From positions 3,588,501 to 3,652,500 of the forward strand of contig NZ_CP097267.1 in assembly GCF_028473605.1 (NCBI RefSeq): a stretch of DNA of 64,000 bases, given 5' to 3'. Of the stretch, positions 1 through 64,000 are shown piece after piece. The stretch's first letter is position 1, and each line of letters starts with the position of its first letter. This DNA is from Acidovorax sp. NCPPB 3576 (GTDB lineage: Bacteria > Pseudomonadota > Gammaproteobacteria > Burkholderiales > Burkholderiaceae_C). Made by a program: the position numbers and the translations under genes. The notes beneath the pieces are model-generated. The model searched no databases, was not told where the DNA came from, and saw only the letters and a list, made by a program, of their open reading frames with translations.

Positions 1-35
1 GACTCTTTTTGCGCTTGAAACGGGTAGAGCATCCA

Positions 36-434
36 TCAATGTTTTGCGTCGCAGGCCGGAGGGGGCGATGGATCGGCACATTCGGGAGGAATGTTCTCGA
101 AAGCCACGTCATTGCCGACCTGTACCGCATTGTTGGGCGGACTCAACCACCAATGGATTTCTCCATTCATCCAAAGATCGACGACCTGACTTTCACCCAG
201 CAGTGTTTTGGAATTCACGCGGTACAAACGTACCACGTAGGGCATCTTGTAGTCGTGATGGATGATGCGCTGAACGAGAGACGCTTTGTGAAACTCAAGG
301 CGATAGACGCGCTGAGGGCTGTTTTCACTATCGAAAAATGTGGGCGTCGCAGCGTACCAAGCAAGAAAAATAAGTGCATTCAATGCCAAGCACCAGACGA
401 TGCAAGGGACTTTCCTGAAGTCATTTAGCTTCAT
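36..434 (-). CDS. Small single-pass membrane protein, unknown function
   Basis: A 132-residue protein that I do not recognise as a named family. A hydrophobic stretch at about residues 9-27 (rich in Leu, Ala, Ile and Trp) looks like one membrane anchor, followed by a polar domain of about 100 residues. I chose the ATG at 432-434 because it overlaps the stop of the upstream gene in a TAATG arrangement, which implies translational coupling; an ATG two codons upstream (438-440) is also possible. The partner upstream is a DUF6402 protein, so this is probably the small membrane protein often found beside such genes. Its base composition is lower in G+C than the core genes that follow. Confidence 0.6.
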   Translation of the reverse strand: MKLNDFRKVPCIVWCLALNALIFLAWYAATPTFFDSENSPQRVYRLEFHKASLVQRIIHHDYKMPYVVRLYRVNSKTLLGESQVVDLWMNGEIHWWLSPPNNAVQVGNDVAFENIPPECADPSPPPACDAKH

Positions 435-1317
435 TACCATTCCAATTTGATGGGAAACGGAAGGCGAACACGGTGCACGTCGGAGAGAACAACGAAGTCT
501 GCACCTCGGCCATGTTGAGTGCGCCACTGGCGAAAATCTTGGTTCTGCACAAAGTAAACATCTCTGCGGATCTTGGACGCCTCTTGATTCACCCATTGAT
601 TTGAGATGGGGATGCCTCGGCCTACGTTCACACGACTCACCCCTTGAAATCCCCAGAAGCCCAGAGGCTGTGAAAGGAAAGGGGTTTCACCATCGTTGAA
701 GTCATAGCTATCGCGAAGGTAAAAGCCCAATTGATCGATAGCGACAGTGGTTTTTCCTAAACCATTCTTTGCGACAAGTCCAGACACCGCGATCTTGAGC
801 GTGGCTTCTCCCATGGCTCCATAGAAATCATCCAATGGATCACTGAGTTGGCCACAGTGCACATAGTTGGTTTGACACGTGCCATCAACCCCTTTGGCAG
901 GCTGCGCCAGGTTGCCAAACCTCCATGACTGAGAGGTTCCTGTCGTTTGGTCATTGATGCGCTTCTTCAGCAAGAGCAACGCTGAAGGCGTCGCCCATTG
1001 CTTCTGGAGCTTCGCCATCGCGGCACGGACCCGTGCAAAGCCGAGTGCCCAATTCATAGTGACGGTACTCTCATCCAGGCGCGAGGAGCCCAATTGGGCC
1101 AACTCGAAGGGATCGCGTCCACGCTTCATCAGTTCTGGCATCTCGAAAGCCGCCCCGCGAAACCACCGCTCCATCAACGCCGCCGCCACCGGCCACCCCA
1201 TGCGCGAGCGCATCACGCCGGGAATGTCGTCGAGCTGAAACAGCCGCACCTTGGGTGGCAGCTTTTCTCCAGTTGCGCTCGCAACTGCTCTGGGTCCACC
1301 TTGACCACGCCGTTCAT
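434..1317 (-). CDS. DUF6402 family protein with an apparent N-terminal frameshift
   Basis: The main frame (434-1249, 271 residues from a GTG) matches DUF6402 as I know it: an N-terminal DDIPGVM...MGW segment, a central DDFYGAMGE segment, an RDSYDFN stretch followed by LGFW, and a C-terminal GADFVVLSDV strand. DUF6402 genes usually accompany type VI secretion VgrG/PAAR loci; the biochemical role is unknown. The natural start appears to be the ATG at 1315-1317, which has an AAGGGAG ribosome site, but that frame reads MNGVVKVDPEQLRAQLEK and then leaves the DUF6402 frame at a run of four A (plus-strand T, 1263-1266). One extra A would join the two into a 294-residue protein. It could be a pseudogene, a sequencing error, or a slippage site. 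Confidence 0.7.
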
Positions 1318-1503
1318 GAACACTCCCTTATTTGTTGTCGCTTGTTTTCGAATCGCGGATTCTAGAAAACAAAGGGCATCCAAAACACGGAGTCGCTCAT
1401 TTTCCGGGTTACGCAACGTAACTATTAAAACACCAAAGAAGGAAGGCATCCGCTGAAAACTCACCACGCCGCGCGGGCACCAGCCGACGCCCTGCCCCCG
1501 CCC

Positions 1504-4362
1504 TCAGCCGGTGTTGCGCAACCCGGCCGCGATGCCGTTGATCGAGATGTGGATGCCGGTCTGCACGCGCTCGTCGCCCTGCCCGCCGCGCCAGCGGCGC
1601 ACCAGTTCGACCTGCAGGTGGTGCAGCGGGTCGATGTACGGAAAGCGGTGGCGGATCGACCGGGCCAGGGCGGTGTTGTGCGTCAGGCGGTGCTTCTCGC
1701 CGGTGATGCGGGTGAGCGCATCGGCCGTGCGCTGCCACTCGGCCTCGATGGCGCCGAAGACCTTCTTGCGCAGGCGCGTGTCGGCCACCAGCTCGCTGTA
1801 GCGCGAGGCCAGGGCCAGGTCGCTCTTGGCCAGCACCATGTCCATGTTGGACAGCAGCGTGCCGAAGAACGGCCACTGGCGGTACATCTTCTGCAGCAGG
1901 GCCATCTGCGCCTTGGGGTCCTGGCCGGGCTGCTTGACGAAGGCCTCCACCGCGGCGCCGAAGCCGTACCAGCCCGGCAGCGTGAGCCGGCACTGGCCCC
2001 AGCTGAAGCCCCAGGGAATGGCGCGCAGGTCTTCGATGCGCTGGCTGGGCTTGCGCGAGGCCGGGCGCGAGCCGATGTTCAGCTCGGCGATCTCGCGGAT
2101 GGGCGTGGAGTTGAAGAAGTAATCGGTGAAGCCCGGGGTGTCGTACACCAGCGCGCGGTAGGCGCCCATGCTGGCGACCGACAGTTGCGCCGCCGCCGCC
2201 AGGAAGTCCTTGGTGGCGGGCTTGGTGGGCTGCAGCAGCGTGGCCTCCAGCGTGGCGGCGACCAGGGTTTCCAGGTTGCGCCGGCCGATCTCGGGGTTGG
2301 CGTATTTGGAGGCGATGACCTCGCCCTGCTCGGTCAGGCGGATCTGCCCGCGCACGGTGCCGGGCGGCTGCGCCAGGATGGCCTGGTAGCTCGGGCCGCC
2401 TCCGCGGCCCACAGTGCCGCCGCGGCCATGGAACATGCGCAGCTGGATGCGGTGGCTGGCGGCCAGTTCGTCGAACAGTGCCACCAGCGCGATCTCGGCG
2501 CGGTACAGCTCCCAGCTGCTGGTGAAGATGCCGCCGTCCTTGTTGCTGTCGCTGTAGCCCAGCATGATGTCCTGCTCGGCGCCGCTGGCCTGCACCATGG
2601 CGGCGAAGCCGGGCACGGCGTACAGCTCGCGCATGATGGGCGCGGCGTTGCGCAGGTCTTCGATGGTCTCGAACAGCGGCACCACGATGAGGTCGGTGGT
2701 GGCAGCGCTGCCCGGCGCGGGCGGCACGGCATCGAGCGTGCCGTGCATCAGCCCCACTTCCTTTTGCAGCAGCAGCACTTCGAGCAGGTCGCTCACGGTT
2801 TCGGTGTGGCTGATGATGTAGTGGCGGATGGCCTGCGGGCCGAAGCGCTCGCGCATCTGCCGCGCCGTCTCGAAGATGGCGATCTCGCCCGTGGTGTGCT
2901 CGGAATACGTGGCGCCCACCACGCGCAACGGCCGGGCATCGGCCAGCAGGCGCAGCAGCAGCGCGCGGCGGTCGGCCTCGGGCAGGGCCGCGTAGTCGGG
3001 CTCCACGCGCGCCGTGGCCAGCAGCTCGGCGACCACCTTCTCGTGCTGGTCGGAGCTTTGGCGCAGGTCCACGGTGGCCAGGTGAAAGCCGAACACCTCC
3101 ACCGCGCGCACCAGCGGGTGCAGGCGCTCGGCGGCCAGCGCCGCGCCGCGGTGCGAGCGCAGCGAGGCCTCGATCACGCGCAGGTCGGCCAGGAAGGCCT
3201 CGGCATCGGGATAGGGGTTCTGCGGCGCGACGGCATGGCGCGCGGCCTCGCCGCCGGTCAGGTTGCGCAGCGTGGCGGCCAACCGGGCGTAGATGCCGGT
3301 GAGCGCGCGGCGGTACGGCTCGTCCTGGCGGTGCTCGCTGTGGTCGGGCGAGCGCTCGGCCAGGGCCTGCATGTCGGGCGAGACCTGCACGAGCCGCGCC
3401 GACAGCGACAGCTCGCCGCCCAGGAAGTGCACCTCGGTCAGGTAGTGGCGCAGCGCCACCTCGGCCTGCCGGCCCAGCGCCAGCGACAGCGTGGCCGCGC
3501 TCACGTTGGGGTTGCCGTCGCGGTCGCCGCCGATCCACTGGCCCATGCGCAGGAAGCTCGCCACCGGATGGTTGCCCAGCTCGCGCTCCAGCTCGGCATA
3601 GATCTTGGGGATCTCGCGCAGAAAGGTCGATTCGTAGTACGACAGCGCGTTCTCGATCTCGTCGGCCACGGTGAGCTTGGTGTAGCGCAGCAGGCGCGTC
3701 TGCCACAGCTGGGCCACGCGGGCGCGCAGCCGCGCCTCGTTGGCCGCCAGCTCGCGCGGGGTGAGCGCGTCCTTGGCGCTGTTGTACAACTGGGCACGCA
3801 CCTGAATGTCGCCGCGCTCGGCCAGCAACTGGGCGATGTCGCGCTCGGCATCCAGGATGCTCTTGCGCTGCACTTCGGTCGGGTGGGCGGTGAGCACCGG
3901 CGCCACGTAACTCCTGGCCAGCGTCTGCGAGATGGTGCGCGGCGCGATGCCGGCCCAGCGCAGCCGCGCCAGGGCCACCTCGATGCTGCCCTCCTGCGCG
4001 CTGCCGGCGCGCTCGTGCACGGTGCGGCGGCGGATGTGGTGGCGGTCCTCGGCCAGGTTGGCCAGGTGGCTGAAATAGGTGAAGGCGCGGATCACGCTGA
4101 CCGTCTGGTCGCCCGACAGGCCCTTGAGCAGCTTCTTGAGCGCCTTGTCGGCCTCCTGGTCGGCATCGCGGCGAAAGGCCACCGACAGCTTGCGCACCTG
4201 CTCCACCAGGTCGTAGGCGGCGACCCCTTCCTGCTCGCGAATCACGTCGCCCAGGATGCGGCCCAGCAGCCGGATGTCCTGGATCAGCGGCAGGTCCTTG
4301 TCGGTCTTGCGGGGGGCGGCCGCTGCGGGCGCGGCGTCGGTCTTGCGGGGGGTCGCGTTCAT
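1504..4362 (-). CDS. ppc: Phosphoenolpyruvate carboxylase
   Basis: Cytosolic anaplerotic enzyme joining bicarbonate to phosphoenolpyruvate to give oxaloacetate. The 952-residue product is full length for the family. Visible signatures are [11 protein letters not shown] with the catalytic His at about residue 160, [23 protein letters not shown], and the conserved C-terminal end [14 protein letters not shown]. The ATG at 4360-4362 was chosen because GCAGGAGACC lies just upstream and because the frame farther upstream encodes low-complexity sequence. The gene is divergent from hemC across about 150 bp, and nothing follows it closely, so it is probably monocistronic. Confidence 0.97.
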
Positions 4363-4516
4363 GCGGAAAGGGTCTCCTGCGCGCTCGGGCGCATCATGGA
4401 CAGAGGGCGGCGGCTGCTGCGGGCCCATGCTAGCATCCCCGCTGCCCGCGCCGCTCGGCGCACCCGCCCCGCGCACCCCCCGTATTCCCTCCGTGCGCGG
4501 CGGCCCCCCTACCGCG

Positions 4517-5455
4517 ATGAATCCCTTCGAAACCCCCACCCATTTCCCCTTCGTGATCGCCACCCGCGAAAGCCGCCTGGCCCTGTGGCAGGCAGAGCAT
4601 GTGCGGGCCCTGCTGCAGGCGCGCGGCTACACCGTGCAGCTGCTTGGCATGACCACCAAGGGCGACCAGATCCTGGACCGCACGCTCAGCAAGGTGGGCG
4701 GCAAGGGCCTGTTCGTGAAGGAGCTGGAAGTGGCGCTGGAAGAAGGCCGCGCGCACATCGCCGTGCACTCGCTGAAAGACGTGCCGATGGAGCTGCCCGA
4801 AGGCTTTCACCTGGCCGCGGTGATGGAGCGCGAAGACCCGCGCGATGCCTTCGTCTCGAACCGCTTCGCGCGCCTGGCCGACCTGCCCCAGGGCGCGGTG
4901 GTGGGCACCTCCAGCCTGCGCCGCCAGGTGCTGCTGCAGGCCCTGCGGCCCGACCTGAAGATCGAGCCGCTGCGCGGCAACCTGGACACCCGCCTGCGCA
5001 AGCTCGACGAAGGGCTGTACGACGCCATCGTGCTCGCCGCTGCGGGCCTGAAGCGCCTGGGCCTGCACGACCGCATCCGCGCCACGTTCGAGCCCGCCGA
5101 GATGCTGCCGGCCGCCGGCCAGGGCGCGCTCGGCCTGGAAGTGCGCAGCCACCGGCAGGACGTGATCGCCGCGCTGGCGCCGCTGGCCCACCTGCCCAGC
5201 TGGCTGGGCGTGACGGCCGAGCGCGCCGTGAGCCGCGCCATGGGCGGCAGTTGCTCCATGCCGCTGGCCGCGTACTCGCAATGGCAGGCTGACGGCACGC
5301 TGCAGCTCGATGCCGCCTGGGGCGACCCGCACGGTGTGCTGCCGCTGGTGCGCGCGACCGTCTCCGGCGCCGTGCAGACGTTGGCGCAGGCCGATGCCCT
5401 GGGCAGCGACGCCGCAGCGCAGTTGTGCGCACAAGGCGCGCAGCCTGCGGGCTGA
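4517..5455 (+). CDS. hemC: Hydroxymethylbilane synthase (porphobilinogen deaminase)
   Basis: Polymerises four porphobilinogen molecules into hydroxymethylbilane for haem synthesis. The 312-residue protein has the N-terminal [16 protein letters not shown] segment, a [20 protein letters not shown] active-site region, LKDVPMELP, the GTSSLRRQ arginine cluster, and [12 protein letters not shown], in which Cys246 should carry the dipyrromethane cofactor. The frame is open upstream, but the family begins at [10 protein letters not shown], so the ATG at 4517 is used. It is the first gene of hemC-hemD-hemX-hemY, all on the plus strand with short gaps or overlaps. Confidence 0.97.
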
Positions 5456-5500
5456 GCCCCCCCGCCCCTTCCGACGACGCCCGCCACGACGGTCCCGCCC

Positions 5501-6346
5501 TTGAGCCTTGCCACCCGCACGCCCCCCACCCGCCGCGCCATCGTCACGCGGCCCGAGCGCGATGCCACGCAATGGATCGTGGCCCTGCACGCGCGCGGCA
5601 TCGACGCGGTGGCCCTGCCGCTGATCGCCATCGCCGGCTGCAGCGATCCGGAGGCAGTCGCCGCGCTGCACCGGGCGCGCGAGGGCTTTGGCGACTACCG
5701 CGCGGTGATGTTCGTGAGCGCCAATGCCGTGCGCTACTTCTTCGAGTCGAATCGGCCTCCAGCGCATATTTCACTAGGGCGTTCTGCTACAAAAACAAGA
5801 GCATGGTCCCCGGGCCCCGGCACCGCCCAGGCGCTGCGCGACAGCGGCATGCCCGCCGCGCAGATCGACCAGCCCGCGGCCACGGCCGGGCAGTTCGATT
5901 CCGAATCGCTGTGGGAGCGGGTGCAGCCGCAGGTGCAGCCCGGCGACCGCATCCTGATCGTGCGCGGCGCGCAGGGCGAGGCCGATGGCCCGTCGGACGC
6001 CTCCCAGGGCGGCACCGGACGCGAATGGCTGGCGCAGCAGATCGCCGCGGCCGGCGGGCAGGTGGAGTTCGTCGCGGCCTATGAACGCGCCGCGCCGCGG
6101 CTCACCCCCGCGCAGCAGGCCCTGGCCACGCAGGCCGCCACGGACGGCTCGCTGTGGCTGTTCAGCAGCTCCGAGGCCATCGCCCATCTCGCCGCCGCGC
6201 TGCCCGGCCAGGACTGGCGCGAGGCCCGCGCGCTGGTCACCCATCCGCGCATCGCGCAGGCCGCCGACGCCCTGGGCTTCGGGGCCGTGCGCCAGTGCCG
6301 GCCCGCCCTGGACGACGTGGTCGCCTCGATAGAATCGCACCCATGA
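5501..6346 (+). CDS. hemD: Uroporphyrinogen-III synthase with an in-frame repeat insertion
   Basis: Closes hydroxymethylbilane to uroporphyrinogen III. Family landmarks are AIVTRPERDATQW near the N-terminus, AVMFVSANAVRYFF at about residues 68-81, and LFSSSEAIAHLAAAL in the second domain. The start is a TTG at 5501. Residues about 84-101 do not look like HemD: they are encoded by a copy of a dispersed AT-rich repeat (5754-5804) also seen at 24007. The reading frame stays open through it and resumes at SPGPGTAQALRDSGM, a conserved stretch, so the gene may still be functional with an altered loop. The stop overlaps the hemX start (ATGA). Confidence 0.9.
   Translation: MSLATRTPPTRRAIVTRPERDATQWIVALHARGIDAVALPLIAIAGCSDPEAVAALHRAREGFGDYRAVMFVSANAVRYFFESNRPPAHISLGRSATKTRAWSPGPGTAQALRDSGMPAAQIDQPAATAGQFDSESLWERVQPQVQPGDRILIVRGAQGEADGPSDASQGGTGREWLAQQIAAAGGQVEFVAAYERAAPRLTPAQQALATQAATDGSLWLFSSSEAIAHLAAALPGQDWREARALVTHPRIAQAADALGFGAVRQCRPALDDVVASIESHP
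5754..5804 (+). repeat. Dispersed AT-rich repeat copy inside hemD
   Basis: The segment begins GGCCTCCAGCGCA, continues through ACTAGGGCGT and TGCTAC, and ends near AGAGCA. The same blocks occur in the same order in the intergenic repeat at 24007-24057. It is visibly more AT-rich than the surrounding coding sequence and contains no stop in the hemD frame. Confidence 0.75.
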
Positions 6347-7449
6347 GTTTTGAGCCCGCTTCCACCCCCGCCGCCCCACCGCTGGCCACGCCGCCGCCCC
6401 TGGCCGCCGCGCCCGCAGCGTCCGTGAAAAGCGCCAGCGGCAACCGCTACGCGCTCTGGGCCTTGGGGGCCGTGGCCGCCGCCGGCCTGCTGGGCAGCGC
6501 GCTGCTGTGGCAGCGCCTGAACACCATCCAGGAGCAACTGGCCCGGCAGACCGCCGACTCCGGCACCCAGGCCATCGAAGCCCGCACCCTCGCCCACCAG
6601 GCGCTGGACGTGTCGCGCGAAACCGCCGCGCGCCTCACGGTGAACGAAACCCGCGTGAGCGAAGTGGCCCTGCAGCGCGCCCAGCTCGAAGACCTGATGC
6701 AGAGCCTGTCGCGCTCGCGCGACGAGAACCTGGTGGTGGACATCGAATCCGGCATCCGCCTGGCCCAGCAGCAGGCCCAGCTGACCGGCAGCCTGGAGCC
6801 GCTGGTGGCCGCCCTGAAAAGCGCCAACCAGCGCATCGAACGCGCCGCCCAGCCCCGCCTGGCGCCCCTGTCGCGCGCCATCGGCCGCGACCTGGAGCGC
6901 ATCGGCGCCGCCCAGGTGACCGACACCGCCGGCCTGCTCGCGCGGCTCGACGATCTGGTGCGGCAGGTGGACGAGCTGCCCCTGCAGAACGCCGTCGCCC
7001 AGGCCGCCGCCACGCGCCGCATGAACGCCCAGGTGCCCGCGGGCGACGCCGCCGCGCCGCCCGCCGCGCCCAGCCCCTGGTGGCAGTCTGCGCTGCAGCG
7101 CGCGTGGGAGGTCGTGCGCGACGAAGCCCGCGGCCTGCTGCGCGTGAGCCGCATCGACCGGCCCGAGGCCATCCTGGTATCGCCCGACCAGGCGTTCTTC
7201 CTGCGCGAGAACCTCAAGCTCAAGCTCATGAACGCCCGCCTGGGCGTGCTGGCCCGCCAGCTCGACTCGGCCCGCGCCGACCTGGCCGCCGCCAGCGCCG
7301 CGCTCAACCGCTACTTCGACCCCGCGTCGCGCCGCACGCAGATGGCCGCCACGGTGCTGCAGCAGGCGCAGTCGCACATCCGCACGGCCGAGCTGCCGCC
7401 GCTGGACGAAACCCTGTCCGCCCTGGCCACGGCCGCGGCCGGCCGCTGA
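6343..7449 (+). CDS. hemX: HemX-like membrane-anchored uroporphyrinogen-III C-methyltransferase-family protein
   Basis: A 368-residue protein in the position of HemX in proteobacterial hemCDXY operons. It has a Pro/Ala-rich cytoplasmic N-terminus (about residues 1-30), one membrane helix at about 36-56, and a long region rich in Gln, Ala, Leu and Arg that should form coiled coil and helical bundle in the periplasm. It lacks the glycine-rich SAM-binding motifs of true methyltransferases, so enzyme activity is doubtful despite the common annotation. Its ATG overlaps the hemD stop, indicating coupling. Its role in haem synthesis is unproven in the family. Confidence 0.9.
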   Translation: MSFEPASTPAAPPLATPPPLAAAPAASVKSASGNRYALWALGAVAAAGLLGSALLWQRLNTIQEQLARQTADSGTQAIEARTLAHQALDVSRETAARLTVNETRVSEVALQRAQLEDLMQSLSRSRDENLVVDIESGIRLAQQQAQLTGSLEPLVAALKSANQRIERAAQPRLAPLSRAIGRDLERIGAAQVTDTAGLLARLDDLVRQVDELPLQNAVAQAAATRRMNAQVPAGDAAAPPAAPSPWWQSALQRAWEVVRDEARGLLRVSRIDRPEAILVSPDQAFFLRENLKLKLMNARLGVLARQLDSARADLAAASAALNRYFDPASRRTQMAATVLQQAQSHIRTAELPPLDETLSALATAAAGR

Positions 7450-7472
7450 AGCCACCGGAGGACCGCCCACCC

Positions 7473-8750
7473 ATGCGCGCCGCACTCTGGTTTCTGGCAC
7501 TTTTTGGCGTGGCCGTCGCGGCCGCGCTGTTCGCGGGCAACAACCAGGGCACGGTGACCCTGTTCTGGCCGCCCTACCGCGTCGATCTGTCGCTCAATCT
7601 CGTCCTGCTGCTGCTGGTCGGCGGCTTCGCCACGCTGTATGTGGCGCTGCGCGCCCTGGCCGCGCTGCTGGAGCTGCCCCGCCAGGCGCGGCGCTGGCGC
7701 GCCCAGCAAAAGGAGCGCTCCATGCACGCCGCGCTGCTCGATGCGCTGTCGCAGCTGCTGGCCGGGCGCTTCATCCGATCGCGCAAGGCCGCCACCGCCG
7801 CCCTCGCGCAAGAAAGCGCGCTGGAGGCATCGGGCGAGGCCGTGCCGCACGGCCGCCAATTGCGCACGCTGGCCCACCTGGTGGCCGCCGAAAGCTCGCA
7901 CGCCCTGCAGGACCGCGCCACGCGCGAGGCGCATTTGCAGAACGCGCTCAACAACATTCCCGACCGCGCGCCGGTCACCGAACTGGAGCTGCGCGAAGGC
8001 GCACACCTGCGCGCGGCCCGCTGGTCGCTGGACGAGCGCGATGCCAACGCCGCGCTCGAACGCCTGGCCGCCCTGCCCCAGGGCGCGGCCCGGCGCACGC
8101 TGGCGCTGCGCGCGCGCCTGAAGGCCACGCGCCTGGCCCACCAGACCCAGGAAGCCCTGGAGACCGCGCGGCTGCTGGGCAAGCACCGGGCGTTTTCGCC
8201 CGCCGCAGCGCAGAGCATCGTGCGCGGCCTGGCCATGGAACTGCTGAACGGCGCGCACGACCCGGCCCAGCTGCAGCAGGTGTGGATGTCGCTGGAGCCC
8301 GCCGAGCGCGCCATGCCCGAGCTGGCCATCCACGCGGCGCAGCGCCTGAGCACCCTGGGCGGCGATGCCGGCCAGGTGCGCCAGTGGCTGCTGCCCGTGT
8401 GGGAACGCATGGTGGAACTGCCGCACGCCCTTCCTGACCACCAGGCGCTCAAGCTGGTGCGCGCCCTGGAAAACAACCTGGATGCGCTCGACGCCGCGTG
8501 GCTCGCCCGCATCGAAGCGGCGCAGCAGGCCAACCCCCGCGATGCGCGCCTGCAGTACCTGGCCGCCATGGCCTGCCTGCGGCGCCAGCTGTGGGGCAAG
8601 GCGCAGCAGCTGTTCACCCAGTCCACCGGGCAATTGGGCGATGCCAGCCTGCGCTGCAGCGCGTGGCGCCACCTGGCCGAACTGGCCGAGCAGCGCGGCG
8701 ACGCCACGGCGGCGGCCACAGCCTGGAAGAACGCCGTACTGGCGTCCTGA
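7473..8750 (+). CDS. hemY: HemY family protein (TPR-type inner-membrane protein of the haem operon)
   Basis: A 425-residue protein with the standard HemY_N layout: membrane helices at about residues 4-22 and 41-62 separated by NNQGTVTLFWPPYRVDLSLN, then a long helical domain with TPR-like repeats. It is unrelated to the Bacillus protoporphyrinogen oxidase of the same name. The ATG follows a CCGGAGGACC site 23 bp after hemX. It is the last gene of the operon and converges on the ABC-F gene. HemY is thought to help coordinate late haem synthesis at the membrane; the mechanism is not established here. Confidence 0.92.
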   Translation: MRAALWFLALFGVAVAAALFAGNNQGTVTLFWPPYRVDLSLNLVLLLLVGGFATLYVALRALAALLELPRQARRWRAQQKERSMHAALLDALSQLLAGRFIRSRKAATAALAQESALEASGEAVPHGRQLRTLAHLVAAESSHALQDRATREAHLQNALNNIPDRAPVTELELREGAHLRAARWSLDERDANAALERLAALPQGAARRTLALRARLKATRLAHQTQEALETARLLGKHRAFSPAAAQSIVRGLAMELLNGAHDPAQLQQVWMSLEPAERAMPELAIHAAQRLSTLGGDAGQVRQWLLPVWERMVELPHALPDHQALKLVRALENNLDALDAAWLARIEAAQQANPRDARLQYLAAMACLRRQLWGKAQQLFTQSTGQLGDASLRCSAWRHLAELAEQRGDATAAATAWKNAVLAS

Positions 8751-8786
8751 CGCAAGGCGGGGCCCAGGCGCCGTGCCTGGGCTTGC
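8751..8786. terminator. Hairpin between convergent hemY and the ABC-F gene
   Basis: GCCCAGGC and GCCTGGGC form an 8-bp stem around a 5-base loop, flanked by an outer CGCAA/TTGCG pairing. There is no clear T-run, so this is a plausible but weak terminator for both converging genes. Confidence 0.4.
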
Positions 8787-8843
8787 GCCCACCCCTCTCT
8801 GCGGCCGCCCGAGGCCGGGCTCCGCCCTTGACCGTGGGCCGCG

Positions 8844-10604
8844 TTACGTCAACGCGACGGCCGGTGCCGCATCCAGATTCCAACCGCCCTCCTCCCACGT
8901 CCAGACCCGCTGCGGCGCCAGCGCCCGCAAGAAATGCCGGTCGTGCGACACCACCAGCAGCGCGCCGGTGAACGACGCCAGCGCGGACTGCAGCGCCGCC
9001 ACGGCCCGCGCATCGAGGTGGTTGGTGGGCTCGTCCAGCAGCAGCATCTGCGCCGGATCGCCGCTCCACAGCGCACAGGCCAGCGCGGCCCTGATGCGCT
9101 CGCCGCCGCTCAAGGTGCCTGCCGGCCGCTGCAAGCAGGCGGCGTCCAGCCCCAGCTGCGCCAGCCGGGTGCGCAGCGCAGCGGGCGGCAGGGGGGAGCC
9201 GGTCTGCGCCAGCCGCTCCAGCACGCTCAGCGCGGGCGGCAGCAACGCCGCGCTGTGCTGGTCGAGCCAGGCCGTGCGCACCATGCAATGCACCCGGCCC
9301 GAGGCGGGTGCCAGCTGCCCCGCCACCATGCGCAGCAGCGTGGTCTTGCCGCAGCCGTTCGGGCCGGTGATGGCGATGCGCACCGGCCCGCTCCACACTC
9401 CGTCGAGCGCCTGGGGCGGGCCGCTGCGCAGTGGCGACCACGGCAGGGGCGGCACGGCCCGCTCCAGCCGCAGCACCGGCTTGGACTGCGCAATGGCGCT
9501 GTCCGGCAACGGCAGCGCCAGGGCCGTGGCGGGCGCCACCCGGCCGGCGGCCTCGCGCACGGCGGCATCCAGCCGCTCGCCCGCCTGCTGGCGGCGCACA
9601 TGCTCCCGGCCTGCGAAGGCCTCGGCATTGCTTTTTTGAAGGCCCAGCAGCAGGGGCGACTGGTTCGTGTCCTGGCCTGCCGCGCGGCCACGGGCGGCCC
9701 GCCGCATCTGCGCGTCGTGCTGGCGCCGCAAATCGCGCTGCGCGGCATCGCGTTCGGCGCGCGCATGGTGCAGCGCGGCCTGGGCTGCCTGGGCCTCGGC
9801 ATCGCGCTGCGCCGCATAGACATCCCACGCACCGCCGTAGTGGCGCAGGCCCTGGGGGCTGAGTTCGGCGATGCGGTCCACCGCCTCCAGCAGCGCGCGG
9901 TCGTGCGTGGCCACCAGCACCGCGCCCCGCCAGTCCGCCAGGGCTGACAGCAGCCAGCGCCGGGCGGGCGCATCGAGGTGGTTGGTGGGCTCGTCCAGCA
10001 GCAGCACGTCGGCACCCGAGAGAAAAGCGCCCGCCAGGGCCACGCGGGCGCGCTCGCCGCCGCTCAGGCAGGCCGCTTCGCGATCCGGGGACAGGTGGCC
10101 CAGCCCCACGCCGTCGAGCGCGCGCTGCCAGCGGGCCGCGCAGTCCCACTGCCCGTCCGCGAGCAGCAGGTCGGCTTCATCGCCCTGCCCGGCCTCCAGC
10201 CGGGCCAGCGCCCCCAGCACGGTATCGATCCCCGCCAGCGCCGCCACGGTGGCGCCCGCGCGGTGCTGGTCCACCGCATGCAGGCGGCCCGGCCGCTCCA
10301 CCGTGCCCGAGGCCGGCGCCAGCGTGCCGGCCGCCAGGGCAAGCAGCACGCTCTTGCCCACGCCGTTGTCGCCCACCAGGCCGGTGATGCCGGGGGCGAG
10401 GTGGAGCGTGGGCGGCTCGGCCCAGAGCGCCTCGCCGTCGGGCCGCAGCCATTGCACGTGGCCCAGGCGCAGCAACGCACCCTCCCGCGCAGGCGGCGGG
10501 GCGGAAACCACCAGGGGAGAAGACGTGGAAGAAGAGGAAAGGGAAACGGATGCGGTGCGCGCTGCACCGCGGGGCGGACGGGCGTCCGCGTTGAATGTCG
10601 CCAT
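8844..10604 (-). CDS. ABC-F family ATP-binding protein
   Basis: A soluble protein of two fused ABC ATPase domains with no membrane segments, 586 residues. The first domain has Walker A GDNGVGKS at residues 78-85, signature LSGGERARVALAG and Walker B LLLDEPTNHLD. The second has GPNGCGKT, LSGGERIRAALA and LLLDEPTNHLD. ABC-F proteins act on the ribosome rather than in transport; some relieve stalling or confer antibiotic protection. The subgroup cannot be fixed by eye. The ATG at 10602-10604 has GGAG seven bases upstream; an in-frame ATG at 10622 is less likely. A Ser-rich leader of about 40 residues precedes the first domain. Confidence 0.92.
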   Translation of the reverse strand: MATFNADARPPRGAARTASVSLSSSSTSSPLVVSAPPPAREGALLRLGHVQWLRPDGEALWAEPPTLHLAPGITGLVGDNGVGKSVLLALAAGTLAPASGTVERPGRLHAVDQHRAGATVAALAGIDTVLGALARLEAGQGDEADLLLADGQWDCAARWQRALDGVGLGHLSPDREAACLSGGERARVALAGAFLSGADVLLLDEPTNHLDAPARRWLLSALADWRGAVLVATHDRALLEAVDRIAELSPQGLRHYGGAWDVYAAQRDAEAQAAQAALHHARAERDAAQRDLRRQHDAQMRRAARGRAAGQDTNQSPLLLGLQKSNAEAFAGREHVRRQQAGERLDAAVREAAGRVAPATALALPLPDSAIAQSKPVLRLERAVPPLPWSPLRSGPPQALDGVWSGPVRIAITGPNGCGKTTLLRMVAGQLAPASGRVHCMVRTAWLDQHSAALLPPALSVLERLAQTGSPLPPAALRTRLAQLGLDAACLQRPAGTLSGGERIRAALACALWSGDPAQMLLLDEPTNHLDARAVAALQSALASFTGALLVVSHDRHFLRALAPQRVWTWEEGGWNLDAAPAVALT

Positions 10605-10763
10605 GGTCGAGCTCCAAGCCATCGAATCGGCCGCCTCCCCGGATCGGTGGGGGAAGCGGAACGGACGAAGGGGGCTTACAGGCGCATGGGTGAAGAACCT
10701 CGGTGGCGGCGATCGGAGCGATCGAAGGCCCGGACTATACGGCGGCAGGAATGGCAACGCAAA

Positions 10764-10798
10764 TTCACTTAGGTGAAATTGATTACGGATAGTACAAT
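10764..10798 (+). promoter_or_regulatory. Candidate operator and -10 box upstream of the VOC gene
   Basis: TTCACTTAGGTGAA (10764-10777) is a 14-bp near-palindrome with 12 of 14 positions symmetric. It lies just upstream of TACAAT (10793-10798), a good -10 hexamer 28 bp before the start codon of the downstream gene. The segment is AT-rich compared with its surroundings. The regulator is unknown. Confidence 0.45.
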
Positions 10799-10825
10799 TT
10801 TTAGATCCACAAGACGGAGACCGCC

Positions 10826-11452
10826 ATGAACGCCGTGCCAAGCCCCAAACCCGACCTGTCCACCCTGCCCCCGCCCGCCGCCGTGCAGCAGTTGCACCAC
10901 TACGCCTACAAGGCGCGCGACGCCGAGGAGACGCGGCAGTTCTACGAAGACATCCTGGGGCTGCCGCTGTACCACATCATCCAGAGCGACTACGTGCCCA
11001 GCACGGGCGAATACTGCCCCTACACGCACTTCTTCTTCCGCCTGAAGGACGGCTCGTTCATCGCCTTCTTCGACCTGGGCGACGATGTGAAGGCCGAGCC
11101 CTCGCCCAACACCCCGCTGTGGGTCAACCACATCGCGTTCCGCGTGGACACGGTGCAGGAACTGGAGAACACCAAGGCCCGGCTGGAGGCGCATGGCGTC
11201 GAGGTGCTCGGCGTGACCGATCACCACATCTTCAAGAGCATCTACTTCTTCGATCCGAACGGCATCCGGCTGGAGCTGTCGGCGCAGCTGGCCGATGCGC
11301 AGCAGATGGAAAAGGACAGCACGGTGGCCCACCAGCGCCTGAAAGAGTGGACCGCGCGCAAGGAGCAGTGGCGCAAGGAGCGCGCCGAGGGCAAGAGCGC
11401 CGCGCCGCTCAAGCCGGCGCAGAACGACCGGCCGGAATACGCCAAGGGCTGA
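10826..11452 (+). CDS. VOC superfamily (glyoxalase/dioxygenase-fold) protein
   Basis: A 208-residue protein with one vicinal-oxygen-chelate unit. QLHHYAYKARDAEETRQFYE near the N-terminus gives the first metal-ligand strand, VNHIAFRVDTVQEL the second, and YFFDPNGIRLELSA the last with its conserved Glu. Substrate is unknown. The C-terminal 50 residues are charged and probably helical. The ATG at 10826 has GACGGAGACC upstream. It stands alone, divergent from the ABC-F gene across about 220 bp that carries a candidate operator. Confidence 0.88.
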   Translation: MNAVPSPKPDLSTLPPPAAVQQLHHYAYKARDAEETRQFYEDILGLPLYHIIQSDYVPSTGEYCPYTHFFFRLKDGSFIAFFDLGDDVKAEPSPNTPLWVNHIAFRVDTVQELENTKARLEAHGVEVLGVTDHHIFKSIYFFDPNGIRLELSAQLADAQQMEKDSTVAHQRLKEWTARKEQWRKERAEGKSAAPLKPAQNDRPEYAKG

Positions 11453-11509
11453 CCGCCCCGCATCGCTGCACCTCGGCCTGGGCATCAGCCTGGGGCCGGG
11501 GCCGGCCGC

Positions 11510-13360
11510 TCAATCGTCCAGCGTTTCGCGCCCGCGCATGACCTGGTGGCGCTCCCAGTAGTGCTCCAGCGTCGCCTTGAAGCGCTGCTTGTCCTTCTTG
11601 AGGCCCGGCAGCTTGAGCTTCGTGGTCTTGGCGCGCAGCAGGCTTTTTTCCGGGTGCGTGATGGTGAGCGAATCGCCCAGGATGCTGTCCTTGAAGGCCA
11701 TGGCCTTCACCGCGTCCCAGGGCACCGTGGCGCCATCGGCCGAGGTGGCGATGCCTTCGTGGCTCACCTGCACCGTGTGGCCGCCCTTCAGCGCGAACTG
11801 GCGCGCCGGGAAGTACTTGAGCACCACCGCCAGTTCCTCGGCATTGGCCGGCTCGTAGCGGTAGGCCAGGCTGCGTTCGTGGCCCTGCGCGAAGGCCTGC
11901 TCGTAGTCGCTCCACAGGCGCTGCTCGATGGCGTCGGCCGTCAGGATGTCCTGCGCCCAGGTGCGCTCGGGCGGCCGCACCACGATGGCGCCATAGTCCG
12001 ATTCGGGCAGCACCCAGCCCACGTTGCGGATGCGCTCGGGCATCAGCGGATGGGTGTCGAACGGATGGGGCACGTTGGCGGTCTGCATCGCGGTGCGGAA
12101 CTCCGCCGACTGCGCATAGGGCGGCAGCCCGCGCGAGATGAAGTGCGCGATGCCCAGATCGCCCGCCAGTTGCTCTTCCTTGTCGAACAGGTCGCTCTCG
12201 ATCTTGTGGCGGTACTTGGCATAGGCCGCGATCTTGACCAGCGACTGCCCGATGGCCTGGGGCGACACCAGTTGCGCGGCGATGCGGTCGGCCTGGAACT
12301 CGCGCGCCCGGCTGTCGCGGGCCAGCGCCCATTCGAAGATCAGGCGGTACAGGCCCAGCAGCGGGGACACCACCGCCGTCAGGCCAGAGTTGCGCATGGC
12401 ATGGTGGTACTGGTCGTACTGCACCAGTTTCGGCCCCAGGCGCGCGCTGCTTTCGGTGTCGCCGCCGCCCAGGTGGGCCAGCTCGTGGGCGAACACCGCG
12501 TCGGCCTCGGACTGGTCGAGCAGGCGCAGCAGCGGAATGCTGACGAACAGCGTGCGCCCGGTCAGCTCCTGCCCCGCCACGTGGATGGGCGATTCGGTCA
12601 CGAAGAAATTGGCGTCGATGCCGGCCACGATGTGCTGCGGCGGCGCGGTCTGGAGCCGCGCGGCCATGTGGCGGATGCGCTGCCACAGCAGCGGCGCGTC
12701 GGCCTCCTGCACCCGCTCGCCCTCGACCTCGCTGTGGCGGTTCACCCGCTTGAAGATGCCCACGACGGCCAGCACCACGGCCACCGCCACGCCGATCGCC
12801 ACCGCGATGATGAGCTTGGGCGAATAGCGGTGCCAGAAATACGCCGTCACCCAGAACGACAGCCAGGCCACCATCGCGCCCTGCACCACCACCTCCAGCG
12901 CGCTCGCGGCGGTCATCAGGCGCCAGCCGGCGACGAAGCTCGCGTGCTGCAGCCGGCGGTTGACGAAGGCCAACGCGCCGAGCGCCAGCGCGGCCACCAG
13001 CACCAGCGCGCCGGCCACCAGCGTCCACAGCGCCACGGTGCGCGCCATGAAGAACTGCCAGTTGTTGGAATACGGCGGACACATGGCCTGGCGGTATTCC
13101 TGTGCATCCGGCGTGCGGTCGGTGCAGATCGTGGACGGCGGATGGGCGCGGTAATAGTCCTTTTGCTCCTGCTTGTCCACCGGGGACAGGTCCTTGGCGG
13201 CTTCGATGCGCGGCACGATGGCGGCGAGAAACTTCGCGTCCAGGTCGCGCTGCACGTGGCCGGCGAAGAACAGGGTGATCAGCGGCACCGCGAACAGCGA
13301 CAGCACCGATAACAGAAAGGCTTTGCCGAGACCGGCGCGCAGCGAGGGGTGAAGGGCCAT
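11510..13360 (-). CDS. M48 family zinc metalloprotease, membrane-bound
   Basis: A 616-residue membrane protease. Membrane helices are predicted at about residues 14-33, 106-133, 152-175 and 182-203. The catalytic motif HELAH is at residues 292-296, and a downstream REFQADRIAAQ segment supplies the third zinc-ligand Glu. The C-terminal 250 residues form an extra domain rich in beta-strand propensity and basic residues near the end. M48 enzymes such as HtpX degrade or process membrane proteins; the target is unknown. The ATG at 13358-13360 begins a hydrophobic signal-like sequence, so the upstream frame extension is ignored. It converges on the VOC gene. Confidence 0.9.
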   Translation of the reverse strand: MALHPSLRAGLGKAFLLSVLSLFAVPLITLFFAGHVQRDLDAKFLAAIVPRIEAAKDLSPVDKQEQKDYYRAHPPSTICTDRTPDAQEYRQAMCPPYSNNWQFFMARTVALWTLVAGALVLVAALALGALAFVNRRLQHASFVAGWRLMTAASALEVVVQGAMVAWLSFWVTAYFWHRYSPKLIIAVAIGVAVAVVLAVVGIFKRVNRHSEVEGERVQEADAPLLWQRIRHMAARLQTAPPQHIVAGIDANFFVTESPIHVAGQELTGRTLFVSIPLLRLLDQSEADAVFAHELAHLGGGDTESSARLGPKLVQYDQYHHAMRNSGLTAVVSPLLGLYRLIFEWALARDSRAREFQADRIAAQLVSPQAIGQSLVKIAAYAKYRHKIESDLFDKEEQLAGDLGIAHFISRGLPPYAQSAEFRTAMQTANVPHPFDTHPLMPERIRNVGWVLPESDYGAIVVRPPERTWAQDILTADAIEQRLWSDYEQAFAQGHERSLAYRYEPANAEELAVVLKYFPARQFALKGGHTVQVSHEGIATSADGATVPWDAVKAMAFKDSILGDSLTITHPEKSLLRAKTTKLKLPGLKKDKQRFKATLEHYWERHQVMRGRETLDD

Positions 13361-13654
13361 GGGTACGGGATGTTGGAATGGGAATGGGACCTTGGCGGCA
13401 CGGCACGGAGCCGGCGGCACCCTGGCGGATGCACCGGATGGCTCCGAGGCCGACGATTATCGGCAGGCATCTTGCTCACATCCCCTTGCAGCGTTCGGCA
13501 AAAGGTAACAAAGCGATAGCAGATCAGGCCCGCCCGCCATGCGCCGCACGCGCGGGGCGGCAATGCCACTGCCTTAAAATGCCCGGTCTCCTCCTTGACC
13601 CGAAGCCCAGGCAGCCGCCTGCCCGTTGGCCTCTTCTTGCACCCACCAGACCCC

Positions 13655-16549
13655 ATGAGCTCGCCCCTGAACCAACCCGGCCTTGAAAGCCTGTCCAAAT
13701 CCTTCGAGCCCGCTGCCATCGAGGCCCATTGGGGTCCCGAGTGGGAACGCCGGGGCTATGGCGAGGCAGGCCACCGCGGCTCGCGCCAGGCCCAGGCAGG
13801 CGAGCCCGCCTTCGCCATCCAGTTGCCGCCGCCCAACGTGACGGGCACGCTGCACATGGGCCATGCGTTCAACCAGACCATCATGGACAGCCTCACGCGC
13901 TACCACCGCATGAAGGGCTTCAACACGGCGTGGATTCCGGGCACCGACCACGCGGGCATCGCCACGCAGATCGTGGTGGAGCGCCAGTTGCAGGAACAAG
14001 GCATCAGCCGCCACGACATGGGCCCGACACCGCCCGAGGCGCGCAAGAACTTCGTCGCCAAGGTCTGGGAGTGGAAGGAACACAGCGGCAACACCATCAC
14101 CACGCAGATGCGCCGCATGGGCGACAGCGTGGACTGGAGCCGCGAATACTTCACCATGGACGACAAGCTCTCCAAGGTGGTCACCGACACCTTCGTGCGC
14201 CTGTACCAGCAGGGCCTGATCTACCGCGGCAAGCGCCTGGTGAACTGGGACCCGAAACTGCAGTCCGCCGTGTCCGACCTCGAAGTGGAAAGCGAAGAGA
14301 AGGACGGCTCGCTCTGGCACATCGCCTATCCGCTGACCGATGGCAGCGGCAGCCTCACGGTGGCCACCACCCGCCCCGAGACCATGCTGGGCGACGTGGC
14401 GCTGATGGTGCACCCCGAGGACGAGCGCTACACCGCGCTCATCGGCAAGACGGTCACGCTGCCGCTGGTGGGCCGCGAGATCCCCATCATTGCCGACGCG
14501 TACGTGGACAAGGAATTCGGCACCGGCGTGGTCAAGGTCACGCCCGCGCACGACCCCAACGACTACCAGGTCGGCCAGCGCCACAACCTGCCGATGATCA
14601 TCGTGCTGACCTTGCAGGCCACCATCAACGAGAACGCGCCGGCCAAGTACCAGGGCCTGGACCGCTTCGTAGCCCGCAAGGCCATCGTGGCCGACCTGGA
14701 AGCCGCGGGCGCCCTGGTCGAGACCAAGAAGCACAAGCTGATGGTGCCCATCTGCACCCGCACGGGCCAGGTGGTCGAGCCCATGCTCACCGACCAGTGG
14801 TTCGTGGCCATGAGCAAGGTCAGCGACCAGGACCCGACTGGCAAGAGCATTGCCAAAAAAGCCATCGACGCCGTGGCCTCCGGCGAAGTGCAGTTCGTGC
14901 CCGAGAACTGGGTCAACACCTACAACCAGTGGATGAACAACATCCAGGACTGGTGCATCAGCCGCCAGCTGTGGTGGGGCCACCAGATCCCGGCGTGGTA
15001 CGACGAAGCGGGCAACGTGTACGTGGCGCGCGACGAGGCCGAGGCCCAGGCGCAGGCTGGCGCGGGCGCCCGGCTCACGCGCGACGAGGACGTGCTGGAC
15101 ACCTGGTATTCCGCCGCGCTCGTGCCCTTCTCCTCGCTCGGCTGGCCCGAGGCGCTGGACGATCCCTCCGCCACCAAGGACTACGACCTGTACCTGCCCT
15201 CTTCCGTGCTGGTGACGGGCTACGACATCATCTTCTTCTGGGTCGCCCGGATGATCATGATGACCACGCACTTCACCGGCCGCGTGCCGTTCAAGCACGT
15301 GTACATCCATGGCCTGGTGCGCGATGCGCAGGGCAAGAAGATGAGCAAGTCCGAGGGCAACGTGCTCGACCCGGTGGACCTGATCGACGGCATCGCGCTC
15401 GACCCCCTGCTGGAAAAGCGCTCCACCGGCCTGCGCCGCCCCGAGACGGCGCCCCAGGTGCGCAAGAACACGCAAAAGGAGTTTCCCGAGGGCATTCCCG
15501 CCTACGGCGCCGATGCGCTGCGCTTCACCTTCGCGGCACTGGCCAGCCTGGGCCGCAGCATCAACTTCGACAGCAAGCGCTGCGAGGGCTACCGCAACTT
15601 CTGCAACAAGCTCTGGAACGCCAGCCGCTTCGTGCTGATGAACTGCGAAGGCCAGGACTGCGGGCTGCAGGAGCACACCCAGGCCGATTGCGAAGGCGGC
15701 GGCTATCTGGCCTTCAGCCAGCCCGACCGCTGGATCGTCTCGCTGCTGCAGCAGGTCGAGGCCGAGGTGGCCAAGGGCTTTGCCGAGTTCCGCCTGGACA
15801 ACGTGGCCAACACGATCTACGACTTCGTCTGGAACGAGTTCTGCGACTGGTATCTGGAGATCGCCAAGGTGCAGATCCAGACCGGCACGCCGGCCGAGCA
15901 GCGCGCCACGCGCCGCACGCTCATCCGCACCCTGGAAACCATCCTGCGCCTGGCGCACCCGCTGATCCCGTTCATCACCGAAGCCCTGTGGCAGAAGGTC
16001 GCGCCCGTGGCCGGCCGCGCAGGCGAATCGGTCAGCATCGCCGCCTATCCGCAGGCGCAGCCGGAGAAGATCGACGAAGCCGCCATCGCCCACGTGGCGC
16101 GCCTGAAGGCCTTCGTGGACGCCTGCCGCACGCTGCGCGGCGAGATGAACGTCTCGCCCGCCACGCGCCTGCCGCTGTACGCCGTGGGCGATGCGGCCTT
16201 CATGCGCTCGGCGGCACCCGCGTTGCAGGCCCTGGCCAAGCTCAGCGAGGTGCAGGTGTTCGAAGACGATGCCGCCTGGGCCGCCGCCGCGCAGGCCGCG
16301 CCCGTGGCCGTGGTGGGCGATGTCCGCCTGTGCCTGCACATGGAAATCGACGTGGCGGCCGAAAAGGCCCGCCTGTCCAAGGAGATCGCCCGCATCGACG
16401 GCGAGATCACCAAGGCCCAGGCCAAGCTGTCCAACGAGGCCTTCGTGGCCAAGGCACCGCCCGCCGTGATCGACCAGGAGAAAAAACGCGTGGCCGATTT
16501 CGGCGCCACGCTGGCGCGTCTGCGCGACCAGCTCGCACGGCTGGCTTGA
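13655..16549 (+). CDS. valS: Valine--tRNA ligase
   Basis: Charges tRNA-Val. The 964-residue class I synthetase shows the HIGH-type motif in [14 protein letters not shown] (HMGH at residues 67-70), the KMSKS motif in [10 protein letters not shown] at about residue 562, an editing domain between them, [10 protein letters not shown] in the anticodon-binding region, and a C-terminal coiled coil of the kind typical of ValRS (about the last 65 residues). The ATG at 13655 starts MSSPLNQPG; the upstream frame has no supporting features. galU follows after 68 bp on the same strand. Confidence 0.98.
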
Positions 16550-16617
16550 TAGCGCAGGCTTCGCCCCCACGTTCACCCTTTACGACACCGACTGACCGAC
16601 CCCAAGAAGGACCATCG

Positions 16618-17508
16618 ATGACCGACAACACTTCCGCGATCCGCAAAGCCGTGTTCCCCGTGGCAGGCCTGGGCACCCGCTTCCTGCCCGCCACCAAGGC
16701 ATCCCCCAAGGAAATGCTCCCCGTGGTGGACAAGCCCCTGATCCAGTACGCGGTCGAGGAAGCCTATTCCGCCGGCATCCGCCACATGATCTTCGTGACC
16801 GGCCGCAGCAAGCGCGCCATCGAAGACCATTACGACACCGCCTACGAGCTGGAAAACGAACTCGAAGCCGCCGGCAAGAACGACCTGCTGCAGCTGGTGC
16901 GCTCGGTCGCCCCCAGCGACATGGACTGCGCCTTCGTGCGCCAGCCCCGCTCGCTGGGCCTGGGCCACGCCGTGCTGTGCGCCGAGCCGCTGGTCGGCCG
17001 CGAGCCCTTCGCCGTGCTGCTGGCCGATGACCTGATGGTCGGCGCGCCCGGCGGCCAGCCCGTGCTGGCGCAGATGGCCACCGCCTTCCGCAAGCAGGGC
17101 CGCTCGCTGCTGGCCGTGCAGGAAGTACCCGCCGACCAGGTGCGCCGCTACGGCATCGTGGCCGGCGAGCCCGCCGGCGGCCCGCTGATCCGCATCGACC
17201 GCATCGTGGAAAAGCCCGCACCGGAAGACGCCCCTTCGCGCATGGGCGTGGCCGGCCGCTACATCCTCACGCCTGGCGTGTTCGACGAGATCCGCAACCA
17301 GCCCCAGGGCGTGGGCGGCGAGATCCAGCTGACCGATGCCATTGCCCGCCTCATGGCGCGCGAGGCCGTGTACGCGTTCCGCTACGAAGGAAAGCGCTAC
17401 GACTGCGGCAGCAAGGAAGGCTTTCTGGAAGCAACGGTGGAACTGGCGCTGCAGCACCCGCAGGTGGGCGCCGCCTTCCGCGAGTACCTCAAGACCGTGG
17501 AGATCTGA
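16618..17508 (+). CDS. galU: UTP--glucose-1-phosphate uridylyltransferase
   Basis: Makes UDP-glucose for surface polysaccharides and trehalose-type pathways. The 296-residue protein has the nucleotide-binding segment [20 protein letters not shown], then [31 protein letters not shown] and [12 protein letters not shown], all hallmarks of bacterial GalU. Length is normal. AAGAAGG lies upstream of the ATG. It may be cotranscribed with valS, though the 68-bp gap could hold its own promoter. Confidence 0.97.
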
Positions 17509-17515
17509 AGAAGGC

Positions 17516-17537
17516 GCAGGGCCCGGCGCGGCCCTGC
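17516..17537 (+). terminator. Hairpin downstream of galU
   Basis: GCAGGGCC and GGCCCTGC form a perfect 8-bp stem with a CGCRGC-like six-base loop, eight bases after the galU stop. No T-run follows, so termination is uncertain. Confidence 0.35.
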
Positions 17538-17634
17538 ACAGTGGCCCAGACGGAAATGGGCCCGGTCATCGCGGTGTCGAACCGGTGCGGGGCTGATTGA
17601 AGCGGCTGAAACGGAAAGGCCGCCCTGCTGGCGC

Positions 17635-17862
17635 TCAGCGCCGGCGCAGCAGGTGGATGAATTCGTCGCCCACCGTCTGCTGCTCGACCAGCTCGTTGCC
17701 CGTCTGCTTGGCGAATGCCTGGAAGTCGCGCAGCGAGCCATTGTCGGTAGAGACCACCTTGAGCAACTGGCCGCTCACCATGTCGGCCAGCGCCTTCTTG
17801 GCCTTGAGAATGGGCAGCGGGCAGTTGAGACCGCGGGTGTCGATTTCCTTGTGGATGTCCAT
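17635..17862 (-). CDS. TusA-family sulfurtransferase-like protein
   Basis: A 75-residue protein with the TusA/SirA signature: TRGLNCPLPILKAKKAL, where the Cys of the CPxP motif would carry persulfide sulfur. The fold is a small alpha/beta two-layer sandwich. TusA proteins pass sulfur to tRNA thiolation or molybdenum cofactor synthesis, but many paralogues exist and the partner here is not evident. The ATG at 17860-17862 has AGGAAG six bases upstream; an overlapping GTG one codon earlier is possible. It follows the Nudix gene by 30 bp on the same strand and precedes no other gene, so the two may form an operon. Confidence 0.85.
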   Translation of the reverse strand: MDIHKEIDTRGLNCPLPILKAKKALADMVSGQLLKVVSTDNGSLRDFQAFAKQTGNELVEQQTVGDEFIHLLRRR

Positions 17863-17892
17863 CACATGCTTCCTGGGCGAATGAGCCCCATT

Positions 17893-18438
17893 CTAAGCAG
17901 CCGAAGGGGCTGCACCGCTCTGGAATAAATCCACGAATTCGGGTTCGATGCCTTGCGTTCGCAGCCAGTCCGCCAAGGCATAGCCGGTGCCCGCGGGCCA
18001 GCATTTCACAGCCTCGGGCGCCAGCAGGCGGTAGTCCACCAGTTCGGGCGACAGCCGCACCTCGCCATGCGCCACCGCGTGGTAGGCGATGATGATTTGG
18101 TTCATGCGCTGGAAGTCGTAAACGCCGATGAGCGCCAGCGCGCTCACATCGAGGTTGGTCTCTTCCTTGATCTCGCGCGTGATGCCCTCCTGGGGCGTCT
18201 CGCCCGCCTCCATGAAGCCCGTGATCAGCGCGTACTGCTTGCCTGCCCAGGCGGCATTGCGCGCCAGCAGCACCTGCCCGTCGCGCACCACTACCGCCGC
18301 CAGCACGGGCGTCGGGTTGTTCCAGTGCGTCCAGCCGCAGGCCGGGCAGCGCAGGCGCTCGACATCGCCGCCATCCTCGGCCACCGTGATGCGCGCCAGG
18401 GGCGTGGCGCAGTGGGTGCAAAAGCGGGTTTGGTACAT
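17893..18438 (-). CDS. Nudix hydrolase with N-terminal zinc ribbon (NudC-like)
   Basis: A 181-residue protein. Cys7, Cys10, Cys31 and Cys34 form a zinc ribbon (CTHC and CPAC). The Nudix box runs about residues 74-97: GFMEAGE, then REIKEETNLDV, with all key Glu and Arg residues present. Zinc ribbon plus Nudix resembles NudC NADH pyrophosphatases, but the protein is shorter and lacks an obvious downstream SQPWPFPxS motif, so the substrate is open. The ATG at 18436-18438 begins MYQTRFCTH. A small hairpin repeat lies immediately upstream. Confidence 0.88.
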   Translation of the reverse strand: MYQTRFCTHCATPLARITVAEDGGDVERLRCPACGWTHWNNPTPVLAAVVVRDGQVLLARNAAWAGKQYALITGFMEAGETPQEGITREIKEETNLDVSALALIGVYDFQRMNQIIIAYHAVAHGEVRLSPELVDYRLLAPEAVKCWPAGTGYALADWLRTQGIEPEFVDLFQSGAAPSAA

Positions 18439-18440
18439 AG

Positions 18441-18461
18441 GCGCTACATTTTCAATAGCAA
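18441..18461 (-). repeat. Short dispersed hairpin repeat fragment
   Basis: GCTACATTTTCAATAGC is the same GCTA...TAGC AT-rich hairpin seen at the right ends of the copies at 24007 and 34845. It directly abuts the Nudix start codon and may hold part of that gene's promoter or leader. Confidence 0.5.
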
Positions 18462-18546
18462 ACAAGGCAATGAATACACCGGCATGCGGCCTTTTTCAGC
18501 CTGAACGCCGGTGCGGCGCTCCATCTAAGGCATCCCAGCGGCCGGC

Positions 18547-19452
18547 TCACGCCGGGAACACGCCCGTGGACAGGTAACGGTCGCCCCGGTCGCAGACCAC
18601 GAAGACGATGGTTGCATTAGATTCGCGCCGCGCGATCTCCTGCGCGGCCCAGCAGGCGCCCGCCGCCGAGATGCCGGCAAAGATGCCCTCTTCGCGCGCC
18701 ATGCGCCGGCACATGTCCTCGGCGTCGTCCTGGCCCACGTTGATCGTCTCGTCCACCGCGCTCGGGTCGTATATCTTGGGCAGGTATTCCTGCGGCCACT
18801 TGCGGATGCCGGGGATGCGCGAACCGTCCTTGGGCTGCGCGCCGATGATCTGGATGGCGGGGTTCTTTTCCTTCAGGAAACGCGACACGCCCGTGATGGT
18901 GCCCGTGGTGCCCATGGCGCTCACGAAGTGAGTGATGCGCCCTTCGGTCTGCTCCCACAGTTCGGGGCCCGTGGTCTCGTAATGGATGCGCGGGTTGTCA
19001 GGGTTGGCGAACTGGTCCAGCACCACGCCCTTGCCCTGCTTGACCATGGTTTCGGCCAGATCGCGCGCGTATTCCATGCCGCCGCTCTTGGGGGTGAGGA
19101 TCAGCTCCGCGCCGAAAGCCTTCATGGTCTGCGCGCGCTCCACCGACAGGTCCTCCGGCATCACCAGCACCATGCGGTAGCCCTTGATGGCCGCGGCCAT
19201 GGCGAGCGCGATGCCGGTGTTGCCCGAGGTGGCCTCGATCAGTGTGTCGCCGGGTTTGATGTCTCCCCGCTCCTGCGCCCGGCGGATCATCGACAGCGCG
19301 GGCCGGTCCTTGACCGATCCGGCCGGATTGTTGCCCTCCAGCTTGCCCAGCACCACGGTGCCCCGCTCTGCGTTCTCTTGCGCGCCGATGCGCTGCAGCG
19401 CAACCAAAGGGGTGTGTCCAATCGCGTCTTCGATGGTGGGATAGGTCTTCAT
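18547..19452 (-). CDS. cysM: Cysteine synthase B (O-acetylserine sulfhydrylase)
   Basis: PLP enzyme making cysteine from O-acetylserine and sulfide or thiosulfate. The 301-residue protein carries LEGNNPAGSVKDRPAL with the Schiff-base Lys at residue 48, EATSGNTGIALAM for PLP-phosphate and substrate binding, and GTTGTITGVSRFL. The NPAGSVKDR form and the length fit CysM rather than CysK. The start MKTYPTIEDAIGHTPLV is standard. It is transcribed away from the adjacent tRNA-Leu gene and has no close partner. Confidence 0.95.
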   Translation of the reverse strand: MKTYPTIEDAIGHTPLVALQRIGAQENAERGTVVLGKLEGNNPAGSVKDRPALSMIRRAQERGDIKPGDTLIEATSGNTGIALAMAAAIKGYRMVLVMPEDLSVERAQTMKAFGAELILTPKSGGMEYARDLAETMVKQGKGVVLDQFANPDNPRIHYETTGPELWEQTEGRITHFVSAMGTTGTITGVSRFLKEKNPAIQIIGAQPKDGSRIPGIRKWPQEYLPKIYDPSAVDETINVGQDDAEDMCRRMAREEGIFAGISAAGACWAAQEIARRESNATIVFVVCDRGDRYLSTGVFPA

Positions 19453-19495
19453 AGCGCGCTACTGTGCCATAATTCGCGGCTTCGATCTTCGCGTC

Positions 19496-19580
19496 GCCCG
19501 GGTGGTGGAATTGGTAGACGCAGGGGACTCAAAATCCCCCGCCGCAAGGCGTGCCGGTTCGATTCCGGCCCCGGGCACCA
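19496..19580 (+). tRNA. tRNA-Leu (anticodon CAA)
   Basis: An 85-base cloverleaf. The acceptor stem GCCCGGG pairs with CCCGGGC, and CCA is encoded at 19578-19580. The anticodon stem GGGGA/TCCCC encloses CTCAAAA with anticodon CAA at 19530-19532, which reads UUG. The T-arm contains GGTTCGATTCC. A long variable arm (GCCGCAAGGCG region) confirms a class II leucine tRNA. Confidence 0.97.
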
Positions 19581-19646
19581 TGGCTTTCTTGCCATGAATG
19601 CACAGCAGCTTCTCCCTCGCTGCATTCCGCGCACTCTGAATGAATG

Positions 19647-19667
19647 GCCCGCTTTCGCGGGCTTTTT
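19647..19667 (+). terminator. Rho-independent terminator after tRNA-Leu
   Basis: GCCCGC-TTTC-GCGGGC followed by five T. It lies 66 bp beyond the tRNA and fits as its terminator. Confidence 0.8.
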
Positions 19668-19750
19668 ACTTTCTACGGCCCTGTCCTCCCCACGGTGCCA
19701 ATAGGCATGGCGCTCCAAGTTAAGAACGGTCACCCGGGCTACCGGCCAAC

Positions 19751-19785
19751 AAAAAGCCCCGGTGCGTCACCGCACTGGGGCTTTT
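19751..19785. terminator. Bidirectional terminator below the CsbD gene
   Basis: AAAAAGCCCCGGTGCG and CGCACTGGGGCTTTT form a strong stem (one G-T wobble) with a TCAC loop. An A-run on the left and a T-run on the right let it work in both directions, closing the CsbD transcript from the minus strand. Confidence 0.85.
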
Positions 19786-19817
19786 CAACCGCAGAGGCAC
19801 AAGCGCCTCCGCCGGCA

Positions 19818-19997
19818 TTACTTCACGGCGTCCTTGATGTTCTCTTTGGCGTCGCCGTAGTTCTTCTGGGTGGTGCCCTCGACCTGCTTGGCAATGCCCT
19901 TGGCTTGCTGCTCGGGGCTGTTGATCAGCTCGCCGGTCTTTTGTTGAACCTTGCCTGCCACGTCCTTCAATGCGCCCTTGACTTGATCGGTGTTCAT
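19818..19997 (-). CDS. CsbD-family stress protein
   Basis: A 59-residue protein starting MNTDQVKGALKDVAGKVQ and containing the repeated Asp/Lys/Gly pattern of CsbD (KGIAKQVEGTTQKNYGDAKE). CsbD proteins are small, hydrophilic, possibly disordered and induced by general stress in many bacteria; their molecular role is unknown. AAAGGAATCACC precedes the ATG, giving a good ribosome site. It is the last gene in a set of six tiny minus-strand genes. The terminators at 20124 and 19751 bracket it, so it probably has its own promoter in the 126 bp upstream. Confidence 0.88.
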   Translation of the reverse strand: MNTDQVKGALKDVAGKVQQKTGELINSPEQQAKGIAKQVEGTTQKNYGDAKENIKDAVK

Positions 19998-20123
19998 GGT
20001 GATTCCTTTCGGTGAGGTATGTGCAAAACAAAATGGCTTTGCATGACCTGAAGGCTAAGACCCGATCCGCAGGGCCCGCGCGGGCGGAAGCCATCCGTTG
20101 GCGTCAGCAGGTACCTACACAAG

Positions 20124-20155
20124 AAAAAACCCGCAACGTGGCAACGTGCGGGTTG
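20124..20155 (-). terminator. Terminator between the 70-residue gene and CsbD
   Basis: Read on the minus strand, ACCCGCA and TGCGGGT pair around an 11-base loop and are followed by six T. It lies about 95 bp beyond the 70-residue gene's stop. Confidence 0.75.
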
Positions 20156-20248
20156 GTGTATTCGAGGTCGGGTGGATTGATCAAGGCGCGGTCGTGGCGT
20201 TCATCAAGTCCAGGTCCACGGCGTTCCAACCGCTGCCACGCGCATTCT

Positions 20249-20461
20249 TTATTTCGTCCACTTGCGCTGAACCTTGGGCTTGACCCGAATGTCCACGGCC
20301 TTTTGAACTTCAGGGCGGCCGGTCTGGGTATTGGTGTCCACTACATCTTCGAGGGCGATTTTTTCCACCTCGGAGTTTGTTTCTTCTTCCAGCTTTTCCA
20401 GCATGGCACCCACGCGCTTCTCCGCCTCGGACACCTCCCGCTCGGTCGCGTCACGCGTCAT
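20249..20461 (-). CDS. Small acidic protein, unknown function (70 residues)
   Basis: A hydrophilic 70-residue protein, MTRDATEREVSEAEKRVGAM onward, rich in Glu, Lys and Val. The first half should be helical; the second contains VDIRVKPKVQRKWTK. I do not recognise a named family. The ATG at 20459-20461 has GGGAG about seven bases upstream and overlaps the TGA of the preceding 45-residue reading frame (ATGA), which argues that both are translated. Followed by a clear terminator. The company of CsbD and a plasmid-stabilisation-like gene suggests a stress-related role, which is inference only. Confidence 0.6.
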   Translation of the reverse strand: MTRDATEREVSEAEKRVGAMLEKLEEETNSEVEKIALEDVVDTNTQTGRPEVQKAVDIRVKPKVQRKWTK

Positions 20462-20595
20462 GGGCGGCTCCCGGCGGCCCTGCTGGCCGCGCATTGCACG
20501 TGCGGGGGTTCATCCGCTTGTTCGGGCGGCGGGGCGGGCACATCGGGCTCGACCGGCAGGTCGGCCTTGCCAGGGGCGGGTGGATGGGAGGCCAT
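20458..20595 (-). CDS. Proline-rich 45-residue protein
   Basis: Begins MASHPPAPGKADLPVEPDVP and is rich in Pro, Glu and Ala. I recall similar short PGKxDLPVEPD proteins in Pseudomonas and Burkholderia, usually annotated as hypothetical. Its stop codon overlaps the start of the 70-residue gene (ATGA), the best evidence that it is real. The ribosome site is weak. Function unknown. Confidence 0.5.
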   Translation of the reverse strand: MASHPPAPGKADLPVEPDVPAPPPEQADEPPHVQCAASRAAGSRP

Positions 20596-20675
20596 ACAAG
20601 GTTGAGCGGGTTGAAATGGAAGGTGCTGAATGCGGGCGTCCGGAGGCGAAACCGAGATGCTCTGCTTCCTGCAAC

Positions 20676-20768
20676 TCAGAGACCGCTCATGACCGAAGCG
20701 GCCAGGTAGGCGATTCCAAGGCTGGAAAACAGCATGAATCCGGCGAGGACAGTCAGAGTTTCTTTCAT
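20676..20768 (-). CDS. 30-residue single-helix membrane peptide
   Basis: Reads MKETLTVLAGFMLFSSLGIA then YLAASVMSGL. Almost the whole peptide is one hydrophobic helix (about residues 5-26) with a charged N-terminus. GAAGGATTGAACAT precedes the ATG, giving AAGGA at a suitable distance. It is too short for most gene finders. Small membrane peptides of this size often regulate a larger membrane complex, but nothing here identifies a partner. Confidence 0.5.
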   Translation of the reverse strand: MKETLTVLAGFMLFSSLGIAYLAASVMSGL

Positions 20769-20866
20769 ATGTTCAATCCTTCAATAGGAACAGACCATCG
20801 GAAGCAAGCTATGACTGGCATCCACGACGCTGGGGGCACAAAAATGTTGAGAAAAATCTCCCGAGG

Positions 20867-21052
20867 TCAGCGGGTGGGTTGACTGCGTCCGCCACCGAAC
20901 TGCTTTCCACCGCTGTCATCCTTGTTCACCGTGCCACAGGCACGACACTCGGAATCTGGCTTACTGAAACCACGGTGTTCATTGCTATCTTCGATATGTT
21001 CGTTTTGGCGCTTTTGCTTTTTTGTGTGCGCCGACTTGTCACCTCTTGGCAT
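20867..21052 (-). CDS. Plasmid-stabilisation-like small basic protein
   Basis: A 61-residue hydrophilic protein: MPRGDKSAHTKKQKRQNEHI, a central Cys pair (ECRACGTVNK) and a Gly-rich C-terminus (DDSGGKQFGGGRSQ). This follows the pattern of short proteins I know as MPRGDKSKYTDKQKRKAEHI...GVSEKEAERRAWATVNK, often labelled plasmid stabilisation protein on weak grounds. Here the usual Ala-Trp is replaced by Ala-Cys-Gly. GAGGAGCAGCC gives an excellent ribosome site. Base composition is lower in G+C than the core genes. Function not established. Confidence 0.75.
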   Translation of the reverse strand: MPRGDKSAHTKKQKRQNEHIEDSNEHRGFSKPDSECRACGTVNKDDSGGKQFGGGRSQPTR

Positions 21053-21196
21053 GGCTGCTCCTCGGATGGGTTGTCGTGCCGCTTGGGGTTCAACACGCCG
21101 TGAAGCAGCACAGGCGATACCTTAAAACTGCCCCCGGCGGGTCGTCTGTAGGACGAGAACGGCTGCGTGGCTGAGTTCAGGCCCTGGCAGGCCATG

Positions 21197-21241
21197 AAAA
21201 AACCCGGCCGCCCTTCCATGGCTGGGAGGGCTGCGCCGGGT
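21197..21241 (-). terminator. Terminator below the 72-residue gene
   Basis: On the minus strand, ACCCGGC pairs with GCCGGGT, with an inner GCCCT/AGGGC stem, followed by six T. It lies about 56 bp past the stop of the 72-residue gene. Confidence 0.8.
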
Positions 21242-21297
21242 ACGGATACCGGCATTCGGCCGGATCAGACGGGGAACGGGGGGTGAATGCCTGGGGC

Positions 21298-21516
21298 TCA
21301 GCTTTCCTGGCGGCGGATCAGCTGGCGGCCCGCGTCGGTGATGGCCAGGTCGCCGGCCGGATTCTTGGCCACGTAGCCGCGTTCGTAGAGCCGTCCCGAC
21401 AGGTGGTGCGTGAGCGCCTCGGGCACGCTGATGGCCCGGCCCAATTCCAGTTGCTTGAGCGCTTCGAGCTCATCCACCGTGGGGTCGAAATGCGGTGCGT
21501 GATAAACGGTTCCCAT
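21298..21516 (-). CDS. Small winged-helix-like protein (72 residues)
   Basis: Begins MGTVYHAPHFDPTVDELEAL and ends with LAITDAGRQLIRRQES. The pattern of two short helices followed by GDLAITDAGRQLI resembles the wing and last strand of small winged-helix proteins, so it may bind DNA or act as a fragment of a regulator. No family name can be given with confidence. AGGAGAAAGCTTC precedes the ATG, a good ribosome site, so the longer frame upstream is not used. It sits downstream of the LysR gene on the same strand, separated by about 140 bp. Confidence 0.6.
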   Translation of the reverse strand: MGTVYHAPHFDPTVDELEALKQLELGRAISVPEALTHHLSGRLYERGYVAKNPAGDLAITDAGRQLIRRQES

Positions 21517-21655
21517 GAAGCTTTCTCCTTGTTGATTGCACAGACGCTGCAGTTCGCTGGACCGAGGCCTTGCGCTTGAGCTGCAGCTGACCCAAAGGGT
21601 AGCCGCGCCGCCACCCGCGCGCAATCGGCCGGCGGCACGGAAGGCGCCCGGCGGC

Positions 21656-22552
21656 TCAACTCGCGGCCATGTCCTGCAACCAGCGGGCGAAGGCGGCCAG
21701 CACGGGGGGCTGCGGCTGCGCCGGGGTGATGAGGTAGTAGGCGCGCTCGCCGCGCAGGGGCCGCTCGCACGCCAGCACCAGTTCGCCCCGGGCCCGCTCG
21801 GCCTCGATCAGCAGCGGCGGCATGAGCGCCACGCCCAGCCCGTGCGCAGCGGCCACGGCCAACATGGAGAACAGCTCGTACCGCGGCCCGTCGAGCGCGC
21901 GGGGCGCCTGCACGTCCATGGCTTCGAACCATTGCCGCCATCCGTAGGGGCGCGTGGTCTGCTGCAGCAGCGGCAGGCTGGCCAGCGCCTGGGGTTCGAG
22001 AGGCTGCCCGCCGGGCAACAGGCGGGGGCTGCACACGGGCACCACGTCTTCCTGCAGCAACCGCAGCGCCTGCGTGCCCGGCCAGTTGCTGACCTGCTCG
22101 GGCGTGCCGGCATACAGCGCGGCGTCGAAGCCGGTTTCGGCGAACAGGAAGGGCCGCGTGCGCGTCTCGATGTGCACGACGATCTCCGGGTGCGCCTGGG
22201 CGAGCAGGGGCAGGCGCGGGATCAGCCAGCGCGTGGCGAAGGTGGGCACGGCGGCGAGCGCGATCGCCCCGCCCTGCCCCTGGTGCGCCATGACATCGAG
22301 CGTGTCGCGCTCCAGCCCTTGCAGCCAGCGGCCCACCTGCCGCGCATAGTGATTGCCCGCCGGGGTGAGCGCCACGCCGTGCCGCGTGCGGCGAAACAGC
22401 GCCACGCCCAGAAAATCCTCCAGCGCCATGATCTGCCGCGAGACGGCGCTCTGTGTGAGCGCCAGCTCCTGGGCCGCGCGGGTGTAGCTTTCATGGCGGG
22501 CAGCCGCCTCGAAGCAGGCCAGTGACTGGGTGGAGGGAAGGGTTCGGCGCAT
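21656..22552 (-). CDS. LysR-family regulator of the glutarate genes (GcdR/GcvA-like)
   Basis: A 298-residue LysR-type regulator. The helix-turn-helix lies at about residues 20-45 (YTRAAQELALTQSAVSRQIM) and the effector-binding domain occupies about 95-298. It has GcvA-subfamily features such as LACFEAAARHESYTRAA and VPTFATRWLIPRL. It is divergent from gcdH across 183 bp containing a perfect 8-bp inverted repeat. In Pseudomonas a LysR protein, GcdR, activates gcdH-gcdG; the same job is likely here by position. The ATG at 22550-22552 begins MRRTLPSTQSLACF. Confidence 0.88.
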   Translation of the reverse strand: MRRTLPSTQSLACFEAAARHESYTRAAQELALTQSAVSRQIMALEDFLGVALFRRTRHGVALTPAGNHYARQVGRWLQGLERDTLDVMAHQGQGGAIALAAVPTFATRWLIPRLPLLAQAHPEIVVHIETRTRPFLFAETGFDAALYAGTPEQVSNWPGTQALRLLQEDVVPVCSPRLLPGGQPLEPQALASLPLLQQTTRPYGWRQWFEAMDVQAPRALDGPRYELFSMLAVAAAHGLGVALMPPLLIEAERARGELVLACERPLRGERAYYLITPAQPQPPVLAAFARWLQDMAAS

Positions 22553-22573
22553 GGTGCGATTTTGGGGCAGATT

Positions 22574-22604
22574 TTGCCTCACTCCATCGCCAAATATGAG
22601 GCAA
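22574..22604. promoter_or_regulatory. Inverted repeat, probable LysR operator
   Basis: TTGCCTCA (22574-22581) and TGAGGCAA (22597-22604) are perfect inverted arms separated by 15 bases. They lie 21 bp upstream of the LysR start and about 130 bp upstream of gcdH, the usual place for a LysR recognition site controlling both genes. Confidence 0.6.
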
Positions 22605-22735
22605 CCGCATGTCTGGATGCACCATCCTCGCTTGCACCGCAATATCCATGCGCCTACCATTGCGCCAACCCTGAAGCCCATGCGCTTTGTGCACACCGGC
22701 TACCTTTTTGAACCGACTTTCCCGGAGACACCGAC

Positions 22736-23932
22736 ATGGCCCACGCCACCTTCCAATGGAGCGACCCGTTCCTGCTCGACCAGCAACTGACCGACGACGA
22801 GCGCATGATTCGCGACGCGGCCGCCGCCTTCTGCCAGGACAAGCTCGCCCCGCGCGTGCTGGAGCAGTTCCGCCATGAAAAGACCGACATCGCCATCTTC
22901 CGCGAGATGGGCGAAGTGGGCCTGCTGGGCCCCACCATTCCCGAGCAGTACGGCGGCCCCGGCCTGAACTACGTAGCCTACGGGCTCATCGCCCGCGAGG
23001 TCGAGCGCGTGGACTCGGGCTACCGCTCGATGGCCAGCGTGCAAAGCTCCCTCGTGATGGTGCCGATCCACGAGTTCGGCACCGAGGCGCAAAAGCAGAA
23101 GTATTTGCCCAAGCTGGCCAGCGGAGAGTGGATCGGCTGCTTCGGCCTGACCGAGCCCGACCACGGCTCCGACCCCGGCAGCATGGCATCGCGCGCCAAG
23201 AAGGTGCCGGGCGGCTATTCGCTGTCGGGCGCCAAGATGTGGATCACCAACAGCCCCATCGCCGATGTGTTCGTGGTCTGGGCCAAGGAAGTGTCCGAAG
23301 GCGGCGCGGTGGGCCCGATCCGCGGGTTCGTGCTCGAAAAAGGCATGAAGGGCCTGAGCGCGCCGGCCATTCACGGCAAGGTGGGCCTGCGCGCCAGCAT
23401 CACCGGCGAGATCGTGATGGACGAGGTGTTCGTGCCCGAGGAAAACGCCTTCCCCGAAGTGCAGGGCCTCAAAGGCCCCTTCACCTGCCTGAACAGCGCC
23501 CGCTACGGCATCGCCTGGGGCGCGCTGGGGGCGGCGGAGTTCTGCTGGCACACCGCGCGCCAGTACACGCTGGACCGCAAGCAGTTCGGCCGGCCCCTGG
23601 CGGCCAACCAGCTCATCCAGAAGAAGCTGGCCGACATGCAGACCGAGATCGCCATCGGCCTGCAGGCCTGCCTGCGCCTGGGCCGCATGAAGGACGACGG
23701 CACCGCCTCGGTCGAGGCCACGTCCATCATCAAGCGCAACAGCTGCGGCAAGGCGCTGGACATCGCCCGCATGGCGCGCGACATGATGGGCGGCAACGGC
23801 ATCAGCGACGAGTTCGGCGTGGCGCGCCATCTGGTGAACCTGGAGGTGGTCAATACCTACGAGGGCACGCACGATGTGCACGCGCTGATCCTGGGCCGGG
23901 CCCAGACCGGCATCGCCGCCTTCGCCAACTGA
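22736..23932 (+). CDS. gcdH: Glutaryl-CoA dehydrogenase
   Basis: FAD enzyme oxidising and decarboxylating glutaryl-CoA to crotonyl-CoA in lysine, hydroxylysine and tryptophan catabolism. The 398-residue protein has [72 protein letters not shown] and the terminal [17 protein letters not shown], where the Glu at about residue 376 is the expected catalytic base. These features separate GcdH from other acyl-CoA dehydrogenases. GGAGACACCGAC precedes the ATG. A CoA-transferase gene follows on the same strand. Confidence 0.95.
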
Positions 23933-24006
23933 ACAGGCGAACGCAAGCACGCGCCCCCGGCCTGGACCGCCAGGGCGGGCCCTGCCGGGCGGTTCATGGC
24001 CTTTCA

Positions 24007-24057
24007 GGCCTCCAGCGCAATCAATACTAGGGCGTATTGCTACTATTTTTATAGCAA
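24007..24057 (+). repeat. Dispersed AT-rich hairpin repeat between gcdH and the CoA-transferase gene
   Basis: Begins GGCCTCCAGCGCA, passes through ACTAGGGCGT, and ends GCTACTATTTTTATAGC, a small hairpin. AATAC/GTATT forms a second stem. The same blocks occur in hemD (5754) and in part at 34845, 18441 and 47542. It splits the gcdH-transferase gap and ends 13 bp before the next start codon, so it may also carry the ribosome-site region or affect mRNA stability. Confidence 0.75.
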
Positions 24058-24069
24058 AGCGATTTTTGC

Positions 24070-25332
24070 ATGACCACGACCTCCCCCACCCCGGCGGGCG
24101 CCCTCGCCGGCATCCGCGTGCTCGACCTGTCCCGCGTGCTCGCCGGCCCCTGGTGCACCCAGGTGCTGGCCGACCTGGGGGCGGACGTGATCAAGGTGGA
24201 GCGCCCCGGCGTGGGCGACGACACGCGCCACTGGGGCCCGCCGTTCCTGAAGGACGACGCGGGCAACGACACGGCGCAGGCCGCCTACTTCACGGCCTGC
24301 AACCGCAACAAGCGTTCGGTCACCATCGACATGGCCACGCCCGAGGGGCAGGCGCTGATCCGCCAGATGGCGCAGCAGGCCGACGTGGTGGTGGAGAACT
24401 TCAAGGTCGGCGGCCTGCGGCAGTACGGACTGGACCACGCCAGCCTGCGCGCGGCCAACCCGCGGCTCATCTACTGCTCGGTGACCGGCTTCGGCCAGGA
24501 CGGGCCCTATGCCGAGCGCGCCGGCTACGACCTCATGATCCAGGCGATGACGGGCCTGATGAGCATCACCGGCCGGGCCGACGGCGAGCCCGGCGCCGGC
24601 CCGCTGCGCGTGGGCGTGGCCGTGATCGACCTGTTCACCGGGCTCTACGCCAGCAACGCCATCCTGGCCGCGCTGCACGTGCGCGAGCGCACCGGCGAAG
24701 GCCAGCACATCGACATGGCGCTGCTGGACGTGGGCATGGCCGTGCTGGCCAACCAGGCCTCGGGCTTCCTGGCCACCGGACAGGCGCCGACCCGCCAGGG
24801 CAATACGCACCCCAGCCTGGTGCCCTACCAGGACTTTCCCACCGCCGACGGCGCCATGCTGCTGGCCATCGGCAACGACGGGCAGTTCGCACGCTTTTGC
24901 GCCACAGCCGGCCGTCCGGAATGGGCACAGGACGCCCGGTTCGCGACCAACCCGCTGCGGGTCAGGAACCGCGCCGAACTGGTCCCTGCCCTGCAGGAGG
25001 TGACCCGCACCCGCACCACGGCCGACTGGATCGCCCTGCTGCAGGACAAGGCCGTGCCCTGCGGCCCGGTCAACACGCTGGCCGAGGCGTTCGACGATCC
25101 GCAGGTGCAGGCGCGCGGCCTGCGGGTGGAGCAGGCCCGGTGGCCGGCGGGCGAGCCGGGCGACGGCATCGGGCACATCGCCGGGGTGGCGAGTCCCATG
25201 CGCCTGTCGGCCACGCCGCCCGTGCTGCACCGGGCACCGCCAGCCCTGGGACAGCACACCGACGAAGTGCTGGCCGGGCTCGGGCTGGACCCGGCGCGGA
25301 TTGCGCAGCTTCGAGCGGCGAACGTCGTTTAG
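24070..25332 (+). CDS. CaiB/BaiF family CoA-transferase, probably for glutarate
   Basis: A 420-residue class III CoA-transferase. GIRVLDLSRVLAGPWCTQVL starts the fold, NRNKRSVTIDM and VENFKVGGLRQYGLD are typical, and the Asp in VAVIDLFTGLYA (about residue 187) is the expected catalytic residue that forms the acyl-anhydride. The GEGQHIDMALLD strand follows. Directly behind gcdH and under a LysR regulator, it most likely moves CoA from succinyl-CoA to glutarate (GcdG-like), feeding GcdH. The substrate is inferred from context. The region before the ATG has no strong ribosome site, and a repeat lies there. Confidence 0.88.
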   Translation: MTTTSPTPAGALAGIRVLDLSRVLAGPWCTQVLADLGADVIKVERPGVGDDTRHWGPPFLKDDAGNDTAQAAYFTACNRNKRSVTIDMATPEGQALIRQMAQQADVVVENFKVGGLRQYGLDHASLRAANPRLIYCSVTGFGQDGPYAERAGYDLMIQAMTGLMSITGRADGEPGAGPLRVGVAVIDLFTGLYASNAILAALHVRERTGEGQHIDMALLDVGMAVLANQASGFLATGQAPTRQGNTHPSLVPYQDFPTADGAMLLAIGNDGQFARFCATAGRPEWAQDARFATNPLRVRNRAELVPALQEVTRTRTTADWIALLQDKAVPCGPVNTLAEAFDDPQVQARGLRVEQARWPAGEPGDGIGHIAGVASPMRLSATPPVLHRAPPALGQHTDEVLAGLGLDPARIAQLRAANVV

Positions 25333-25355
25333 CCGCATCTGCCTTCCCGATCCCC

Positions 25356-25387
25356 AAAAAAGCCTTGCCTTCGAGCAAGGCTTTTTT
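25356..25387. terminator. Bidirectional terminator after the glutarate genes
   Basis: AGCCTTGC-CTTCGA-GCAAGGCT with six A to the left and six T to the right; a classic intrinsic terminator 23 bp past the CoA-transferase stop. Confidence 0.92.
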
Positions 25388-25426
25388 CATGGCGCGCCGC
25401 TCCGCTGTACGGAAAGTCAAATATGA

Positions 25427-25457
25427 TTTATTTGATAAAAATGATAATTCAAATAAA
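25427..25457. promoter_or_regulatory. Perfect 9-bp inverted repeat upstream of the first chemoreceptor gene
   Basis: TTTATTTGA (25427-25435) and TCAAATAAA (25449-25457) are exact inverted arms around 13 AT-rich bases. The site lies 73 bp before the chemoreceptor start in a strikingly AT-rich pocket, consistent with a promoter and operator. Confidence 0.5.
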
Positions 25458-25530
25458 CTACGTGCATCCGACAGCCCCAAGCTGCTCCTCACGAAGGGGC
25501 ATCCTTCCACGCCACTTCAGGAATCCTCCC

Positions 25531-27108
25531 ATGAAGCTCAGCCGAAAACTCCCCCTGGTATTCACATTGGCCCTGTTGCTGCTGTTCGCTGCGGCGCTGT
25601 TCGGCCTGGGCCGGCTCAATAGCGCACTGACCACGTACCAGACCACGGTCGCCGTCCACACCCAGCAAGAGCGGGTGGCTGCCGACACGCTGGGCGACTT
25701 CCGTGTGCAGGTACAGGAATGGAAGAACGTGCTGCTGCGGGGCAAGGACGATGCGCAGCTGTCGCGTTACTGGGCGGCCTTCGAGAAAAGCGAAGGCGCG
25801 GTACAGGCCCAGGCCCGCAAGCTGCTGGGCGATTTGCCCACCAGCGACGCGCGCGAGCGGGTCGGCCAGTTCCTGCAGGCACACGAGCGCATGGGGGTGG
25901 CCTACCGCAAGGGGTTCGAGACGTTCAAGACCTCCGGGCGGGATGCCGCCGCAGGCGACCAGGCCGTGCAGGGCATGGACCGGGAGCCGGCGCAATTGCT
26001 GGAGCAGACGGGCGATCTGATCAGCAAGGCCAGCGCGGCCGTATCCCTGGAAGCCGCATCGGCGGCCCGCCAAGCCAACTGGGTCAGCCTGACCGTGATG
26101 CTGGTGGTGTGCGGGGCCAGCATCTTCGGCGCGGTGCTGTTCAGCCGCACCGTGACGGAACCGCTTGGCAACGCGGTGCGCATTTCAGAGGCGGTGGCCT
26201 CCGGCGACCTGACCCAAGCCGCCCAGGCGCGCGGCCGCGACGAGATCGCCCAGTTGCTGAACGCGCTCCATGCCATGCAGGGCAGCCTCTCGCAGGTGGT
26301 CAGCAACGTGCGCGAAAACGCCGACAGCGTGGCGAACGCCAGCAGCGAGATCGCGCAAGGCAACAACGACCTGTCGGCCCGCACCGAGCAGCAGGCCGGT
26401 GCGCTGGAAGAAACCTCGGCCTCGATGGAAGAACTCAGCTCCACCGTGCAGGCCAATGCGGAAAATGCGCGGCAGGCCAACCAGTTGGCCCTGAACGCAT
26501 CGACCGTGGCCTCCAAGGGCGGCGATGTGGTGTCGGAGGTGGTCAGCACCATGCGCGGCATCAACGACAGCAGCCGCAAGATCGCCGACATCGTGGGCGT
26601 GATCGACGGCATTGCCTTTCAGACGAACATCCTGGCACTGAACGCCGCCGTGGAAGCGGCGCGGGCCGGCGAACAAGGGCGCGGCTTCGCGGTGGTGGCC
26701 AGCGAGGTGCGCCAGTTGGCCCAGCGCAGCGCCGAAGCGGCCAAGGAGATCAAGACCCTGATCCACGCCAGCGTCACACGCATGCAGCAGGGCTCGGTGC
26801 TGGCTGACCAGGCGGGCACCACCATGACCGAGGTGGTCGCCTCGATCCGCCGCGTCACCGACATCGTGGCCGAGATCAGCGCCGCCAGCAGCGAGCAAAG
26901 CGCGGGGGTCTCCCAAGTGGGAGAGGCCGTGATGCAGATGGACCAGGCCACCCAGCAGAACGCCGCCCTGGTGGAGCAAAGCGCCGCCGCGGCGGACAGC
27001 CTCAAGATGCAGGCGCAGCGACTGGTGCAGGCCGTGGCCGTGTTCCGACTGCACCCGCAGGGCGGCACCCCCGGCCCCCGGCTGCAGGGGGCCGTGAAGG
27101 CCGCCTGA
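25531..27108 (+). CDS. Methyl-accepting chemotaxis protein (four-helix-type sensor)
   Basis: A 525-residue transducer. Membrane helices are at about residues 7-28 and 188-210, enclosing a periplasmic helical domain of about 160 residues that looks like a four-helix bundle. A HAMP segment follows, then a signalling domain with the hairpin tip containing [20 protein letters not shown] and [20 protein letters not shown]. There is no C-terminal NWETF-type CheR docking pentapeptide; the chain ends GAVKAA. The ligand is unknown. CheV lies 200 bp downstream on the same strand, so the two may work together. AGGAAT precedes the ATG; an upstream in-frame extension has no supporting site. Confidence 0.93.
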
Positions 27109-27307
27109 GCGTTTGCCCCCCGTAATGACCCTGAAGAATCAGTGACCGAAAGCGCCCGAGACCCATGGCACCACCGGCTGGCAAGAAGATTGCAGCGTGC
27201 TCTGCCATTCGGAGCGCGGGCGCAACACGGGAAAATATTAGGACCGGGCTTTCACCATCCCGCTCTAAAATTTGTAAACACGCGTATCCAATGCGTAGGA
27301 GGCAGCG

Positions 27308-28267
27308 ATGAAGGCAGTGCAGCAAGAAATTGACGAGCGGACCAATCTCACCGGAACCAATAAGTTCGAGTTGCTGCTCTTTCGGTTGGGCATCGACAAC
27401 AACCTGGGCAAGTCCGAACTGTTCGGCATCAACGTCTTCAAGATCCGCGAGATCGTGGCGATGCCCAGCATCACCCCCATTGCCGGCGCCACGCCGCATT
27501 CGCTGGGCGTGGTCAATCTGCGCGGCCAGATCATTCCGGTGCTCGACCTGCCCTCGATCGTGGGCTGCAAGCCGCAGACGGGCCTGAACATCATGCTGGT
27601 GACCGAATATGCGCGCACCACGCAGGCCTTCGCGGTGGAATCGGTGGAAGACATCGTTCGCCTGGACTGGAAGCAGGTGCTCTCCGCCGAAGCCAGCGGC
27701 ACGGGCGGCCAGCTGGTGACCAGCATCGCCCGCCTGGACGGCAACACCGACGGCTCGCGCCTGGCGCAGGTGCTTGACGTCGAAGCGATCCTGCAGATGG
27801 TCTCCCCTTCCGACGAGCACAAGGTCGATCCCCAGAAGGTCGGGCCGCGCCTGAAGCTCAAGCCCGGCACGATGATCCTGGCCGCCGACGACTCGTTCGT
27901 GGCCCGGTCGCTCATCGAGAAAGAATTGCAGGTCCTGCAGGCCCCCTACGAGATGACCAAATCTGGCAAGGAGGCATGGGACCGGCTGAACGTCATCGCG
28001 CGCGCAGCCGAAGCCGAGGGCAAGACCGCAGCCGATCGCGTCGCGCTGGTGCTGACCGATCTGGAAATGCCCGAGATGGACGGCTTCACGCTCACCCGCA
28101 ACATCAAGCAGGATGCGCGTCTGAACAAGATTCCGGTGGTCATCCACTCCTCGCTGTCGGGCTCGGCCAACGAAGACCATGTGCGCAGCGTGGGGGCCGA
28201 CGGCTACGTAGCGAAGTTCGTCGCGGAAGACCTGGCGGAAACCATGCGGCGGGTGCTGCCCAAGTAA
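27308..28267 (+). CDS. cheV: Chemotaxis protein CheV
   Basis: A 319-residue fusion of a CheW-like coupling domain (about residues 17-165) and a response-regulator receiver (about 187-319). CheW features include GVVNLRGQIIPVLDLP. The receiver has acidic residues at 194-195 and the phosphoacceptor Asp251 in VLTDLEMPEMDGF. It couples chemoreceptors to CheA and may dampen signalling when phosphorylated. GTAGGAGGCAGCG gives a strong ribosome site. No other che genes are nearby, so the main chemotaxis cluster must be elsewhere. Confidence 0.95.
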   Translation: MKAVQQEIDERTNLTGTNKFELLLFRLGIDNNLGKSELFGINVFKIREIVAMPSITPIAGATPHSLGVVNLRGQIIPVLDLPSIVGCKPQTGLNIMLVTEYARTTQAFAVESVEDIVRLDWKQVLSAEASGTGGQLVTSIARLDGNTDGSRLAQVLDVEAILQMVSPSDEHKVDPQKVGPRLKLKPGTMILAADDSFVARSLIEKELQVLQAPYEMTKSGKEAWDRLNVIARAAEAEGKTAADRVALVLTDLEMPEMDGFTLTRNIKQDARLNKIPVVIHSSLSGSANEDHVRSVGADGYVAKFVAEDLAETMRRVLPK

Positions 28268-28328
28268 TCCGGCGGCGCGAAGGTGCGGCGGTGACGTCGC
28301 GCTCACTTGCGTGGCCGTGGCTGTGGGT

Positions 28329-28811
28329 TCAGCGCGGCCGCGCGTAGCCGCCCTCCACCCAGGCCGCCGCGCTGGCACTGGTAAGAACGAAGCCGGGCGA
28401 CACGCCGACCGAGGCCAGCAATTCGTCGTCCAGCGCCGAATGAGCGCTCAGCGTCGCGGTGGGGTGTTCATCGTCCGGTTCGATGGCCAGCGACACGCGC
28501 ACACGCTGGTCCTGCACGGTGACCGTGACGGTCTTGTTCAGCTGAGCGTGCAGTTGCTGCTCATGGCGGCGCAGCACTTCCGAGGCCGTCTTGACCAGCG
28601 TATGGAAGGCCGAGACATCGAGCGGCTTGGGGTTCTTCTTGTCGCGGCCCATGGTCCAGGGGCCGACCAGCGCGGGCTCGGACTCGCCCCGCAGCGTCAT
28701 CTCGACGGCCCAGCCATCATCGTCTTCGTTCTTGACGACGCGCGCAGTCCAGCGCTCGTCGCTCCACAAACGGGGTTCCTGCACGGGGGTGGTTTCAGAG
28801 TCTTCGGTCAT
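28329..28811 (-). CDS. Conserved protein of unknown function
   Basis: A 160-residue soluble protein beginning MTEDSETTPVQEPRLWSDER. It has an acidic N-terminus, alternating strands such as WTARVVKNEDDDGWAVEM and LNKTVTVTVQDQRVRVSLAI, and no signal peptide, Cys cluster or known catalytic motif. I have no family name for it. The GPWTMGRDKKNPKPLD stretch looks conserved in character. It stands between cheV and a monooxygenase-fold gene with no operon partner. The ATG at 28809-28811 was chosen because the longer upstream frame overlaps the divergent neighbour. Confidence 0.7.
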   Translation of the reverse strand: MTEDSETTPVQEPRLWSDERWTARVVKNEDDDGWAVEMTLRGESEPALVGPWTMGRDKKNPKPLDVSAFHTLVKTASEVLRRHEQQLHAQLNKTVTVTVQDQRVRVSLAIEPDDEHPTATLSAHSALDDELLASVGVSPGFVLTSASAAAWVEGGYARPR

Positions 28812-28952
28812 GTCGGCAAGGTCGTGCCATCGGTCGCACGGCGGCGATCCGAAGGCAAAGCCGCAGAGTGTAGAACGGCCGCGCATGGCATGCGGCCGAC
28901 GGTGCGGTGCATCTCCCTCTTGCCGGCCAGCGCCGTGGCATAGACTGCCCGG

Positions 28953-29285
28953 ATGATCCTGGAAACCGCCCCGCTCACCATCCGCCCCGGGCAGAATGCC
29001 GCGTTCGAGCAGGCCTTCGCCGAAGCGCAGCGCCTCATCGCCCGCATGCCGGGATACCTCTCGCACGAGTTGCTCCACTGCGTGGAGCGTCCGCAGGAAT
29101 ACCTGCTGCTGGTGCGCTGGACCACGGTTGAGGCGCATGAGCAGGGTTTTCGACAGTCCGCGGAGTACCAAACGTGGAAATCGCTGCTGCATGGTTTCTA
29201 CGATCCGTTCCCGACCGTGCTGCATTACGCACCCGTCGCCGGCTTGCCAGATGGCACCGGCACGCACCCCACCGCTACCGTGTGA
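28953..29285 (+). CDS. Antibiotic-biosynthesis-monooxygenase (ABM) fold protein
   Basis: A 110-residue dimeric ferredoxin-like-fold protein. ILETAPLTIRPGQNAAFEQA, PGYLSHELLHCVERPQEYLL and LLVRWTTVEAHEQGFR follow the ABM pattern of strand-helix-strand with the conserved W-x-x-x-E-A-H segment. Such proteins include small monooxygenases and haem-handling enzymes as well as members with no known activity. No partner is evident. The ribosome site is weak. Confidence 0.82.
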   Translation: MILETAPLTIRPGQNAAFEQAFAEAQRLIARMPGYLSHELLHCVERPQEYLLLVRWTTVEAHEQGFRQSAEYQTWKSLLHGFYDPFPTVLHYAPVAGLPDGTGTHPTATV

Positions 29286-29442
29286 AGACGGGGCAAAGCC
29301 TGACAATGGCGCCCGCGCACGGTCAACCAAAATGGTCATCAGCGCGTCACACACGGGCGCGGCGTGTCGCCTGACCGCCGCCGTCACCCATCGGCCGCCA
29401 GACGCTTCATGCGGCGCGGCCACCAGCCAGCGAGGCCTTCCC

Positions 29443-30039
29443 ATGTTCCACCCCGCCCTCCGAATTCTTGCTGCCGGCACCCTGGCCGTGCTGGCCACGG
29501 GCTGCGCGGTGCCCGGCGATCCGTACTACGAGTCGGCCTACCCGTCCGCCAACTACCCCTCGGCCAACTATCCGGCCACACCCACGTATCCGTACCCGGC
29601 CACCGGCTCGACGTCGATCACGGTGTACGAGCAACCCGCCTACGGCTACAGCCGTCCGGCCTATCCGGTCTATGTGCCGACACCAGCGCCAGCGTATGGC
29701 TGGGACCGGCGTGACGACCGCCGAGACGACTGGCGCGAACGTCAGATGCGGGAAGACCGCGAACGCGCCTGGCGTGACCGCCGGGACCGTGAAGCCCGCG
29801 AAGCGCGTGATTCGCGCGATGCGGACCGCCGCCGCGACCGCGATGGCCAGCAACGCGCCGACGCCGACCGGCGCCGGGCCGAAATGGACCGCCAGCGCGC
29901 CGATCTCGACCGCCAGCGCCGCGAACAGGCCGACCGCGACAACCGGCAGCGCGGCGAAGACCGTCGCCCGCCGGGAGCGCAAGACCAGCGGCCGGCACCG
30001 GGCTGGCGTCTGGAGCAAAATCCCCAGAATCGGCCTTGA
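29443..30039 (+). CDS. Arg/Asp-rich lipoprotein with a Tyr/Pro-rich segment
   Basis: A 198-residue predicted lipoprotein. The signal peptide MFHPALRILAAGTLAVLATG precedes lipobox LATGC, with the acylated Cys at residue 21. Residues about 25-75 repeat YPSANY and similar Tyr/Pro-rich units. Residues about 85-180 are a run of alternating Arg and Asp/Glu (DRRDDWRERQ, DADRRRDRDG, QRADLDRQRR) that should be a long charged helix. No enzyme domain is visible. GAGG lies seven bases before the ATG. A DUF4124 gene follows after 55 bp. Confidence 0.8.
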   Translation: MFHPALRILAAGTLAVLATGCAVPGDPYYESAYPSANYPSANYPATPTYPYPATGSTSITVYEQPAYGYSRPAYPVYVPTPAPAYGWDRRDDRRDDWRERQMREDRERAWRDRRDREAREARDSRDADRRRDRDGQQRADADRRRAEMDRQRADLDRQRREQADRDNRQRGEDRRPPGAQDQRPAPGWRLEQNPQNRP

Positions 30040-30094
30040 CCGTCCGACCTCACCCACTACTTGAACCTGAACCGATCGCCCTCGGGAACCGGCC

Positions 30095-30778
30095 ATGCAC
30101 CAGCCCCCTGCCCTCGCTGTCTCTCGCTCTGCCGCCGGGCGCCTTTGCGCCGTGCTGGCCGTGGCGGCATGCGCAGCGGCCCCCTGGACCGCCCAGGCGC
30201 AGGTGATGCGCTGCACCGACCCCGGCTCCGGCAAGGTCACCTACACCGACGGCGCTTGCGATAAAGGCACCGCCGTGCGCGAGGTCGAGGCCCGCAAGAC
30301 CCGCGAGGAAATCGAGGAAGAGCGGGCGCAGGCCCTGCAGGCACTGCAAATCAAACAGCAGCGCCAGCAGATCGAGCGCCAGGAAGCCCAGCAGGAGGCC
30401 CGCCAGGACCGCGAGCGTTCCGCCGCCCGGGCGCCGGCCGACCCCTCCCGGTCGCCCGAATGTGCCCGATCGCGCCGCAACCTCGACCGGGTGGCCGGCG
30501 AATCGGGACTGGGCAACTACGATGGCCAGGCCCGCATGACGGCCGCCCAGCGCCAGATGGACCTGGATTGCCTCGGCCCGCAGGGCTATGCGGAGGTCGA
30601 GCGCTCACGCAGCTACGGCGGTGGCAACGGGGATTATTACGCCCCGCCTGCCGTCGTCGTGGTGCCGCCCCGGCATCCCGTGGTCGTGCAGCCGGCGCTT
30701 CCGGTGCCCTCCGCTCCCATTTCCCACTGCAATGTCTTTCGCTGCTACGACCAGCAAGGGAACGTCCGCCCGCGCTGA
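30095..30778 (+). CDS. DUF4124 domain-containing exported protein
   Basis: A 227-residue exported protein. The signal peptide ends near AQA-QV at about residue 35. Immediately after comes the DUF4124 pattern: MRCTDPGSGKVTYTDGAC, a short beta-rich module common in periplasmic proteins of gammaproteobacteria and betaproteobacteria. A Glu/Gln/Arg-rich coiled-coil stretch follows (about 65-110), and the C-terminus holds a Pro/Val-rich segment and a final Cys pair (HCNVFRCYDQQG). The function of DUF4124 is not known. It may form an operon with the preceding lipoprotein gene. Confidence 0.85.
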   Translation: MHQPPALAVSRSAAGRLCAVLAVAACAAAPWTAQAQVMRCTDPGSGKVTYTDGACDKGTAVREVEARKTREEIEEERAQALQALQIKQQRQQIERQEAQQEARQDRERSAARAPADPSRSPECARSRRNLDRVAGESGLGNYDGQARMTAAQRQMDLDCLGPQGYAEVERSRSYGGGNGDYYAPPAVVVVPPRHPVVVQPALPVPSAPISHCNVFRCYDQQGNVRPR

Positions 30779-30805
30779 TGGGATGCTGCGGATGGAGGAC
30801 AAGCG

Positions 30806-31753
30806 CTAGGTCGCGCGCAGGCCCTGGGCCACCGTCGGGTAGCGCAGCACCACGCGCAGTTCCCGGTGCAGCCGTGTGGCATCCAGCCGGCGGGACTCGC
30901 TCATGAAGCTCAGCAAAGGTGCGGGCAGTTGCTCCTTCGCCGCGCTGCGCGCCACCCGGGGCGGACGGGGCAGTCCGTACAGGTCGGCGGCCAGATCGAA
31001 ATAATCGCCCATCTTCATGTCGCTGGCATCGCTCACGTGATAGACCCGTTGCGGCCGGCCGCGCCACAGGGCTGCCACGCAGGCGCGGGCCAGGTCGTCG
31101 GCATGGATGTGGTTGGTATAGACATCGTCCTCTGGCAACAGCACCGGCGTGCCGCGGCGCAAACGCGCTTCGGGCGTGCCGCCTTCGCGGTCGGGGGCGT
31201 AGATGCCGGGAATGCGCAGGATGCTGGCGCGCACCGGGCTGCGGCCCAAATGGCGAACCGCGCGCTCGGCATTCACCCGGCGCTGCGCGCGGGACGTGGC
31301 CGGCGCTACCGGCCGTGCCTCGGTCACCAGCGCGCCGCCGCAGTCCCCGTACACGCCGCTGGTCGAGCCATACACCAGCGCGGCCGGCAAAGTGCGCTGG
31401 CGCAGCGCACGCGCCAGAGCGACCGTGCGGCCATCGTAGCCCTTGGCAGCCCCGGCCACGGCATCGCCTGGAGGCGGTGCCAGATGCAGAACGCGGGTGG
31501 CCAGTCCGGACAGGCGGCGCAGGCTGGCGGCATCGTCCAGGTTGCCGACCAGGGGCGTGATGCCGGCAGCGCGCAGTTCCGCCACGCGCTGCGGACTGGA
31601 GGTGAGCGCCAGCACCCGCGGCCGCGGCCCGCTGGCCGGTACGCCCAGCACCCGGGCTGCCCGCAACCCCACGTCGCCACAGCCGATGATGAGCACACGC
31701 TGGCGTCGAAAGCGCGCTGGCAGGGCCCCTAGGGGACTTTGGTTTGAGGGCAA
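30806..31753 (-). CDS. NAD-dependent epimerase/dehydratase-like SDR protein
   Basis: A 315-residue extended short-chain dehydrogenase-type protein. VLIIGCGDVGLRAARVLG is the NAD(P)-binding GxGxxG loop, VGNLDDAASLRRL the acidic loop, and LVYGSTSGVYGDCGG the region near the active site; the classic YxxxK is not obvious. It resembles YeeZ-type proteins of unknown substrate. The start is uncertain: I used a TTG at 31751-31753, since no ATG precedes the Rossmann strand closely. It is divergent from the ferredoxin reductase, and the two starts are only 45 bp apart. Confidence 0.82.
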   Translation of the reverse strand: MPSNQSPLGALPARFRRQRVLIIGCGDVGLRAARVLGVPASGPRPRVLALTSSPQRVAELRAAGITPLVGNLDDAASLRRLSGLATRVLHLAPPPGDAVAGAAKGYDGRTVALARALRQRTLPAALVYGSTSGVYGDCGGALVTEARPVAPATSRAQRRVNAERAVRHLGRSPVRASILRIPGIYAPDREGGTPEARLRRGTPVLLPEDDVYTNHIHADDLARACVAALWRGRPQRVYHVSDASDMKMGDYFDLAADLYGLPRPPRVARSAAKEQLPAPLLSFMSESRRLDATRLHRELRVVLRYPTVAQGLRAT

Positions 31754-31798
31754 AATCGAGTCCGTTTGGCGAGAAGAAACTCCAAGGATACCCACTCC

Positions 31799-32902
31799 AT
31801 GACCCCCGCAGAGACGGCCTCCGCCGCCCACCAGATCACCGTACAGCCCAGCGGCCGGGCGTTTGCCGCACACCCGGGCGAATCCATCCTGGCCGCGGCC
31901 ATCCGCAGCGGTGTGGGCTTGCCTTACGGCTGCAAGGATGGCGCCTGCGGCTCGTGCAAGTGCAAGAAGCTCAGCGGCTCCGTGGCCCACGGCGAACACC
32001 AGTCGAAGGCACTGAGCGCGGCCGAGGCCGATGCCGGCTTCGTTCTCACCTGCTGCGCCCAGCCGCTGACCGACGTGGTGCTCGAATCGCGCCAGGTAAC
32101 CGATGAAAGCGCCTACCCCATCAAGAAGCTGCCGGTGCGCGTGTCCACGCTCACGCGGGTGTCGCACGACGTGATGCAGGTGCGCCTGCAACTGCCCGCG
32201 GCTGACACGTTCCGCTATCACGCCGGCCAGTACATCGAATTCATCCTTCGCGACGGAGCGCGCCGCGCGTATTCCATGGCCAACGCGCCCCACACCCAGG
32301 CCGATGCGCCGGGGCTGGAACTGCACATCCGCCACATGGCGGGCGGGCGCTTCACCGACCACGTGTTCGGTGCCATGAAGGAAAAGGAAATCCTGCGCGT
32401 GGAAGGCCCCTTCGGCAGCTTCTTCCTGCGCGAGGACAGCGCCAAGCCCATCATCCTGCTGGCCTCGGGCACGGGGTTCGCGCCGATCAAGGCGCTGATC
32501 GAACACATCCAGGCCAAGCGCATCGAGCGCCCGGTCACGCTTTACTGGGGCGGCCGCCGCCCTGGCGATCTGTACATGGATGGCTGGGTGCGCGAGCGCA
32601 CGGCCGAGATGCCCCGGCTGACCTATGTTCCCGTGGTGTCCCATGCCTTGCCGGAAGACGCCTGGACGGGCCGCACGGGCTTCGTCCACCAGGCCGTGAT
32701 GGACGACCACGCCGACCTGTCGGGCCACCAGGTCTATGCCTGCGGCGCCCCCATCGTGGTCGATACGGCGCGCGGGGTGTACAGCGCGGAGCGCCAGTTG
32801 CCGCCTGACGAGTTCTATGCGGATGCCTTCACATCCGAAGCCGACAAGCACGGGAAAAGCGAGCCTTCCGCCCAACCCGCCGGAGACATGCGCACCCGTT
32901 AA
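31799..32902 (+). CDS. 2Fe-2S ferredoxin/FAD/NAD(P)H oxidoreductase (glucoseen-reductase type)
   Basis: A 367-residue electron-transfer flavoprotein. The N-terminal plant-type ferredoxin binds 2Fe-2S through Cys45, Cys50, Cys53 and Cys85 or 86 (GCKDGACGSC and TCCAQ). The FAD domain has RRAYSMANAP, and the NAD(P) domain has LASGTGFAPIKALIE. In Burkholderiales this protein is usually annotated CDP-6-deoxy-delta-3,4-glucoseen reductase, but no deoxysugar genes are nearby, so it is better seen as a reductase supplying electrons to an unknown oxygenase or dehydratase. AAGGAT lies nine bases before the ATG. Its TAA overlaps the TAA of the converging lipoprotein gene. Confidence 0.92.
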   Translation: MTPAETASAAHQITVQPSGRAFAAHPGESILAAAIRSGVGLPYGCKDGACGSCKCKKLSGSVAHGEHQSKALSAAEADAGFVLTCCAQPLTDVVLESRQVTDESAYPIKKLPVRVSTLTRVSHDVMQVRLQLPAADTFRYHAGQYIEFILRDGARRAYSMANAPHTQADAPGLELHIRHMAGGRFTDHVFGAMKEKEILRVEGPFGSFFLREDSAKPIILLASGTGFAPIKALIEHIQAKRIERPVTLYWGGRRPGDLYMDGWVRERTAEMPRLTYVPVVSHALPEDAWTGRTGFVHQAVMDDHADLSGHQVYACGAPIVVDTARGVYSAERQLPPDEFYADAFTSEADKHGKSEPSAQPAGDMRTR

Positions 32903-33153
32903 CGGCGCCAGCCCGGCCGGCCGTAATAGCCGCGACCATAGCCACCCCGGCCGTAGACGCCGAAGAACCCGATGGTCGGCGCCACGACGACGGGCGGGGG
33001 CGCCACGTACACGGACTCGGTCTGGTAGTAGCCCGGCCCGCCGTAGTAGCCGGCCCCTCCGTAATAGCCAGGGCCGACGGGCGCAACGACGCAGCCCGTC
33101 AGCAGGCTGGTGGCCACGGCAGCGGTGGCGAGGGTGATGAGGCGGATGGACAT
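32899..33153 (-). CDS. Small Gly/Tyr-rich lipoprotein
   Basis: An 84-residue predicted lipoprotein. MSIRLITLATAAVATSLLTG precedes the lipobox Cys at residue 21. The mature part is short and rich in Gly, Tyr and Pro (GPGYYGGAGYYGGPGYY, then YGRGGYGRGYYGR). Such repeats suggest a flexible surface or periplasmic protein, not an enzyme. Its stop codon shares bases with the stop of the converging reductase gene. Function unknown. Confidence 0.78.
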   Translation of the reverse strand: MSIRLITLATAAVATSLLTGCVVAPVGPGYYGGAGYYGGPGYYQTESVYVAPPPVVVAPTIGFFGVYGRGGYGRGYYGRPGWRR

Positions 33154-33275
33154 GATGGATGGCTCCTGAGTGCGGGTCCGATAGGCCATTCAACGCCCCG
33201 GACCTTAAGCGGTCACTTACGCACGGTATCGCAAAAGTAACAACAGGTAAAAGCGAAGGCCCTCCTGGCAGAGCA

Positions 33276-33629
33276 TCACTGCGACAGCGCGCGGCATGCT
33301 TCGGCGCACCGGCGGCACGCGGCGGCACAGGCGCGGCAATGGGGCGTGTCGTGCCGGGCGCATTCGTTGGCGCAGCTGTCGCACAAGCGGGCACACAGGG
33401 CACAGATCTCTGGCGCATGGGCACTCTCGCGGGCCATGGCCGCTGCGGCGACGCGGCAGAGCGCGGCGCAGTCCATGTCCAGGGCGATGCACTGCACCAT
33501 GCAGCGGGGCTCGGGCTCCCTCAGGCAGGCGGCCGCGCAGTAGTCGCACGCATCGGCACACTCGCTGCACGCCCGAATGCACTCGGCGTAGCGCGACGCA
33601 GTGACGGTGTCATGGAAGGCCTGCAGCAT
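33276..33629 (-). CDS. Four-helix-bundle copper-binding protein (DUF326)
   Basis: A 117-residue protein with many Cys in C-x2-C and C-x3-C spacing on consecutive helices: CIRACSECADACDYCAAACL, CMVQCIALDMDCAALC, CALCARLCDSCANECARH and CRACAAACRRCAEACRAL. This is the pattern of the DUF326/copper storage protein-like family, in which Cys line a four-helix bundle and can hold Cu(I). No signal peptide is seen, so storage would be cytosolic. AAGGACATTCC precedes the ATG. No other copper genes are adjacent. Confidence 0.88.
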   Translation of the reverse strand: MLQAFHDTVTASRYAECIRACSECADACDYCAAACLREPEPRCMVQCIALDMDCAALCRVAAAAMARESAHAPEICALCARLCDSCANECARHDTPHCRACAAACRRCAEACRALSQ

Positions 33630-33782
33630 GGAATGTCCTTTTTCCGCCGATGCGGCGGCGTGTGATGAGCGCAAACTGAAAACGGCTTCGACGTTTATAA
33701 AAATGCCCTCTGGCAGACGCTGTAGGACGGTGCAGCGAACGCGCACCGCCGAATCCCTTTCATTTTTTTGCACAATGGCAAC

Positions 33783-34754
33783 ATGAATCGCAGAAACATC
33801 CTTCTCTCGGCCGCCACCATCGCCACGGCGTTTGCATCCCCGCTGGGCTACGCGCAGGATGCCCCCATACGCCTGATCGTGCCCTATGCCCCCGGGGGAC
33901 CGCTGGACGTCACGTCTCGCGCGCTGGCCGAGCGGGTGCGCGACACGCTGGGCACGGTGATCATCGACAACAAGGCGGGCGCGGGCGGCAACATCGGTGC
34001 CGATGCCGTCGCCAAGGCCGCACCCGATGGCCTCACCATCGGCCTGGCCGCCACGGCGACGCATGCCGTGAACCCCTGGCTCTACAGCCGCATGCCCTAC
34101 GACGCGGCCAAGGACTTCTCCGGCATCACGCAGATGGTGAGCGTGCCCAACGTGCTGGTCATCAATTCGGCCAAGGCGGCGGAGCTAAAGATCAACAACG
34201 TGGCCGACCTGATCGCCTACGCCAAGGCCAATCCCGCCAAGCTGAACTACGGCAGCGGCGGCAACGGCAGCGCCGGCCACCTGGCGGGCGAAATGTTCAA
34301 GCAGCGCGCCGGCATCTACGCGCTGCACATTCCCTACCGCGGCGCCAGCCCCGCGCAGCTCGCGCTGCTGGCGGGCGAAGTGGACTTCAACATCGACAAC
34401 CTGGCCGCCGCCGCACCCAACATCCGCTCGGGCAAGCTCAAGGCATTGGCCGTGACCTCGCCGCAGGCCAGCGCCATGCTGCCGGGCGTGCCGCCGCTGT
34501 CGGCCACGTTCAAGGGCTTCGCGATCGAGACGTGGTGGGGCTTGGTGGCGCCGGCGGGCACGCCCAAGCCCATCATCGCCAAGCTGAACAAGGCCTTCGT
34601 GGCTGCGCTCAACGCACCGGAGACCAAGACGCGCTTCGCAGCCCTGATGGCTGAGCCCGTGGGCACCACGCCAGAACAGTTCGACGCCTTCATGGCGTCG
34701 GAGCGCGCCAAGTACCAGCAGGTGGTGAAAGCCTCGGGCGCCAAGGTCGATTGA
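33783..34754 (+). CDS. Tripartite tricarboxylate transporter substrate-binding protein (Bug family)
   Basis: A 323-residue periplasmic binding protein. The signal peptide ends near YAQ-DAP at about residue 24. IRLIVPYAPGGPLDVTSRAL, VIIDNKAGAGGNIGADAVAK and YGSGGNGSAGHLAGEMFK are standard Bug-family segments. Bug proteins are very numerous in Burkholderiales, mostly as orphans without TctA/TctB, as here. They bind carboxylates or other small acids; the ligand cannot be read from sequence. Confidence 0.93.
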   Translation: MNRRNILLSAATIATAFASPLGYAQDAPIRLIVPYAPGGPLDVTSRALAERVRDTLGTVIIDNKAGAGGNIGADAVAKAAPDGLTIGLAATATHAVNPWLYSRMPYDAAKDFSGITQMVSVPNVLVINSAKAAELKINNVADLIAYAKANPAKLNYGSGGNGSAGHLAGEMFKQRAGIYALHIPYRGASPAQLALLAGEVDFNIDNLAAAAPNIRSGKLKALAVTSPQASAMLPGVPPLSATFKGFAIETWWGLVAPAGTPKPIIAKLNKAFVAALNAPETKTRFAALMAEPVGTTPEQFDAFMASERAKYQQVVKASGAKVD

Positions 34755-34828
34755 TCGGATCACCCAGTGGTGGCACGGCCGCCGGGATGACCGGCCGGCA
34801 ACGCCACCGCCCTGCCGCCGCAGGGGAT

Positions 34829-34895
34829 GGCCTCCAGTAAAAAAGGCCACCAGCGCTTATTCATCAAGCACTGAAAGCTATATTTTTAATAGCAA
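34829..34895 (+). repeat. Dispersed AT-rich hairpin repeat upstream of the AraC gene terminus
   Basis: GGCCACCAGCGC begins the main copy at 34845, followed by AGCGCTT/AAGCACT (stem with one mismatch) and GCTATATTTTTAATAGC (a second hairpin). A partial GGCCTCCAG unit at 34829 precedes it. It lies between the TTT receptor and the converging AraC-family gene and could act as a bidirectional terminator. Confidence 0.7.
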
Positions 34896-34901
34896 TCAGA
34901 C

Positions 34902-35879
34902 TCACGCGGCAGCGCGAAACTGCCGGCGGTACGCGGAGGGAGCAATGCCCACCGCCGCCGAAAAATGCTGCCGCAGCGAGACGGCCGAACCAAAGCCAGA
35001 CGCTACGGCCACGGCCTCGATCGACTGGTCGCCCCCTTCCAGCAGGCGCTGCGCCAACGCAATGCGCTGGTTCTGCAGCCATTGCCCCACCGTGGTGCCG
35101 GTGGACTGGCGAAAGCGGCGCGTGAAGGTGCGCGGGCTCATCACGGCACGCCCGGCCAGCGCCTCCAGCGTGTGCGCCTCGTGCAGGTGTTCGCCCAGCC
35201 ATTGCAGCAGCGGCGCGAGCCGATCCCCCCGCACCGAGGGCGCCACCGGCTGCTGGATGTATTGCGACTGGCCGCCCTGCCGGTGCGGCGCCACCACCAT
35301 GCGGCGCGCGGCGCGGTTGGCGGCCTCGGCACCGTGCTGCTGGCGCAGCAGGTGCAGGCAGCAGTCGATGCCCGCAGCGGTGCCGGCCGAGGTCAGCACC
35401 GTGCCATCTTCCACATACAGCACCTCGGGCCGCAGCGCCACCCGCGGGTAGCGCTGCGCGAACGCCTGCGCCAGCGCCCAGTGGGTGGTGGCCGCCCGGC
35501 CGTCGAGCAACCCCGCCTCGGCCAGAACGAAGGCGCCCAGGCACAGGCCCACGATGCGGGCGCCTCGGCGGTGCGCGGACCGCAGCGCGGCCAGCAGCTC
35601 GGTGGGCGCGGGCGCCAGGTTCTCATGCCAGGACGGCACCACGACGATCTGCGCGCGCCGCAGCACCGCCAGGCTGTGATCCACATCGATGCCGAAGCCG
35701 GCTGAGGTGCGCATCGGGCCGGACTCCACCCCGCACACCCGCAGCCGGTAGCGCGGCGTGCCATCGGGCGTGCGGTCCTCGCCGAAAACCAGGCAGGGCA
35801 CGGAGAGATGAAAGGGGCTGATGCCATCGAAGGCCACGACGGCCACGGTGCCCGGGGTGGTATGGGAAGGACTGCGCAT
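34902..35879 (-). CDS. GlxA/FtrA-like AraC-family regulator with a DJ-1/PfpI domain
   Basis: A 325-residue regulator. The N-terminal DJ-1/PfpI-like domain (about residues 10-185) includes VGLCLGAFVLAEAGLL, with a Cys at the nucleophile position, and TSAGTAAGIDCCLHLL. The C-terminal AraC helix-turn-helix (about 220-320) includes MSPRTFTRRFRQSTG and VAVASGFGSAVSLRQHF. It is divergent from an isochorismatase-fold hydrolase gene, which it probably controls. A perfect 6-bp inverted repeat lies just before its start codon, consistent with autoregulation. Confidence 0.92.
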   Translation of the reverse strand: MRSPSHTTPGTVAVVAFDGISPFHLSVPCLVFGEDRTPDGTPRYRLRVCGVESGPMRTSAGFGIDVDHSLAVLRRAQIVVVPSWHENLAPAPTELLAALRSAHRRGARIVGLCLGAFVLAEAGLLDGRAATTHWALAQAFAQRYPRVALRPEVLYVEDGTVLTSAGTAAGIDCCLHLLRQQHGAEAANRAARRMVVAPHRQGGQSQYIQQPVAPSVRGDRLAPLLQWLGEHLHEAHTLEALAGRAVMSPRTFTRRFRQSTGTTVGQWLQNQRIALAQRLLEGGDQSIEAVAVASGFGSAVSLRQHFSAAVGIAPSAYRRQFRAAA

Positions 35880-35886
35880 GATGGCC

Positions 35887-35902
35887 CGATTCTATCGAAT
35901 CG
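35887..35902. promoter_or_regulatory. Inverted repeat next to the AraC regulator start
   Basis: CGATTC-TATC-GAATCG is a perfect 6-bp inverted repeat starting eight bases upstream of the regulator's ATG. The position would block the regulator's own transcription if bound. Confidence 0.4.
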
Positions 35903-36002
35903 ATGTCATTCGAGCCACTTTCAACCGGAGTGCGAAAGACGAACCATCGCCCTCAACCCCTCCGAATAACCCCTCGCGCAACCCTTCCAAAGGACTTTGA
36001 AA

Positions 36003-36641
36003 ATGACCTCACCCCACACCCCTCCCCGCCGCGCGCTCGTCGTCATCGATGTGCAGAACGAATATTTCGCGGGCGGCAACCTGCCGATCGAATACCCGCC
36101 GGTGGCCGACACGCTGCCCAATATCGCCCGCGCGATGGACGCCGCGAACGCCGCTGGCTTGCCGGTGGTGGTGGTGCAGCACACCGCGCCAAGCGGGGCG
36201 CCCGTGTTCGACAAGGCCACGGACCGCTGGCAGTTGCATCCGGAAGTGGCGCGCCGCCATGCCGATCACCGCATCGAAAAGCAACTCGCGAGCGTTTTCG
36301 CCAACACCGACCTGGCCGACTGGCTGGCCGCCCGCGGCATCGACACGCTCACCGTGGTGGGCTACATGACGCACAACTGCGACGCCAGCACGGTGTTCGA
36401 GGCCGCGCACCGGGGCTTGGCGGTGGAGTTCCTGAGCGATGCCAGCGGCGCCCTGCCCTATGCCAATGCGGCCGGCCGCGTGAGTGCGGAAGAAATCCAC
36501 CGCGTGTTCAGCGTGGTGTTCCACAGCAACTTCGCCGCGGTGACCACCACCCGGGACTGGCTGGCGGCCGTGCAGGCCGGCCAGGCCCTGCCGAAGGGCG
36601 ATGTGTATTCGTCGAACCAGCGCGGGCGACAGGCCGTCTGA
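36003..36641 (+). CDS. Isochorismatase-fold cysteine hydrolase
   Basis: A 212-residue member of the isochorismatase-like hydrolase superfamily. The predicted triad is Asp16 (LVVIDVQNEY), Lys93 (HRIEKQLAS) and Cys126 (GYMTHNCDAST). The family includes nicotinamidases, N-carbamoylsarcosine amidases and others, and the substrate is not evident. AAAGGA lies nine bases before the ATG at 36003. The divergent GlxA-like AraC gene is the likely regulator; a second such pairing is present at 48.9-50.8 kb. Confidence 0.9.
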   Translation: MTSPHTPPRRALVVIDVQNEYFAGGNLPIEYPPVADTLPNIARAMDAANAAGLPVVVVQHTAPSGAPVFDKATDRWQLHPEVARRHADHRIEKQLASVFANTDLADWLAARGIDTLTVVGYMTHNCDASTVFEAAHRGLAVEFLSDASGALPYANAAGRVSAEEIHRVFSVVFHSNFAAVTTTRDWLAAVQAGQALPKGDVYSSNQRGRQAV

Positions 36642-36765
36642 AACTCCGGTCAACAGCGCTGCCGGCCCGTGCTGAGCGTTGCAGGATTGCCACCTAGGCG
36701 GTTTTGCATGGCAAGCCATCTAAGATGGAAACGTGCTGCCCAACGCAGGGCAGCAGAGGATGAAA

Positions 36766-38682
36766 ATGCACAGGCTACGGCTTCACTCTCGGAGGAACGC
36801 CAGCGGATGGAGGCGTCTGCTTTGTCTGTTGGCGGCAACCGCTTTCGCCGCCGCGACGGCGCAGGCGCAGACCATCGAAACCGTGGCTGGCACGGGGACG
36901 CAAGGCTTCAGCGGCGACGGCGGCCAAGCCATCTCGGCACAGTTGAATTACGCCTATGGGCTGGCGGACGATGGCTCGGGCAACCTCTACATCGCCGACA
37001 GCGCCAGCCATCGCATCCGCCGGGTCGATGCCAGCGGGGTCATCACCACGGTGGCAGGCACCGGCGCGGCAGGCTACGGCGGCGATGGCGGCTCGGCCGT
37101 GACAGCCCAGTTGAACGAGCCCCGCGGTATCGCCGTGGACACGGCCGGCAACCTTTTTATCGCCGATCTGAACAACCACCGCATCCGCAAGGTGGATGCC
37201 GGCGGCACCATCACCACCGTGGCAGGCACCGGCGCGGCCGGCTACAGCGGCGATGGCGGCGCAGCCACCGCAGCGCAGTTGAACAGCCCGTTCAGCGTGG
37301 CCGTCGATGGTGCAGGCCGGCTACACATTGCAGACAGCGCGAACTACCGCGTCCGACGCGTGGAGCCGAACGGCACCATCACCACGGAAGCGGGCGTGGG
37401 AACGTCGGGCTACGGGGGAGACAACGGCCCCGCCCTGGCAGCCCGGTTTCAGTTCATCTTCGGCATCGTGCGCGACAGTGCGGGCAACCTCTATCTGGCC
37501 GATGGCAACAACCACCGCATTCGGCGCGTGGATGCCAATGGAACCATGACCACCGTGGCGGGCACGGGCACCAGCGGCTTCGGTGGCGATGGCAGCCCTG
37601 CCGCAACCGCGCAACTCAATTTCCCGTCGGGCGTAGCGGTGGATAGCGCCGGCGTGCTCTACATCGCGGATGCCGGCAACAACCGGGTCCGCCAGGTGAA
37701 TGCGGGCGGCACGATCACCACCGTGGCCGGCTCGGGCACATCGGGATACGGCGGGGACGGCGGCCCGGCCGTGGCGGCGCGGCTTCAGTTTCCCTTTGCG
37801 CTGGCCCTCGCCAGCAGTAGCCGCCTTCATGTGGCCGACACGGCCAATTTCCGCACCCGCCTGATTTCGCTGCCCGTAGTGCCGGGCGCTCCAACCGACC
37901 TGACGGCCACGGCAGGCAGCGGGCAAGCCAGCCTTGCGTGGGTCGCGCCGGCCGACGGGGGCTCCAGCCCCATCGTGGGCTACACCGTTACCGGCACCGC
38001 CCTCGGGGGCGGCGCAAACCTGGCGTGCACGGCCATGGCCCCGGCCACCCAGTGCACCGTGACGGGCCTGAACGATGGCGCCATCTATCGCTTCACCGTG
38101 CGGGCCACCAACGGCGCCGGCGATAGCGTGGACTCGGCACCCGTTCAAGCGGCCTCCTTCGGGGCCGTCCCGGGCATGCAGGGCTCGGGCGGCGCAGTGA
38201 TCTCGGGGGGCGGCAGCAGCTGTTCGTCGGTGACTGCGTCCACGGGATTCGGTACCGGGGCGCCCATTGGCCTTCCAGCGGGGAGCACCCTGCCCTTCGG
38301 CGTTTTCCGCTTCCGTGCGGTGGGGTGCACCGGCGCTGCCCTGACAGTGGCCGTGACCTATCCCCAGGCACTGCCTGCCGGCGTGAGCCTCTACCAGTAC
38401 GGCCCACCCCAGGCGGGCCAGGCGCCTGCATGGTCTGCATTGGCCGGCGCCAGCCTGAGCCCGGACCGCCGGACGGTTACCTATACCGTGTCAGAAGACG
38501 GGGCCGGCGACTCGGACACCGTCACCGCAGGCGCCATCGAGAGCCTGATGGCGCCCCTCGCCCTGGGGGGAGCACCGGGCAATGCGCAGCCCATTCCCGC
38601 TTGGGATCCCTGGGCCCTGTGGCTGACGGCCCTGGTGACGATGGCCATCGGCTTGGCCAAGCTGCGGAGAACGGCTCCTTAA
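36766..38682 (+). CDS. Exported NHL-repeat six-bladed propeller protein with FN3 and C-terminal membrane anchor
   Basis: A 638-residue exported protein. After a signal peptide ending near AQA, six consecutive repeats of 56-57 residues (36871-37881) each read xTTVAGTGxxGYxGDGG...AQL...AVDxAGNLYIADxxNHRIRxV, which is exactly enough for a complete six-bladed NHL beta-propeller. A fibronectin type III domain follows (PGAPTDLTATAGSGQ onward), then a domain like the choice-of-anchor modules, and a C-terminal IPAWDPWALW helix ending KLRRTAP that resembles an IPTL-CTERM sorting signal. AGAGGA precedes the ATG at 36766; an ATG two codons earlier is also in frame. The last Pro codon and stop fall inside the adjacent element. 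Confidence 0.85.
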   Translation: MHRLRLHSRRNASGWRRLLCLLAATAFAAATAQAQTIETVAGTGTQGFSGDGGQAISAQLNYAYGLADDGSGNLYIADSASHRIRRVDASGVITTVAGTGAAGYGGDGGSAVTAQLNEPRGIAVDTAGNLFIADLNNHRIRKVDAGGTITTVAGTGAAGYSGDGGAATAAQLNSPFSVAVDGAGRLHIADSANYRVRRVEPNGTITTEAGVGTSGYGGDNGPALAARFQFIFGIVRDSAGNLYLADGNNHRIRRVDANGTMTTVAGTGTSGFGGDGSPAATAQLNFPSGVAVDSAGVLYIADAGNNRVRQVNAGGTITTVAGSGTSGYGGDGGPAVAARLQFPFALALASSSRLHVADTANFRTRLISLPVVPGAPTDLTATAGSGQASLAWVAPADGGSSPIVGYTVTGTALGGGANLACTAMAPATQCTVTGLNDGAIYRFTVRATNGAGDSVDSAPVQAASFGAVPGMQGSGGAVISGGGSSCSSVTASTGFGTGAPIGLPAGSTLPFGVFRFRAVGCTGAALTVAVTYPQALPAGVSLYQYGPPQAGQAPAWSALAGASLSPDRRTVTYTVSEDGAGDSDTVTAGAIESLMAPLALGGAPGNAQPIPAWDPWALWLTALVTMAIGLAKLRRTAP

Positions 38683-38956
38683 GAACGTGTTCAATGTCTT
38701 TTTGGAGATCGCGTTGGAGCGCAATCGGGATGAGTGGGTGGGCCGTCGGCGCCGCATGGGCCCGTGCCCATGCAAGCCGGCGGGGCGTTCAATCGCCCGA
38801 TTTCGCTCCAACCCGAAGGGCCAGTGCCTTTTCGGGCCGTCTGCGGCGTTGCGGCGCTGGCCAATGGCCCCAGCTATTGGCGGCGCACCGCGCCTTGCAT
38901 CCCCTCCCGAAAAGACTCTGGCGCGACGCTAAAAAGACATTGAACACGTTCTAAGG
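38677..38956. mobile_element. 280-bp MITE-like element with 26-bp terminal inverted repeats
   Basis: The left end (38677-38703) reads CCTTAAGAACGTGTTCAATG then TCTTTTT; the right end, read on the minus strand (38956-38931), gives CCTTAGAACGTGTTCAATGT then CTTTTT. They differ by one extra A, and looser similarity continues inward (TCGCG...AG). The interior has no convincing gene but can form a hairpin between GGAGCGCAATCGGG and CGATTTCGCTCC. No transposase is encoded. The element fills the space between two converging genes and supplies the Pro-stop ends of both. Confidence 0.75.
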
Positions 38957-39460
38957 CCAGAAGGGCCCGATCCGCTCGATGCGCTGCGACTGCACGGCGG
39001 CCAGGCGGGCGGGCTCGACGCGCCCGGGCGCGATCTCGGCCAGGGGCTGCAGCACGAAGGCGCGCTCACCCATGCGCGGATGGGGCACGGTGAGTTCGGG
39101 GGTGTCGATGCGCTCGTCGCCGTACAGCAGCACGTCCAGGTCCAGCGTGCGGGGCGCATTGCGATAGGGACGCTCACGGCCGGCGGCCTGCTCGATGGCC
39201 TGCAGCGCATGCAGCAGGTCGATCGGGGCCAGTGGCGTGACCAGCTCGGCCACGGCGTTCCAATAGTCGGGACCACCGGCATCCACCGGGGCGCTGCGGT
39301 ACAGCGACGACACCCGCCGCACGCGGCTGCCGGGCCATTGGGCCATGGCATCGAGCGCACCGAGCAGCGCCGCCCGCGAATCGCCCAGGTTGGCGCCCAG
39401 CCCGATCCAAGCGGACACTGCGGAGCTTTGACCGCTCGGGGGAAAGGACACCGCCGGCAT
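38951..39460 (-). CDS. folK: 2-amino-4-hydroxy-6-hydroxymethyldihydropteridine diphosphokinase
   Basis: Folate-pathway enzyme that pyrophosphorylates hydroxymethyldihydropterin. The 169-residue form begins MPAVSFPPSGQSS; AWIGLGANLGDSRAALLGAL, SSLYRSAPVDAGGPDYWNAV and APRTLDLDVLLYGDERID are the HPPK signatures, and PHPRMGERAFVLQPLAEIAP follows. A TTG at 39481, overlapping the pcnB stop, would add seven residues and is also plausible. The final Pro and TAG stop come from the end of the adjacent MITE-like element. It is downstream of pcnB in the folK-pcnB order common in proteobacteria. Confidence 0.93.
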   Translation of the reverse strand: MPAVSFPPSGQSSAVSAWIGLGANLGDSRAALLGALDAMAQWPGSRVRRVSSLYRSAPVDAGGPDYWNAVAELVTPLAPIDLLHALQAIEQAAGRERPYRNAPRTLDLDVLLYGDERIDTPELTVPHPRMGERAFVLQPLAEIAPGRVEPARLAAVQSQRIERIGPFWP

Positions 39461-39477
39461 GGTGCGCCCCGCCTCGA

Positions 39478-41145
39478 TCAATCGCCCGAAGGGCCGGACG
39501 AGGCCGCGGGGGCAGCGCCCTCGCCACCGCCGCCCGAAGGCTTGCGCCGGCGCCGGCGGCGCTTCTTGGGAGCGGCCTGGCCGTCGCCGGCCCCGTCTTC
39601 ACCGCCATCGTGTTCGTGTTCATGTTCTTCGCCATCCTGGCCGCCCTGGGCCCGCGGGGAAGGGGCTGCTGCCGGGCGTGCTTCGCCCGCCGACACCGCG
39701 CCGCCGTCCGCATCGGTGGCCGGCCGGGGCACGCGGCGCACGACGGGCTGGGCCTTGCGCTGACGGGATTTTTGCTCTTCGCGCGCCTGGTCGATCATGT
39801 CGTCGCGGCGCAGGTCGTCGGCGTGCTGGAACTCCTGCCACCATTCGGCCAGCGCCTCCTCGACCTCGCCCACGTCGGCGCGCAGGCGCATGAAGTCGAA
39901 GCCGGCGCGAAAGCGCGCCTGGGCCACCATGCTGTAGGGCGTGGAGCCCACGCGCTTGTCGAAGCGCGGCTGCATGACCCAGATCTCGCGCATGTCGGCG
40001 GCCAGCTTGCCGCGACCCGACACGTCGCCGATGCGCCGCTCGAACACTTCGTCGATGGCGTCCTGCAGCGCGGGAAAGGGCTGCTCGCGCTGCGCGATGC
40101 GGCGGTCCCAGCCGGTCTTCACGTCCTGCCACAGCACGCAGGCCAGCAGGAAGCTCGGCGCCACGGGCTTGCCTTCGCCCACGCGGCGGTCGGTGTCGGC
40201 CAGGGCGGCGCTCACGAAGGAGGTGTCTGCGCGCTCGACCACCACGTCCAGCAGCGGGTAGATGCCGGTGGCCATGTTCAGCTTCTTGAGCTGCGCGATG
40301 GTGGCCAGCGCGTGGCCCGTCTGCAGCAGCTTGAGCATTTCGTCGAACATGCGGCTTTGCGGCACATCGGCCAGCAGCGTCTGCGACTCGATCAGCGGGC
40401 CGGCCGTCTTGGGCTCGATGGTGAAGCCCAGGCCCGCCAGCTTGGCCGCGAACCGCACGGCGCGAATGATGCGCACCGGGTCTTCGCGGTAGCGCGTGGC
40501 CGGGTCGCCGATCATGCGCAGCAGCTTTTTCTTCGCGTCCTGGATGCCCTTGTGGTAATCCACCACGACCTGCGTCTCGGGGTCGTAGTACATCGCGTTG
40601 ACGGTGAAGTCGCGCCGCGTGGCGTCTTCGTCCTGCGGGCCCCAGACGTTGTCGCGCAGCACGCGGCCGCTGGCGTCCACGGCATGCTGCATGCCCACCA
40701 ACTGCTGTTTGCTGGTCTTTTCGTTGCCGCTCACCTGCTGCTCGATGGCGGTGTTGTCCAGGTAGGCGCGGAAGGTGGAGACCTCGATCACCTCATGCTC
40801 GCGGCCCCGGCCGTGCACCACGTGCACGATGCGAAAGCGCTTGCCGATGATGAAGGCGCGCCGGAACAGGCCCTTGACCTGCTCGGGCGTGGCGTTGGTG
40901 GCCACGTCGAAGTCCTTGGGGCGCAGGCCCAGCAGCAGGTCGCGCACGGCGCCGCCCACGATGTAGGCCTCGAAACCCGCCGCCTTGAGCGTGCGCACCA
41001 CGTCGGCCGCGCGGCGGTCCACCAGTTCGGGGTTGATGCCGTGCACCGAGGCAGGCACTTCCTCGCGCTTGCCGAAGCGGTTCTTTCCGCGGCCGGCGCC
41101 AGCGGCGCCCTTGCCCAGCAGTTTGTCGATGAACGTCTTGATCAT
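39478..41145 (-). CDS. pcnB: Poly(A) polymerase I
   Basis: Adds 3' poly(A) tails to RNA, promoting decay. The 555-residue protein has the class II nucleotidyltransferase head: GGAVRDLLLG, then KDFDVATNATPEQV carrying the metal-binding Asp pair, and DEDATRRDFTVNAMYYD. ALATIAQLKKLN and related helices form the neck and body. The C-terminal 100 residues are low complexity: a His/Glu-rich stretch and a run of eight basic residues near the end (KKRRRRRRK), likely RNA-binding. Its ATG overlaps the stop of the HAD gene, so they are coupled. Confidence 0.95.
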   Translation of the reverse strand: MIKTFIDKLLGKGAAGAGRGKNRFGKREEVPASVHGINPELVDRRAADVVRTLKAAGFEAYIVGGAVRDLLLGLRPKDFDVATNATPEQVKGLFRRAFIIGKRFRIVHVVHGRGREHEVIEVSTFRAYLDNTAIEQQVSGNEKTSKQQLVGMQHAVDASGRVLRDNVWGPQDEDATRRDFTVNAMYYDPETQVVVDYHKGIQDAKKKLLRMIGDPATRYREDPVRIIRAVRFAAKLAGLGFTIEPKTAGPLIESQTLLADVPQSRMFDEMLKLLQTGHALATIAQLKKLNMATGIYPLLDVVVERADTSFVSAALADTDRRVGEGKPVAPSFLLACVLWQDVKTGWDRRIAQREQPFPALQDAIDEVFERRIGDVSGRGKLAADMREIWVMQPRFDKRVGSTPYSMVAQARFRAGFDFMRLRADVGEVEEALAEWWQEFQHADDLRRDDMIDQAREEQKSRQRKAQPVVRRVPRPATDADGGAVSAGEARPAAAPSPRAQGGQDGEEHEHEHDGGEDGAGDGQAAPKKRRRRRRKPSGGGGEGAAPAASSGPSGD

Positions 41146-41843
41146 GGTTGGGTGGGAAAGAGATCCAATATGCGCCAGCCACGCTGCTGCGCGAGCGCCC
41201 GCAGGCGGGGGTCGGGGTTGGTGGCCACCGGGTGGTCAACGGTTTCGAGCAGGGGCACGTCGTTCATGGAGTCGCTGTAGAACGTGCTCTCCACGCCGCT
41301 CCAGGCCAGGCCGCGCGCGGCCAGCCATTCTTCCATGCGCCGCACCTTGCCTTCGCGCATGGTCGGCGTGCCCTCGATGGCGCCGGTGTACCAGCCCTGC
41401 GCGTCGCGCGCAAGGCCCATGGAGAGCAGCTCGTCCACGCCCAGCGCCCGGGCGATGGGACGGGTCACGAACTCGTTGGTGGCGGTGATGATGACGACCT
41501 GGTCGCCCGCTGCCTGGTGCTGGCGCACCAGGTCCAGCGCCTGCGGCTGGATGGCCGGCTCGATCACCTCGCGCATGAACTGTGCGTGCGCCGCGGCAGC
41601 GGCCTCGGGCCCGCGCTGGCGCACGGCGTCGATGGCAAAGCGCACGTAGTCGTGCACGTTCAGCGTGCCGGCCTGGTAGTGGGCGTAGAACTCGCCGTTG
41701 CGGCGGCCGAACTCGACCGGGTCGTTCCAGCCGATGCGGATGGTGAACTCGCCCCACTCGTAGTCGGAATCGAGCGGCAGCAAAGTGTGGTCGAGGTCGA
41801 ACAGGGCCAGCCGAGGGCGTTGCGCCGGGGGTTCAGGGTTCAT
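41142..41843 (-). CDS. HAD-family hydrolase (SerB-like subfamily IB)
   Basis: A 233-residue phosphatase-fold protein. ALFDLDHTLLPLDSDYEWG contains the nucleophile Asp pair, VVIITATNEFVTRPIA the second motif, and TFYSDSMNDVPLLETV the Mg-binding motif IV. This is HAD subfamily IB, related to phosphoserine phosphatase and to CicA-type proteins; the substrate is unknown. Its TGA overlaps the pcnB ATG (ATGA). It sits between hda and pcnB in a minus-strand block that probably forms one operon. Confidence 0.9.
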   Translation of the reverse strand: MNPEPPAQRPRLALFDLDHTLLPLDSDYEWGEFTIRIGWNDPVEFGRRNGEFYAHYQAGTLNVHDYVRFAIDAVRQRGPEAAAAAHAQFMREVIEPAIQPQALDLVRQHQAAGDQVVIITATNEFVTRPIARALGVDELLSMGLARDAQGWYTGAIEGTPTMREGKVRRMEEWLAARGLAWSGVESTFYSDSMNDVPLLETVDHPVATNPDPRLRALAQQRGWRILDLFPTQP

Positions 41844-41893
41844 GCGTGGTGTGTCTGGGAAAGGGGCGGATGGTGGACCGGCAGCGTGCGCTG

Positions 41894-42592
41894 CTATTCG
41901 GACTCCAGCATGGCCCGAAGCAAGGGAATGGTGATGGCGCGCTGGGTGCGCAGGGCGAAGCTGTCCAGCTGGTCCAGCAACTGCATGAGGCTGCCCAGGT
42001 CGCGCGAGAAGCGCTTGAGCATGTAGTCCATCACATCGTCGCCCAGAAAGATGCCGCGCGCGTCGGCCTCCTGGCGCAGCACGGCGCGGCGTTCGGCCTC
42101 GCCCAGCAGATGCAATTGAAAGATGTGGCCCCAGCCCAGGCGGCTGCGCAGGTCGTCGCGCAGCGGCAGGTCGGCCGGCGGCGTCTGGCCGGCGGCCAGC
42201 ACCCAGCGGGGCTCGCCCACGGCGGGGCTGATGGCATTGACGAACCAGTTGAAGGCGGCGGCCTGCTGGGCCGTGTTGTACAGGTGCACCTCGTCCAGCA
42301 GCACGGCGGACCAGCGGTCGTCGAACGCCGTCGGCTCGGCCACCGAGGCATCGAGCCAGCCGACCGAGGCGCCCTGCTCGCGCAGGGCCTCGCGCACGGC
42401 CTCCAGCAGGTGGGTCTTGCCGCTGCCCGACTCGCCCCAGAGGTAGGTGGGCACCGGCGAGCGCAGCACCTCGACGGCGCCGTCGCCCACGGCCAGCCGC
42501 AGGTGCTGCAGGGCCGCCTCGTTGGTGCCGGCGAAGAACCGGGACAGCGTGGGCCCGGTGGCCAGGCCGATGTCGAGCGCGAGCTGCTTCAT
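41894..42592 (-). CDS. hda: DnaA regulatory inactivator Hda
   Basis: A 232-residue AAA+ protein that, with the DNA clamp, stimulates ATP hydrolysis by DnaA and so limits re-initiation. The N-terminal QLALDIGL is the clamp-binding motif. Walker A GESGSGKT is at residues 53-60 and Walker [11 protein letters not shown] follows. The rest matches a DnaA domain III without the DNA-binding domain. Length is normal. It is divergent from purM, as in many proteobacteria. Confidence 0.93.
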
Positions 42593-42914
42593 GCGCCGCG
42601 CCCCGGCACGGCGGCCCGCACGCGCCGCGCACCCGGGCCGCAGCGGCAGGCGCGGTGCGGGACGAAGGGCGGCAGAGGGGGGCGAGGCGGCATGGAAGTG
42701 GGAATGGCAAAGGGCCGGATGGCAGGGCGCGCGGGACACGCCGGCGCGAATTTTAGTCTGCCGCGGCGACCCGTCCGGCCACGGCGCCACGGGCCACCCG
42801 CGGCCACGCCATCCGCCGGCCCCGCGGGGGCATTGGCGGGCCAGGCGGGCGGGGCCTTTAAAATCCGCCGCTCCAGCCCGCCGCGCGGGCCCACCAGCAC
42901 TCACGAACCCTTCC
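42593..42914. other. Intergenic region between divergent hda and purM
   Basis: 322 bp with no convincing gene; two very GC-rich reading frames here are shadow frames. TTTAAAAT at about 42855 is the only AT-rich patch near purM and may be its -10 region, and AATTTTAGT near 42750 may serve hda. No hairpin terminator or repeat is seen. Confidence 0.5.
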
Positions 42915-43988
42915 ATGAGCTCCTCCGACTCCTCCACCCCCATCTCCTACAAAGACGCTGGCGTCGATATCGATGCCGGCGACGCGCTGGTCGAGCGCAT
43001 CAAGCCGCTCGCCAAGAAGACCATGCGCGAGGGCGTGCTGGCCGGCATCGGCGGTTTCGGCGCCCTGTTCGAGGTGCCCAAGCGCTACCAGGAGCCGGTG
43101 CTGGTGAGCGGCACGGATGGCGTGGGCACCAAGCTCAAGCTGGCCTTCGAATGGAACATGCACGACACCGTGGGCATCGACCTGGTCGCCATGAGCGTGA
43201 ACGACGTGCTGGTGCAGGGTGCCGAACCGCTGTTCTTCCTCGACTACTTCGCCTGCGGCAAGCTGGACGTGGACACGGCCGCGGCCGTGGTGGGCGGCAT
43301 CGCCCGGGGCTGCGAGCTGTCGGGCTGCGCCCTGATCGGCGGCGAGACGGCAGAAATGCCCGGCATGTACCCCGCCGGCGAGTACGACCTGGCCGGCTTT
43401 GCGGTCGGCGCGGTCGAAAAATCCAAGATCCTCACCGGCAGGGCCGTGGCGGCCGGCGACGTGGTGCTGGGCCTGGCCTCGGCCGGCGTGCACTCCAACG
43501 GATTCAGCCTGGTGCGCAAGTGCATCGAGCGGGCCGGCGATTCAGCCCCCGCCACGCTGGACGGCAAGCCGTTCAAGCAAGCGGTCATGGAACCCACGCG
43601 CCTGTATGTGAAGAACGTGCTGGCCGCGCTGGCCAAGCACCCTGCGCCGCAGGATGCGGCATCGGCCGGCGGCATCAAGGCCCTGGCCCACATCACGGGC
43701 GGCGGCCTGCTGGAGAACATTCCGCGCGTGCTGCCTGAGGGCCTGGCCGCGCACCTGAAAGCCGGCAGCTGGCCGCAGACCGAGCTGTTCGCCTGGCTGC
43801 AGAAGACGGCCGGCATCGACGACATCGAGATGAACCGCACCTTCAACAACGGCATCGGCATGGTGGTGGTGGTCTCGGCGTCCGAAGCCGAAGCCACGGC
43901 CGCCACGCTGCGCTCGCTGGGCGAGACGGTCTACACGATCGGCACCATCGCCGAACGCGGCGACGGCGCGCCCGTGGTGGTGGGCTGA
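42915..43988 (+). CDS. purM: Phosphoribosylformylglycinamidine cyclo-ligase (AIR synthetase)
   Basis: Fifth step of purine synthesis: ATP-dependent ring closure to aminoimidazole ribotide. The 357-residue protein has [20 protein letters not shown] at the N-terminus, [34 protein letters not shown] and [17 protein letters not shown], all typical. The ATG at 42915 starts [16 protein letters not shown]. An AI-2E-type permease gene follows after 25 bp. Confidence 0.97.
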
Positions 43989-44013
43989 CCCCCTCAGCCG
44001 CACCCCGCCACCC

Positions 44014-45186
44014 ATGATGGAGCCGCTCGCACCGCACGACGTTCCGCCCTCTGCCGCCGGCCCCGTGCGGGCGGCCCCCACTGCGCCCGGCGCGGCCGGT
44101 GCCGGCGTGCCTGCGGGCACCGCAGCGGCGGCCCCTTCCCAGGCCTTGGCCACGCCCCCCGCCCGGCCCCGCGGCGTGGTCACGGCCAGCTACGTGCTCA
44201 TGGCTGCGGCCCTGCTGCTGGTGATGTGGCAGGGTCTGCTGCCCGGCCTGCTGTGCGCCTGCCTGGGGTTTCTGCTCACGCGCTGGCTGGCGCCGCGCCT
44301 GGCCTGGCCGCCGGGGCGCAGCGTGCGCCGGCCGTCCGGCAGTGGCGCCACGGCAGGCCAGGTGATCGCGGCGGCCGTGGTCATGCTGGCGCCGCTGTCG
44401 CTCATCGTGCTGGCGGCCTCGCATTCGCGCAGCTACATCGTCGAGGCGCCGCAGCAGTACCGCGAACTGCTCGACTTTCTGGCCCGCACAGTGCTGGAGC
44501 TGCGCCTCAAGCTGCCGCCCGACATCGCCTCGCACCTGCCCGAGGGCGCGGTGGAGATCCAGCGCACCATCGCCGGCTACCTGGGCGCCAAGGCGGGCGC
44601 ACTGGCCATGGCCGGCCGCGCGTGGCTCAGCGGCCTGCTGCATGCCTACGTGGGCCTGCTGATCGGGGCCCTGGCCGCCGTGCGCACGCTGGACGGGGCC
44701 CGCGGACCGCTGGCCGAGGCGCTCTCGGCGCGCATCACCTGGTTCGGCGAGGCCTTCCGCCAGATCGTGGCGGCGCAGTTCTGGATCGCGGCGTTCAACA
44801 CGCTGCTGACGGCGATCTTCCTGCTGGGCGTGCTGCCGCTGTGGGACCTGCAGCTGCCCTACACGCCCGCGCTGATCACGCTCACCTTCCTGGCGGGGCT
44901 GGTGCCGATCGTTGGCAACCTGCTGTGCAACGCGGTCATCACCATCGTGGGGTTGTCGGTGTCGCCGGCCGCGGCCATCGCCTGCCTGGCGTTCCTGATC
45001 CTGATCCACAAGGCCGAATACGTCATCAACGCCAAGGTGGTCGGCCAGCGCACCCACATGGGCGTGTGGGAGCTGCTGGCGGTGATGTTCGTGGCCGAGG
45101 CGGTGTTCGGCCCCGCCGGGCTGGTGGCAGCGCCGCTGTTCTACGCGTACCTCAAGAAGGAACTGCAGGCAGCGCAGCTCGTCTAG
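44014..45186 (+). CDS. AI-2E family transporter (PerM-like permease)
   Basis: A 390-residue membrane protein. After a Pro/Ala-rich cytoplasmic leader of about 50 residues come two helices, a connecting domain, then a cluster of helices with FWIAAFNTLLTAIFLLGVLP, LVPIVGNLLCNAVITIVGLS and FGPAGLVAAPLFYAYLKKEL, typical of the family. Members export varied small molecules, and AI-2 itself is not implied. The gene follows purM closely, an arrangement seen in other betaproteobacteria. The ATG at 44014 could be replaced by the next Met codon. Confidence 0.9.
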   Translation: MMEPLAPHDVPPSAAGPVRAAPTAPGAAGAGVPAGTAAAAPSQALATPPARPRGVVTASYVLMAAALLLVMWQGLLPGLLCACLGFLLTRWLAPRLAWPPGRSVRRPSGSGATAGQVIAAAVVMLAPLSLIVLAASHSRSYIVEAPQQYRELLDFLARTVLELRLKLPPDIASHLPEGAVEIQRTIAGYLGAKAGALAMAGRAWLSGLLHAYVGLLIGALAAVRTLDGARGPLAEALSARITWFGEAFRQIVAAQFWIAAFNTLLTAIFLLGVLPLWDLQLPYTPALITLTFLAGLVPIVGNLLCNAVITIVGLSVSPAAAIACLAFLILIHKAEYVINAKVVGQRTHMGVWELLAVMFVAEAVFGPAGLVAAPLFYAYLKKELQAAQLV

Positions 45187-45239
45187 TGCGTGTCATGCAC
45201 TTTTCTCAGTGAGAGCAGAGCCGTGATGAGCGTTTGCGG

Positions 45240-45660
45240 ATGCCCCGCGAGCCGTACCCAACGGACGCCAGCGATGAAGAATGGAGCTTCGCGGCGCCCT
45301 ATCTGCCCCTGATGGACCGGCACGCTTCCCAGCGAGAGCACGATCTGCGGAAAGTCTTCAATGCCCTGCGCTGGCTGTGACGCGCGGGACCGCCCTGGCG
45401 GATGCAGCCCCATGGTCCCGCCGCCCTGGGAAGTGATCTATCAGCGCCGGCGCTGGTTGGACGCGGGTTGCTTCGAGGCGATGGTCTCGACCTGCGCTCC
45501 ATCATTCGCATAGCGCAGGGTCGCCAAAGCCAGCCCAGCGCCGTGGTGATGGATGGGCGCACGTGCAGTCGAGCGCGGCAGCAAGGCCCACATGGCCTCG
45601 GACACGCGCCAGGCCGCGCGTTCAGGCAGATCTTCCAGGCAGCGCGGACCTGCGTCTGGC
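45240..45660 (+). pseudogene. Degenerate IS5-family transposase remnant
   Basis: The reading begins at an ATG at 45240: MPREPYPTDASDEEWSFAAP, then YLPLMDRHASQREHDLRKVF and NALRWL, matching the N-terminus of IS5-type (DUF4096) transposases. A TGA at 45378 breaks the frame. Homology continues in another frame with PPWEVIYQRRRWLDAGCFEA, then a third with [11 protein letters not shown] and [13 protein letters not shown]. At least two frameshifts and one stop are needed, and the catalytic C-terminal half is missing. No clear terminal inverted repeats are visible. The adjacent stretch to 45858 holds no gene I can support; it is upstream sequence of the chemoreceptor. Confidence 0.85.
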
Positions 45661-45858
45661 AGCGGAGCCCCGCCCTGCCACCCGCGCCTTCATCGCGGCC
45701 CGCCCCCCCGCGCAAAGCCCATGTCACAGAACCGCCCCACGGGTTTGTACCGAGCCAGCGCCTTCCACTCCAGCATTACGCTTGTCTGGCGCGCCACGCA
45801 GCCCGTGGGACGGCGTGCAGCGTCCCACGGCCCCAATCGCTTGCCTCCAAGGGTTCCC

Positions 45859-47484
45859 ATGACCATCGCAAGAAAACTGGCCCTCCTCCTGCTGAGCGCC
45901 ATTCTCGGCATCGCGGTGATGACGGCGTGGTTCCTGATCTCCGAGCGACAGCTCATCCTGCAAGAGCGCCAGACCGGCGTGCGCCAGGTGGTCGAGGCGG
46001 CGCACGGCATCGCTACGCACTTCCATGACCTGAGCACCCAGGGCGGACTCTCCGACGACGAGGCCCGCAAGCGCGCGGCCGCTGCCATCCAGGCACTGCG
46101 CTACAGCGGCAACGAATACGTCTGGATCAATGACATGCACCCGCGCATGGTGATGCACCCGGTGCGCCCCGAGTTGAACGGCAAGGACCTGACCGACAAC
46201 AAGGACCCCAACGGCAAGCCGCTGTTCATGGAATTCGTGCGCACCGTACAGGCCAGTGGCGCAGGCTTCGTGCCTTACCTGTGGCCCAAGCCCGGCAGCG
46301 AAGCGCCGGTCGAGAAGACGTCGTACGTCAAGGGTTTCGCGCCCTGGGGCTGGGTGATCGGATCGGGCGTGTACATCGACACGGTGAACGCCGCCATCTG
46401 GCAGCGCGCCCTGGGGTTCGGCTTGGTGGCGGCGCTGCTGGGGGCTGCCCTGCTGGTGATAGGCACCTTGATATCGCGCAACCTGCTGCGCCAATTGGGC
46501 GGCGAGCCCCGGTACGCACGCACCATCGCCCGCAGCATTTCAGAGGGCGATCTGTCGGTGGCGGTGGACACGCGCCAGGGCGACCACTCCAGCCTGCTTC
46601 TGGACATGCAGACCATGCGCGATAGCCTGCACCGCATCGTGCAGCGCGTGCGCGACGGCACCGAGCACATCGCAGGCGCGTCGCAGCAGATCGCCGCCGG
46701 CAACTACGACCTGTCGGCCCGCACCGAATCGCAGGCCAGCGCGCTGGAGCAGACCGCCGCCTCCATGGAGGAGATGACCTCCAACGTGAAGCAGAACGCG
46801 GACAACGCCCGGCAGGCCAGCGTGCTGGCGCAATCGGCGTCCGACGTGGCGCGCCAGGGCGGCACGGTGGTGGACAAGGTGGTGCAGACCATGGGCTCCA
46901 TCGATGCGTCGTCGCGCAAGGTGTCCGAAATCACCGGGGTCATCGAAGGCATCGCGTTCCAGACCAACATCCTCGCCCTGAACGCAGCGGTCGAGGCGGC
47001 GCGAGCCGGCGAACAAGGGCGTGGCTTCGCGGTGGTGGCCACCGAAGTGCGCAGCCTGGCGCAGCGCTCGTCCGAGGCGGCCAAGGAGATCAAGGCGCTG
47101 ATCAGCCACTCCGCCGAGCAGGTGAAGGCCGGCACCCAGCTGGCGCAGGAGGCCGGCACGACCATGCAGAACCTTGTGGACAGCGTGCTGCGCGTGTCCG
47201 CCGTGATCGAAGACATCAGCCAGGCCAGCCGCGAGCAGACCGACGGCATCGAGCAGATCAACGAAGCCATCTCGCAAATGGACCAGGGCACGCAGCAAAA
47301 CGCCGCCCTCGTCGAGCAGGCCACCGCCGCTGCCGCCTCGCTGCAGCAGCAGGCCAACGAACTCAAGCAGGTGGTGGCGGCCTTTCACCTGCACCGGGCC
47401 GCGGAAGGCTCGGAAGGTTCAGGGCAAGGCATGGGGGAGGCTGCGCTGCGTCGGCCGGGGCCGGCCCGTCGGCAGTTGAACTGA
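45859..47484 (+). CDS. Methyl-accepting chemotaxis protein with a single-Cache sensor
   Basis: A 541-residue transducer. Membrane helices lie at about residues 7-27 and 188-212. The periplasmic part includes [20 protein letters not shown] and [17 protein letters not shown], hallmark strands of the single Cache_2 domain that binds small organic ligands. HAMP and a signalling domain with [20 protein letters not shown] and [20 protein letters not shown] follow. There is no CheR pentapeptide at the C-terminus (PARRQLN). The transposase remnant lies directly upstream, so the native promoter may have been altered. The ATG at 45859 starts [13 protein letters not shown]; the longer upstream frame crosses the remnant and is rejected. 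Confidence 0.93.
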
Positions 47485-47540
47485 CGCCAGCGCTCGATAC
47501 GGTGGCACCGGCCCACACCAGGGTGTCCAAGAAACGTTAT

Positions 47541-47570
47541 TTGCTATTTTTTTTAATAGCGCTCAGCACA
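47541..47570 (+). repeat. AT-rich hairpin repeat fragment between chemoreceptor and esterase genes
   Basis: GCTATT-TTTTTT-AATAGC followed by GCTCAGCAC; the AT-rich hairpin matches the right end of the repeats at 24007 and 34845. It lies between converging genes and could help terminate both. Confidence 0.5.
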
Positions 47571-47610
47571 TATAGATCTAGGGAATCAGCCTCTTTTTAC
47601 CATCAATCCC

Positions 47611-48690
47611 TCATGGCGCAGGTGGGAACTGCCGCACCACGAACGCCCAGATCAGCGCGGAGGCGTCCGGGCCGTCCGGATCGCTGTAGGGCACGCTGGC
47701 CAGGCCGCCGCTCCAGGCATGCCCCAGGCCCAGGATTTCGCGCAGCGCCACCACGGTGCGGCCCTGCCGCTTGAACTCGGTCAGGCGCGTGGCGTGCCGC
47801 TTGCCGCGCTGCTGCATGCGCGCGGCGCCGGCCTTGGCGCCCAGCGCCTGCGCCCACAGCTCGGCGGTCGCGCAGGCATTGCGGGGCGATACCACGCCGT
47901 CGGCCTCGCCGTGCAGCACCAGCAGCGGAGGCAAGGGCAGCGGGCCTTCGGGCGGGGGCGGGCCCATGCCCAGCACCGGGGGCGCGGGCTCGGGCAGCAG
48001 GGCCTCGCGGCGCCCGCTCATGGCGGCCAGCGCCTGGGCGGACGACTCCGCCGTGCCCGGCGCCACGCCCGAATGCATGGCCACCGCGCAGAACCGTTCC
48101 GGATAGCGCGCCGCCAGCAGCACCGCCATGCATGCGCCGGCTGACAGGCCGGCCACCGCCACGCGCGTGAGATCGACCGGATGGCGCCGCGCCACCTGGT
48201 CCACCGCCGCCATGAGCGTGGCCGCTTCCGCGTGGGCCTTGCCGTTGCGGTGCGAGAACCAGTTCCAGCATCCCTGCGCGTTGGCGATGCGCTCCTGCTC
48301 GGGGTACAGCACCAGAAAGCGCTCGCGGGCAGCGAGCCGGTTCATGCGCGAACTGGCGGCCAGATCGGCCCCCGTCTGCCCGCAGCCGTGCAGCATCACC
48401 ATCATGGGGAGCTTTTCGCCCGCGCCCAGGGCCAGGCCCGGGGGAATGTGCAGGTGAAAACGCCGCGCACCGGCCGGGCCGGGGGCGATGCCGCCGATCC
48501 ATTCGCCCGCCCCGGGCGGCACCTTGCGCGGCGCCCGGGCCTTGGGGGTGGCGGCATTCACCAGCGACAGCAGGGGCTTGGCGGCGGCCTTCACCCGCGC
48601 CGGGCGCGTGGCCCGGGCCAGCGCCTTCAGGTTGCGCTGGTAGGCCCGGGTGAAAACGGACAAGGAAAACAGTCGGGAGCTGCGGGGCAT
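47611..48690 (-). CDS. PHB-depolymerase family esterase (LpqC-like)
   Basis: A 359-residue alpha/beta hydrolase of the type 1 catalytic-domain poly(3-hydroxybutyrate) depolymerase family. MMVMLHGCGQTGADLAASSR is the oxyanion-hole region, VAVAGLSAGACMAVLLAARY holds the nucleophile Ser in a GLSAG elbow, LLVLHGEADGVVSPRNA the acid, and ILGLGHAWSGG the His. The N-terminal 60 residues are basic and lack a signal peptide, so it is probably cytoplasmic and may act on esters other than polymer. The ATG at 48688-48690 is the first in frame. Confidence 0.88.
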   Translation of the reverse strand: MPRSSRLFSLSVFTRAYQRNLKALARATRPARVKAAAKPLLSLVNAATPKARAPRKVPPGAGEWIGGIAPGPAGARRFHLHIPPGLALGAGEKLPMMVMLHGCGQTGADLAASSRMNRLAARERFLVLYPEQERIANAQGCWNWFSHRNGKAHAEAATLMAAVDQVARRHPVDLTRVAVAGLSAGACMAVLLAARYPERFCAVAMHSGVAPGTAESSAQALAAMSGRREALLPEPAPPVLGMGPPPPEGPLPLPPLLVLHGEADGVVSPRNACATAELWAQALGAKAGAARMQQRGKRHATRLTEFKRQGRTVVALREILGLGHAWSGGLASVPYSDPDGPDASALIWAFVVRQFPPAP

Positions 48691-48921
48691 GGGCGGTCGT
48701 CCAATCGGCGGGGTAGCGGGTTCACCATACCAGTTTTGTTGCAGTGCAGCATTTTTTGGGCCTACCCACTATGGAATTGGCGCAATGGACTACAAACCCG
48801 CTGGCCGCAAGCCGCCGAAAAATGTCCTGAAATGATCGACCTTTGGCCGCCCGGGGACGGACGGCGCCCGCCACCGCTTTCACAATCAGCGCCATACTCC
48901 ACCCACCATGAAACCACTGCC

Positions 48922-49488
48922 ATGAAAACCTGTCTCATAGTGATCGACGCGCAGGAATCGTTCCGCCAACGCCCTTACTTCACCGAGGAAAGCCTGCCGC
49001 CCTATCTGGCCGCGCAGAACGCGCTGATCGATGGCTGCGTGGTCCGGGGCGTGCCCGTGGTGCGCATCTTTCACAGCGATGGCCCCGCCGAGGCCGGCAA
49101 CCCGTTCGCCATCGAATCCGGCCATGTGCGCCCGCTGGACGGGCTGGCGCCGTTCGAGGCCGCCGCCACCTTCACCAAATCGCGGCACAGCGCGCTGGTG
49201 GACACGGGCCTGGCCGTCTGGCTGACCCAGCACGGCATCCGGCGCCTGATCGTGAGCGGCATCCGCACCGAGCAGTGCTGCGAGACCGCCACCCGCCATG
49301 CCTGCGACCTGGGCTGGCAGGTGGACTACGCCCTCGACGCCACGCTCACCTGGGACATGGTGCAGCCCGACGGCCGCACGCTCACCGCCGCCGACATCCA
49401 CGCCCGAACCGCCACCGTGCTGCAGGACCGCTTCGCCACCGTGTGCACCGCCGCCCAGGCGCTGGAGCGCCTGGGCACGGCAGCCTGA
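48922..49488 (+). CDS. Isochorismatase-fold cysteine hydrolase
   Basis: A 188-residue hydrolase. The predicted triad is Asp9 (LIVIDAQESFR), Lys86 (TFTKSRHSAL) and Cys119 (GIRTEQCCETATRHA). The TEQCCE variant resembles uncharacterised isochorismatase relatives. An upstream in-frame ATG exists but the start MKTCLIVIDAQES fits the fold. It is followed on the same strand by a DUF1272 gene and a GlxA-like AraC gene, probably one operon. Substrate unknown. Confidence 0.9.
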   Translation: MKTCLIVIDAQESFRQRPYFTEESLPPYLAAQNALIDGCVVRGVPVVRIFHSDGPAEAGNPFAIESGHVRPLDGLAPFEAAATFTKSRHSALVDTGLAVWLTQHGIRRLIVSGIRTEQCCETATRHACDLGWQVDYALDATLTWDMVQPDGRTLTAADIHARTATVLQDRFATVCTAAQALERLGTAA

Positions 49489-49526
49489 CCTCTTCAACTC
49501 AACCCGCCTGCCAAGAAAGACCTGCC

Positions 49527-49835
49527 ATGCTGGAACTGCGCCCCACCTGCGAACACTGCAATACCGCGCTGCCGCCCGACTCGACCGACGCGCGCATCTG
49601 CAGCTTCGAATGCACCTTTTGCGCCAACTGCGTGGACCACGTCCTGCGCAACGTGTGCCCCAACTGCGGCGGCGGCTTTGCCCCGCGCCCGATCCGGCCG
49701 GCGCACAACCACAAGGGCAACAATTACTTGGGGAACGACCCCGCCAGCACCACGGTGCGCCACCGCCCGGTGGACCCGGCTGCCCACGCGGCGTTCGCCG
49801 CCACCCTGCGGCAGATCCCACCCGCGCAGCGATGA
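49527..49835 (+). CDS. DUF1272 small zinc-ribbon protein
   Basis: A 102-residue protein starting MLELRPTCEHCNTALPPDST. Cys pairs C-x2-C (CEHC), FECTFCANC and VCPNCGGGF should bind zinc; this is the DUF1272 pattern, commonly found next to GlxA-like regulators or isochorismatase-type genes. Its stop overlaps the start of the AraC gene (ATGA), so the two are coupled. The C-terminal 40 residues are not part of the short core. Function unknown. Confidence 0.88.
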   Translation: MLELRPTCEHCNTALPPDSTDARICSFECTFCANCVDHVLRNVCPNCGGGFAPRPIRPAHNHKGNNYLGNDPASTTVRHRPVDPAAHAAFAATLRQIPPAQR

Positions 49836-50827
49836 GCAGCGCCGGCGCGCGCCCCATCCACGTCTTCTTCGCGCTGCTGCCCGGCAGCCTGGTGCTGGAC
49901 TGGGCCGGCCCGGCCGAGGCGCTGCGCATCGCCAACCAGGTGCTGCAGGCACGGGGTGCGCCACCGGGCTTCGTGCTGCACTTCGTCAACCCGGCGCCCG
50001 AATCGGTCACCTCGGTCGGCGTCTCGCTGACAGGGCTGGCCCCGCTGCCGGCGACGCTGCCGCAGCCCGCCTGGGTGGTGCTGGTGGGCCTGCCCGGGCA
50101 GCGCATCGACGTGCAGCGCAGCGAGGCGCGCGAACTGCTGCACTGGCTGCGCGGCCTGCGGCTGGCCACGGGGCGGCTGGAACTGGTGACGGTGTGCGCC
50201 GGCGCCGTGCTGGCCGCGCACGCCGGGCTGCTGGCCGGCCGGCGCGCGACCACGCACCACCAGCACCTGGCCGAACTGGCCGAGGTGGAACCCCGCTGCG
50301 ACGTGGCGGCCAACCGCGTCTTCGTGGCCGATGGCGCCCTGCACACCAGCGCGGGCGTGACCACCGGCATCGACCTGGTGCTGCACCGCATCGCCGACAC
50401 CTGCGGCCCGGCCATCGCCGCCGAAGTGGCGCAGACCATGGTGGTGGCCCTGCGGCGCGGTCCGCACGACCCGGAAATGTCGCCTTTCCTGCACCACCGC
50501 AACCACCTGCACGGCGCGCTGCACCGCGTGCAGGACGCCGTTGCCCAGCAGCCCCAGGCCGACTGGAACGTGCCTGCCATGGCCGAGGTGGCGCACGCCT
50601 CGCCACGCCACCTGACCCGCCTGTTCCTGGACCATGCCGGCATCGCGCCACTGCAGTACCTGCGCCGCATCCGCCTGGCCACCGCCGAGGCCGCGCTGCG
50701 CGCCGGGCGCAATGTGACCGAGGCGGCGGAGATGGCGGGGTTCAGTTCGGACACGCAGCTGCGACGCGCATGGAAACAGTTCGGGCAGGGCGGGACACCG
50801 TCGCAGGCGGGGCCCGCGGGCGGGTGA
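49832..50827 (+). CDS. GlxA-like AraC-family regulator with a DJ-1/PfpI domain
   Basis: A 331-residue regulator. The N-terminal DJ-1/PfpI-like domain contains LVTVCAGAVLAAHAGLLAGR, with Cys at the nucleophile elbow, and TSAGVTTGIDLVLHRIAD. The C-terminal AraC domain has EVAHASPRHLTRLFLDHAG and EAAEMAGFSSDTQLRRAWKQ. It overlaps the DUF1272 gene by four bases. This is the second GlxA-like regulator paired with an isochorismatase-fold enzyme in the window, but here all genes share one strand. Confidence 0.92.
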   Translation: MSSAGARPIHVFFALLPGSLVLDWAGPAEALRIANQVLQARGAPPGFVLHFVNPAPESVTSVGVSLTGLAPLPATLPQPAWVVLVGLPGQRIDVQRSEARELLHWLRGLRLATGRLELVTVCAGAVLAAHAGLLAGRRATTHHQHLAELAEVEPRCDVAANRVFVADGALHTSAGVTTGIDLVLHRIADTCGPAIAAEVAQTMVVALRRGPHDPEMSPFLHHRNHLHGALHRVQDAVAQQPQADWNVPAMAEVAHASPRHLTRLFLDHAGIAPLQYLRRIRLATAEAALRAGRNVTEAAEMAGFSSDTQLRRAWKQFGQGGTPSQAGPAGG

Positions 50828-51007
50828 TCGGGACGGCCTGGCATGCGGGGCGGAACCGGCCAACGCCCTCCCCATCGCTCGACGCATTCCAGGTTGTTAC
50901 GCCTGCATTGAGGGAGATCTGTATCTGTCCAGACGGCGCGGGCTTGCCTATTCTTGCGTTTCCCCCCAGCGCGGCGATTGAGTGCTCTTCGAAACAGGAC
51001 CCAGCCC

Positions 51008-51640
51008 ATGCCAGAAATATCCAGTCTGTTCGCCTTCGGGCTCGTCTCGCTCGGCATGGTGCTCACGCCCGGCCCCAACATGGTGTACCTCATTTCGCGC
51101 TCCATCTGCCAGGGAAAGGCGGCCGGGCTGATCTCTCTGGGCGGCGTGGCGCTGGGTTTTGTCTTTTACATGGTGTGCGCCGCTTTCGGCATCACGGCCC
51201 TGGTCATGGCGGTTCCGTATGCCTACGACGCGCTGCGGATTGCCGGTGCGGCCTATCTCTTGTATCTGGCCTGGCAAGCGGTCAAGCCGGGCGGGCGCTC
51301 ACCCTTCGCGGTGCGCGACCTGCCGAAAGACAGCGCAGCCAAGCTATTCGCCATGGGCTTCGTGACCAACCTGCTCAATCCCAAGATCGCGGTGATGTAT
51401 CTGTCCCTGCTACCGCAATTCATCAGTCCCGAACGTGGCAGTGTCCTTGCGCAATCCCTGGTCTTGGGCATGACCCAGATTGCCGTGAGCGTCAGTGTCA
51501 ACGCCATGATCGCCTTGCTGGCTGGCTCCATCGCCGCTTTTCTCGCAGCGCATCCGACCTGGCAATGGCTGCAGCGCTGGCTGATGGGAACCGTGTTGGC
51601 CGGACTCGCCGCGCGCATGGCCCTGCAAAGCCGGACCTGA
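51008..51640 (+). CDS. LysE/RhtB family amino-acid exporter
   Basis: A 210-residue inner-membrane protein with about six helices. The N-terminal FGLVSLGMVLTPGPNMVYLI contains the conserved TPGPN motif, AGAAYLLYLAWQAV closes the first half, and GFVTNLLNPKIAVMYLSLLP is the matching motif in the second. The family exports amino acids such as lysine, threonine or homoserine lactone; the substrate is not predictable. It is preceded by about 180 bp with no clear regulator of its own, though an AraC gene ends upstream. It converges on argC. Confidence 0.92.
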   Translation: MPEISSLFAFGLVSLGMVLTPGPNMVYLISRSICQGKAAGLISLGGVALGFVFYMVCAAFGITALVMAVPYAYDALRIAGAAYLLYLAWQAVKPGGRSPFAVRDLPKDSAAKLFAMGFVTNLLNPKIAVMYLSLLPQFISPERGSVLAQSLVLGMTQIAVSVSVNAMIALLAGSIAAFLAAHPTWQWLQRWLMGTVLAGLAARMALQSRT

Positions 51641-51709
51641 TCACCCTCCGCTGGCCGCGCGCCCCCCGAGCGCGCCCCCGTTCGCCCGACTTCCCCTTTC
51701 CGCTTCGAA

Positions 51710-52639
51710 TCACGGCGTGGGCCGTAAAGCACCCGCCATCCATCGCAGGTTCTGCACCGCCGCGCCCGCGGCCCCTTTACCCAGGTTGTCCAGCACCGCG
51801 CTCAAGACGACCTGGCCTGTGCGTTCATTGCAGGCAACGGCCAGGCTCATGTCGTTCGAGCCGTTGTGGACTTGCGGGTCCAGTTCGATCACCGGCTCGG
51901 CAGGCGACATCGGCCGAACGTGCACATGCGCCGCACCGCGGTACCGCTCCGCAAGGCATTCGTGGATGCGCAGGCCCGAAACACCCGAAGGCAACATTCG
52001 CAGATGCAACCCGATGGTGAGCACGATGCCCTGCCGGTAACTGCCATAGGCCGGCACGAAGATGGGCCGCGCCGCCAGGCGGGCGTAGGTCTCGATTTCA
52101 GGCACGTGCTTGTGTTCCAGTGCCAGTCCATAGACCTGGAGCGAATGCGCGCCCGCGCCGGCCTCGTGCGCTTGCGCTCCAGCACGGCCCATGCCCGAAT
52201 AGCCGGAAACGGCATGGATGGCCAGCGGATAGTCGGCGGGCAACAGGCCCGCGTCCGTCAAGGGCCGCAGCAGGGCCACCGCAGCGGTGGGATAGCAGCC
52301 GGGGTTGGTGACCCGCGAGGCCGAGGCGATGCGTTCGCCTTGCTGCGCATCCAGCTCCGGCAGGCCATAGACCCAGCCCGGACTGGTGCGGTGGGCAGAG
52401 CTCGCGTCGATGACGCGCACCGACGGGTTCTCGATCATCGCCACCGCATCGCGCGCCGCGGCATCGGGCAGGCAAAGGATGGCAATGTCGCACGCGTTGA
52501 GAGCGGCCCTTCGGGCGGCCGCATTCTTGCGTTCGTGCGCCGGCAAGGTATGGATGCGAAATTCGCTGCCTCGCAGCCGGTTCTGCAGGTCCAGGCCAGT
52601 GGTTCCCTGATCGCCGTCGATGAAGATTTGGTGGTTCAT
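51710..52639 (-). CDS. argC: N-acetyl-gamma-glutamyl-phosphate reductase, type 2
   Basis: Arginine-pathway enzyme reducing acetylglutamyl phosphate to the semialdehyde. The 309-residue length and the lack of the long type 1 N-terminal Rossmann motif identify the type 2 form ([15 protein letters not shown]). The catalytic Cys115 sits in [14 protein letters not shown], and [19 protein letters not shown] is characteristic. [11 protein letters not shown] follows. Isolated from other arg genes; a divergent LysR regulator 82 bp away probably controls it. Many relatives carry a separate type 1 argC, so this may be a second copy. Confidence 0.93.
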
Positions 52640-52721
52640 GGGGCGCGATCGTAGGGAGACTGCGGCAATGGCTCCAGCTAAATATAAGCAACCTCGAATT
52701 AAGAAAATTTAAACTGGCGGC

Positions 52722-53612
52722 ATGCGAGAACTGAGCCTTGACCATCTGCGCACCCTCGTCGCCATCGCCGACCTCGGCTCCCTGGCCAATGCCGCGCGCG
52801 CCCTTCACCTGGCGGCGCCCACCGTCACCGTCCAGATCGCGGAGCTGGAGTCGCGCCTGGGCGGGCAGTTGCTCGTTCGCGGGCGGGGCCCCGCGCAAGC
52901 GACCGCTTTGGGAGAACGCTTCATCGCGCGTGCGCGCAGGCTGCTGGCCGATGCAGACGACGCCGTGGAGGATGTTCGACGCCAGCTCGCCGGCCAAACC
53001 GGCCGCGTGCGCGTGGGTGCCTCGACAGGCGCCATCGCGCACCTGCTGCCGCCGGCGCTTGAACGCCTGGCGCAGCACCATCCCCGTGTCGATGTGAACG
53101 TGCAGGTGCTGACGTCCAACGAAAGCATGGCCCGGCTTGCCGCAGGAAGCCTGGACCTGGCGATCGTGGCGCTGCCGCAAATGCCCCTGCGCGGCGTCCA
53201 TGTCACGCCCCTCAAGCGCGAGGCGGTGGTCGCCTTCCTGCCTGCGGCCTGGAAAGCGCCCAAACGGCTGACCCCGCAATGGCTGGCGCAAAAGCCGCTG
53301 ATCATGAACGACGCCTCTACCCGTCTCTACCGGCTGACGGCGGAGTGGTTCTCCGCAGCGGGCGTCCATTGCCGGCCACGCATCGAGCTCAACTACAACG
53401 ATGCGATCCGAACGCTGATCGCCGCCGGCTACGGAGCGGCGCTGTTGCCACAGGAATCGTATGAGCCGGCGCTCGATCCGCGCATTGCCGTTCGCCCGCT
53501 CCGCCCCGCTTTGTGGCGGCAACTCGGCCTCGCGGTCAGTGAGCGGGGTGCCAGCGGGCCGACACGCTTTGTGCTCGATGCTCTGCTGCCTGAAAAGGAT
53601 CTGCCTGCGTGA
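52722..53612 (+). CDS. LysR-family regulator divergent from argC
   Basis: A 296-residue LysR-type regulator with its helix-turn-helix at about residues 17-45 (LGSLANAARALHLAAPTVTV, then QIAELESRLG). The effector domain shows ASTGAIAHLLPPALERLAQH and AAGYGAALLPQESYEP. The divergent placement opposite argC with an AT-rich 82-bp gap (TTAAGAAAATTTAA about 52698) is the classic LysR arrangement. Its effector may be an arginine-pathway metabolite or lysine/glutarate-type compound; this is inference. The start MRELSLDHLRTL is standard. Confidence 0.9.
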   Translation: MRELSLDHLRTLVAIADLGSLANAARALHLAAPTVTVQIAELESRLGGQLLVRGRGPAQATALGERFIARARRLLADADDAVEDVRRQLAGQTGRVRVGASTGAIAHLLPPALERLAQHHPRVDVNVQVLTSNESMARLAAGSLDLAIVALPQMPLRGVHVTPLKREAVVAFLPAAWKAPKRLTPQWLAQKPLIMNDASTRLYRLTAEWFSAAGVHCRPRIELNYNDAIRTLIAAGYGAALLPQESYEPALDPRIAVRPLRPALWRQLGLAVSERGASGPTRFVLDALLPEKDLPA

Positions 53613-53760
53613 GTTGGCTAAGGGCACTGGGCAGCGCGCTAGCCGGCGACCGGGCGAAACAGCGGGTGGCCGCCTGGCGCCAGGGCGAACTCGCCGTTGG
53701 ATACTGTGCACCGCGGTCTTTCGCTTAGCCCTTCATCTGCCCTCTTCTTTCAGCCTTCGC

Positions 53761-54237
53761 ATGGTCCATCCGTCCGTCCCGCCTGCGGCCTTTCAGCCCA
53801 GCCTCTCCGCCCCACGCCATCGCGCCGTGCTGGTAGCGGGCATCGCCATCTCCATCGCCCTGGGGCTGGCATCGCGCCGATGGCCCGGCGTACTGTTTCC
53901 CGAAGCGCTCGGCAAGTACCCCGGCGATGCGCTGTGGGCGCTGATGGTGATGTTCGGCTGGGCCTGTCTGCGGCCGCGCATGGCTGCGGGGCGGCTGGCC
54001 TTGCTGGCACTGGCGACGTCGTTCGCGGTGGAGTTTTCGCAGCTGTACCAGGCGCCATGGATCAACGCGATCCGAAGCACCACGCCGGGCCATCTGGTGT
54101 TGGGGTCTCGGTTCGGCGCGATGGATCTGGTGGCCTATGCCGTGGGGGTGGCGTTCGGCCTGGGTCTGGACGGGCTCTACGGGGCCTGGCTGCGCCGAAG
54201 GAATGGAAACCAGGCTTCGGCCGCACGCGCCAATTGA
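53761..54237 (+). CDS. DUF2809 family membrane protein
   Basis: A 158-residue inner-membrane protein with about four helices. GLASRRWPGVLFPEALGKYPGDALWAL, LALATSFAVEFSQLYQAPWI and FGAMDLVAYAVGVAFGLGLD follow the VanZ-like DUF2809 layout. Function is not known. The ATG at 53761 is preceded by no strong ribosome site, and upstream in-frame sequence is low complexity. It converges on dinB with about 58 bp between. Confidence 0.8.
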   Translation: MVHPSVPPAAFQPSLSAPRHRAVLVAGIAISIALGLASRRWPGVLFPEALGKYPGDALWALMVMFGWACLRPRMAAGRLALLALATSFAVEFSQLYQAPWINAIRSTTPGHLVLGSRFGAMDLVAYAVGVAFGLGLDGLYGAWLRRRNGNQASAARAN

Positions 54238-54294
54238 GCGGCCAGTCGGCCCTGCGCGAAGGCCCTGCCCATCTGGACGCCCGCCAAGCCTGGC

Positions 54295-55527
54295 TCAGTC
54301 GAAAAGCCCCGGCGTCATCGGGCTTTTGCGCGCCGCAGCGGGCTCCCGCGCGGCTTGCTCGGTCAGCAAATTTCCCACCCGCACGCCCAGCAGCCGCAGG
54401 CGCTTATCCAGTGGAACTCGCTTGAGGCACTGCCCGGCTGCCCGGCGGATGGTGGCCGCGTCCTGCGTGGGGTGGTCGATGGTGAGGTCGCGCGTGGCGA
54501 TCTTGAAGTCGTCGTAGCGCAGCTTGATGCCGATGGTCTTGCCCACGTAGCCCTTGCGCTGCAGATCGCCGGCCACGCGCTCGCACAGGTCGGTGAAGAT
54601 GCGGCCCAGCTCGGCACGGTCGCGCACGGCGTGCAGGTCGCGGTCGAACGTGGTCTCGCGGCTCATGGAGACGGGCTCGCTTTCGGTGACCACGGGGCGG
54701 TCGTCGCGGCCCCAGGCGGCCTCGTGAAGCCAGGCGCCGCTGGCCTTGCCGAAGTGGCGCACCAGCCACTCGCGCGGGCGCGCGGCCAGCTCGCCCACCG
54801 TGTGGATGCCATGCGACTGCAGCTTGGCGTCGGCCTTGGGGCCGATGCCGTTGATCTTGCGGCAGGCCAGCGGCCAGACCATGGCTTGCAGATCGCCCTC
54901 GTGCACGATGGAAATCCCGTTGGGCTTGTTGAACTCGCTGGCCATCTTGGCCAGGAGCTTGTTGGGTGCCACGCCGATCGAGCAAGTGAGGCCCGTGGCG
55001 TCGAGGATGCTTTTCTGGATGAGCCGCGCGAGCGACCGGCCACCGTCGCGCTGGCCGCCCGGCACGTGCGTGAAGTCGATGTACACCTCGTCCACGCCGC
55101 GGTCTTCCATGACCGGTGCAATGGACAGGATCACTTCCTTGAACATGCGCGAAAAGCGCCGGTACGAGGGAAAGTCCACCGGCAGCAGGATGGCCTGGGG
55201 GCACAGGCGCGCGGCCTTCATGAGCCCCATGGCCGAGCCCACGCCGAACTGCCGCGCGGGGTAGGTGGCGGTGGTGATGACGCCCCGCCCCACATAGTCC
55301 TTGAGCCGCGGGAAGGCCGCGACGGGAATCTCCGCCTCGCGGCCGGCGTACTCGGCCACCAGTGCTTCGTCCTGCGCCCGCCGGCCGCCGCCGATGACGG
55401 CGGGTAGCCCTTTGAGCTGCGGGTAGCGCAGCCACTCCACCGAGGCATAGAACGCGTCCATGTCCAGGTGGGCGATGCGGCGTGGCAGGGGTGCGGCGGG
55501 CTCTTCGGGGGCGGTCACGTCCGCCAT
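54295..55527 (-). CDS. dinB: DNA polymerase IV
   Basis: Y-family translesion polymerase, 410 residues. AHLDMDAFYASVEWLRYPQL is the first catalytic motif, DRGVDEVYIDFTHVPGG the second Asp/Glu motif, CSIGVAPNKLLAKMASEFNK the fingers/palm signature, and NGIGPKADAKLQSHGIHTVG the helix-hairpin-helix thumb. The C-terminal TPGLFD resembles a sliding-clamp-binding tail. The ATG at 55525-55527 is used; a GTG six codons upstream is possible. It sits downstream of a chemoreceptor gene with an 80-bp gap; no LexA box is obvious there. Confidence 0.95.
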   Translation of the reverse strand: MADVTAPEEPAAPLPRRIAHLDMDAFYASVEWLRYPQLKGLPAVIGGGRRAQDEALVAEYAGREAEIPVAAFPRLKDYVGRGVITTATYPARQFGVGSAMGLMKAARLCPQAILLPVDFPSYRRFSRMFKEVILSIAPVMEDRGVDEVYIDFTHVPGGQRDGGRSLARLIQKSILDATGLTCSIGVAPNKLLAKMASEFNKPNGISIVHEGDLQAMVWPLACRKINGIGPKADAKLQSHGIHTVGELAARPREWLVRHFGKASGAWLHEAAWGRDDRPVVTESEPVSMSRETTFDRDLHAVRDRAELGRIFTDLCERVAGDLQRKGYVGKTIGIKLRYDDFKIATRDLTIDHPTQDAATIRRAAGQCLKRVPLDKRLRLLGVRVGNLLTEQAAREPAAARKSPMTPGLFD

Positions 55528-55607
55528 TGTCCACGCGCTATCCACCAGCTGCGCGCGCCCGGCGGGATGACCCTGGCAGCGGCTGCCAGCGCCTGCCCGA
55601 TGGCTGA

Positions 55608-57554
55608 TCAGCGAACGCGCAGCGCGCCTGACTGGCCCGCCAGGCGGAACACGGCCACCGTGTCCACCAGTTGCTGCGCCTGGGCCTTGAGGCTTTCGGC
55701 CGCGGCGGCGCTTTCTTCCACCAGCGCCGCATTCTGCTGCGTGACCTGGTCCATCTGGCTGACGGCCTCGCCGACCTGGGACACGCCAGAGCTTTGCTCG
55801 GCAGTGGCGGCGCTGATCTCGCTCACGATGTCGCTCACGCGCTGGATCGACGACACGATCTCGCTCATCGTGGTGCCAGCCTCGTCCACCAGCGCGGTGC
55901 CGCGCTCGACGCGCTCCACGCTGTCGGTGATGAGGGCCTTGATCTCCTTGGCGGCGTCGGCCGAGCGTCCGGCCAGGCTGCGCACTTCGCTGGCCACCAC
56001 GGCAAAGCCCCGGCCCTGCTCGCCGGCGCGGGCGGCTTCCACGGCGGCGTTCAGCGCCAGGATATTGGTCTGGAAGGCGATGGAGTCGATCACGCTGATG
56101 ATGTCGGCAATGCGGCGCGAACTGTCGTTGATGCCCTTCATGGTCTGCACGACCTGGCCCACGACTTCGCCGCCGCGCACCGCCACGCCGGACGCGCTGC
56201 GCGCCAGCTGGTTGGCCTGCTGCGCGCTGTCGGCGTTGTGCTGCACTGTGGAGCCCAGCTCTTCCATCGACGCGGCGGTCTCTTCCAGCGAGCTGGCCTG
56301 CTCTTCGGTGCGCTGGCTCAGGTCGGCATTGCCCTGCGCGATCTGCACGCTGGCGTTGGCCACGCTTTCGGCGTTGCCACGCACCGAATCCACCACGGCG
56401 CTCAGGCGGTCATTCATGGTGCCGAGGGCCTGGAGCAGGCGCGCGATCTCGTCGCGGCCCTCGGTGCGCACGCTGGTGCTCAGGTCGCCCTGCGCCACCG
56501 CTTCGGCCAGTTGAACGGCCACGGCCACCGAACGCGTGGTGGCGCGGGTGACGATCCACATCACCCAGGCCGCCAGCGCGGCCAGCAGGGCCACGGCGCC
56601 CACCATCAGCAGCATGTCGCGGCGCAGCGCCTCGATCCGGTTGCCCAGCGTATCGCTCAGCACGTCGAACGACACGGCCACGAGCGCGAACTGGGTGTCG
56701 ATGATGCGGGTCATCTGCGCCACCCACTGCGTGGAAGGCATCGACAAGGTGGCCGCCTGCACGATGTTGTCGTCCGCGAGCTTGAAGCCCTCTTCGGCGG
56801 CGGCCAGCGCGGCCTTGCGTGCGGCTTCCACTTGCGGCGGCAGTTTGCCGCCCGAGGCCAGTTCGAGCGTCTTGCGGGCATCGCCATAGTGCTGGCGGGC
56901 CCGGTCGGCCAGGGTTTCGATGCGCGCGCGCTCTTCGGGCGACGCATCGCCCCGTGCGAGCACCAAGGCCCCGCGCGCCCGCATCTGGCCCAGGGATTCG
57001 GTGAGGTGCGGCAGATGGGCCAGCGCGGCCCGCTGAAGAAAATAGCTGGCCGGCTCCGAATCCAGGGAGATGCCCGAGCTGTTGGCCACATCGTCGATCA
57101 ACCCCAGTTCGCCGGCCACCAGGGCGGCGTGGCGGGCATTGCTTTGGGCACCGGTGATGGATTTGGCCCCGACGCCCGCGACCAGGGTGCGCCACTCGCC
57201 GGACAGCGCGTCCAGCTTGGCGGAAAGCTCCCGATCCTGCAGTACCGCAGCGGCGCCCTGCGCCCGCACGATCGCGGCTTCAACCTCGGACTGCTTGGCC
57301 TGGCGCGGCGTGTTCAAGGAGGCATCGCCGCCCAGGAAGGCCGCCGACAAACCGCGGTGCTGCTGCGTGAGCTGCACCAGCTTGAGCAGTTCCTTGGCGG
57401 GGGCGATGCCCAGGTTTTCGCGCTCCACCGTGCGCAGGGTGTTCCAGTTCAGTTGCACCAAAAGGGTGGTCGGAATGGCGAACATGAAGAATGCCAGCGC
57501 GCCGATCAGCAAGAACTTGCGCGAAATCCGGAGGTTGTTGATCCAGTGGGTCAT
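55608..57554 (-). CDS. Methyl-accepting chemotaxis protein with a long helical sensor domain
   Basis: A 648-residue transducer. Membrane helices are at about residues 14-34 and 316-340, enclosing a periplasmic domain of about 280 residues, larger than in the other two receptors. [19 protein letters not shown] near its start resembles the first helix of nitrate/nitrite-sensing (NIT) domains, though that is only a suggestion. HAMP and a signalling domain with [20 protein letters not shown] and [20 protein letters not shown] follow. It ends GALRVR with no CheR pentapeptide. A 12-bp palindrome lies 115 bp upstream. Confidence 0.92.
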
Positions 57555-57668
57555 AGGTCAATCTCACTGGCAAACGGCGTCACCAGTTGTAAAAATTAAA
57601 ACACCACGGATTTGATAGAAATATCCAATTCGAGGCCGTAGGAGAACGCCTTATTTTGCCGATTGGCA

Positions 57669-57680
57669 GCTAAATTTAGC
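57669..57680. promoter_or_regulatory. Perfect 12-bp palindrome upstream of the third chemoreceptor gene
   Basis: GCTAAATTTAGC is its own complement. It lies in an AT-rich 264-bp gap, 115 bp before the chemoreceptor start, and could be an operator or a promoter element. I see no clear sigma-28 promoter around it. Nothing else was recognised in this gap. Confidence 0.4.
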
Positions 57681-57818
57681 GATTCCATCATTTTATTGAT
57701 GCGGCCGGCCGAACGCTGGAATCTGACGCATTGGGCGTACAGATACACAAAGATACCAAAAAATTTGACTTTTCACCACATCGGTGCATACGCATCGATC
57801 GCACCGCGTTGGTGCTTT

Positions 57819-58361
57819 TCAACGCACAGTGATGATGTCCCGGTGCATGGGGGCCAGCAGCGCCAGCAAACGGCTTTGCTGGGTGAACGCAATGCCCTGT
57901 TCGTCCATGGAATCCTGAAGCAGCTCCACCAGTACGTTGAAGTCGCGCTTTCGGATTGGTAAATCGGCATGCGCCGACTTCATGTCGGCCCCTTCGTAGC
58001 GGCACGGGCCGCCGGAGAGCACGCAGATCTGGTCTGTCAGGCTGTCCTTGAGTGCCTGGGGCTTGGTTTCCTTGAACAACGGGCCGATGCGCTCGTCCTT
58101 GAACGCCCGGTCCACCAAGCCATTCATGATGCGGGCGATGCCGGGCTTGCCGCCCAGCGCGTCGTAGAGGCCTTCCGGCGCGGCGGTGGCCGGCACCGCA
58201 ACGGATGCAGCAGCACCGGGTGGCGTGGCGGCGGCGGCAGGCTGTTGCGCCGCAGCGGGCAAGGCCGTGGCGAGGGCCGCGGCCAGCGCAAGCGCCAGGG
58301 CGGCGGCACGCGGCGCACGGCAAGACAGCAACGCGGAGCGGGGGGTGGCATGGATGGGCAT
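57819..58361 (-). CDS. Exported group 1 truncated haemoglobin-like protein
   Basis: A 180-residue protein: a signal peptide with an Ala/Leu core at about residues 18-38, an Ala/Pro/Val-rich linker to about 62, then a truncated globin. LYDALGGKPGIARIMNGLVD is the family's first helix region, and MKSAHADLPI carries the expected proximal haem-ligand His131. Cys113 and Cys120 flank GG before PCRYEG, as in this subgroup. Periplasmic or surface location is unusual for truncated globins, which are mostly cytosolic. GAGAGGAGG gives a strong ribosome site. A DUF3034 gene lies 31 bp upstream, so the two form an operon. Confidence 0.88.
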   Translation of the reverse strand: MPIHATPRSALLSCRAPRAAALALALAAALATALPAAAQQPAAAATPPGAAASVAVPATAAPEGLYDALGGKPGIARIMNGLVDRAFKDERIGPLFKETKPQALKDSLTDQICVLSGGPCRYEGADMKSAHADLPIRKRDFNVLVELLQDSMDEQGIAFTQQSRLLALLAPMHRDIITVR

Positions 58362-58392
58362 GGGGCCTCCTCTCGTATTTGGACCCGGCGGT

Positions 58393-59343
58393 TCAGTAGG
58401 CTGCCTGCACTGAAAGGTACAAGCCGTTCTGCCGGCGGTAGCCCGTCACTCCCGGCACGATGAGGCCCAGGTTGACGTAGGCCAGGGTGATCGACATGTG
58501 CTTGTTGGGCGCCCAGGCGATGAACAGGTCGCGCCAGTCGTCTTCGCGCAGCGCGGCGCCCAGGCCCGCCGAGGCGCCGATGGCCTGCAGGTTGTTGGGC
58601 TTGAAGCGGTATTCGGCACCGATCGCCAGGTCACGTCGCAGCAGATAGGCCACCGAGAATTCGGGCTGCAGGCTGCGGCGGCTGCGCCCCGGGGCCGAGC
58701 CGCCGAAGCCCAGCAGGCCGTTCTGATTGGCGTTGGTGGAGCGCAGCGTGGCGCTCAGCACCAGGTTGCGGTCCAGCAGCAGCTTGGTGGCGGTCACATA
58801 AACATCGGTGCCGCTGGTGTCGGCGCCCAGAAAATCGAGGACCCTGCCGGCCGAGGCGGGGTCGAGCCGTTTGTGCTCCACGCCGACGGCCACCTGCGGC
58901 ATGGCGTTGTCGGCGTCCAGCACGGCATCGCCGAGCAGGCGAACCTTGACCCCGACGATGTCCATCTTGAGGTGCAGATCGGGCTCGACGCCGAAGGCCG
59001 CGATGCCGTTCAGCGCGACGGCGGGTGCGGCATCGAAGTTTTGGCGTGCCACCGACACCTCCACCCGCTCGTTCCAGCCCATCGCAGCGCCGTAGCTGCT
59101 GAGGCCGTAGTCCCGGGTGCGGGTGCGGGTGGTGAAGACGCTCATGCCGATTTCGCCTTCGGTGGCATTCGAGCCCACCACCGCCCAGGGGGTGAGCCCG
59201 CCGCCGGCCGAGCCCGAGATGTTGCTCACACCGCCGGTCAGCAGCAGCTTTCCGGTTTCCGCCCGCGCGGTGCCTGCAGCAGCTGCCAGCATGCAAAGTC
59301 CGGTGGTCCATGCCACCGTGGAGATCCAGTGAGTTGAGTACAT
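58393..59343 (-). CDS. DUF3034 outer-membrane-type beta-barrel protein
   Basis: A 316-residue exported protein. The signal peptide ends near ARA-ETG at about residue 28. The rest has many alternating hydrophobic strands with aromatic ends (GLYLSVQAAY at the C-terminus), which fits a beta-barrel. Stretches such as AVGVEHKRLD and LVLSATLRSTNANQNG suit DUF3034. Function unknown. It is the first gene of an operon with the exported globin, so the pair may share a redox or gas-handling role, which is inference from position. Confidence 0.82.
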   Translation of the reverse strand: MYSTHWISTVAWTTGLCMLAAAAGTARAETGKLLLTGGVSNISGSAGGGLTPWAVVGSNATEGEIGMSVFTTRTRTRDYGLSSYGAAMGWNERVEVSVARQNFDAAPAVALNGIAAFGVEPDLHLKMDIVGVKVRLLGDAVLDADNAMPQVAVGVEHKRLDPASAGRVLDFLGADTSGTDVYVTATKLLLDRNLVLSATLRSTNANQNGLLGFGGSAPGRSRRSLQPEFSVAYLLRRDLAIGAEYRFKPNNLQAIGASAGLGAALREDDWRDLFIAWAPNKHMSITLAYVNLGLIVPGVTGYRRQNGLYLSVQAAY

Positions 59344-59450
59344 GAAGGGTCCCGTCGCAAAGGAGCGCCACCTGCGCTGTAGCAGAGTGTTACTCAAATC
59401 CGCGTCAAACGAAACCCCCATTCCGCAACGCAGAATCCACGGCGCTTCCG

Positions 59451-60257
59451 CTACAGCATGCGTTCGATCAGCGCACCCGTGAACAGCACGGGTCCGGTCG
59501 GGCCCTTGTCACCCGGCACCCCGCCCTGCGGCTCCAGGCTGATGGCCAGCGTGGGGACGTTCTTCACCGCGCTCTCGGGCGTGGCCAGCGTGAGCAGCGC
59601 CTGTGGGCCCAGCACGCCCAGCGAGCGCGGACCGCCCCCCGGCGGCAGCGCCCACAACTGCAGGGATTTGTCGCTGCCTTCCTGAAAACCGCCCACGCGC
59701 TGCAGCACCAGTGCGTTCTTCTGGGCATCGAAGGTGACCAGCATCGAGGGCGCCGCCTTCGCATCGGCCAGCACTGCCACGTAGCGCACCTGCGGCGTCG
59801 CGGCCAGTTGCTGGCGCAGTTGGGCAATCTGCGCCCCGCTTTCCTGCTGCAGCCGCTGGTGCGTCTGCAGCCCCACGACCACCGCCGCCACGGTGGCCAG
59901 CGCGCCCAACGCCGCAGCGCCGCGCCACAGCAGCACGCTGCTCAGCCATCCGCCGGAGCCAGGGCTGACAGCGGGCGCGGTCGCGGCGCCTTGCCGCGCC
60001 GCACGCATGGCCTCGCGTTCCTTCTCGGCCTGCACGAGGTTGTGAATGCGCAGCCACACTTCGGGCGGCGGGGCATGCTCGGCCTGCAGCTCGGTCAGGC
60101 CGGACCAGCGCGATTGCCAGACCAGCGCAGCCGCCCGCACACCGGCATGCTCGCGCGCCAGGGTTTCGAAGCGGCGCCGCGCACCGCCACGCAGCGTGCC
60201 CAGGGCATAGGCCGCCGCCAGGCGGTCCACCAGTTCAGGGGATTTCAAAAGATTCAT
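59451..60257 (-). CDS. Anti-sigma factor, RskA/SigK-regulator type
   Basis: A 268-residue membrane protein that should hold the neighbouring ECF sigma factor inactive. The cytoplasmic N-terminus (about residues 1-100) has AAAYALGTLRGGARRRFETL, typical of RskA-like anti-sigma domains without a zinc HxxxCxxC motif. One membrane helix lies at about 107-130, followed by a periplasmic domain with SLQLWALPPGGGPRSLGVL, as in this family. It starts nine bases after the sigma gene's stop, so the two are cotranscribed. The signal sensed is not evident. Confidence 0.93.
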   Translation of the reverse strand: MNLLKSPELVDRLAAAYALGTLRGGARRRFETLAREHAGVRAAALVWQSRWSGLTELQAEHAPPPEVWLRIHNLVQAEKEREAMRAARQGAATAPAVSPGSGGWLSSVLLWRGAAALGALATVAAVVVGLQTHQRLQQESGAQIAQLRQQLAATPQVRYVAVLADAKAAPSMLVTFDAQKNALVLQRVGGFQEGSDKSLQLWALPPGGGPRSLGVLGPQALLTLATPESAVKNVPTLAISLEPQGGVPGDKGPTGPVLFTGALIERML

Positions 60258-60266
60258 GGCAGCACC

Positions 60267-60842
60267 TCACGCATAGCGCGACAGGCAATCGCGCAACTGG
60301 CCCAGGCCCCGGCGGATCCAGGTCTTCACCGTGCCGAGCGGCAGCTTCAGTTGCTCGGCCAGTTCGCTGTGGCTCAGATCGCGCAAATACGCCAGGCTGA
60401 CCACTTCGCGGTGGCGGTGCTCCAGGCGGCCCAGGCACTGGTGCAGCGCGGTGGCTTGCTCGCTGGCATGCGCGATGTCCGCTGGCGAAGGCTGGTCGGC
60501 CTGCAGTGTCTGCGCCATTTCGTCGTCGAACTCCTGCGTGAGCTGTGCCCGGTCGGCCGTGCGCCGGCGCAGAAAATCCAGTGCCCGGCTGCGCACGATG
60601 AGCCCCATCCAGGCCATGGGCGGGCTCAGGGTTTCGCGGTAGCTGCCGGCCACGCGCCAGATGGTGAGGTAGGCCTCTTGCAGCACGTCCTCGGCCCACT
60701 CCCGGTTGCGCAGCACACGCAGGGCCACGCCGAAGAGGCGCGACGACGTGTGGTCGTACAAACGCTTGAGGGCAGCATCGTCACGCCCCGCGACTTGGTC
60801 AATGAGGGCCATCAGTTGGGTGTCCGTGAGGGAGGTGCTCAT
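60267..60842 (-). CDS. ECF sigma factor (SigK-like)
   Basis: A 191-residue sigma-70 family extracytoplasmic-function sigma factor. Region 2 contains RVLRNREWAEDVLQEAYLTI and WRVAGSYRETLSPPMAWMGL; region 4 contains EVVSLAYLRDLSHSELAEQL and LPLGTVKTWIRRGLGQLRDC. These match SigK-type ECF factors paired with RskA anti-sigma factors. It is transcribed away from a 58-residue exported peptide gene on the other strand, whose promoter is a natural candidate target. Start MSTSLTDTQL. Confidence 0.95.
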   Translation of the reverse strand: MSTSLTDTQLMALIDQVAGRDDAALKRLYDHTSSRLFGVALRVLRNREWAEDVLQEAYLTIWRVAGSYRETLSPPMAWMGLIVRSRALDFLRRRTADRAQLTQEFDDEMAQTLQADQPSPADIAHASEQATALHQCLGRLEHRHREVVSLAYLRDLSHSELAEQLKLPLGTVKTWIRRGLGQLRDCLSRYA

Positions 60843-61018
60843 GCACGCATTGTGTGTGAGAAAGATCGGTTTCAGTCATGCAGCGGGGTACGGTGGGTGT
60901 GGGTTGGCGGATACAAGCCCCTCACGCCGACACGGGCTCTGAATCCAATCCGCCACCATCGGCGTATGAAGAAAACCTGCGGAGCGCAGCCTTCTTTCCC
61001 CATCCACCAGGAGACAGC

Positions 61019-61195
61019 ATGCGAGACAACCGACCCAAGGCCCTTCCCCTCGGCGACCTGCGTTCCATGAAGCGCCGCGCCACCTTCGCTGCCGGCGCGC
61101 TGCTGCTGGCGGCCGGCGCGTTCTACGCTGCCAAGAGCGCGGTCGCGCAAGAGCTGCCGGCCGCGGGCGTGGCCGCACAGGCCGTGACAGGCTGA
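61019..61195 (+). CDS. 58-residue exported or membrane peptide divergent from the ECF sigma gene
   Basis: A small protein with a basic N-terminus, RSMKRRATFAAGALLLAAGA as a hydrophobic helix (about residues 16-40), and a short tail starting near AQELPAAGVAAQAVTG. It reads as a signal peptide with cleavage near AVAQ, or as a membrane-anchored peptide. CCAGGAGACAGC gives an excellent ribosome site. I do not recognise a family. Position opposite an ECF sigma/anti-sigma pair suggests that it may be a target or feedback component of that system; this is inference. Confidence 0.65.
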   Translation: MRDNRPKALPLGDLRSMKRRATFAAGALLLAAGAFYAAKSAVAQELPAAGVAAQAVTG

Positions 61196-61340
61196 CCCAG
61201 CGCCTTTGCTTTGTAGTGGCGGCCTTGAGCCGCAATGCCCTGCGCTGCGGGCATGCCTGCAGTGCGGCGCATGAAATGGCCCGACGCACCGTTTGACGCG
61301 CCGGCCGCCCGTGCGCTCGATCAAAACGAGGGAGCATCCT

Positions 61341-62090
61341 TCATGGCGTTGCCGGCCCTTCCATCGCCACCTGACCGACGTTGTCCTTCGCCTGGGCCGC
61401 CCGGTTGCGCTTTTTGAGATGCGTGTCCCGCATCAGCAAATACTTGTCCAGCGCCACCTGATCCGCCAGTTCGCCGGCACCGAGATAATTCGCGCGCTGG
61501 CTGACTACCTGGATGGCGGTCATGCTGTTCTTCACAGAGACGCTGGAAATCTGGTTTTTCGGGTTGCCCAGGCCATCGACCTGGGACGCGAACACATCCC
61601 TGGCATTGGACGGCCCGAACAGCGGCATCACCAGATAAGGCCCCGTTCCCACGCCCCAGGTGTCCAGCGTCAGTCCGAAATCCTCCTTGCGGTTGGGCAT
61701 GCCCCAGCCGCTGGCCACGTCCACGAAACCGAGCGCGCCCACCGTGGTGTTGGTGCCAAAGCGCGCCAGGGTCGTCATGCCTTCGCCCACCCGCCCTTGG
61801 AGCATGAGGTTGACCGACGACCACGGGTTCTGCCAATTGGAAAAGAAATTGTTCACGCCGGTCTGGGCCACGTCAGGAACCACGGTTTTGTAGGCCTTGG
61901 CGGCCGGCTGTAGAACGACCTTGTCCACGCCTTCGTTGAAGGAAAAGATCTTGCGGTTGACGGGCTCCAGCGGGTCCGGCTGCGCCAAGGAGGCGCATCC
62001 GGTGCTGAGGACCGCCAAGGCGCAGACGGCATACCGGACATTCGACATGCGGCGGTTCAAGGGTTCTGAGGGGTGCAGGCAAGAGGGCAT
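61341..62090 (-). CDS. mlaA: MlaA/VacJ-family outer-membrane lipoprotein
   Basis: A 249-residue lipoprotein that pulls misplaced phospholipid from the outer leaflet of the outer membrane. The lipobox LSTGC follows a signal sequence; the ATG at 62088-62090 with a strong GGAGG site adds 14 residues before the apparent core MSNVRYAVCALAV. DPLEPVNRKIFSFNEGVDKV, FFSNWQNPWSSVNLMLQGRV and GVGTGPYLVMPLFGPSNARD are MlaA signatures. The other mla genes (mlaBCDEF) are not here, so it is encoded apart from its usual partners. Confidence 0.92.
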   Translation of the reverse strand: MPSCLHPSEPLNRRMSNVRYAVCALAVLSTGCASLAQPDPLEPVNRKIFSFNEGVDKVVLQPAAKAYKTVVPDVAQTGVNNFFSNWQNPWSSVNLMLQGRVGEGMTTLARFGTNTTVGALGFVDVASGWGMPNRKEDFGLTLDTWGVGTGPYLVMPLFGPSNARDVFASQVDGLGNPKNQISSVSVKNSMTAIQVVSQRANYLGAGELADQVALDKYLLMRDTHLKKRNRAAQAKDNVGQVAMEGPATP

Positions 62091-62187
62091 TCGTACCTCC
62101 GTTGAAAGTGAGTGATGGGGACCTAAGGGATGGAATGCATCGCATCCCACGGGCCGCCATCGTCACCGGGCCTGCATTGCTGAATCC

Positions 62188-63606
62188 TTACTGTGCGGGG
62201 TCGGGAATCGATGCGTGCGTGACGCGCACTTCCAGCCCCACGGCCCCGTTGCGCGCTTCGATGGTCCAGCCGTGGGCGGTGACGATCTCCTGGCAGATCG
62301 ACAGGCCCAGCCCGGCCCCTTCATCGCGCCGTGAGGCGCCACGCCAAAAGCGCTCGAAGAGTTTGCCCAGGTGTTCCTGCGCAACCCCCGGGCCTTCATC
62401 GGACACCACGAACCCACGGCCGTGCACCTGCAGCCGCACCGTGCGATGGGGCGGGCAGTGCTGGATGGCGTTTTCCAGCAGGTTCTTGAGCAGGGTGAAG
62501 AGCGCCCCCCGATCGACGTGCCAGGGACCGACGCCCTCGTCGAAAAGAAGTGCGATCTGGACCTGGCCGCGCTCAGCCACGCGGTCCATGAAATCGCTGG
62601 CCTCCAGGATCGTGGAGCGCGGGTCGCACCGCTCGATCCGGTAGTTTCTCGGCTCGCTGGCCTCGGCCAGGTGCAGCAGCTGCTGCACCTGGCGAGCCAT
62701 GCGGTCGATGTCCTGGAGCAGGTACGGACTTTGGCCGCTGCCGCTGCCGCTGCCGTTGTCACTGGCATGCCCCCCCATCTCCACCTGCGCACGGATCAAC
62801 GAAAGCGGTGTTTTCAATTCATGCGCGGCGTTGGCCAGAAACTCCTGCTGCGTCTGAAACCCCAGCTGCACGCGGTCCAGCGCCCGGTTGAAGGCATCGA
62901 CCAGCGGAACCAGTTCGCTGGGCAGGTCCTGCAGCTCCAGCCGGTCGCCCAGGGACTGGGGCGTGATGCGCTGCGCCTGCCGCGACGCGACCCGCAGCGG
63001 CCTGAGCACCCGGCGCAGCGTCAGGTGCGTGGTGATGAAAAAGATCACCAAAAACGTCAGGCAGGTGGCCACGATGCCCTGGCGCAGCGCCGGCAGTCCG
63101 ATGCTGTGCTGCATCAGCAAAACGATGCGGTCGCTGATGGCGAACTGCACGTACCAGGTCCGGCCGGGCCTTTTCAGGGGCACCGTGGCAGCATGCATGG
63201 AAACACCGTCCTTCTCCATGACGAAACCTTTTGCCAACGGATCGAACCCGCTGCCCACAGGCGCCAAGGGGGCCCGTTGTCCATCGGTGGTGTAGAACGC
63301 CGTGCCGTGCGGATCGACGATGCGCAGCACCACTTCCTCGCTCAGGCTGGCGAAGGGCCAGTCCTCGATGCGGGCGCGATCGGGGCCCAGCGGCAGGCCG
63401 GCGGCATCGAAGCGGATGATCTTGGCAATCTGCTCGGCCCGGTCGATCACGCTGTGCTGCAGCATGTAGCGCTCGAAGGGTTCGAGCAGCACCATGACCG
63501 CGGCCATGACCAGCCCCCCGCTCAACAGCATGCCGGCCACATAGACCAGCAGCAGTCGCCCGCGAAAGCTACGGGGCCAGTGGCTTTTCACGAATGGAAT
63601 ATCCAT
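62188..63606 (-). CDS. Sensor histidine kinase
   Basis: A 472-residue inner-membrane kinase. Helices at about residues 18-41 and 175-195 enclose a periplasmic sensor of about 130 residues. HAMP follows, then the H-box ANAAHELKTPLSLIRAQVEM with the phospho-acceptor His262, the N-box TLLKNLLENAIQHCPPHRT, and G-boxes DEGPGVAQE and GAGLGLSICQEIV. A short Gly-Ser repeat (three copies of a hexamer at 62735-62752) sits in the dimerisation region. The start overlaps the response-regulator gene by 38 bases; a GTG at 63591 is an alternative start. Confidence 0.93.
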   Translation of the reverse strand: MDIPFVKSHWPRSFRGRLLLVYVAGMLLSGGLVMAAVMVLLEPFERYMLQHSVIDRAEQIAKIIRFDAAGLPLGPDRARIEDWPFASLSEEVVLRIVDPHGTAFYTTDGQRAPLAPVGSGFDPLAKGFVMEKDGVSMHAATVPLKRPGRTWYVQFAISDRIVLLMQHSIGLPALRQGIVATCLTFLVIFFITTHLTLRRVLRPLRVASRQAQRITPQSLGDRLELQDLPSELVPLVDAFNRALDRVQLGFQTQQEFLANAAHELKTPLSLIRAQVEMGGHASDNGSGSGSGQSPYLLQDIDRMARQVQQLLHLAEASEPRNYRIERCDPRSTILEASDFMDRVAERGQVQIALLFDEGVGPWHVDRGALFTLLKNLLENAIQHCPPHRTVRLQVHGRGFVVSDEGPGVAQEHLGKLFERFWRGASRRDEGAGLGLSICQEIVTAHGWTIEARNGAVGLEVRVTHASIPDPAQ

Positions 63607-64000
63607 GGGTTCTGATGTTGGCGATTTGAACGGTGGACCCCACCGCGCTGATCTTGCGCCTCAGCCGGTGCAGCGCCACATCCAGCGCATTCGGCGTCAC
63701 GGCCTCGGAGATGCCCCAGGCCGCGGCCTCCAGCTCCGAGCGGCGCACCACCTGATCGGCCTTGCGCAGCAGGCACAGCATGATCTGCACCTCGGTGGGC
63801 GGCAGCGCCACGGTTTGCCCGGCGCACACCAGGCACCCCCGGCCCGCATCCAGGCGCAGGTCGCCATACGCCGGGTCCAGCGCCTGCAGGTGGGTGGGCC
63901 GCCGCAGCAGCGCCCGCACCCTGGCGATCAGTTCCTCCATGGGGAACGGCTTGGTCAGGTAGTCGTCCGCGCCGGATTCGAGGCCATCGACCCGGTCGTG
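63569..64000 (-). CDS. OmpR-family response regulator, partial (5' end beyond the window)
   Basis: The visible 143 codons give the end of a receiver domain (GADDYLTKPFPMEELIARVR, with the conserved Lys in TKPF) and a complete winged-helix DNA-binding domain: PPTEVQIMLCLLRKADQVV, then TPNALDVALHRLRRKI and IRTHGYSI. The phospho-acceptor Asp and start codon lie past position 64000. Its 3' end overlaps the histidine kinase gene, so the two are a cotranscribed two-component pair. The targets are unknown. Confidence 0.9.
   Translation of the reverse strand, partial: HDRVDGLESGADDYLTKPFPMEELIARVRALLRRPTHLQALDPAYGDLRLDAGRGCLVCAGQTVALPPTEVQIMLCLLRKADQVVRRSELEAAAWGISEAVTPNALDVALHRLRRKISAVGSTVQIANIRTHGYSIREKPLAP

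Follow-up and report, generated by a model that had tools for sequence, protein, structure and literature searches.

Six very small genes beside a tRNA-Leu gene in a Paracidovorax-type bacterium: a probable composite locus with a stress gene of changing address

The six very small minus-strand genes beside tRNA-Leu(CAA) in a Paracidovorax-type bacterium make up a patchwork in which older local genes stand together with an address-changing stress gene. Sequence comparisons suggest that they probably form a composite locus with three or more transcription units, arranged as proposed below, and not one island. An earlier note on this DNA had described a single stress-response island. Its six genes, terminators, low G+C, insertion-site tRNA, and csbD were all found, but the single island was not. 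The vague "island of small genes" thus becomes a set of testable parts. The window, which is the whole 64,000-nucleotide stretch of DNA analysed, contains the following features.

19496..19580, plus strand: tRNA-Leu(CAA), used at its 3' end for phage-type integration in the relatives G005, G011, and G016
19752..19792, minus strand: terminator 3' of csbD (folding z -4.45; also found by a simple terminator scan)
19818..19997, minus strand: csbD, 59 aa, with a PF05532 match
20115..20162, minus strand: terminator 3' of the 70-aa gene (folding z -3.64)
20249..20461, minus strand: gene of a 70-aa acidic protein, no family
20458..20595, minus strand: gene of a 45-aa proline-rich peptide (from the ORF list and conservation)
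20676..20768, minus strand: gene of a 30-aa single-helix membrane peptide (helix predicted)
20867..21052, minus strand: 61-aa gene, a short relative of 104-105-aa proteins
21192..21247, minus strand: terminator 3' of the 72-aa gene (folding z -2.79)
21298..21516, minus strand: gene of a 72-aa winged-helix-like protein

The ORF list gave all six lengths, strands, and positions as first described. Chance ORFs of this size are frequent here: 94 ORFs of at least 25 aa overlap positions 17000-24500. Judged from sequence, the beyond-chance feature of the six ORFs is their conservation, not their size. Among 26 ORFs of at least 30 aa, the six named genes have pN/pS values of 0.06-0.37 (that of the 70-aa gene was taken from a longer 81-aa frame). 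Nineteen of the remaining 20 lie at 0.49-2.63; the other, at 0.36, is antisense and inside the 72-aa gene. A third-codon-position excess was found in five of the six genes, with p 0.078 for the 30-aa gene. The pN/pS values and the dN/dS across species indicate purifying selection, so the six very small genes are real and their coding potential is conserved between genomes. It is very improbable that the region contains nothing but promoters and untranslated RNA, with the short frames being spurious. Chance ORFs are plentiful in this GC-rich DNA, the 30-, 45-, and 61-aa proteins belong to no family, and the 70-aa protein has sub-threshold matches only (Pfam, NCBIfam, PHROGs); against this stand the pN/pS ranking, the dN/dS, and the retention of the reading frames in 15 to 17 genomes. 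The expectation that standard gene calling would miss most of the cluster was borne out in part: annotations exist for the 70-aa protein in two other strains and for a relative of the 45-aa peptide in P. valerianellae.

The three minus-strand terminators among the cluster genes fold well below their shuffles. The simple terminator scan recovered one of these three, and its total of three was not above shuffles (4.1). The G+C content is 0.56-0.62 across 19500-21250 and 0.63-0.74 in the flanks (17500-25250; 500-base windows), in agreement with the reported lower G+C. The 72-aa gene itself lies in G+C of 0.65-0.68, outside the low part. A second dip, to 0.59, is located at 25250-25749.

Comparison of the presence and absence of the locus across relatives showed that the cluster genes differ in age and distribution, which is inconsistent with a single stress-response island. 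The 72-aa gene is found in 17/17 genus genomes and in four other genera. The core of the 45-aa peptide is also found in all 17, with six good matches in other genera, each of them close to the 72-aa gene. The 30-aa gene is present in 15 of the 17 genomes; in a set of 250 family genomes its peptide occurs in three, all within the genus, and it has a single match in each genome carrying it. The 70-aa gene is in 17/17 genus genomes (at the present place in 13), and its protein had no match in the 43 genomes examined from outside the genus. The csbD gene occupies its present address in only 4/17 genomes. The 61-aa gene is intact at the present place in three; the window copy is divergent and the G006 copy stops early. 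The interval between tRNA-Leu and the end of the 72-aa gene is near-empty in Simplicispira lacusdiani, at about 206 bp. By these distributions, the 72-aa gene appears to be old and common to other genera, and the 45-aa peptide its older neighbour. The 30- and 70-aa genes, found in the genus only, resemble an operon served by a conserved promoter of its own; the 61-aa gene joined recently and has partly decayed.

The distance from tRNA-Leu(CAA) to the csbD end is 237 bp. The suggestion that this tRNA is an insertion site is correct for the relatives G005, G011, and G016, in which a copied tRNA 3' end lies 96-98 bp from the end of an integrase gene (the G016 integrase piece was matched in PHROGs, and its Pfam search was empty). 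These elements sit between tRNA-Leu and the cluster, which remains outside them. No second tRNA 3' copy was found around the cluster of the window, since the search (E <1 and at least 15 nt) gave a single match within the surrounding 13 kb. No integrase was identified among the five small proteins (Pfam, NCBIfam, PHROGs), and none for CsbD by Pfam or NCBIfam. Insertion of all six genes together, as a stress-response island next to tRNA-Leu, would fit the lower G+C, the real integration site in relatives, and the stress-family csbD that stands beside tRNAs at four addresses. However, it is rejected by the att copies, the synteny, and the gene ages, and is rated as quite improbable. Placement beside the tRNA applies to csbD alone, which behaves like a gene that arrived there, and not to the cluster as a whole. 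In the composite model, phages would use the adjoining tRNA-Leu for integration in relatives, with the cluster staying outside.

The first unit would be the 72-aa gene with its own conserved promoter and terminator; together with the proline-rich peptide it may represent an older cross-genus layer. The predicted structure of the 72-aa protein has three helices, a wing, and one C-terminal helix. There was no Pfam match at cut-off, and a PDB search by sequence returned none for its profile. The protein is about half the length of the matched MarR-type chains (130-156 aa in most best matches) and thus lacks what these have outside the DNA-binding domain. The product, a putative single winged-helix domain, is probably a DNA-binding regulator.

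The second unit would be a genus-level small-protein operon of the 30-, 45-, and 70-aa genes, which the 61-aa gene joins in the clade of the window. It may start at a conserved promoter, in which the box is followed after about 21-22 nt by a -10-like hexamer, and end at its own terminator.

21147..21156, minus strand: conserved box TCGTCCTACA, upstream of the 61-, 30-, 45-, and 70-aa genes
21119..21124, minus strand: -10-like hexamer TAAGGT, 22 nt after the conserved box

The GTCCTACA box is present in 15/15 genomes with the 30-aa gene and in 0/2 without it. A scan of the own genome with the TCGTCCTACA box plus the -10 rule found the locus and one other site. As the control also gave one, the extra site shows no regulon for this box, and a regulon was rejected. 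Of 18 genomes examined, 5 have a double box, GTCCKACA-N14-GTCCKACA, in each case at the cluster locus; it is absent from the own genome.

The 30-aa peptide has one hydrophobic stretch (Kyte-Doolittle 1.9 over 19 residues) and may be inserted in the membrane. Its small size, its strong conservation, and a conserved upstream stretch in the clade of the window would also suit a type I toxin-like membrane peptide checked by an antisense RNA, with the downstream peptides in the same unit. This is unlikely, because the gene has a single match in every genome having it and no sign of mobility. Moreover, Rfam identified only tRNA at gathering level, and at E up to 1 added two low-scoring chance-like matches, none credible. 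Neither the 30-aa nor the 70-aa protein was matched in PADLOC. The structure model of the 70-aa protein is a long helix plus a beta hairpin, but it is weak (pTM 0.28), and its profile gave one chance-level match in the PDB by sequence.

In the window, the 45-aa stop and the 70-aa start share 4 nt, and the two frames may be translationally coupled in its clade. This 4-nt overlap is found in four genomes, and nine have a spacing of 32-88 nt. No clear ribosome-binding site was identified for the 45-aa gene. CutF is a proline-rich leader protein setting cutO translation, according to the available part of PMC9973294. By analogy, slow or stalled translation of the 45-aa frame might set the translation of the 70-aa gene. 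The 45-aa ORF resembles the CutF-type leaders, as described there, in being proline-rich (its core is retained in 17/17 genomes) and just upstream of a gene, overlapping it in one clade. It differs in that no signal-peptide-like stretch is visible and that the peptide persists without the downstream gene: in G001, G004, G005, and G014 the 70-aa gene is elsewhere, and other genera keep the peptide near the 72-aa gene with no 70-aa match. A leader function thus seems doubtful. In the operon model preferred here, the functions suggested for the 30-, 45-, and 70-aa proteins are putative. The three are uncharacterised microproteins kept by selection across a bacterial genus.

The third unit would be csbD, which may have reached its present address in the ancestor of the clade of the window, with its own promoter and terminator. 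The 59-aa protein matches PF05532 with 51.9 bits (cut-off 40), its residues 4-56 covering the full profile, which confirms a stress-family gene in the cluster. Bacterial members of the CsbD family are described as stress factors, for example in group B Streptococcus, in the available part of PMC10294668; a stress role here would follow the family. In 16 genomes, csbD was found at six addresses, four beside different tRNA genes and two with no tRNA nearby. At least five address changes were mapped on the core-gene tree. In csbD trees, which are based on 177 columns, G005 csbD groups with another clade (AU p 3.2e-5), and one transfer between lineages is supported by this sequence signal. Holding the csbD of G001, G004, and G014 together was not rejected (p 0.099). 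The unstable position stands in contrast to a promoter geometry fixed to the base.

20102..20119, minus strand: csbD upstream box TGTAGG-N6-CTGACG, a putative activator site with its centre near -65
20052..20057, minus strand: csbD -10-like hexamer TAGCCT, 44 nt after the box

The promoter GTAGNC-N5-CYKAC, exactly 44 nt, TANNNT was found at 15/16 csbD loci; the G005 csbD has the box and no TANNNT at N44. The second csbD has the same promoter in 17/17 genomes (16/16 scanned; the 17th by eye). Outside the genus, three of four csbD loci lack the box. The box scan of the own genome gave 14 places, fewer than the 46 with the reversed-pattern control, and the box by itself was therefore rejected as a genome-wide motif. 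TANNNT at N44 accompanies the box at just two of these 14 places, the csbD genes. One further box-N44 candidate was found in 1.29 Mb of genus DNA (both strands), upstream of a ligase-associated exonuclease in G005. An activator at the box, probably a NarL/GacA-type response regulator, would recruit polymerase to a -10 without a good -35 and switch csbD on, and would act on the second csbD as well. The 44-nt spacing, constant in the two paralogues, offers a direct handle on this putative stress regulator. Tentatively, csbD may be a self-contained stress cassette (activator box, -10, gene, and terminator) that has settled next to tRNA genes again and again, with tRNA-end integrases probably bringing it there and leaving it behind. 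It would move between lineages yet stay under a single conserved stress regulator, which would also control the second csbD and perhaps a DNA-repair operon. This possibility is judged somewhat short of even. How single small genes spread could be tested on these recurring addresses beside tRNAs.

These parts can be compared with known systems. MarR proteins need extra helices outside the DNA-binding domain. The 72-aa protein is not full-length relative to this family and is without the dimerisation helices. The 61-aa protein has 59-61% identity to 104-105-aa proteins over 75-89% of its 61 aa, and lacks their lysine- and alanine-rich tail. One source names the 104-105-aa relative P0003 a plasmid stabilization system protein ParE; no Pfam match was found for P0002 and P0003, the 104-105-aa relatives, and no Pfam or NCBIfam match at cut-off for the 61-aa protein. 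The GacA upstream activating sequence is TGTAAG-N6-CTTACA, with reported sites at -75 and -196, in the available part of PMC4950607. Compared with this sequence, the csbD box TGTAGG-N6-CTKACG has equal spacing and agrees at 9/12 positions in the window and at 10/12 in several relatives. Different from GacA-type sites, the csbD promoter serves a small stress protein and not an Rsm RNA. A literature search found no description of an address-changing csbD with a paralogue-shared box-N44-TANNNT promoter. Compared with the CsbD family, csbD here moves its genomic address within one genus, and its box-N44-TANNNT promoter is common to the gene and its paralogue.

The six small minus-strand ORFs that the earlier note had proposed beside tRNA-Leu were all found in their places. 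Size alone is uninformative, since such ORFs are expected by chance in GC-rich DNA; selection was therefore tested. The 26 ORFs of at least 30 aa in the stretch were ranked by pN/pS against G003, G006, and G016, the same-genus relatives that form a clade with the window's own genome (G000). The values were 0.06 (30-aa gene), 0.17 (72-aa gene), 0.17 (CsbD), 0.22 (45-aa gene), 0.25 (70-aa gene, scored in an 81-aa frame), and 0.37 (61-aa gene, its frame broken in one relative). An antisense ORF within the 72-aa gene gave 0.36, and the remaining 19 comparison ORFs gave 0.49–2.63. Pairwise dN/dS in the clade was 0–0.21 (30 aa), 0–0.34 (72 aa), 0.10–0.25 (CsbD), 0.10–0.19 (45 aa), 0.06–0.15 (70 aa), and 0.20–0.48 (61 aa). 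Third-codon-position variation exceeds that at the other positions in five of the six genes (Fisher p ≤ 0.003); the 30-aa gene, with few changes, gave p 0.078. The six ORFs are real genes, mostly of unannotated scale.

The 72-aa protein was modelled as a winged helix (pLDDT 75, pTM 0.56), and its best structure matches are MarR proteins, with middling scores on the tool's scale. The 30-aa peptide has a single hydrophobic stretch, and 17 residues are invariant across 15 sequences. The predicted model of the 70-aa protein is weak. The 61-aa protein is related to 104–105-aa proteins; one is labelled ParE by a source, a label for which Pfam gave no support. In the window (20867–21052), its conserved ERRAWATVN has become ECRACGTVN, a new CxxC absent from relatives.

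Gene distribution was compared in 17 genus genomes (G000, on a single 5.41-Mb contig, and 16 relatives, G001–G016), 43 genomes outside the genus, and 250 family genomes including three genus members. By the 72-aa gene, the nearest named relatives are Paracidovorax valerianellae (93%) and Acidovorax sp. SUPP3334 (86%), followed by P. oryzae, citrulli, anthurii, konjaci, and cattleyae. With contig ends and inserts set aside, the genus keeps the order cysM, tRNA-Leu(CAA), variable part, 72-aa gene, LysR regulator, acyl-CoA dehydrogenase, and CoA-transferase. The same order occurs in Acidovorax sp. 210-6, Simplicispira lacusdiani, and Comamonas granuli; in S. lacusdiani only ~206 bp separate the tRNA from the 72-aa gene.

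The 72-aa gene is present in 17/17 genus genomes and in 4/43 others. The 45-aa core (QPVEPDxPxPxPEPADxPP) is also found in all 17, and in ten of the 250 family genomes: three genus members, one weak match, and six others, all six with the core ~3–585 nt downstream of the 72-aa match. In G020, from another genus, a 401-aa ORF read from its sequence as an integrase lies beside the 72/45-aa pair, ~325 nt after the 72-aa gene (DNA piece L182). The 70-aa gene occurs throughout the genus and in none of the 43 genomes outside it. It stands at tRNA-Leu in 13 genomes and is relocated in G001, G004, G005, and G014, with no tRNA within ~6 kb of these four places. The displaced copies in G004, G014, and G005 (L125, L127, and L130) share a flanking gene, 83–84% identical; that of G005 is close to a DJ-1/PfpI family gene. 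The 30-aa gene is present in 15/17 genus genomes and was found neither in the 43 outside genomes nor in the 247 family genomes outside the genus. Near its usual position, after the 72-aa gene, G004 and G014 (L126 and L128) carry a 48-aa ORF; in both it has a ribosome-binding site, and the two share the motif CKRCAVGLGC. At tRNA-Leu, csbD is found only in G000, G003, G006, and G016; the 61-aa gene is intact there in G000, G003, and G016, with an early stop in G006. These distributions differ, and no second tRNA copy was found in the 13 kb surrounding the locus in G000. The earlier proposal of a single stress island was thus not upheld; the neighbourhood is composite and includes a mobile stress gene.

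The companion proposal, that the tRNA is an insertion site, held in relatives: G005, G011, and G016 carry tRNA 3' copies with integrases. tRNA-Leu(CAA) is a live integration site. In G016, an intact tRNA-Leu stands next to cysM, and its 3' part is repeated ~32 kb away; after this copy come the original downstream flank and then csbD. The intervening element (L122 from 11084 to L029:5530) looks like a prophage: one end carries an integrase, the opposite end a 1335-aa polyvalent protein (LPD39, ART-PolyVal). Comparable copies (58 and 56 bp, identical) lie ahead of the cluster in G005 and G011; their intact tRNA-Leu was not seen in the DNA pieces examined. The integrase gene ends 96–98 bp before the copy in all three genomes. 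A partial 60-bp copy in G014 (L128:10347-10406), on a 14-kb contig and close to its end, is perhaps a fourth insertion. The cluster or its remnant is on the outer side in all four genomes. Two relatives have cargo between tRNA-Leu and the cluster (L026:4681-5894 and L028:8460-10078), including a DUF1828 protein matching the PADLOC candidate PDC-M24B and another weakly matching PDC-M66A.

Among the 17 genus genomes searched, csbD was found in 16 and not in G010. Flank comparison gave six addresses:
tRNA-Leu: 4 genomes
tRNA-Lys(TTT): G009 and G011, 327–338 nt from the tRNA
tRNA-Arg(ACG): G005, 353 nt from the tRNA
tRNA-Ser(GCT): G002, G007, G012, G013, and G015, 1.3–5.6 kb from the tRNA; G008 is placed here by its shared flank alone, as its contig stops short of the tRNA
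two addresses with no tRNA across the 14–25 kb examined, on the sides allowed by contigs: G001; G004 and G014

With addresses labelled by the analyst, at least five changes are needed on the core-gene tree. A tRNA lies within 1.5 kb of 7/16 csbD loci, 2/17 loci of the second csbD, a paralogue elsewhere in the genome, and 1/14 motif loci. In the csbD tree, the G005 copy groups with clade B; constraining it with G001, G004, and G014 was rejected (p 3.2e-5), and holding the latter three together was not (p 0.099). Visual inspection of six loci revealed no conspicuous integrase-like ORF within 3.5 kb of csbD, and none of eight loci showed a copy of a tRNA 3' end.

Terminators lie downstream of csbD, the 70-aa gene, and the 72-aa gene. 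The likeliest working would be three independently regulated units beside a phage-targeted tRNA. Upstream of the 72-aa gene, the element CCGRTTGCRC ... GGCTAcnCT is conserved. Between this gene and the next, GTCCTACA is present in 15/15 genomes with the 30-aa gene and 0/2 without it. A TANNNT-like hexamer, read by eye, comes after it (22 nt on in the window). In eight genomes (G007–G013 and G015; L021–L028), GTCCGACA forms a second copy 22 bp upstream, giving a direct repeat GTCCGACA-N14-GTCCTACA between the 72- and 30-aa genes. This spacing is two helical turns, which suggests that a regulator binds there side by side. In the window's clade, a stretch of ~90 bp that runs up to the 30-aa start and across it has three variable columns in 90; such near-invariance makes a second promoter, closer to this gene, possible. 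The 45-aa stop and 70-aa start overlap by 4 nt in G000, G003, G006, and G016, and are 32–88 nt apart in nine other genomes.

DNA upstream of csbD is at background identity between clades (~45–55%). The box GTAGNC-N5-C(C/T)(G/T)AC, followed after exactly 44 nt by TANNNT, is found at 15/16 csbD loci; csbD of G005 has the box without TANNNT, and in the window's box the sixth position is T. A scan of the window's genome, allowing one mismatch, gave 14 places versus 46 in a reversed control; TANNNT follows at 44 nt in just two of the 14, the cluster csbD and the second csbD (72 aa). The latter is present in 17/17 genus genomes; 16/16 scanned show this box and spacing, as does the 17th by eye. Outside the genus, one of four csbD loci has both (L102). 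The strict box occurs at 16 places in 1.29 Mb of genus DNA (both strands), 15 with a -10; since this DNA was chosen for containing csbD or the cluster, the count gives the specificity of the rule, not its frequency. Fourteen of the 15 are csbD promoters, and one precedes a ligase-associated DNA damage response exonuclease gene (TIGR04122) in G005, a possible further member of a csbD regulon. There the box is at L130:8585-8601 with TAGCAT 44 nt on, and the exonuclease gene (8727-9788) is followed by a DNA-ligase-like frame. In A. citrulli, a BarA-type kinase has been reported, its response regulator being described as unknown (PMC9748350). We infer that a NarL/GacA-type regulator might bind the csbD box, which resembles the GacA site TGTAAG-N6-CTTACA (PMC4950607).
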